DNA of 22,617 nucleotides, taken from positions 1 to 22,617 of the IMG/VR virus record IMGVR_UViG_3300025732_000287; one strand, 5' to 3'. A program made the translations under genes and the position numbers. The notes below the pieces were generated by a model that did not search any database, was not told the DNA's origin, and saw only the letters and a program-made list of their open reading frames with translations. The stretch is from a virus. This document shows positions 1 through 22,617 of this stretch, piece after piece (within the stretch, counting starts at the first letter, position 1; each line of letters begins with the position of its first letter).

Positions 1-1
1 C

Positions 2-1375
2 GCGCGGGTGTACGCAAGTGGTTGGCCGTCTCCAACCGCCTTATTTGACCCCTACTTCGAGAGCGTCAGCCTGTTGCTGCACATGGATGGCAGCAATGCG
101 AGCACGACGTTTGTTGATAGCAGTCTGGGCAATCTGGCTGTCACTGCAAACGGCAATGCGCAAATTTCTACGGCGCAGTCGAAGTTTGGGGGGAGTAGTG
201 GGCTGTTTGATGGGAACGGCGATTATTTAACACTTGCGGATAGTTCTATTTGGGACTTGTCGGGCGATTTTACGATTGAAGCTTGGGTCAAGGCATCCGC
301 CACTGGATTTGGGCCTATATTCTCAACCAGGAACACGGGAGCCGCCGTCAATCCAGTTCTCTATCTCTGGGATACTGGCGTTTTGGCGTGGTATTACAAT
401 ACTGCAGCCCGTATAACCGGAACGACAAATATCGTAGGAGGGAATTTCTACCATGTGGCGGTCTGCCGATCGGGTGACTCGACTCGTCTATTCGTAAACG
501 GAGTCCAAGAGGGTGCGACTTATGTAAATTCTGATACTTATGTTGCTGATGGAGTCTGGATAGGGTCTATACCTGCATCTAATCAGCACTTTAATGGCTA
601 CATCGATGATCTCCGCGTTACAAAAGGGGTAGCTCGCTACACCAGCAATTTCACGCCTCCCACCCTGCCCTTCTACAACACCACCATCCCCACCGTTGAC
701 TCCAGCTTCTCCAGCGTGAGCCTGCTGCTGCACATGGACGGTGCAAACGGCTCAACGACGTTCACGGACTCCAGTAGCAATGCGCTGGCAGTCACTGCCA
801 ACGGCAACGCGCAGATCACGACGACTAACTCCAAATACGGAAGCGGGTGTGGCTTATTCGATGGGACTGGCGATACACTTACTATCTCCGATACAGACCT
901 TCTTGAGTTCGGCGGCGACGACTACACGATAGAACTGTGGATTAATACGACACAGACAACGCAATACAGCACTCTGATCAGCCGCATGAACGGCGCTTTT
1001 ACAAATGGCTCGTGGACTTTGTTGATTAACAACTCAGGCACAGGTGGAGGAGAGGTAGCGTGGTGGGTTCAGAACCACAGCATTGCTGGGCCGATGATGA
1101 CGACTTCAGGTGTTTCGGTAATTGATGGAGCGTATCATCACATAGCTGTTGTGCGTAATGGATCTGCACACGCAATTTATGTAGATGGCGTCAGCAGGGC
1201 CACTGCCACAACTACCTACACGATTTCCAATGTGGCTTTAGGCGTCACGATCGCGGGTGATGCTACTTACGGACGCAACTACAACGGGCGCATTGACGAT
1301 CTCCGCATCACCAAAGGCGTAGCTCGCTACACGTCCAACTTCTACATCCCTCGCGCAGCGTTCCCTGACGCTTAG
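2..1375 (+). CDS. LamG/concanavalin A-like repeat virion protein, 5' truncated by window
   Basis: The frame is open to the first base of the window, so the GTG at position 8 is probably not the start and the protein continues upstream. Two LamG (concanavalin A-like jellyroll) domains are visible. Each begins with SVSLLLHMDG and ends with a DDLR-TKGVARYTSNF signature. They cover about residues 19-213 and 235-447 counted from the GTG. The residues before the first domain resemble the linker between the two, so there is probably at least one more copy upstream. Such tandem LamG proteins are common in cyanophage tails and are thought to bind surface sugars; that role here is inference. It leads a run of late + strand structural genes. 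The first LamG copy has stretches of clearly lower GC than the linker regions, which suggests module exchange. Confidence 0.8.
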   Translation, partial: ARVYASGWPSPTALFDPYFESVSLLLHMDGSNASTTFVDSSLGNLAVTANGNAQISTAQSKFGGSSGLFDGNGDYLTLADSSIWDLSGDFTIEAWVKASATGFGPIFSTRNTGAAVNPVLYLWDTGVLAWYYNTAARITGTTNIVGGNFYHVAVCRSGDSTRLFVNGVQEGATYVNSDTYVADGVWIGSIPASNQHFNGYIDDLRVTKGVARYTSNFTPPTLPFYNTTIPTVDSSFSSVSLLLHMDGANGSTTFTDSSSNALAVTANGNAQITTTNSKYGSGCGLFDGTGDTLTISDTDLLEFGGDDYTIELWINTTQTTQYSTLISRMNGAFTNGSWTLLINNSGTGGGEVAWWVQNHSIAGPMMTTSGVSVIDGAYHHIAVVRNGSAHAIYVDGVSRATATTTYTISNVALGVTIAGDATYGRNYNGRIDDLRITKGVARYTSNFYIPRAAFPDA

Positions 1376-1397
1376 AATTAACTAGCGCTTAATCCCC

Positions 1398-1757
1398 ATG
1401 GCAGCTCCCAATCTTAAAAGCCCAACAACGATCACTGGCAAGACTGACGGCTACGCAGTTACCACTAGTTTGGCTGCAGCTTTAACGAACAGCGCTGCCA
1501 GCGGCAAGGTGCTGAAAATCAACAGCGTCTATTGCGCCAATGTAGACGGCACCAACAGCGCTGACATCAGCCTCACTTATTACAACGGTACGACAGATTT
1601 TTATCTAGCGAAGACCGTCCCTGTTCCACCTGACGCTACTCAAGTTTTGGTAACACGCGAGGCGTACTTCTACCTTGAGGAAGGCGATAGCATCCGAGCG
1701 CTCGCCAGTGCCGCCAGTGACCTAGAGCTGGTGATCGGCTACGAGGAGATTGCGTGA
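1398..1757 (+). CDS. small virion structural protein (cyanophage-type, hypothetical)
   Basis: A 119-residue protein starting at ATG 1398, with no signal peptide or membrane segment and a beta-rich, Thr/Ser/Ala-rich composition. Its pattern is TTITGKTDGYAVTT, then a KINSVYCANVDG-like stretch, then a C-terminal LELVIGYEEIA. It resembles small structural proteins I recall next to tail genes in marine cyanophages and related phages. Those proteins are usually annotated only as virion structural, so the function is not known. It lies 22 bp after the LamG gene, and its TGA stop shares a base with the next ATG (TGATG at 1755-1759), which suggests coupled translation. A TAGAAT at 1373-1378, 25 bases before the start and including the previous stop codon, could be a weak -10. 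Confidence 0.65.
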   Translation: MAAPNLKSPTTITGKTDGYAVTTSLAAALTNSAASGKVLKINSVYCANVDGTNSADISLTYYNGTTDFYLAKTVPVPPDATQVLVTREAYFYLEEGDSIRALASAASDLELVIGYEEIA

Positions 1758-2107
1758 TGATTGGACTTGATCAAGGACTAATTAAAGGCCAGCGCGGCCT
1801 AGTGGCGTGGGTGAACTTTGATGGCACAAGCACTGTGACCATCCGCGCAAGCTATAACGTCAGTAGTATTACTGACAATGGGGTAGGTAATTACACAGTC
1901 AACTTCGCAGCGGCCTTGCAGGATACTAACTACTTTCTGACCGGATATTGCGCGTATTCTTTTAATAGCACTCTCGCTTATAGAATATTTAGTGGCACGG
2001 CTCGTACTACTTCCTCTGCTCAGATACGGACAGGCTACGTTTCCACTCTTGAGGCAGCCTTTACGGCTGATGACGTAGCCGATGTAAACGTCGGCATCTT
2101 CCGTTAA
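1757..2107 (+). CDS. tail fibre-type short domain protein
   Basis: I choose ATG 1757, which overlaps the upstream stop; a GTG at 1754 would add one residue. The protein of 116 residues has the signature VAWVNFDGT, then IRASYNVSSITDNG-G-YTVNF, then a beta-rich tail ending VNVGIFR. This domain recurs as a C-terminal module in many phage tail fibre and appendage proteins, where it is thought to contribute to receptor binding or fibre tips. Here it stands alone as a whole gene. It is coupled to the gene before it and is 4 bp from the next start, so it is part of the late operon. The family role is recalled; the specific function is inference. Confidence 0.65.
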   Translation: MIGLDQGLIKGQRGLVAWVNFDGTSTVTIRASYNVSSITDNGVGNYTVNFAAALQDTNYFLTGYCAYSFNSTLAYRIFSGTARTTSSAQIRTGYVSTLEAAFTADDVADVNVGIFR

Positions 2108-2111
2108 CGCC

Positions 2112-2528
2112 ATGTCTCTCATCATCTACACCAACCAAGCCGGCGGGCTCAGCATCGTCATCCCAACAGGCGAGTTGCCCATTGACGAGGTAGCAGCCAA
2201 GGACGTGCCAGCAGGCGCGGACTACGCGATTGTTGAAGACGACGCAGTGCCCCCAGATCGCACCTTCCGTGCCGCATGGGTACTACACAACGGCACCGTG
2301 GAGCATGACCTTTACAAGTGCAAAGAAATTGCCCACAAAATGCGTCGAGCCATGCGTGCTGCTGAGTTCGCGCCACACGACGACATCATCGCCAAGCAGA
2401 TTCCTGGTATAGACCCGAGTGCGGCAGAAGCTGCGCGTCAGGAAATTCGCCTTAAATACGCAGCCATGCAAGTCGCTATCGATAGCGCCACATCACCGGA
2501 AGAAATCAAAGCTGCGCTTAACGCCTAA
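2112..2528 (+). CDS. conserved phage protein near tail fibre genes
   Basis: A 138-residue protein beginning MSLIIYTNQAGGLSIVIPTGELPIDEVAAKD (residues 1-31; the first strands are predicted beta). The C-terminal half (from about residue 70) is charged and helical: KEIAHKMRRAMRAAEFAP, then an Ala-rich helix ending EEIKAALNA. N-terminal halves of this type occur in small phage proteins placed beside tail fibre genes, sometimes called fibre assembly or chaperone-like. I cannot confirm that role. The gene starts 4 bp after the preceding stop and is followed by a 23-bp gap. No catalytic motif is visible. Confidence 0.6.
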   Translation: MSLIIYTNQAGGLSIVIPTGELPIDEVAAKDVPAGADYAIVEDDAVPPDRTFRAAWVLHNGTVEHDLYKCKEIAHKMRRAMRAAEFAPHDDIIAKQIPGIDPSAAEAARQEIRLKYAAMQVAIDSATSPEEIKAALNA

Positions 2529-2551
2529 ACTCAATACATCGCGCTCACGCC

Positions 2552-2968
2552 ATGGCCAGCCTCATCTACAACTCGTGCATCGATGACATGGCCAAAGGTG
2601 CCATCGACTTCGATACCGATACCTTCAAAGCCATGCTGGTCACCAGCACCTACACCCCCAACAAAGACACCGACACCAAACGCAGCAACGTCACTAACGA
2701 AGTAACCGGCACCGGTTACACCTCAGGCGGAGCCACCACAGCTGTCACCGTCACCAAGGACACAGCTAACGACAAAATCACCATCACCTTCGGCGCCGTG
2801 AGCTGGTCAACCGCCACCATCACCGCGAGGGCGGCAGTCGTCTACAAGTCCCGCGGCGGGGCCAACACCGCCGACGAGCTCGTCTGCTACGTCGACTTCA
2901 ACGGCGACGTGACTGCCACCGGCGCCACGTTCAGCCTCGGTAGTAGCACGATCACGTTGCAGAACTAA
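2552..2968 (+). CDS. small tail/virion structural protein
   Basis: A 138-residue beta-rich protein starting MASLIYNSCIDDMAKGAIDFDTDTFK. The FKAMLVTSTYTPNKDT and EVTGTGYTSGG motifs, and the later AAVVYKSRGGANTADELVCYVDF stretch (about residues 93-115), match a structural family I recall widely in siphophages, usually unnamed. The TAA stop shares its last base with the next ATG (TAATG at 2966-2970). A TAAACT at 2526-2531, 26 bases before ATG 2552, fits the spacing of the recurrent upstream motif but is weak. It has a probable distant paralogue at 5904-6323 with the same order of motifs. Confidence 0.65.
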   Translation: MASLIYNSCIDDMAKGAIDFDTDTFKAMLVTSTYTPNKDTDTKRSNVTNEVTGTGYTSGGATTAVTVTKDTANDKITITFGAVSWSTATITARAAVVYKSRGGANTADELVCYVDFNGDVTATGATFSLGSSTITLQN

Positions 2969-3414
2969 TGGCAACATTCCCTGCGCTGAAAGCGTCATCG
3001 CGTAGCTACAGCATGGGCGTGTTCCCCGTCACCGAGGAAAAAGGCTTCGGCGGCGGTTCCATCCGTTTCAAGCACGGGAACACCAGCTACGGGCACGTCC
3101 TCGATCTCGGCTTCCTCGCGCTGACCCAGGCACAGGCCAAGCTGATCCGCGACCACTACCGAGCTCAGCACGGAGGGCACATCCCATTTGCCCTGTCCAC
3201 CGAGGTCTGGGCTGGCCACAGCAGCGCGACATCGCTTGTCCCCTCAACAATGGTGTGGCGTTACGCCTCCCCACCGGAGGAAGTCCACGACACCCGAGGT
3301 TTCGTCGACGTATCCCTGTCCCTGATCTCCACAAGTGACATGATCTTCGGAAGTGCTACAGGTATGACACGCACCGTCACTATCACCCTGACCCGCGGTG
3401 CAGGCGGCGTGTAG
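2968..3414 (+). CDS. putative minor tail protein
   Basis: A 148-residue protein with start codon overlapping the stop of the preceding gene. The order FPALKASSRSYSMGVFPV, then a GSIRFKHGNTSYGHVLDLGF strand, then ALTQAQAKLIRDHYRAQHGGHIPF, resembles a small tail-associated family in marine cyanophages that begins with a PSSRSFTPGDYP-like segment. The helical DHYRAQHG part and the following FALSTEVWAG strand are typical of these proteins. No enzyme motif is present. The C-terminus is Thr-rich and ends in GAGGV. It is probably a minor tail or baseplate component made with the neighbouring structural genes; the exact role is not known. Confidence 0.55.
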   Translation: MATFPALKASSRSYSMGVFPVTEEKGFGGGSIRFKHGNTSYGHVLDLGFLALTQAQAKLIRDHYRAQHGGHIPFALSTEVWAGHSSATSLVPSTMVWRYASPPEEVHDTRGFVDVSLSLISTSDMIFGSATGMTRTVTITLTRGAGGV

Positions 3415-3431
3415 CGAACATCCAAAAGACC

Positions 3432-3443
3432 CTCGTTAGACTG
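3432..3443 (+). promoter_or_regulatory. recurrent motif CTCGTTAGACTG (promoter -10 candidate, copy A)
   Basis: One of the CTCGWTAGWCTG copies in this late region. Its TAGACT (3437-3442) lies 26 bases before the TTG 3463 of the small basic gene. No good -35 hexamer is visible. Confidence 0.45.
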
Positions 3444-3462
3444 GCTAATGCACCAGATTGCG

Positions 3463-3570
3463 TTGGCCAGCAAGAGCAAAACAGGAATCTCCAGCCTCCG
3501 CCGGTCCTTCGAACCCGGTCCCCCGAAGACGACATCCCAGGGACAGGGTCAGCATTCCCGCCCTCGATAG
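3463..3570 (+). CDS. tiny basic phage protein, copy 1 (35 aa)
   Basis: A short gene filling the gap between 3414 and 3589. The product is MASKSKTGISSLRRSFEPGP followed by PKTTSQGQGQHSRPR. An in-frame ATG at 3448 would add five residues. I prefer TTG 3463 because the paralogue at 9220 also begins TTG-GCC in the same context, and because the TAGACT element is then 26 bases upstream. Both proteins share a KSKT start and a PPK-T-QGQG-HS-P core. The product is highly basic with no hydrophobic segment. I recall short Lys/Arg/Gly-rich proteins of this kind in cyanophages near tail genes, with no assigned function. This copy lacks the extended basic tail seen in the second copy. It ends inside the next copy of the recurrent motif. 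Confidence 0.6.
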   Translation: MASKSKTGISSLRRSFEPGPPKTTSQGQGQHSRPR

Positions 3571-3574
3571 TCTG
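3563..3574 (+). promoter_or_regulatory. recurrent motif CTCGATAGTCTG (promoter -10 candidate, copy B)
   Basis: Second CTCGWTAGWCTG copy. TAGTCT (3568-3573) is 21 bases before TTG 3589. The TAG of the motif is also the stop codon of the tiny basic gene. Confidence 0.45.
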
Positions 3575-3588
3575 AACCTATACCAGGG

Positions 3589-3867
3589 TTGCTTTCGCGC
3601 GTTGTGTTCGAGGTCATAGCCGCCGCGCTCGGGGCCGCGATCACGGTCGGCGCCATGGGAATTGGTGCACTGGGTAGCCGAAACCGCGAGGGTCGCGACG
3701 CCGTCATTCGGCTGACCGCTGCCGTCGAGAACGTCGCCAGTCGTTTGGAGACCTTACACGTCGACATCAAAGCCGACCGCCGCGAGACCTTTACGCGGCT
3801 GAACGACATCGAGCAGCGTCTCACCAAGATCGAAGTTCAGACCCAAGCGGAAGGCTGCCGCGGATGA
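3589..3867 (+). CDS. single-pass membrane protein with coiled coil
   Basis: A 92-residue protein with a hydrophobic N-terminal helix, VFEVIAAALGAAITVGAMGIGAL (about residues 6-28). It is followed by a charged segment and a heptad-like helix, VENVASRLETLHVDIKADRR...LNDIEQRLTKIEVQ (about 46-86). The start is uncertain: TTG 3589 or GTG 3604 (VFEV). The layout of one membrane helix then a coiled coil resembles small phage lysis accessory or hemolysin-like proteins, but could also be a virion membrane anchor. Its TGA stop overlaps the ATG of the next gene (ATGA), and that gene overlaps the one after it, so three membrane-related genes form a coupled cassette. Confidence 0.6.
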   Translation: MLSRVVFEVIAAALGAAITVGAMGIGALGSRNREGRDAVIRLTAAVENVASRLETLHVDIKADRRETFTRLNDIEQRLTKIEVQTQAEGCRG

Positions 3868-4112
3868 GCAACCCAGCCGTCGTCGCTCTCGTCCTGAAGC
3901 TGCTCGTCGGCTGCTACTCCTACATGCTCGTGATGGCCAGCGCGAACGTGCTGAGCTGCGAGATCCGCCGCCCCGGGCAGTGCGGCAACCAGTGGACGCA
4001 AGCCTTCACTGTCGCCGGTGGTGCAGCCTCGACACTCTGGGCGTACATCACTGACTCGCCGAGTCAGGCCGCCCCCCGAGGACGGCAACGCTCCCCACGC
4101 CAGGACCCATGA
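3864..4112 (+). CDS. putative holin
   Basis: An 82-residue protein with two predicted membrane helices, about residues 4-25 (VVALVLKLLVGCYSYMLVMA) and 44-63 (TQAFTVAGGAASTLWAYI). A short loop with two cysteines and the sequence SCEIRRPGQCGNQW lies between them. The C-terminus is basic and Pro-rich, as in many small holins. Size, topology and charge fit a two-helix holin, and I recall similar proteins in cyanophages. It overlaps both neighbours by ATGA. The endolysin is not adjacent (9355-10503, other strand), so the lysis role is inference and another virion membrane function is possible. Confidence 0.55.
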   Translation: MSNPAVVALVLKLLVGCYSYMLVMASANVLSCEIRRPGQCGNQWTQAFTVAGGAASTLWAYITDSPSQAAPRGRQRSPRQDP

Positions 4113-4375
4113 AATCCTTCCTGATCGACCTCGCCAAGGTGCTGCTCCGAGCCGCCCTCACCGAGACCGTCCGCCGAGGTCTCCCGGAGATCTACAAGCG
4201 ACTTGACGCTGAGGTGCCTGTACTGCTGTACAACAACGCGCCAGCGTCCTCAGTAGCTGGTGTTGTAGCAAGCGCAATCGCCGATGTATCTGGCAAGAAA
4301 GCTGCTAAGTCTCAAGTAGAGGCAATCATCGGTCTTTACGACCCTATCCGCGCCGCTGCTCGCGCACTCCGCTAA
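4109..4375 (+). CDS. hypothetical protein in membrane cassette
   Basis: An 88-residue protein starting MKSFLIDLAKVLLRAALTET. The N-terminal helix is amphipathic, not a clear membrane span. The middle is PVLLYNNAPASSVAGVVASAIADVSGKKAAKS and the C-terminus is an Ala/Arg helix (DPIRAAARALR). It overlaps the candidate holin by ATGA, so it is probably translated with it. Codons in the second half are more AT-rich than in the first half. I do not recognise the family. It may assist the two upstream membrane proteins. Confidence 0.5.
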   Translation: MKSFLIDLAKVLLRAALTETVRRGLPEIYKRLDAEVPVLLYNNAPASSVAGVVASAIADVSGKKAAKSQVEAIIGLYDPIRAAARALR

Positions 4376-4382
4376 CACCGAG

Positions 4383-4394
4383 CTCGATAGACTG
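4383..4394 (+). promoter_or_regulatory. recurrent motif CTCGATAGACTG (promoter -10 candidate, copy C)
   Basis: Third CTCGWTAGWCTG copy. TAGACT (4388-4393) is 26 bases before ATG 4414. An AGGAGG ribosome binding site (4400-4405) lies between them, so the element sits directly upstream of a well-made translation start. Confidence 0.5.
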
Positions 4395-4413
4395 CGGCCA
4401 GGAGGTCGACACG

Positions 4414-4752
4414 ATGAATCAGCCCGGTGTCTACAATATCAAGTTGCAGCGCCGCGCTGATTATAGCGTTTTGCTCACACTAAAAGACAGCACAGGGGCT
4501 CCTATTAACTTAACAGGCTGGGCAGCGGCAGCACAAGCCTGGGATTACACACGTACCACAAAACACGCAGACTTTGCGATTACATACACAAATAGAGCCG
4601 CGGGACAGATTACGCTTTCTCTTACAGCAACACAAACCACAAGTTTTCCCAAAGAGGCACAGTACGACCTCCTACTAACTGACCCATCAGGTATCAAAGA
4701 GTTTTACCTTGAAGGCAGTATTGTAACTTCCGAAGGTTACACAGCGCCATGA
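4414..4752 (+). CDS. BppU-like/Ig-like baseplate or fibre-adaptor protein
   Basis: A 112-residue beta protein with a strong ribosome binding site (AGGAGG, 9 bases before ATG). Its pattern is MNQPGVYNIKLQRRADYSVLLTLKDSTGAPINLTGW, then an AQAWDYTRTTKHADF strand, then AGQITLSLTATQT and YDLLLTDPSGIKEFYLEGSI. This is the layout of N-terminal baseplate-upper-protein-like (BppU) domains that attach fibres to the tail. I recall close relatives in cyanophage tail regions. The ATGA overlap with the long fibre gene behind it supports a fibre attachment role. The gene is noticeably AT-richer than the genes before 4200, a sign of separate ancestry. Function is inference. Confidence 0.6.
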   Translation: MNQPGVYNIKLQRRADYSVLLTLKDSTGAPINLTGWAAAAQAWDYTRTTKHADFAITYTNRAAGQITLSLTATQTTSFPKEAQYDLLLTDPSGIKEFYLEGSIVTSEGYTAP

Positions 4753-5900
4753 CTACTGTCTCTGTCAGCGAGACCTACAACACAGTCGTCGTCGAGAACG
4801 ACACCGGTGTCATCGTCGAGTTGGCCGCCGGGGGACCACAGGGTCCATCCGGTCCAGCAGGGCCTGGTGTTCCCGATGATGGTGCCGAAGGCGACTTGTT
4901 AGTTCGTACTTCTGGACCTCCTTACGCCACCGCTTGGACCACTGAGCCCACCGTTGACAAGCTCGGGCTTGATGTAGCTGCCAATGAGACAGTTAGCACC
5001 GGCCAAATTGCTTGGGATTCTGCCAATGCAACTCCCGTCGTACGGCACCGTCCCAATGTTGTCGGCAGGCTCGGTCAGGACCAACACTGCTTGTGCAAAA
5101 ACACGTCAGCAGTTTCCCTAATAAAAGGTCGAGTCGTAATGTTTACTGGCGCCGACTCAGTATCCGGCCGCATTGAAATTGGACCGCTTCTTGCTAATGG
5201 TCAATATCCAGGTTACGTTTATTTTGGTGTTACAGCAGAAGCAATAAATGCTGGCGAGTTTGGAATGGTTTGTACGTTTGGCTTCATCGAGGGCATTGAT
5301 ACTTCAATTTACCCAGAAGATTCTATTTTGTGGGCCTGCACGGTTAATCCCGGCGCCATGGTGCTGGAGCAAAACTTACAACCAGCGCCCGCGTTGTCCA
5401 TTCCAACAGCTGTTGTAGTTAAAAGCCACGCAACAGATGGAGTTATTTTTGTACGAGCAAACACAGGTGCTGAGTTGCGCCTGCTGCATGACGTTTACAC
5501 CGATCTTGCTGCGGATGGTGATGTTTTGACGTGGGTAGATGCATTAAATAGGTGGGAAGCTGTCAAAATTCCCAATGCTGCTCCACGTTCTATTACGATT
5601 GCCGGCCCTCAAGCTGGTGATAATTTTACCGTTTTTCGTACAGACACAGAAACAACAATTTCAGCGGTTACCGCTTTAGTTAGTGGTACCGCACCTAGCG
5701 TTACTTATGAAATACGCTACGCCAGCAATCGCACCAATGCTGGAGTGCTTGCAACTATTAGTGAGACAGTCACCAATTCCACGGTCGGTGATCCCGCAAC
5801 AGTTCAAAACCAACCGATCCCGGCGGACTCTTATGTTTGGCTCGTCATTACGGCAGTCAGCGGTACAGTAGGGGAACTGAACGTCACCATCGCCTTCTGA
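4749..5900 (+). CDS. tail fibre/appendage protein with collagen-like segment
   Basis: A 383-residue protein. After a 28-residue beta start comes a short collagen-like run (GGPQGPSGPAGPG, about residues 28-40), a common trimerising element in phage fibres. Residues about 95-250 carry the pattern CKNTSAVSLIKGRVVMFTGA, NGQYPGYVYFGVTAE, GEFGMVCTFGFIEGIDTS and PGAMVLEQNLQPAP. This is a domain I recall in many phage neck-appendage and tail fibre proteins. It is followed by LHDVYTDLAADGDVLTW, another fibre signature. The C-terminal 110 residues are a beta sandwich-like domain of low similarity. It begins inside the stop codon of the BppU-like gene. The middle is AT-richer than the collagen part, so the protein looks mosaic. 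It probably binds the host surface. Confidence 0.7.
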   Translation: MTTVSVSETYNTVVVENDTGVIVELAAGGPQGPSGPAGPGVPDDGAEGDLLVRTSGPPYATAWTTEPTVDKLGLDVAANETVSTGQIAWDSANATPVVRHRPNVVGRLGQDQHCLCKNTSAVSLIKGRVVMFTGADSVSGRIEIGPLLANGQYPGYVYFGVTAEAINAGEFGMVCTFGFIEGIDTSIYPEDSILWACTVNPGAMVLEQNLQPAPALSIPTAVVVKSHATDGVIFVRANTGAELRLLHDVYTDLAADGDVLTWVDALNRWEAVKIPNAAPRSITIAGPQAGDNFTVFRTDTETTISAVTALVSGTAPSVTYEIRYASNRTNAGVLATISETVTNSTVGDPATVQNQPIPADSYVWLVITAVSGTVGELNVTIAF

Positions 5901-5903
5901 CCA

Positions 5904-6323
5904 ATGGCAACCTTTAACAAATTTAATTCTTTTGTAGAAGCAGCCCTAGAGGGCGTCCACAATTTTCAGACCGCAACCCTGACCGTTGCTCTGACCAACA
6001 GCGCTCCGCTGGCGACCAACACGCAGCTGAGCAACATCACCCAGATCAGCTACACCAACATCCAAAACGGCACCACCACCGGCCGCAACTTGGCGGGTGT
6101 GACCTCGGCGCAGACCAGTGGCAGCTACAAGCTGGATGCCAACGACTTGGTGCTCACCGCCACCGGCACAGTTCCGACGTTCCGGTACGTCGTGCTGTAC
6201 AACGACACCGCCACCAACGACGAGCTGATCGGCTGGTACGACTACGGCGCTGCCGTTGACCTGCTGAACGGCGAGACGTTCACGATCACCTGGGACGCTG
6301 CTGGCATCCTGACCCTGGCCTGA
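5904..6323 (+). CDS. small virion structural protein, distant paralogue of 2552-2968
   Basis: A 139-residue protein starting 4 bp after the fibre gene. It begins MATFNKFNSFVEAALEGVHNF, followed by TATLTVALTNSAPLATNTQ, QISYTNIQNGTTTGRN, FRYVVLYNDTATNDELIGWYDYG and NGETFTITWDAAGILTL. The order of elements (early helix, L-V-L strand, ITQISYT or EVTGTGYT turn, RYVVLYND or RAAVVYKS strand, then a DELI-WYDYG or DELVCYVDF strand) matches the protein at 2552-2968, so I infer a common fold. Such small proteins are usually annotated as phage structural. It is GC-rich from about position 5990, unlike its AT-rich start. Confidence 0.65.
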   Translation: MATFNKFNSFVEAALEGVHNFQTATLTVALTNSAPLATNTQLSNITQISYTNIQNGTTTGRNLAGVTSAQTSGSYKLDANDLVLTATGTVPTFRYVVLYNDTATNDELIGWYDYGAAVDLLNGETFTITWDAAGILTLA

Positions 6324-6348
6324 TAACTGAAACGACGGAGGCAGGGCA

Positions 6349-9153
6349 ATGGCTGTTGCACATAGCTCTGCCTCGGAGTCCCATACAGGGACAACAGGCT
6401 CAACCAACCAGACGGCGTTCAGCTGGACACATACACAGACGGGCACGCCTCGGGGTGTGCTCGTTTTTGTGCATGTCGCCAACAGCACTCTTAATCCGGT
6501 TGGTACCGTCACCTACGGCAGCGTCACACTGACGCAAGTTGAAGGCGGCGCCGCAATCGATAGTGCCGGTGAAGCTGGCCGAACTGATCTGTTCTTTGCC
6601 GGATCCGGGCTACCCAGCGGCAACCAGACGATCACGGTCAACCGGACCAGCAACGCCGCGATTATGTACGCGTCGGCGGCCACCGTAACGGCGGCCACGA
6701 ACACCAACGTCACCGGCATTGTGCTGCTGGAAGGCGATGGCACGATGGCCGAGCAGAGTGTCGATGACGGCACTCCTGGCACCAATAGCCTGCGCTACGC
6801 AGCCGCCTACTCAGGTCTTAACGCACCCCCGACGACTGGTGCGAACAGCACATCGCTCACCAGTATTGACTTCGGCAACTACACGGCTGCGATGGTCCGC
6901 GAGACCACCGCCGGCCGAGGTGCCCGCTTAGTTGGTTTTACAACCGCCAGCGACGACCGCGCCGCGGTGCATGTGGCGGTGCGCGAGCTGTGGAACCGCA
7001 CTGATACCGAGACGGTCGGCGCGTTCACGCTGACGGGCAACGCCGCCACGCTGGCCCGTGCGTATGCACTAACCGCTGAGGCGGGTACTTTCACTGCCAC
7101 CGGCAATGATGCAGGGCTGAAGAAACCAGCTGCTATAAAGGCCGATGTTGGCAAGTTTTTCGCTACACCATCATTCAATGATTTAGCATATAGTGAGCAA
7201 CTCACTGGCCCTTACTGGACTAAGCTCGGTGTCACCGCCACTGAGAACGCAACAACAGCACCAGACGGAACGCTGACAGCAGAGCTTTTCGTTGAGAATA
7301 CGACTAGCAACCTTCATGGTTTTAGGAGAACAAGGACTTACGAAGCTGGAGTTGAGTATACAGCGTCTATTTACCTCAAGCCCTACAACACATCACGCGG
7401 TATTGAGCTGACGCTGGGGGATAATGGTATTGCGTTCGGTTCAGGCTCTGATCCGCCTACTATTAGAGTCAACCTCAACACAGGGACAATACTCGCGGTA
7501 ACTGGCTCTCCCAGTGCAACTTCGCTAACCAACGAAGGAAACGGCTGGTATAGAGCATCTATTACTAAAACTGCCATATCAGACTCATCTATTTGCAACT
7601 ACACGGTTTACCCTGTAAATATTAATACCGTTTACGTAGGTGACGGTACAACTGGTTTTTATGCGTGGGGAGCGCAGCACCAAGAAGGGCCACTGACCCC
7701 GTACGAGCCAACTGCTCCATCAACAGGTATCGGTAGCGTCGCAACGCGACTTGCATCGCTATACCACAATCACACGCTAACAGGCGAAGTTGGTGGGTTT
7801 GCATTAACTGGTCAGCCCGTAGCGTTGACCAAGAACCGCCCAGTTACGGGCGGCACCGGCGCGTTCACCCTGACCGGGCAGCCGGCTGAAGCTAGCCACA
7901 ACGTCGTCATCGAGGGCGGCACTGGTGCGTTCAGCCTCGTTGGCAACGACGCCACGCTGAGCAAGGCGGCGGCCTCAAAGGTACTGACCGCCGACACCGG
8001 CAGCTTTGCTCTTGCTGGCGGTGCGCCAGGTCTCAGCGTCGGCCATCACCTTGATCCTGTCGTTGGAGCGTTTGCGTTCACCGGCAACCAGGCCGGTCTG
8101 GCGGATACCGATCGCCTCACCGCTGAGACGGGCGCGTTTGCGCTGACCGGTAACCCTGCGACCGTGCGGCGTGGGTATGCGCTGGCCGCGGCCGCCGGCA
8201 TATTCACGGCAGCTGGCCAACCGGCAACGCTGCGCCAGAACCCGCGCATCGAGGCCAACAGCGGCAGCTTTGCGCTGAGCGGCGGCGCCCCTGCCCTGCT
8301 GCGCGGTCGTTACCTGAGTGGCGGTGCTGGCGAGTTCATCGAGACGGGCCAGCCGGTTGCATTCCGCCGCACCTGGGCGGTTCAGGCGGCCACCGGTGCT
8401 TTTGCGTTCACCGGCAACCCGGCCAGCCTCACCGAGCTTGGCGCCTACGAGATCGATGCGCTCGTCGGCGCCTTCACGTTTTCGGGGCAGCCCGCCAACC
8501 TGGCTCAAAGCCAGACCATGCCGGTCACTGCCGGCACCTTCACGCTCTCTGGGCAACCGGCGACACTGCGCCAGAACCCGGCACTCGCTGCCGAGACCGG
8601 AGCATTCGCCGTCAGCGGCCAGCCAGCGGGGCTGACGCAGGGGTACCAGCTCAACTGCGCCGCAGGCAGCTTCAGTGTTGCTGGCAATGCCGCGACGCTA
8701 ACCAAGCTGTCGGCCAAGCAGCTTCTGGCGGATGTCGGTGCATTTGCACTCACGGGCCAGCCGGCGGTGCAAACGCACGCCCGTCAGCTCGGAGCTGCGG
8801 CGGGCGCATTTGGCTTGGCCTCCAACGGGGCAGCGTTCCGCCGTACCTGGGCTGTAGCCCCAGATAGCGGCACCTTCGCGCTCACCGGCAGCGCCGCCAC
8901 GCTGTCGGCGCTCAGAGCCTTTCAGCTCACTGCCACTGCCGGCGTTTTCACCGTTGGCGGCAATGCAGCCACTCTCCGCACCAGTCGCCTGCTTTCTGCG
9001 ACGTTCGGCAGCTTTGCGCTTACCGGCAACAACGCAAACCTATCCGATACCGACGAGCTATTCGCAGCTGCCGGCACCTTTGTTGTGACAAGTTATGCCG
9101 CAGCGCTGAACAAGACAACTACCGCCAGGCGCCGCAACGTACTGATCTTCTAG
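6349..9153 (+). CDS. large repeat protein with inserted carbohydrate-binding-like domain (probable tail protein)
   Basis: A 934-residue protein with a good ribosome binding site (GGAGGCAGGG before ATG 6349). Residues 1-220 are a beta-rich head domain found in phage appendage proteins (PRGVLVFVHVANSTLNPVG and similar). Then come 22-residue repeats of the type ETGAFALTGNPATL plus eight variable residues. Two full and one broken unit precede residue about 268, and 20 units run from about 475 to the C-terminus. Between them, about residues 270-465 form a single beta domain (SFNDLAYSEQLTGPYWTKLG at its start, GTTGFYAWGAQHQEGPLTPY at its end). It resembles the carbohydrate-binding-like domains of phage head spike fibres. 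The insert is AT-rich while the repeats are GC-rich. The product is likely a long, repetitive tail or fibre protein; the exact role is not known. The C-terminus is basic (ARRRNVLIF). Confidence 0.7.
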   Translation: MAVAHSSASESHTGTTGSTNQTAFSWTHTQTGTPRGVLVFVHVANSTLNPVGTVTYGSVTLTQVEGGAAIDSAGEAGRTDLFFAGSGLPSGNQTITVNRTSNAAIMYASAATVTAATNTNVTGIVLLEGDGTMAEQSVDDGTPGTNSLRYAAAYSGLNAPPTTGANSTSLTSIDFGNYTAAMVRETTAGRGARLVGFTTASDDRAAVHVAVRELWNRTDTETVGAFTLTGNAATLARAYALTAEAGTFTATGNDAGLKKPAAIKADVGKFFATPSFNDLAYSEQLTGPYWTKLGVTATENATTAPDGTLTAELFVENTTSNLHGFRRTRTYEAGVEYTASIYLKPYNTSRGIELTLGDNGIAFGSGSDPPTIRVNLNTGTILAVTGSPSATSLTNEGNGWYRASITKTAISDSSICNYTVYPVNINTVYVGDGTTGFYAWGAQHQEGPLTPYEPTAPSTGIGSVATRLASLYHNHTLTGEVGGFALTGQPVALTKNRPVTGGTGAFTLTGQPAEASHNVVIEGGTGAFSLVGNDATLSKAAASKVLTADTGSFALAGGAPGLSVGHHLDPVVGAFAFTGNQAGLADTDRLTAETGAFALTGNPATVRRGYALAAAAGIFTAAGQPATLRQNPRIEANSGSFALSGGAPALLRGRYLSGGAGEFIETGQPVAFRRTWAVQAATGAFAFTGNPASLTELGAYEIDALVGAFTFSGQPANLAQSQTMPVTAGTFTLSGQPATLRQNPALAAETGAFAVSGQPAGLTQGYQLNCAAGSFSVAGNAATLTKLSAKQLLADVGAFALTGQPAVQTHARQLGAAAGAFGLASNGAAFRRTWAVAPDSGTFALTGSAATLSALRAFQLTATAGVFTVGGNAATLRTSRLLSATFGSFALTGNNANLSDTDELFAAAGTFVVTSYAAALNKTTTARRRNVLIF
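7009..9120 (+). repeat. 66-bp (22-aa) tandem repeats in the large tail protein, interrupted at about 7155-7770
   Basis: About 22 full units plus one broken unit share the pattern xxGxFxLTGxxAxL followed by eight variable residues. A few units are 24-25 residues long. The array is split by a non-repeat, AT-rich domain between about 7155 and 7770. Confidence 0.8.
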
Positions 9154-9190
9154 GTGCCAAATCTGAATATGCTCTACACCTAAAAATCAG

Positions 9191-9200
9191 CGATACGCTG
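9191..9200 (+). promoter_or_regulatory. recurrent motif variant CGATACGCTG (promoter -10 candidate)
   Basis: It matches CGATAGACTG at 8 of 10 bases. TACGCT (9194-9199) lies 26 bases before TTG 9220, the same distance as at the other tiny basic gene. Confidence 0.35.
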
Positions 9201-9219
9201 AAGCAGTTGCCTCAAATCG

Positions 9220-9354
9220 TTGGCCGTCAAGTCCAAGACCGCTCTCGGAAAGATCGAGCATAAGACGCTGCCCCCGAAGAAAACACGTCAAGGCCAAGGT
9301 GCACATTCCAAACCAAATCATGGCCGCAAGAAAACACGCGGACAAGGCCGCTAA
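9220..9354 (+). CDS. tiny basic phage protein, copy 2 (44 aa)
   Basis: A 44-residue gene starting TTG 9220, the only start codon in the frame after the TGA at 9199. The product begins MAVKSKTALGKIEHKTLPPK, contains KKTRQGQGAHSKPNHGRKK and ends TRGQGR. It is extremely basic and Gly-rich and has no membrane segment. It aligns with the 35-residue product at 3463-3570 at KSKT and PPK-T-QGQG-HS-P, and both genes begin with CGTTGGCC. I recall short basic proteins of this type near cyanophage tail genes, with unknown function; RNA/DNA binding or virion packing are possibilities only. Its stop TAA (9352-9354) directly abuts the endolysin stop on the other strand. Confidence 0.65.
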   Translation: MAVKSKTALGKIEHKTLPPKKTRQGQGAHSKPNHGRKKTRGQGR

Positions 9355-10503
9355 CTAATACACCCACTCCGCTACCGGTCGCACCCCAGCACCCGCCACA
9401 AAACCGCCGCCACCCCTGGTGTCCAGGTGCAAAAACCCCCGAGGGCGCCCATCACCTAGCCCACCAGTCCACCGCACCCGCACCCACTGGTAGAAGCTCT
9501 CCAGGCTTCGGCCCACGGGGTAGACATCGAACGCTTCCCCCGTGGTGTGCCTTGAGCCCGGAACACCACCGACCTGTGCGTTGATCGGCTCGGGCCTATA
9601 GAAGCTGGTCACCCCAAGCGGCCCGCCCCAGGCATCGCGCAGCTTCTGGAACTCCGCTGCAGTGTGCAGCAGTCTGTTGCGAACTGATGCGCCCTCTGTG
9701 GGAATCCGGCGCTTATCCCACTGCAGGATCTCCCCGACGGTGAGATTCGGCGTAACCAGACACCCGAAGTCCCCCCAATCCACCGAGGCCGGTATGGCCT
9801 CTCCCTCCCGCTGCACCTTCCGCCAGTGCGGCTCGAAGACAAACCACGTCCCAGCCCCTGCGGCCAGCTCAACCTGCGCGTGCGCGTCTTGGACAGCCTC
9901 CCTGTAGCCGCATACGCCATAGCGCTTCCCTCTTACCACCGGCACCTTCGCCTTGTCCCCGAGCTCGGTGGCCTGCTTCGGCTCCTTCTTCAGCCAGGTG
10001 TCCTGCGTCGCCTCGAACTCGAACAGCAACGGCTTGGGCTTTGCTTTGACAACCTCGGGGGCCGCCTCCGCCACCCCCGGCAGATGCTCGTCCATCAGCT
10101 TGATCAGCTTCTCCGCGTAGCGGGGATCGGTGGCGTAGCCCTGCTTGACCAGCTCCTTGGCCGCCACCTCGCGAGTCGCGGCCCGGTTGACACCCTCGTA
10201 CCTGTCCCAGTCCTTGTACCAGCGGGTCACGAGGCAGCGAACGCACTCCCCGAGGTCGGCAAAGTCGAGGAACGCGGCCTGGATCTGCACCGGCTTGCCA
10301 TCGACGTACTCGGTCGTTGTGCGCGTTGTGCCCGCCCCCTTGAGCCCGAAATAGTTGTGACGCCCCGAGGTGTACTGCCCAAACCCCGATTCCAGCGCCC
10401 ACTGCGCCGCCACGAGCTCCGGGAACTTCGCCCCAGCCTCCTTGGCCGCTGCCAGTACCCCGAGCCAGTTGTTGGTGTACCCCTGTGGCTTCGAGCTCGG
10501 CAT
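9355..10503 (-). CDS. two-domain endolysin: GH73-type glucosaminidase plus M15 peptidase
   Basis: A 382-residue protein starting ATG 10503. Residues about 8-142 are a glucosaminidase (FlgJ/GH73-like) domain with the ALESGFGQY motif (probable catalytic E38) and SGRHNYFGLKG. Residues about 160-232 are a linker or small beta domain (LFEFEATQDTWLKK...FVFEPHWRKV). Residues about 240-382 are a peptidase M15-type domain with SFYRP, the zinc motif SRHTTGEAFDV (H319, D326) and FLHLD (H359). The enzyme should cleave both the glycan and the peptide part of peptidoglycan. No signal peptide is seen, so a holin is needed; the nearest candidate is at 3864-4112. It is read opposite to the late genes, towards them, with stop codons touching at 9354/9355. 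Its upstream region overlaps the left integrase arm-type repeats. Confidence 0.85.
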   Translation of the reverse strand: MPSSKPQGYTNNWLGVLAAAKEAGAKFPELVAAQWALESGFGQYTSGRHNYFGLKGAGTTRTTTEYVDGKPVQIQAAFLDFADLGECVRCLVTRWYKDWDRYEGVNRAATREVAAKELVKQGYATDPRYAEKLIKLMDEHLPGVAEAAPEVVKAKPKPLLFEFEATQDTWLKKEPKQATELGDKAKVPVVRGKRYGVCGYREAVQDAHAQVELAAGAGTWFVFEPHWRKVQREGEAIPASVDWGDFGCLVTPNLTVGEILQWDKRRIPTEGASVRNRLLHTAAEFQKLRDAWGGPLGVTSFYRPEPINAQVGGVPGSRHTTGEAFDVYPVGRSLESFYQWVRVRWTGGLGDGRPRGFLHLDTRGGGGFVAGAGVRPVAEWVY

Positions 10504-10529
10504 GGCGCTGCGGCGTATGAGTCAGGCTA

Positions 10530-10564
10530 CTAAGCCAGGATTAAGCCAACCGCGAACTAAGCAG
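10530..10564 (+). repeat. left arm-type integrase-binding repeats (YTAAGCCAR)
   Basis: CTAAGCCAG (10530-10538) and TTAAGCCAA (10541-10549) are direct copies 11 bp apart. A degenerate CTAAGCAG (10557-10564) follows. The same 9-mer occurs twice on the other side of the attP core, also 11 bp apart. The cluster lies just upstream of the endolysin start. Confidence 0.55.
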
Positions 10565-10608
10565 TCAAGACAAAGCAGGCATTACAGCGCTTCTCAGCCA
10601 GACACGAG

Positions 10609-10654
10609 CACTTTGGGGTAGTGGGGGTCGTGGGTTCAAATCCCGCCGCTCCGA
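10609..10654 (+). other. attP core: 3' part of tRNA-Pro(GGG)
   Basis: The segment folds as the 3' part of a tRNA. It contains the 5' anticodon-stem CACT, a TTGGGGT anticodon loop (anticodon GGG), AGTGG 3' stem, GGGTC variable loop, T stem GTGGG/CCCGC around TTCAAAT, the acceptor strand CGCTCCG and discriminator A. The D arm and 5' acceptor strand are missing, and identity stops at the anticodon stem, as expected for the crossover segment of a tRNA-targeting phage. Phage genes lie on both sides, so this is attP and not attL or attR. The host target is inferred to be tRNA-Pro(GGG). Confidence 0.85.
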
Positions 10655-10684
10655 TTCAGTAAAACCGGCAAATCCCAGTCACAG

Positions 10685-10715
10685 AGCCGCTTCTCCTCGA
10701 GAGGCGGCTTTTCTG
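10685..10715 (+). terminator. strong rho-independent terminator after the attP core
   Basis: An 11-bp stem (AGCCGCTTCTC with GAGAGGCGGCT, one G-T pair) and CTC loop is followed by TTTTCTGTTT. It reads rightward, away from the tRNA piece and before the integrase gene. After integration it would end transcripts from the rebuilt tRNA gene. Confidence 0.85.
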
Positions 10716-10759
10716 TTTCAAGGCTCCTAGGCCCAAACAGACCTACTCTGACAGGGGTT

Positions 10760-10779
10760 TTAAGCCAGAACTAAGCCAG
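10760..10779 (+). repeat. right arm-type integrase-binding repeats
   Basis: TTAAGCCAG (10760-10768) and CTAAGCCAG (10771-10779) are direct copies 11 bp apart, immediately before the integrase ATG. A further TTAAGCCAA is inside the integrase gene at 11255-11263. Confidence 0.55.
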
Positions 10780-10783
10780 GTCG

Positions 10784-11821
10784 ATGACCGAGCTGGACGC
10801 CGCCAACGCCAGGCTCAAGGCCGGCAAGCACCGCTGCTCCATCCAACTCCGAGGGCGGTCCTACGCGCTCGTGGCCACCCTGCCCACACGCGACGGCAGC
10901 GCCTGCAAGCAGCAACGGATCGCCCTCGGTTCAGACATCGATCTCCTCGGTGCCGAGCGCCGTGCCGTCGAGCTTGGCGAGCAGCTCCGCAGCAAGACCT
11001 TCAGCTGGGATGCCTGGGACGTTGCACCGGCCTCCGAGGCCCTCACCGTCCCCGACTTCATCAAAGCCGCCCAGGCCCTGCACGCCTCCAAGTACCGCAA
11101 GGACCCCGAGCGCGGCAACAACGCCTGGTCCAAGAAGTGGGGCCCGGCGCTGCGCAAGCTCCCGCCCTCGGGTGTTGTCAGCGCGTCCGTCTTGCTGCGC
11201 GTGATCCGGACCATGCCCGCGGGTAGCGCCGTGCGCCGGGACCAGGGCAACCTGTTAAGCCAAATCGCCAAATCCCTTGGCTTAGACACCGAACCGCTCC
11301 TCGAAGCCTGCCGCGGCTACGGCGTTGACAAACTCACCGAGCGCGACATCCCCTCGGACGAGGCCATCGAGGCAGCGCTGAAGCACGTCACCCTGCCGCA
11401 CTGGCGTTGGACCTTCGGGATGTGTGCGGCCTACGGCCTCCGCCCCCATGAGTGCGCCGAGCTCGTGTTCCTGGAGGACAATTGGATCGAGGTGCACGAC
11501 AGAACCAAGACCGGCTCCCGCCGCGTCACCGCGTGCCCGAGCGCATGGGTCGAGCGCTTCGCTCTCCGTGAGATGCCACGCCCCAGCCAAAGCGCCAGTC
11601 ACCTGGGCAAGGCGCTCAACGACGCCCTCGATCGAGACGGGGTAACGATCAAGCCGTACAACATGCGTCACGCCTTCGCCCTGCGCCTGATGACCAAGGG
11701 CGTCGGAGCCGACATCGCAGCGAGACTCATGGGTCACAGCCTGCAGGTGCACCAGACGACCTATCAGAAGTGGATCGAGGCCGACCGGATTCAAAAAGTC
11801 ATGGTGGGCATTCAGCTTTAG
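10784..11821 (+). CDS. int: tyrosine-type site-specific integrase
   Basis: A 345-residue tyrosine recombinase. Residues 1-80 look like an arm-binding region, about 85-180 a core-binding domain, and 190-345 the catalytic domain. The catalytic residues visible are R220 (AYGLRPHEC), K242 (RTKTGSR), R295 (YNMRHAF), H318 (MGHS) and nucleophile Y327 (TTYQKW). The usual histidine of box II (HxxR) is a tyrosine (Y292), a known variation. The gene starts right after the right arm repeats and 130 bp from the attP core, the normal place for an integrase. TACTCTG at 10744-10750 is a weak promoter candidate. Overlap of its promoter with arm repeats suggests autoregulation (inference). Confidence 0.92.
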   Translation: MTELDAANARLKAGKHRCSIQLRGRSYALVATLPTRDGSACKQQRIALGSDIDLLGAERRAVELGEQLRSKTFSWDAWDVAPASEALTVPDFIKAAQALHASKYRKDPERGNNAWSKKWGPALRKLPPSGVVSASVLLRVIRTMPAGSAVRRDQGNLLSQIAKSLGLDTEPLLEACRGYGVDKLTERDIPSDEAIEAALKHVTLPHWRWTFGMCAAYGLRPHECAELVFLEDNWIEVHDRTKTGSRRVTACPSAWVERFALREMPRPSQSASHLGKALNDALDRDGVTIKPYNMRHAFALRLMTKGVGADIAARLMGHSLQVHQTTYQKWIEADRIQKVMVGIQL

Positions 11822-11856
11822 GTCGCGCTAGTGTCTAACCAGATCCAGATAGACCT

Positions 11857-12153
11857 ATGCCGGCCGGGCTCAGCACCTCAGCCCAAGACGAGATTCTCAA
11901 TCGCATCGACAACCTCGAACGGACGATCGTGGCGTTGCTCGAAGGCATCCGCCCCACTCCCGAGAGCGATTGGGTCGACTCCAAGGAGTTCTGCCGCCTG
12001 GTCGGTCTTAAGGACACCAAGGCGCTGGTGTACGAGATGTCCAAAGGCGTCTTGCAATGGCCCGCCATCAAGAACATCGGCACAGCAAAACGGCCTCGGT
12101 ACAGATTTCACCGCACTAAGGCCGTTGACCAGTTCCTGAACAGGTCGTTGTGA
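11857..12153 (+). CDS. small DNA-binding-like protein, possible excisionase
   Basis: A 98-residue protein. Residues about 8-30 form a short coiled-coil helix (AQDEILNRIDNLERTIVALLEGI). Residues about 38-98 (DWVDSKEFCRLVGLKDTKALVYEMSKG, PRYRFHRTKAVDQFL) look like a winged-helix or MerR/excisionase-type DNA-binding fold with a basic wing. The gene follows the integrase after 35 bp, in the same direction. A TAGTGT at 11829-11834 could be a -10, 28 bases before the start. The position suggests a recombination directionality factor, but a general regulator is equally possible. Its stop overlaps the next start (GTGA). Confidence 0.5.
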   Translation: MPAGLSTSAQDEILNRIDNLERTIVALLEGIRPTPESDWVDSKEFCRLVGLKDTKALVYEMSKGVLQWPAIKNIGTAKRPRYRFHRTKAVDQFLNRSL

Positions 12154-12473
12154 TCTCAGACGAGGAAGCCTTCAAGCGCTGGGTCGCCAAGCTCCACACC
12201 GAGTGGCTAACCAACTGGCAGGACATGCCGGACATCACCTACGCGTGGTGGAACCTGTTGATCACAGTCCTTGATGACGCGCAGACCGACGAGCGCGGCG
12301 ACATCATCGACTGGGCATTCACCGTCGAACCCCTTTCCAATAACGCTCCTCTGCCTTCTCCTCCCACGCCCGGTGCTGCGCCAGACGCGCGGAAGCCCGA
12401 GCCCGGCGCTTGCAGAGGTTCCAGTCGTGGAAGAACTGGGCGTCGTCAACCAGGCGTTGGAGCAACCCGTTAG
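12150..12473 (+). CDS. hypothetical protein overlapping convergent gene
   Basis: The GTG start at 12150 overlaps the stop of the preceding gene. The first 62 residues look like a real globular helical domain (EEAFKRWVAKLHTEWLTNWQ, then TYAWWNLLITVLDDAQTDERGDIIDWAF). From about residue 63 on it is Pro/Gly/Arg-rich and low in complexity. That part lies antisense to the 72-residue - strand gene at 12319-12537. The overlap of 155 bp is unusual. Either the tail is a real but unimportant extension, or the + gene lost an earlier stop codon. I do not recognise the family. Confidence 0.5.
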   Translation: MISDEEAFKRWVAKLHTEWLTNWQDMPDITYAWWNLLITVLDDAQTDERGDIIDWAFTVEPLSNNAPLPSPPTPGAAPDARKPEPGACRGSSRGRTGRRQPGVGATR

Positions 12474-12537
12474 GGAGTCGCTCCGCGATCCTGATCAGCT
12501 TCTGCAAATAGCGAGCTCGGGCCTCCGACGGGTCCAA
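12319..12537 (-). CDS. small cyanobacterial-type conserved protein downstream of cyAbrB
   Basis: A 72-residue protein with helical, Arg-rich sequence: ARYLQKLIRIAERLPNGLLQ, RLVDDAQFFHDWNL, then CKRRARASARLAQHRAWEEK. I recall similar small unnamed proteins in picocyanobacteria, but cannot name a family. The start is TTG 12537, one base past the cyAbrB TGA (12539-12541), so the two are probably translated together. It overlaps the + gene 12150-12473 by 155 bp. A partner role for cyAbrB is inference from position only. Confidence 0.55.
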   Translation of the reverse strand: MDPSEARARYLQKLIRIAERLPNGLLQRLVDDAQFFHDWNLCKRRARASARLAQHRAWEEKAEERYWKGVRR

Positions 12538-12538
12538 C

Positions 12539-12913
12539 TCAGACCTTGGCTGCGATCTTGGCTGCCACCGGCGTGGTCACAGGCTTGGGTACCAGGCGGA
12601 TGGCGTCGTCATCGATCACGATCTCAAGCTCGTCGCCGGGCTGCAGGTTGAACCGCTGCGAGTAGGTCTTGCCCAGCAGGATCACACCGCTGCGATGCAC
12701 GGTGGTCTGGTACTGCGCCACCTTGCCAGGAGCCTTGCCGACGGCGATGGCGACACCCTGCGCACGAAGCAGCGCGTTGTAGAACTGCTTGACGAGGACT
12801 TGCTCCTTGCCAGTTTTAGTGGCGCGGACGTAGCCAGCAGCCCGTGCCAGTTCAGTTTGATTCATATCCTCGTGCTCTTTGACCAGATCGAGGAGTGCCT
12901 TGCCAACCAGCAT
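12539..12913 (-). CDS. cyAbrB-type transcriptional regulator
   Basis: A 124-residue protein starting at ATG 12913 (MLVGKALLDLVKEHEDMNQT). A longer frame from GTG 12958 adds 15 residues unlike the family. The layout is that of cyanobacterial AbrB (cyAbrB) proteins. It has an N-terminal LVGKALLDLVKE...ELARAAGYV segment, a middle FYNALLRAQGVAIAVGK region, and a C-terminal AbrB-like swapped-hairpin domain (TTVHRSGVILLGKTY, LQPGDELEIVIDDDAIRLVP). cyAbrB proteins are nucleoid-associated regulators of carbon/nitrogen genes in cyanobacteria. In a phage it might act on lysogeny or on host metabolism (inference). It lies 61 bp downstream of polA on the same strand and is followed by the 72-residue gene. 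Confidence 0.75.
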   Translation of the reverse strand: MLVGKALLDLVKEHEDMNQTELARAAGYVRATKTGKEQVLVKQFYNALLRAQGVAIAVGKAPGKVAQYQTTVHRSGVILLGKTYSQRFNLQPGDELEIVIDDDAIRLVPKPVTTPVAAKIAAKV

Positions 12914-12974
12914 CGGTAAGCGGGGAAACAACGACCAGATTAGGACGGGCGAACGCACGAGGAAAGAATGTCAG

Positions 12975-14924
12975 TTATTTCGCATCTGCCCAGGTCTTAC
13001 CCCATGACACTTCGGCCTCGACGGGAACGTTCGAGCACACCTCTGCACCGGCTGACTCCATCGCGTTTTTGAGCACAGTCGCCCAGTGCTCCTCACGCCC
13101 TTCCTTGACCTCAAGGACGATTTCGTCGTGCACCATGGCGATCAGCCTGGCTTCGTCAGCAGGAGCGGCAAGGATTGCATCCCACAACTTGGCGATAGCA
13201 AGTTTTGCAATATCACCAGCTGTGCCTTGAACCTGCGTATTGATGCGCGTGGTGTACTTATCATTAAACCCGAGCAGCCTGCGACGCCTCCCGAGGGCGG
13301 TCTGCACGCACGGCGTCGTACGCGTACCTTCCTCCTGCTGCCAGCGATAGAGCTTGGGGTAAGCGGAGCGAAAGCCCTCGACAATCTCCCTGGCCTCATC
13401 GATGTTCATGTCAACGCCGTACTGAGCAATCGCTTGTTTCTGCAATGTTGCTGCGCCCGCACCATACAGCAAACCAAAATTAGCCATCTTAGCAGAAGTT
13501 CTAGCTTCTTTAGTAACTTTATCCAGCGGCACACCGGTAATCAATGAAGCGGTCTCGGTGTGAAGGTCGCGCCCTGCTCGATATGCCTCCAGCATGCGCT
13601 CCTCCCCCGAGAGCTCCGCAGCGACCCGCAGCTCCACCTGAGAGAAGTCCGCGACCACGAGTGCGTACCCCGGCGCCGCCACAAACTTGCTCCGAAAGTC
13701 CTTGCCGCGGTTGACCTGCTGAAGGTTCGGAGATGCCGCGCTCAGACGCCCTGTCTCGGTGCCCATCTGCCTGTAGTTGCAGTGAATCCGACCATCCGGA
13801 CCAATGGACTCCAGCAGCTTCTCGATGTTGCTGACCTTCGTCACCGAGGTCTTCCAGTTGAGGTACTGATCAACCAGCTCTTCACTGCTCCGCAAAAACG
13901 CCAACAGGTTCTGGTCCAGGCTCGGGGCACCCTTCTCGTCGGGGGGCAGCAGGATCCCGGCTTTCTCGAAGCCCTCCGCCATCTGTTTCGGCGAGCGCGG
14001 GTTGAAGCCCTTGTAAAGTTTTGTGCCAAGCCGTTTGACCCCCGAGTCTTTCTCCCGGGTGTTGATGCTCCCGTCTGGATCTCGCGGCAACCAGGAGTTC
14101 GGATCGTCAGGCAGGTTGCGTCGAATCTCCTGATCCAGGTGCTCCAGGAACAGCGTTTTGAGAGCCTCAGACTCCTCTGTCAGGGACAGACGCAGTTCCT
14201 CCGCACCGTCGCGGTCAAACCCGAACCCGTGCCACTGCATCAGCGCGATCGGGCGCAGGGCCCGCATCTCCAGCGCAAACAGATCCCAATTCGTGGTGTC
14301 GCCCCGCATGATGTCGCCGCGCAATTTCTGGCTCAGTAGCGGCGCCAGGTGAGGCAGGCAGATGGCGTCCCGCGCCGAGTAGACGAACTGCTCTGAGCTG
14401 ATCTCCCCGCTCCAATCCGACTTCTGGAGCTCCTTCGGCATCTCGAAGCCCAAGTTGCGCTCAACTATCGCCCCGAGGTCGTTCTTCGCCCCCGACCCGT
14501 TGTTGATCAGCTTGGCGGCGACCATGGTGTCGAAGATCAGCCCCCCGAGAACGACACCCTCCCCCCGCAAGAAATTCAGATCAAACGCCGCGTTCTGCAG
14601 GATCTTGCGCTGGGGCCCTTCTAATAATTCCTTAAGGTCACGTAGGCCCTCGGCCTCCCACGGCACAGCCCGCTCACCGTCCTTGCGCCATCCGTTGAGG
14701 TCAACAATCAGTGCAAAATCTTTCATTCCGAGCTGGATGAGCCGCACCTGATCCACTCGTGGATCGAGGCCGGTGGTCTCGGTATCAACCCCGAAAGGCT
14801 CGCCTGACCCTGCGATCTGGGCGACGCGCTGACGCAGCATGGTGGCCTGGCTCGGCCCCCGCACCACGTCGAAGTCTGGACGGCGAAGCGCTTCGCAGGC
14901 GCCCTCAACAAGTTTCGATGGCAT
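12975..14924 (-). CDS. polA: family A DNA polymerase with 3'-5' exonuclease
   Basis: A 649-residue phage replicative DNA polymerase. The DnaQ-like proofreading domain has ExoI DTETTGLD (D47, E49), ExoII NAAFDLNF (D115) and ExoIII YSARDA (Y182, D186). The polymerase domain has motif A DFSQVELR (D426), motif B RTSAKMANFGLLYG (R475, K479, F483, Y487) and motif C VHDEIVLEV (H599, D600). All key residues are present, so it should be active. F483 corresponds to E. coli Pol I position 762. No 5'-nuclease domain exists, as in T7-like polymerases. The start ATG 14924 leaves 23 bp to the divergent gene at 14948. Codons around 13430-13530, which encode motif B, are much more AT-rich than the rest. Confidence 0.95.
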   Translation of the reverse strand: MPSKLVEGACEALRRPDFDVVRGPSQATMLRQRVAQIAGSGEPFGVDTETTGLDPRVDQVRLIQLGMKDFALIVDLNGWRKDGERAVPWEAEGLRDLKELLEGPQRKILQNAAFDLNFLRGEGVVLGGLIFDTMVAAKLINNGSGAKNDLGAIVERNLGFEMPKELQKSDWSGEISSEQFVYSARDAICLPHLAPLLSQKLRGDIMRGDTTNWDLFALEMRALRPIALMQWHGFGFDRDGAEELRLSLTEESEALKTLFLEHLDQEIRRNLPDDPNSWLPRDPDGSINTREKDSGVKRLGTKLYKGFNPRSPKQMAEGFEKAGILLPPDEKGAPSLDQNLLAFLRSSEELVDQYLNWKTSVTKVSNIEKLLESIGPDGRIHCNYRQMGTETGRLSAASPNLQQVNRGKDFRSKFVAAPGYALVVADFSQVELRVAAELSGEERMLEAYRAGRDLHTETASLITGVPLDKVTKEARTSAKMANFGLLYGAGAATLQKQAIAQYGVDMNIDEAREIVEGFRSAYPKLYRWQQEEGTRTTPCVQTALGRRRRLLGFNDKYTTRINTQVQGTAGDIAKLAIAKLWDAILAAPADEARLIAMVHDEIVLEVKEGREEHWATVLKNAMESAGAEVCSNVPVEAEVSWGKTWADAK

Positions 14925-14947
14925 TGTGAAGTAACTGCTGCAAAAGG

Positions 14948-15145
14948 ATGGACAACCTCTCGCTGAAGTTTGCGGAGGAGTCAGCGCTCAGGCAGATCGA
15001 CGAGTGCACCGAAATCTCTGAGCTGAAAAAGTTGGCTCGTTCCTTGATCAAGTGTCACTTCAGTGCGAAGGCGCTGATCTGCCAATTGATGGAACAAAGC
15101 CTGAAAGACATAACGCAACGGTGCAGTTCCTGCCCCCATACGTAG
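14948..15145 (+). CDS. small hypothetical protein divergent from polA
   Basis: A 65-residue, mostly helical protein: LSLKFAEESALRQIDECTEI, then SELKKLARSLIKCHFSAKAL and ICQLMEQSLKDITQRCSSC. The C-terminus has a CSSC pair. Similar short helical proteins are known to me in cyanophages only as hypothetical. The purine-rich AAAAGG before ATG is very close to the start. It is read away from polA across a 23-bp gap, so their promoters must overlap the partner's coding sequence. It is followed by a GC-rich hairpin before the converging primase gene. Confidence 0.5.
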   Translation: MDNLSLKFAEESALRQIDECTEISELKKLARSLIKCHFSAKALICQLMEQSLKDITQRCSSCPHT

Positions 15146-15207
15146 TCTTGAGCGAGCGGGCTCGGGGCTACGAGCTACGCGGCCACCAGCGGTGAACGGT
15201 GGTGACG

Positions 15208-15245
15208 CAGGGGGAAGGGGCGACTGACCCCTCCCCTTGCCCTGC
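15208..15245. terminator. possible bidirectional hairpin between converging genes
   Basis: GCAGGG (15208-15213) pairs with CCCTGC (15240-15245), and AAGGGG (15215-15220) with CCCCTT (15233-15238). It lies between the + gene ending at 15145 and the - gene ending at 15278. There is no clean T run, so terminator activity is uncertain. Confidence 0.35.
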
Positions 15246-15277
15246 TCTGGTCAGCCTAGAGGTGGTTCACGATCTGG

Positions 15278-18064
15278 TCACCAGTCCTCGTTGAACTGGG
15301 CCCAGTCCTCCGGCGTCTCCTGCCACTCCCTCAGGACGGGAACGTCCGGGTTGCCTGGCTGGAGGGGTGATTCGGGTTCTCCTGTGGCTGGATCAGCTCG
15401 GCGAAAGTCACTGGACGCCTCCTTTATGTATCCGTTTTTGTCCGTTGTCCGTTCATCCCCGAGATCGCCCTCGGGGACTGGGATTCTTGAACGGACATCC
15501 TGTTCCGGTTCTGGTTGATGTCCGTTCATCCCCTGAGCTGGTTGGGCGCTCTCGGATGAAAAGACACTAGCCCCGTCCGCGGTGGGGATGTCCGTTCTTA
15601 AATCCTGTTCCTGCAGGCGATCTCGGGGATGAATGGACAAAGGACATGAAAATGAGGGCAACGCACGCGAGGGGGTGGGTGGGAGTGTGTAGGACGGCAC
15701 CGGGCGCCGCTGCCCCTCAACCGGCACAGGCTTCCCCTCCTTGAGCACGCCGCTATCCACCCACCGGTCCAGCCACCGCTTCACCGTCTTGCTTGAGGGT
15801 GCCTGCCTGCCCTGACCGCCCATCTCGCCGACCAGGCGCTCCCAGACCTCCTTGGCGGTCATGCGGTCGTTCCCGTCGCCGTCCTCGCTCCGGGCCTTCA
15901 GCACCCGGTCCTTGACGATGCGCAACGCCATCGTGTTCGGCTCTGGATCCCCCTGGCCCTGGTCCTCTCGCCGCTCCGTCGGGGTGTAGTCCCACACCGA
16001 GTACGCGAAATCCTGGTTCCGCTCGACCACCAGCAGGTCGCCCTGGCGCCCCAGGCGTGACTTCTTGATCTGGATCATGCGGCAGTTGCTCGGGCTGTAC
16101 CGCCGCTCCCTCAGGGCCTCCCGCTCGTCCTCCGAGAGCGTCCTCAGATGCCACTGCTCATCGACCGCCGCCACGAGGTAGCGCGTCCCCCTGGCGTCTC
16201 CCTGGGCGTTGTCGTGGTGGATCCAGATGATCGAGGTGGCGGGAAAGCCCCCCTCGCCTGGGTCACCGTTTTTCTCGGAGTAGTAATAGAAGGGGCTCGC
16301 GAACGCCTTGTCCTTCTCCTCGACCTGCATCTTGGTGGAGCAGGAGCCGATCGAATCCACGACCACGAGCGCGGGCTTGTAGGCCCGGATCCACTCAGCG
16401 AATTCGTGAGTGTGGTTGAGCTGGAAGCCGCGCTTGACGATGAACCACTTGTCGAGGGCGGGGTTGATGCCGTTGTCCTCGCAGTCCTGCAGGAGCTTGG
16501 CTGGGTTCTGGTCGTTCTGAACCCAGAGCACCGTGCCCTGCTTCACAGGGAGCTCGATGCCGCGGATCTTGATCGGGGTCCCTCGGCCCACTGCCGTAGC
16601 CAGGCCCATGCATGCCGACGTTTTCCCGAGGCCACCAGCGGCGTGCAGCATCACCTGGGCGGGCCTCATCAGCAGGTTCGGCACGAGGAACTGCATGCGC
16701 TCCACGTCTTGCCACCAGTGCTTCTTCTCGTTCTGCCGGCGCGAGTCCCGGTAGTACCGGTACTCATCCATGGCAGCGAGGCATTGCGACCCGTTGAGCC
16801 GCCGCCCGGTCTCTGCCGCGAGCTCGGCCATCCGCGCTACGCGCAGCGCGGGGTTCATCTCCTCGTCGTGGATCTTGATGAGCGCCTCGTGGAAATCCCT
16901 GGCGTTCATGACGAGCCGCGGGACCTCCTTGGTGATCTGAGCCCTGGCGTCCTCTGGGTAGTTGAAGCCGATCTTCTCCGCGAGGTCGGCGACGTACTTC
17001 TCAAGGTCCGCCCCGGTGGGTTTCCCAGCGAAGAGGTCGTCGACCTTGATCTTGTGGATGAAGTCGAGGACGTCACCACCGACGTTGCACGCCTTGCAGT
17101 GCCAGCAACCGCTTTCCGCGGAGAACTGGAAGGTGTTGCCGCTCTTGCCACCGTGCCAAGGGCAGCCCGACATCATCTGTGGGCTGTTCCCCTCGCGCTG
17201 ATGCCAGCCGTACTTGTCAAACACCGGGTGCTGGAACACCAGCTCCTGTAACCGAGGCTGGAGCTTGGCCTGCACCTCCGCTTTGAAGAACCAGCCCCGG
17301 ATCTGCCGTGGCGGAATGACGGTCTGCCCCCCGAGCTCGGCATCGAGCTCTTTCTGAGTGGCATCGGGAAGCCACGGCACTGGCTTGCGGAAGCCCAGGA
17401 GCACGCTGAGCACCCAACCCGGCGCCCTGGCGACGCGACCTTCGTTGTAGTTCAGAAAGCGATAGCGCCCGCCTGTATCGGGGTGGGGCGAGCCCGGCAG
17501 CACCGACTGACAGGCGTTGAAGCGCAGAACGACTTCCTCATAGGGGGCATCGCCGTCCTGGATGACGCCCTGCCCTTGCTTGGAGCCCTGACGCTCGACG
17601 TCGGAGTTGCCCTTGTGCCAGGCACCGTCCAAGCGGAGGATCAGCGTGGAGATGTCTTCGAGCTCATCGATGATCTGCTGGGGAAGCTGGTAGATGATCT
17701 GGCGCCGGCCCGGCCGCCCGGACGTCCAGGACATCGTCTGCTCCTCGCCGTAGGGCTCGTACTCCTCGCCCGCCTCGGCCTTGTATCGGGCATCGGCTTC
17801 CGGGCCATCGATGTCGAGGGCGATGAGGCCCATCGAGTGCTTGCCGGTGACAACCCCAACGCCGCGGTAGGACTGACGAGCCTTGTACGCCTCGATGCAC
17901 AGCTCCGCCGTCAGGGGCGCGGACGGCCATTTCTCGACGTAGGTCTCCTTGCCAGCCACCGGCACGAAGCGCCACCAGCTGGGGAAGACGCCCTTCCGCA
18001 GCAGGTCGATGGCCTTACCCCCGAGGTCGTCAGGAGTAGGACTTGCAGATTGTGAAGCAACCAT
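15278..18064 (-). CDS. primase-polymerase/helicase replication protein
   Basis: A 928-residue fusion. Residues about 15-225 are an archaeo-eukaryotic-type primase (bifunctional primase/polymerase) domain with VVTGKHSMGLIALDID (metal-binding D84, D86) and SGRPGRRQIIYQLP. Residues about 300-335 are a CHC2-like zinc segment, CPWHGG...CWHCKAC. Residues about 455-700 are a RecA-like helicase of the RepA/DnaB type, with Walker A GGLGKTS (477-483), Walker B LVVVDS (566-571) and IHHDNAQGDARGT. Residues about 730-790 look like a winged helix (MTAKEVWERLV...TVKRWLDRW). From about 790 on the tail is disordered, Pro/Gln/Asp-rich, and its DNA carries the repeat cluster at 15427-15652. It probably primes and unwinds phage DNA ahead of Pol A. 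It is transcribed divergently from the 18270 operon. Confidence 0.88.
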   Translation of the reverse strand: MVASQSASPTPDDLGGKAIDLLRKGVFPSWWRFVPVAGKETYVEKWPSAPLTAELCIEAYKARQSYRGVGVVTGKHSMGLIALDIDGPEADARYKAEAGEEYEPYGEEQTMSWTSGRPGRRQIIYQLPQQIIDELEDISTLILRLDGAWHKGNSDVERQGSKQGQGVIQDGDAPYEEVVLRFNACQSVLPGSPHPDTGGRYRFLNYNEGRVARAPGWVLSVLLGFRKPVPWLPDATQKELDAELGGQTVIPPRQIRGWFFKAEVQAKLQPRLQELVFQHPVFDKYGWHQREGNSPQMMSGCPWHGGKSGNTFQFSAESGCWHCKACNVGGDVLDFIHKIKVDDLFAGKPTGADLEKYVADLAEKIGFNYPEDARAQITKEVPRLVMNARDFHEALIKIHDEEMNPALRVARMAELAAETGRRLNGSQCLAAMDEYRYYRDSRRQNEKKHWWQDVERMQFLVPNLLMRPAQVMLHAAGGLGKTSACMGLATAVGRGTPIKIRGIELPVKQGTVLWVQNDQNPAKLLQDCEDNGINPALDKWFIVKRGFQLNHTHEFAEWIRAYKPALVVVDSIGSCSTKMQVEEKDKAFASPFYYYSEKNGDPGEGGFPATSIIWIHHDNAQGDARGTRYLVAAVDEQWHLRTLSEDEREALRERRYSPSNCRMIQIKKSRLGRQGDLLVVERNQDFAYSVWDYTPTERREDQGQGDPEPNTMALRIVKDRVLKARSEDGDGNDRMTAKEVWERLVGEMGGQGRQAPSSKTVKRWLDRWVDSGVLKEGKPVPVEGQRRPVPSYTLPPTPSRALPSFSCPLSIHPRDRLQEQDLRTDIPTADGASVFSSESAQPAQGMNGHQPEPEQDVRSRIPVPEGDLGDERTTDKNGYIKEASSDFRRADPATGEPESPLQPGNPDVPVLREWQETPEDWAQFNEDW
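15427..15652. repeat. iteron-like cluster and inverted repeat, candidate replication origin
   Basis: The 8-mer TGTCCGTT occurs on the + strand at 15439-15446, 15446-15453, 15519-15526 and 15589-15596, and on the - strand at 15490-15497. TATCCGTT (15429-15436) and the - strand TGTCCATT (15632-15639) are one-base variants. A 24-bp segment at 15446-15469, containing TGTCCGTTCATCCCCGAG, returns inverted at 15616-15639 with one mismatch. ATCCTGTTCC is also duplicated (15497-15506 and 15601-15610). Copies fall in different reading frames and both strands of the coding gene, so they are not explained by protein repeats. Confidence 0.6.
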
Positions 18065-18093
18065 TTAGGGTTCGAACGAATTTGCAGCACATG

Positions 18094-18116
18094 GGGGGCC
18101 TCACCGCCCCCTTTTT
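18094..18116 (+). terminator. rho-independent terminator in the divergent region
   Basis: GGGGGC (18094-18099), a six-base loop, GCCCCC (18106-18111) and TTTTT. It reads rightward, where no sense gene lies upstream. It could end an antisense RNA over the primase start, or shield the 18270 operon. The rest of 18065-18269 holds no gene I can support. A TTGTCG (18204-18209) with TTTTAT (18225-18230) is only a weak promoter candidate. Confidence 0.65.
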
Positions 18117-18269
18117 CATGCGCCGGGCCGACCAGCCCTGGTCACCGTACCGGCACCACCAGATCCGGACAAGGTCTAAAGGTGTGGGTTTTTTCTTAAA
18201 GGGTTGTCGAGTGGGCTCAAACACTTTTATGGTCAAGTGACGATCCGTTGAAGCGTGGGAGCCCTCCTG

Positions 18270-19013
18270 GTGATAGAACACGCCACCCCCGAGCTCGCCT
18301 TAGACCGAGACCCGTCTGGGACGGTGAGAGACCAGTTCGACAACGGTGTCCGCAACTTCTCCCTCCTGTTCACCCGCTGGATGGACACCAACGGCTGGTC
18401 CCATCCGGTCATGGTCAACCTGGCGACCAGCTGCCTTGAGCTCCCAGACAACAAGGGCTGGCTCCACTCCAGTCAGATCAGCGGCCTTCGGCACGGCACA
18501 CTCCTCAGCCCCGGACCCCGCACGTTCGTCGCGATCGCGCGGCTGAACTACTACGTCCACCGCTACGCCACGACGAAGAAGCTGCTCCCTGGCACCAGCA
18601 GCTCGAGTTTCTACAGCAATGCTTACGCCATCACCGAGGACGGCAGTCCTCCGTCCCTTGGCTGGTGGGTCGAGGTGTTCTGCGGCGCTCGCGTCCCCAA
18701 GGACATCGACATCGCTACCCGGTTTTTCACGGAAGGTCAGGCCGGTGATATGTCCGTGGCGTGGGGTAAGCTCGTCCGCCGTCTGCTGATGGCCCAGGGC
18801 CTGGACCTGATCGATGACCTCGACCGAGTCGTCCGCGAGCACTACCCGGTGCGCGAGGTCGAACGGGTCGAGAGACTCCTGGCTGTAATTCACGGCCGAG
18901 TGCGCTGGACAGCGGACCAGCTCTTGATGGAACTACCAGCCATTAACGCTCTGACAGCAGGGATTGGCGGCCCCGAAGACGAGGAAGAACTCCTTGCGCT
19001 GATTAACAGTTAG
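18270..19013 (+). CDS. conserved cyanophage protein with HTH-like segment
   Basis: I choose GTG 18270 (MIEHATPELALD) because GGAG lies 8 bases before it. GTG 18255 would add five residues and has no ribosome site. The product has 247 residues. Residues about 46-95 (MVNLATSCLELPDNKGWLHS followed by SQISGLRHGTLLSPGPRTFV) look like a Cro/C1-type helix-turn-helix with the usual QIS-LR-G...P-TF-AI spacing. The C-terminal half is acidic and helical. I recall related unnamed proteins in siphovirus genomes of Synechococcus. Being divergent from the primase gene and first in the early operon, it could be a regulator, but this is inference. Confidence 0.6.
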   Translation: MIEHATPELALDRDPSGTVRDQFDNGVRNFSLLFTRWMDTNGWSHPVMVNLATSCLELPDNKGWLHSSQISGLRHGTLLSPGPRTFVAIARLNYYVHRYATTKKLLPGTSSSSFYSNAYAITEDGSPPSLGWWVEVFCGARVPKDIDIATRFFTEGQAGDMSVAWGKLVRRLLMAQGLDLIDDLDRVVREHYPVREVERVERLLAVIHGRVRWTADQLLMELPAINALTAGIGGPEDEEELLALINS

Positions 19014-19019
19014 GGCCTT

Positions 19020-19472
19020 GTGGGCGATTGCGCACAGGTAGTGCCTGGCGGAATGCCAGCACTAGCGGTAGCGGTACATTGCCACTACCACGCACCTGCT
19101 GCAGTGTTCAGCAAATCCACGGCACACCCGACTGAGACGATCTCCTGGAAGTACGTGGGGCTAGCGCAAGTGAGGCTGCATGAGACCCCGTACGGCCCCA
19201 ACGTGAGGCTGCTCTGCCACGAGGACGAGGGCAGCGGCCAGTTCGAGGTCAGTTGCGACTATGCAGATTTTGCATATCTGCGGCCGTACATGGATCTACT
19301 GGCCGACGCCGCTACCGGTGCCACTGAGCATCCAGTCATCCCTGTGTACCGCGACAACGGCAGAGCCAAGTTCGCCATCTACGGAGCGCAGCATGACTAC
19401 CCCGAGCTCGGGGCCATCCTCCAGCGCGTGATCAACCGCCAGTCTCTCCGCCGCCGCCGGGACCCCTTCTGA
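19020..19472 (+). CDS. hypothetical protein
   Basis: A 150-residue reading frame from GTG 19020. An ATG at 19053 (MPALAVAVHC) is an alternative, and neither has a good ribosome binding site. The N-terminal 40 residues look poorly conserved, so the true start may be later. The region KYVGLAQVRLHETPYGPNVR, LLCHEDEGSGQFEVSCDYAD and YLRPYMDLLADAATG looks like a genuine alpha/beta domain. The C-terminus is basic (RQSLRRRRDPF). I do not recognise the family. It follows the 18270 gene after 6 bp and is separated from the next gene by an operator-bearing promoter. Confidence 0.5.
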   Translation: MGDCAQVVPGGMPALAVAVHCHYHAPAAVFSKSTAHPTETISWKYVGLAQVRLHETPYGPNVRLLCHEDEGSGQFEVSCDYADFAYLRPYMDLLADAATGATEHPVIPVYRDNGRAKFAIYGAQHDYPELGAILQRVINRQSLRRRRDPF

Positions 19473-19487
19473 AATTCTTCCGAATCG

Positions 19488-19507
19488 GTCAACCAGATTT
19501 GGTTGAC
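19488..19507. promoter_or_regulatory. perfect palindromic operator over the -35
   Basis: GTCAACCA, spacer GATT, TGGTTGAC: a perfect 8-bp inverted repeat. Its right half overlaps the TTGACG -35 element at 19503-19508. This is the usual place for a repressor site. The adjacent RHH gene, or the HTH proteins at 18270 and 20355, are candidate binders. Confidence 0.7.
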
Positions 19508-19531
19508 GCCCCCAGGCAACCGGCCTAGGGT
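19503..19531 (+). promoter_or_regulatory. sigma70-type promoter for the RHH/SSB-like genes
   Basis: TTGACG (19503-19508), 17-bp spacer, TAGGGT (19526-19531). The expected transcript start near 19538 leaves a leader of about 15 bases before TTG 19553. Confidence 0.6.
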
Positions 19532-19552
19532 GTCGGCAGTCGACCCCCAGGT

Positions 19553-19750
19553 TTGGGCACTCCCCATCTCCTTTACGGCGAGCGGAAGCGCAAGCGCCAT
19601 CTGTACCTCACGGATACGGCGCACCAACACCTCGTCGACCTGGCAACCAGCACCGGCTCCTCTCCCTCCGAGATCTGCGAACAGCTGATCCGGAAACACG
19701 CCAACGCACATGCCGCCCCCTCATCCCTTCTCATCGACATCCTGCAATGA
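19553..19750 (+). CDS. ribbon-helix-helix DNA-binding protein
   Basis: A 65-residue protein starting TTG 19553. Residues about 12-50 (RKRHLYLTDTAHQHLVDLAT, then STGSSPSEICEQLIRKH) fit a ribbon-helix-helix fold: a short strand, a helix, a turn at SPSE and a second helix. Such small proteins (CopG/Arc type) are dimeric repressors. It directly follows a promoter with a palindromic operator, so autoregulation is likely (inference). Its stop overlaps the ATG of the SSB-like gene (ATGA), so it could control that gene in the same transcript. An RHH antitoxin is possible, but no toxin partner is seen next to it. Confidence 0.65.
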   Translation: MGTPHLLYGERKRKRHLYLTDTAHQHLVDLATSTGSSPSEICEQLIRKHANAHAAPSSLLIDILQ

Positions 19751-20283
19751 CCGCAACCTTCCTGTCCCTCGACGTCATCGAGGAGATCGCCAAGGAGTCA
19801 TCTGACTCAGGGCGCTACATCTATCCCTCCAAGATCGAAGGCGAGCTCCGCCTGCGTTTCTTCGGCACCGGCATCACAGGCTTCGAAGCCTGGACTGAGG
19901 ACAACAAGCCCATCCGTTGGGAGACCAAGCCGGAGAAGCTTCCTGCCAACGTCCGGGTACAAGAGGGCTACGCCCCGCTCAAGCGTTTCCTAGCTGCCAA
20001 GGTGTATGACTACGCAGCTGGCGACTTCAAGATTCTGCAGATTACGCAGAAAACCCTGATGGACCAGCTCTTTAAGTACATCAAGGACGAAGACTACGGC
20101 GACCCCACGCAATACGACATCAAGATCAGCAAGACAGGCGAGGGCAAGAAGACCGAGTACACCTTGGTTGCTGCCCCTCCGAAGCCCGTAAGCAAGGAGA
20201 TTCAGGCCGCGTACGACGAGTGGCCCTGCAACCTCAACGCCTTGTACGACGGCGACGACCCTTTCGCTGAAGCGTCGGCTTGA
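19747..20283 (+). CDS. putative phage ssDNA-binding protein
   Basis: A 178-residue protein. The pattern YIYPSKIEGELRLRFFGTGI, TGFEAWTEDNKPIRWETKP, APLKRFLAAKVYDYAAGDFK, ILQITQKTLMDQLFKYIKDE and EDYGDPTQYDIKISKTGEGK is that of the OB-fold-like single-stranded DNA-binding proteins I recall in phages of diverse bacteria. The C-terminus is acidic and ends DDPFAEASA, resembling the acidic tail of SSB proteins. It should coat single-stranded DNA during replication or recombination with the primase-helicase, Pol A and exonuclease. It is coupled to the RHH gene. It is followed by a hairpin at 20302-20323. Confidence 0.6.
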   Translation: MTATFLSLDVIEEIAKESSDSGRYIYPSKIEGELRLRFFGTGITGFEAWTEDNKPIRWETKPEKLPANVRVQEGYAPLKRFLAAKVYDYAAGDFKILQITQKTLMDQLFKYIKDEDYGDPTQYDIKISKTGEGKKTEYTLVAAPPKPVSKEIQAAYDEWPCNLNALYDGDDPFAEASA

Positions 20284-20301
20284 TGTAACCAGTTCCGAAT
20301 C

Positions 20302-20327
20302 GGGGTGGCGCGATACCCACCCCCTTT
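20302..20327 (+). terminator. hairpin terminator after the SSB-like gene
   Basis: GGGGTGG (20302-20308) pairs with CCACCCC (20317-20323), followed by CTTT. The stem is short and the T run weak. The 11-mer TTCCGAATCGG (20293-20303), also present at 19478-19488, overlaps its 5' edge. Confidence 0.45.
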
Positions 20328-20329
20328 CC

Positions 20330-20336
20330 TAGTCTG
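20330..20336 (+). promoter_or_regulatory. TAGTCTG promoter -10 candidate
   Basis: TAGTCTG lies 25 bases before ATG 20355, at the same spacing as the late-region copies. It lacks the CTCGA extension. No clear -35 is present. Confidence 0.35.
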
Positions 20337-20354
20337 GTCGAAAAGTGTTCGCCC

Positions 20355-20618
20355 ATGGCCTCGCAGAAGCCGTCTCTAGTCACCATCTATGCGCGCAACG
20401 TCGAACACTGTGCGTTCAAACGTGGCTGGTCGGCACCGAAGCTCGCCACCGAGCTCGGCGTCACGCTCAACACTCTGAACCGCATCCGGTTCGCCCGCAG
20501 CCGCTACCTCGACCCCGAAGTCTTCGTCGCCCTTCTCGACATCTTCGAGTGCGAGCCAAACGACCTGCTCCTTCCACAGCCAGGCATCGATTACTCGCAT
20601 GAGCTCTGCACTCGTTGA
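20355..20618 (+). CDS. Cro/C1-type helix-turn-helix regulator
   Basis: An 87-residue protein. Residues about 20-75 (KRGWSAPKLATELGVTLNTL, NRIRFARSRYLDPEVFVALL, DIFECEPNDLL) fit the XRE/Cro fold: helix 2 APKLATELGV, recognition helix TLNTLNRIRF and the final FECEPNDLL typical of this family. It is a likely repressor or antirepressor-type regulator of the early region. It follows a terminator and a TAGTCTG element, so it may start a new transcript. Its last 20 bases overlap the start of the exonuclease gene. Confidence 0.75.
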   Translation: MASQKPSLVTIYARNVEHCAFKRGWSAPKLATELGVTLNTLNRIRFARSRYLDPEVFVALLDIFECEPNDLLLPQPGIDYSHELCTR

Positions 20619-21309
20619 CGGGCGCATTCCGTTTCTCCCTCGATACGAACCGGTCCGCTCTCACGAGGGCGACGAGCGCCTGTACACCACACCAGTTGGC
20701 AGCCTGCACAGTGTCACGACGGTCCTCTCAGGGTCGCGCGACAACACCGGCCTGGAGCTCTGGCGCGAGTCGGTTGGCGCGGAGCGGGCCGACTTCATCA
20801 GTTCGTTCGCCTGCTTCCGCGGCAACGGCCATCACCTGAACATCGAGAACTGGCTGACCGACGGCACCGAGCCTGAATTCAGCTTCGCCACGACGCCGTA
20901 CTGGAAGTCGACGCGCCCATTCCTGGACACGATCGACAAGGCGCTTCTCCTAGAGGGCGCCGTGTGGCATCCCGACGGTTACGCCGGCACGCTCGACGCG
21001 ATCTGCTACCTCACCGAGGACGGCGACCAGCCGACCTTGTGCGACTGGAAAACGGCGGACAGTCCGCGCAAGCCGGACAAGATCTACGAGTACTCCCTGC
21101 AGTGCGCCGCTTACACGGCGGCAGCGAACTACGTCTACGGCCACCTTGGGCTGAACATCACCCAGGCCAAGATCGTCGTCGCTATCGCGGACTCGGAGCC
21201 TCAGATCGAGACCCTCGACGCCCGCGCTCTGGAGCAGCTGTACAAGCACTTCCTGGCGCGGCTGCGCCGCTTCACCTTCGCCCGCCAGCGCAAGGGGGGC
21301 CGGAAGTGA
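20599..21309 (+). CDS. PD-(D/E)XK exonuclease (RecB/MGME1-like)
   Basis: A 236-residue nuclease. Motifs in order: RGNGHHLNIENWL (about 74-86), LLEGAVWH (E119), GTLDAI (D133), CDWKT (D149, K151) and YSLQCAAYTAA (about 165-175). This is the arrangement of RecB/Cas4-type PD-(D/E)XK exonucleases common in cyanophages, where they degrade or process DNA ends during replication and recombination. The ATG 20599 lies inside the end of the HTH gene. A GTGA overlap joins it to the next gene. With the SSB-like protein it may form a phage recombination pair. Confidence 0.8.
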   Translation: MSSALVDGRIPFLPRYEPVRSHEGDERLYTTPVGSLHSVTTVLSGSRDNTGLELWRESVGAERADFISSFACFRGNGHHLNIENWLTDGTEPEFSFATTPYWKSTRPFLDTIDKALLLEGAVWHPDGYAGTLDAICYLTEDGDQPTLCDWKTADSPRKPDKIYEYSLQCAAYTAAANYVYGHLGLNITQAKIVVAIADSEPQIETLDARALEQLYKHFLARLRRFTFARQRKGGRK

Positions 21310-21704
21310 GCAGCTCGACAAGCGTCCGCGACTACCTGAGCTGCGCCATGGCTGGCTCACTGATCGGCCAGATGGCGATGGCCCGCGACATCAGCGTGGA
21401 GGCGGTGCTGGCCCCCAACTCCATGGCACTGCAGAGCCTGCGCACCGAGCTCGACGAGTTCGGTCTCGACGCAGACCTGTTGGCGGAGCAAGCCCTCGCG
21501 GCGGTCACCGCGCTGTTCATCGAACCCGAGAACGCGGACCGCATCACGACAGAGCTGACGAAGCTCCTTTGGAGCGTGCTCGGTGACCCCGAGAGCGGTG
21601 CGCCTCCGGAGATTTACCGCCGGGCCGGCCACGCGATGCACTTGTCGTTCATCGGCATTCTTTCCCCCGACATTCTCGAACCTTTCTTCAAGTCACTGGA
21701 TTAG
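21306..21704 (+). CDS. hypothetical protein
   Basis: GTG 21306 overlaps the exonuclease stop (GTGA). The reading frame continues upstream but is there only a shadow of the exonuclease. The product has 132 residues, mostly helical and acidic (SSSTSVRDYLSCAMAGSLIG, LDADLLAEQALAAVTALFIE, ITTELTKLLWSVLGD). It has no membrane segment or catalytic motif I can name. It sits between the exonuclease and dNMP kinase, so it is probably an early accessory protein. I do not recognise the family. Confidence 0.6.
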   Translation: MSSSTSVRDYLSCAMAGSLIGQMAMARDISVEAVLAPNSMALQSLRTELDEFGLDADLLAEQALAAVTALFIEPENADRITTELTKLLWSVLGDPESGAPPEIYRRAGHAMHLSFIGILSPDILEPFFKSLD

Positions 21705-21706
21705 TC

Positions 21707-22282
21707 ATGCCACGCCTTATTGGTCTGTACAGCCCTGCGCCCCAGTCGGGCAAGTCAAGCGTGGCCGCGTATCTGACGAGCTACGGCTACCGGACGGTCA
21801 GCTTTGCCAGTCCCCTCAAGGCGATGGTGCGGAGCTTCCTGGCCCACGCCGGCTACACCCACGACCAGATGGACGACCTTTTCGGCCCTGCGAAGAAGGA
21901 GCAGATCCTCCCCGAGCTCGGTGTCAGCCCTCGCCACCTCCTGTGCACGATCGGCACGGAGTGGGGTCGCGAGTGCATCAGCCCCGACGTCTGGCTGAAG
22001 TGCTGGCAGCGCAACGTGAAGTACTACCTAGACAACGACCTGCCTGTGGTGTGCGATGACGTCCGCTTTCCGAACGAGGCAGAGCTGATCCGGAAGCTAG
22101 GCGGAGAGCTGTGGATGGTCACACGCCCCGGCGTCCGTCGCCGCGGCAGCCACGCCAGCGAAGGCAGCTTGGACAACTTTCCCTACTTCGATCGGCGCCT
22201 GACGAACGATCGCTCCTTGGTGGACCTGTACCAAGCCGTGCGCCGCGTGATCGATGCAACCACACCGCAGTACACGTCATGA
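21707..22282 (+). CDS. deoxynucleoside monophosphate kinase
   Basis: A 191-residue P-loop kinase. Walker A is GLYSPAPQSGKSSVA (about 6-20), followed by RTVSFASPLKAMVRSFL, a typical dNMP kinase substrate loop. Further motifs are LLCTIGTEWGRECISPDVWL and VVCDDVRFPNEAE, both characteristic of the T4 gene 1-like and cyanophage family. It phosphorylates dNMPs to dNDPs for phage DNA synthesis. The gene starts 2 bp after the preceding stop and its own stop overlaps the next ATG. With the ThyX that follows it forms a nucleotide supply block. Confidence 0.85.
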   Translation: MPRLIGLYSPAPQSGKSSVAAYLTSYGYRTVSFASPLKAMVRSFLAHAGYTHDQMDDLFGPAKKEQILPELGVSPRHLLCTIGTEWGRECISPDVWLKCWQRNVKYYLDNDLPVVCDDVRFPNEAELIRKLGGELWMVTRPGVRRRGSHASEGSLDNFPYFDRRLTNDRSLVDLYQAVRRVIDATTPQYTS

Positions 22283-22509
22283 ACGCGCTTCTACCTGAGG
22301 CGCACGATCGCCTGACCCATCCCTGGCGCTTCCGTCTCGGCGACGTTGTCTACGTCCGAGGCCGTTCGCAGGACCGCACCTTCAAGATCATCGGCGGCGA
22401 ACTGTGGATGGGCTGCCCGCATCTGACAGTGCTCGACCTCGACGGCAAAGCCTGGCGCGTCGCCCAGATCGAGTGCTCGTCCAAGCCAATCACCTTCCGC
22501 AAGGGCTGA
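22279..22509 (+). CDS. small SH3/KOW-like hypothetical protein
   Basis: ATG 22279 overlaps the kinase stop (ATGA). The 76-residue product is beta-rich: RFRLGDVVYVRGRSQDRTFK, IIGGELWMGCPHLTVLDLDG, KAWRVAQIECSSKPI. The short strands around LGDVVYV and LTVLDLDGKAWRV suggest a small SH3 or KOW-type barrel. No function is known to me. It is coupled to both neighbours, its TGA sharing a base with the ThyX ATG. Confidence 0.6.
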   Translation: MNALLPEAHDRLTHPWRFRLGDVVYVRGRSQDRTFKIIGGELWMGCPHLTVLDLDGKAWRVAQIECSSKPITFRKG

Positions 22510-22617
22510 TGGACCCCTACTTCCGCGTCGAGGTGCTGAACCGCACCGAGCATCCGCAGACCCTGTGCTGGTGGGCGATGCACCAGGACTACAGCGAGGA
22601 TTTCGCCTTCGACGAGA
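22509..22617 (+). CDS. thyX: flavin-dependent thymidylate synthase ThyX, 3' truncated by window
   Basis: Only the first 36 residues are present, starting at ATG 22509 with a one-base overlap with the preceding stop. The sequence FRVEVLNRTEHPQTLCWWAM then HQDYSEDFAFDE matches the start of phage ThyX proteins as I recall them, with the A-HQ-YSE segment in the usual place. ThyX makes dTMP from dUMP with FAD and methylene-tetrahydrofolate, which fits the adjacent dNMP kinase. The catalytic RHR motif lies outside the window, so the call is provisional. Confidence 0.7.
   Translation, partial: MDPYFRVEVLNRTEHPQTLCWWAMHQDYSEDFAFDE

Follow-up and report, generated by a model that had tools for sequence, protein, structure and literature searches.

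A strand-alternating array at the 3' end of a phage primase-helicase gene: predicted sites for the encoded winged helix and a likely replication origin

The DNA analysed here, referred to below as the window (W), is a virus fragment of 22.6 kb (22,617 nt) with relatives of up to 70-72 kb. Its genes include a primase-helicase, with a family A DNA polymerase as the next gene downstream (Table 1). The Pfam search identified a PrimPol domain of the archaeo-eukaryotic type (PF09250, E=1.2e-12) together with a CHC2-type Zn ribbon in the primase-helicase, and no match to a Toprim (DnaG-like) primase. An SF3 helicase was not found in the protein either; Pfam gave AAA_25 (PF13481) instead. The C-terminal tail, whose codons carry the array of repeated sites described here, is poorly conserved and probably disordered. 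Despite this variability, the C-termini of the protein (15278-15310) and of its relatives are often acidic/aromatic (EDWAQFNEDW, FSALFEE, DDWSWPI) and resemble SSB-type interaction tails, and a contact with a partner is possible.

Elsewhere in the window, positions 6349-9153 encode a 934-aa protein with many GAFALTGQPATL-type repeats, which is likely tail-associated, and positions 10784-11821 contain a gene resembling tyrosine integrases (PHROG integrase, with Pfam below its cutoff) that hints at a temperate lifestyle. A cyanobacterial host is probable, the sole support being a cyanobacterial-type AbrB-like gene within the window (Pfam) and one relative on a contig of a cyanobacterial metagenome-assembled genome (MAG).

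Table 1. Features of the primase-helicase locus and of the array in the window.
Feature	Position	Strand	Basis
Primase-helicase gene, 928 aa	15278..18064	-	ORF, Pfam, AlphaFold2 of residues 690-795
Prim-Pol domain	residues 31-217 of primase-helicase		Pfam
CHC2-type Zn ribbon	residues 290-340 of primase-helicase		Pfam
AAA_25 RecA-like ATPase	residues 458-588 of primase-helicase		Pfam PF13481
Winged helix, residues ~709-794, predicted to read the array DNA	15683..15940	-	AlphaFold2, Foldseek
Recognition helix, residues 758-771	15752..15793	-	residue 759 covaries with word
Wing, residues 779-792, PVPVEGQRRPVPSY	15689..15730	-	residues 785, 786, 790, 791 covary with word positions 1, 2, 4, 5
Variable C-terminal tail of primase-helicase, after winged helix			carries the array
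Whole dyad-symmetric array, candidate origin	15429..15646		giant stem-loop, z=-10.9; layout shared by relatives
Outer doublet: site 1 GAATGGACA 15631-15639 and overlapping CAAAGGACA 15638-15646	15631..15646	+	
Site 2, GAACGGACA	15589..15597	-	
Site 3, degenerate in window (GAAAAGACA), intact in L004 and L006	15558..15566	+	
Site 4, GAACGGACA	15519..15527	-	
Site 5, GAACGGACA	15489..15497	+	
Outer doublet: site 6 GAACGGACA 15446-15454 and overlapping CAACGGACA 15439-15447	15439..15454	-	
Hairpin, 8-bp stem, TCCCCGAG-ATCGCC-CTCGGGGA, between sites 5 and 6	15456..15477		inverted repeat; alignment conservation
Family A DNA polymerase (PolA), next gene downstream of primase-helicase	12975..14924	-	Pfam

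An earlier note on this DNA had described five exact copies of TGTCCGTT with two one-base variants, and a 24-mer that returns inverted. The five copies were located at 15439, 15446, 15519 and 15589 on the plus strand and at 15490 on the minus strand, and were absent from the rest of the window; the one-base variants in the cluster numbered three rather than two (15429 on the plus strand, 15632 and 15639 on the minus strand). The 24-mer 15446-15469 did recur inverted at 15616-15639 with one mismatch, and extension by the program placed this pair within a 43-nt inverted repeat (15439-15481 / 15604-15646, 84% complementary). When the sites were read as NNNNGGACA on the coding strand, their order was s1-, s2+, s3-, s4+, s5-, s6+; each outer site has an overlapping second copy 7 bp away, and the whole array constitutes one large dyad. 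The sites are not direct iterons of the lambda type, lambda being the parallel drawn in the note. The outer half of the hairpin between sites 5 and 6 can also pair with the flank of site 1, and the exact hairpin pattern was found in only four contigs, all of this phage group. No AT-rich tract was present within the array (GC 0.50-0.65 across the array in the window), and only in some relatives did GC fall modestly, directly 3' of the primase-helicase gene. A search of Rfam gave no match.

Repeats in a low-complexity tail that is poorly conserved and probably disordered might be the product of chance or of repetition in the protein. However, when synonymous codons were resampled with the protein fixed, the repeat score of 5.0 observed for the window array was never reached (0/1000; maximum 4.0), the maximum under a second resampling scheme was 3.5, and the repetition in the arrays of seven relatives was likewise not reached by codon shuffles (0/300), indicating that the protein sequence does not explain the array. 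The peptides encoding the copies (RTDI, NGHQ, VRS, ERTTD) agreed with those previously listed, the reading frame differs between copies, both strands carry them, and the array of one relative (L069) is non-coding. Chance or protein repetition is refuted by the comparison with relatives and can be practically dismissed, as the earlier note had argued for the protein.

A tblastn search with the primase-helicase against the annotated phage collection gave no match. IMG/VR yielded 30 close loci, and 78 by profile search, down to 43% identity; one further relative is the cyanobacterial MAG contig (L033). An array was located at the equivalent place in approximately 70 relatives (43-91% identical), nearly all of those examined. 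Typically it consists of at least six copies of a word of about 9 nt ending in GGACA or a variant of it, with alternating strands, conserved spacing and the form of a large dyad. Site starts in the close group lie 148, 190, 221, 260, 290 and 333 nt past the TVKRW motif; the 42/31/.../43 site spacings are kept in a middle group, and a far group has its own layout, which is constant within the group. GC-alternating tracts often border the arrays on both sides in L020, L021, L024 and L057 (CGCGTGCGTTG on the left, CGCGCGCGCG on the right).

The word itself differs between phages. It is GAACGGACA in the window, L004 and L006, CAATGGACA in L003, L008, L017 and L019, CGATGGACA in L012 and L025, CGATTGACA in L014, [CG]AAAGGACA at four of the six sites of L023, GTTCGGACA in L062, GTGCGGACA in L066, TTACGGACA in L078 and L100, TTTTGGTCA in L073 and L069, TTAACGACA in L102 and TTTTGGACA in most far relatives. 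Most copies inside one phage change jointly: identity over word positions 1-5 was 0.80 between sites of one phage versus 0.62 for the same site in different phages and 0.61 for different sites in different phages, so that position within the array adds almost no similarity between words. The suggestion that the 8-mers might persist while the tail peptide changes held for the layout, which is kept with a phage-specific word, and failed for the exact 8-mers, which are not kept. Loss of the repeats with conservation of the peptide, which the note had named as a refuting outcome, was not seen; the reverse was seen, the array being kept while peptide and frame change.

In L069 (L069:4087-4281) the array is located directly 3' of the primase-helicase stop codon, with spacings of 43/29/29/29/44 and similar flanking sequence. 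In L033 (L033:1900-2170) the primase-helicase frame is shifted just after the wing and before the array, which puts the array out of frame; this shift may be natural or an assembly error. In some relatives single sites are one base off the reading frame (s2 +1, s5 -1), so that the same word corresponds to a different encoded peptide. By this comparison, the array is a DNA element.

AlphaFold2 analysis of residues 690-795 with 44 relatives predicted a winged helix (H-H-H-beta-beta, pLDDT 81) immediately before the tail. Its Foldseek matches were generic winged helices, including the replication terminator protein RTP and Fur, and a PDB sequence search with the profile gave no match. In order to locate protein regions that vary with the word, 80 protein windows were scanned in 20 close relatives with no region chosen beforehand, comparing word distance with protein distance corrected for core distance. 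The wing ranked first of the 80 windows (partial r 0.58; next 0.34; median 0.02), and with core distance removed none of 5000 permutations was as strong. Residues 783-791 gave r=0.66 (0/2000 permutations) and the recognition-helix window 755-771 gave a partial r=0.36 (7/2000). The best five of 442 variable columns (786, 790, 759, 785, 791) all fall in the winged helix, corresponding in the predicted model to the wing and the N-terminus of the recognition helix.

Individual residue-base rules were also apparent. Glutamine at 785 accompanies G at word base 1 in 17/19 cases (exceptions L020 and L021), proline at 790 accompanies a base other than T at position 4 in 18/18, with two undecided, and K-A or K-T at 786-787 accompanies G at base 2 in 3/3. 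At least 13 changes of word are needed on the core tree, which has 20 tips and is well supported. Phylogenetically independent pairs were concordant in 6-7/7 and 6/6 with none opposed, each sign test alone reaching only p = 0.016-0.03. L078 and L087, with cores 98.9% identical, differ in both wing and word. Among 23 distant relatives the wing window again ranked first (r=0.56); in that scan the words were read by eye, and windows beyond the wing overlap array codons. Partial Mantel tests are anticonservative for related sequences and the loci recombine. Site offsets were set by the GGACA core, which leaves word positions 1-4 untouched.

Wing and array are only about 40 nt apart and are swapped together, and the correlation might therefore reflect neighbours carried along in recombination. 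If so, the sequence in between should track the word as well, and this was not observed: residues 793-812, between wing and array, gave r=0.07, the DNA from the wing to the first site r=-0.02, single spacers r from -0.04 to 0.18 and pooled spacers 0.26, the hairpin between sites 5 and 6 being higher (r 0.33, 70/2000). With the spacers held constant the wing-word correlation was still r = 0.54, and identical residue-base rules occur in independent pairs. Hitchhiking is disfavoured by these flank and spacer tests and deserves very little credence. The covariation of the word with wing and recognition helix, seen in both sets of relatives, is best accounted for by binding of the encoded protein; the earlier proposal of a binding site for the gene's own product is thereby strongly supported. 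That the encoded primase-helicase recognises the array words is a well-supported inference from covariation, and there are no binding data.

Alternatively, the element might act mainly through its structure, with the words not read directly; a large hairpin, of DNA or RNA, has been proposed for pRN1 and BIP-1. Positions 15427-15652 folded as single-stranded DNA gave z = -10.9, the flanks of s1/s6 match their own partner better than those of other loci (0.634 vs 0.589, 0/5000), as do the flanks of s3/s4 (0.474 vs 0.374, 0/5000), and 20/20 private changes of L006 are common to both outer arms. The last observation suggests arm-to-arm correction through a hairpin, which could help to homogenise the copies. 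Folding strength among the arrays, however, ranges from z=-15 to -0.4, and deviations are not common to adjacent inverted partners (s4-s5 0/15, s5-s6 2/42), so the shared-deviation test did not support a pairwise-stem model. Pure structure would predict neither one shared word nor a word that tracks the wing, and a purely structural role is given little credence compared with recognition of the words by the winged helix.

Within genes that are otherwise near-identical, divergence is greatest over wing plus array. For L004 and L023, identity is 52-88% over this segment and 96-100% to either side of it, and comparable divergence was seen between the window and L003 and in other pairs. These alignments showed wing and array exchanged as one cassette between otherwise ~98%-identical phages, because the predicted reader and its sites adjoin in one gene.

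The array is likely, in our judgement, to be a set of sites bound by the C-terminal winged helix of its own primase-helicase and most likely to be the phage replication origin, although no binding or replication data exist. Origin function, the most plausible one, is inferred from the domains of the primase-helicase, from the word cluster being unique to the array locus in four 70-kb contigs, from the persistence of the array where the downstream gene is not PolA (L069, L073, L100, L012) and from known parallels. GC and AT skew in four near-complete 70-kb contigs was monotonic and says nothing on origin location. Arrays that are partly decayed or degenerate (L018/L029, L007/L030, L020) fit an essential origin poorly unless fewer sites suffice, and the absence of an AT-rich tract also speaks against an origin. 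Since covariation demonstrates recognition and not function, the primase-helicase might instead bind the array as an operator of the downstream gene, a copy-number brake, or a partition/incompatibility site; polA begins about 500 bp downstream in the shared orientation. Such a regulatory role is unlikely, without being negligible, as the array is kept with a different downstream gene, no second cluster was found near the primase-helicase gene's own start, and the predicted binder is a primase-helicase, which usually initiates at such sites.

If the array is an origin, the winged helices of several primase-helicase molecules would read the ~9-nt words, an inference from the observed covariation, with the recognition helix presumably on the shared GGACA core and the wing on the variable 5' half. 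The observed alternating layout may place protein on either side of a centre, the AAA_25 motor could then open or load at the array, with hairpin extrusion as a possible aid, and priming in both directions for the phage PolA might fall to the PrimPol domain. A cassette swap, the observed exchange, would let a phage change origin specificity in one recombination event; the inferred advantage may be the avoidance of cross-talk with co-infecting relatives.

Arrangements of a comparable kind are already known from lambda O, from RepA of PY54/N15 and from the stem-loop origins of pRN1. In lambdoid phages the iterons bound by initiator O lie inside its own gene (PMC7466680). The repeated sites here are similarly inside the primase-helicase gene, or just outside it in L069. 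In lambda the iterons, four to six in number, adjoin an AT-rich tract in the middle of the gene, and O recruits a separate host helicase and primase; here, in contrast, the protein is a fused PrimPol-helicase, the sites follow the DNA-binding domain and form a dyad on alternating strands, and the array has no AT-rich tract. As far as the titles cited in PMC10612081 indicate, the primase-helicase gene (repA) alone is the minimal replicon of PY54/N15, which places the origin within the gene. The stem-loop of pRN1 is required for replication, is poorly conserved in sequence and showed no specific binding (PMC4234260). Like ORF904 of pRN1 and BIP-1, the window protein combines a PrimPol domain, a helicase and, at its C-terminus, a winged helix, and a large element with inverted symmetry lies at the 3' end of the gene. 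pRN1 and BIP-1, however, use an SF3 helicase, and their stem-loop is outside the gene with no iterons reported, whereas here AAA_25 supplies the motor, the element usually lies in coding sequence and the repeated words covary with the winged helix. As a stem-loop of that type, the window dyad folds strongly, yet inside the gene, and some relatives fold weakly. The ori repeats of P4 lie outside the alpha gene. P4 alpha, a single protein, binds the origin repeats by a winged helix, unwinds and primes, with a Toprim-type primase (PMC4234260) where the window protein has a PrimPol. Joint variation is known from geminivirus Rep, in which the specificity residues of the iteron-related domain vary with the iteron sequence among relatives (PMC9083202), and from PLE RepA/Odn, in which phage-satellite iterons and their binders diversify (PMC8263062); these are unrelated proteins with other replication modes and sites outside the initiator gene, and the parallel is one of principle only.

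Three word-pair scans for orphan arrays outside the family returned mostly family members or isolated pairs that are probably due to chance. One candidate, L146, was rejected, its repeat lying in a structural gene. Two unrelated phages carry other GGAC-rich arrays: a dense non-coding one of CGGACAC units 3' of a DnaB-like helicase gene (L143:5578-5780), and one (CCGGACCGAACGGACA...) that immediately follows an ATPase gene and lies inside a second ORF (L140:945-1075). Plasmid loci were also compared (L176 (pRN1), L177, L178/L179 and L180). The arms of pRN1 (L176:5084-5183) contain TTATGTCCATAGTGTCCAACT and its complement, and each arm has a pair of TGTCC units, 9 bp apart, whose core GGACA is that of the window; at the same place pHEN7 has TGTCACCAC-TGTCACAAC and pRN2 GGACCGATA-GGACAGGAA, both with a 9-bp period. 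The paired units behave as if they drift together, which for so few plasmids is a lead and not a test, and a scan of BIP-1 for words gave none that was convincing.

We raise, as a speculation about which we remain doubtful, the possibility that a cyanobacterial phage family diversifies replication specificity by a wing and dyad cassette that is self-contained in one gene, passes between near-identical phages and yields a readable residue-to-base code, and that the unconserved pRN1-type stem-loops represent this device too, with arms made of inverted initiator sites whose drift is joint with that of the winged helix. This would offer a testable answer to why the essential pRN1-type stem-loop lacks sequence conservation and an agreed binding motif. 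The arrays represent a natural library of at least 10 initiator-site specificities with matching protein variants, so that exchanging a dozen residues or nine bases could serve to test origin recognition by a PrimPol-helicase. For a phage group without a member in the annotated phage collection searched, they also supply a candidate origin module that is portable.
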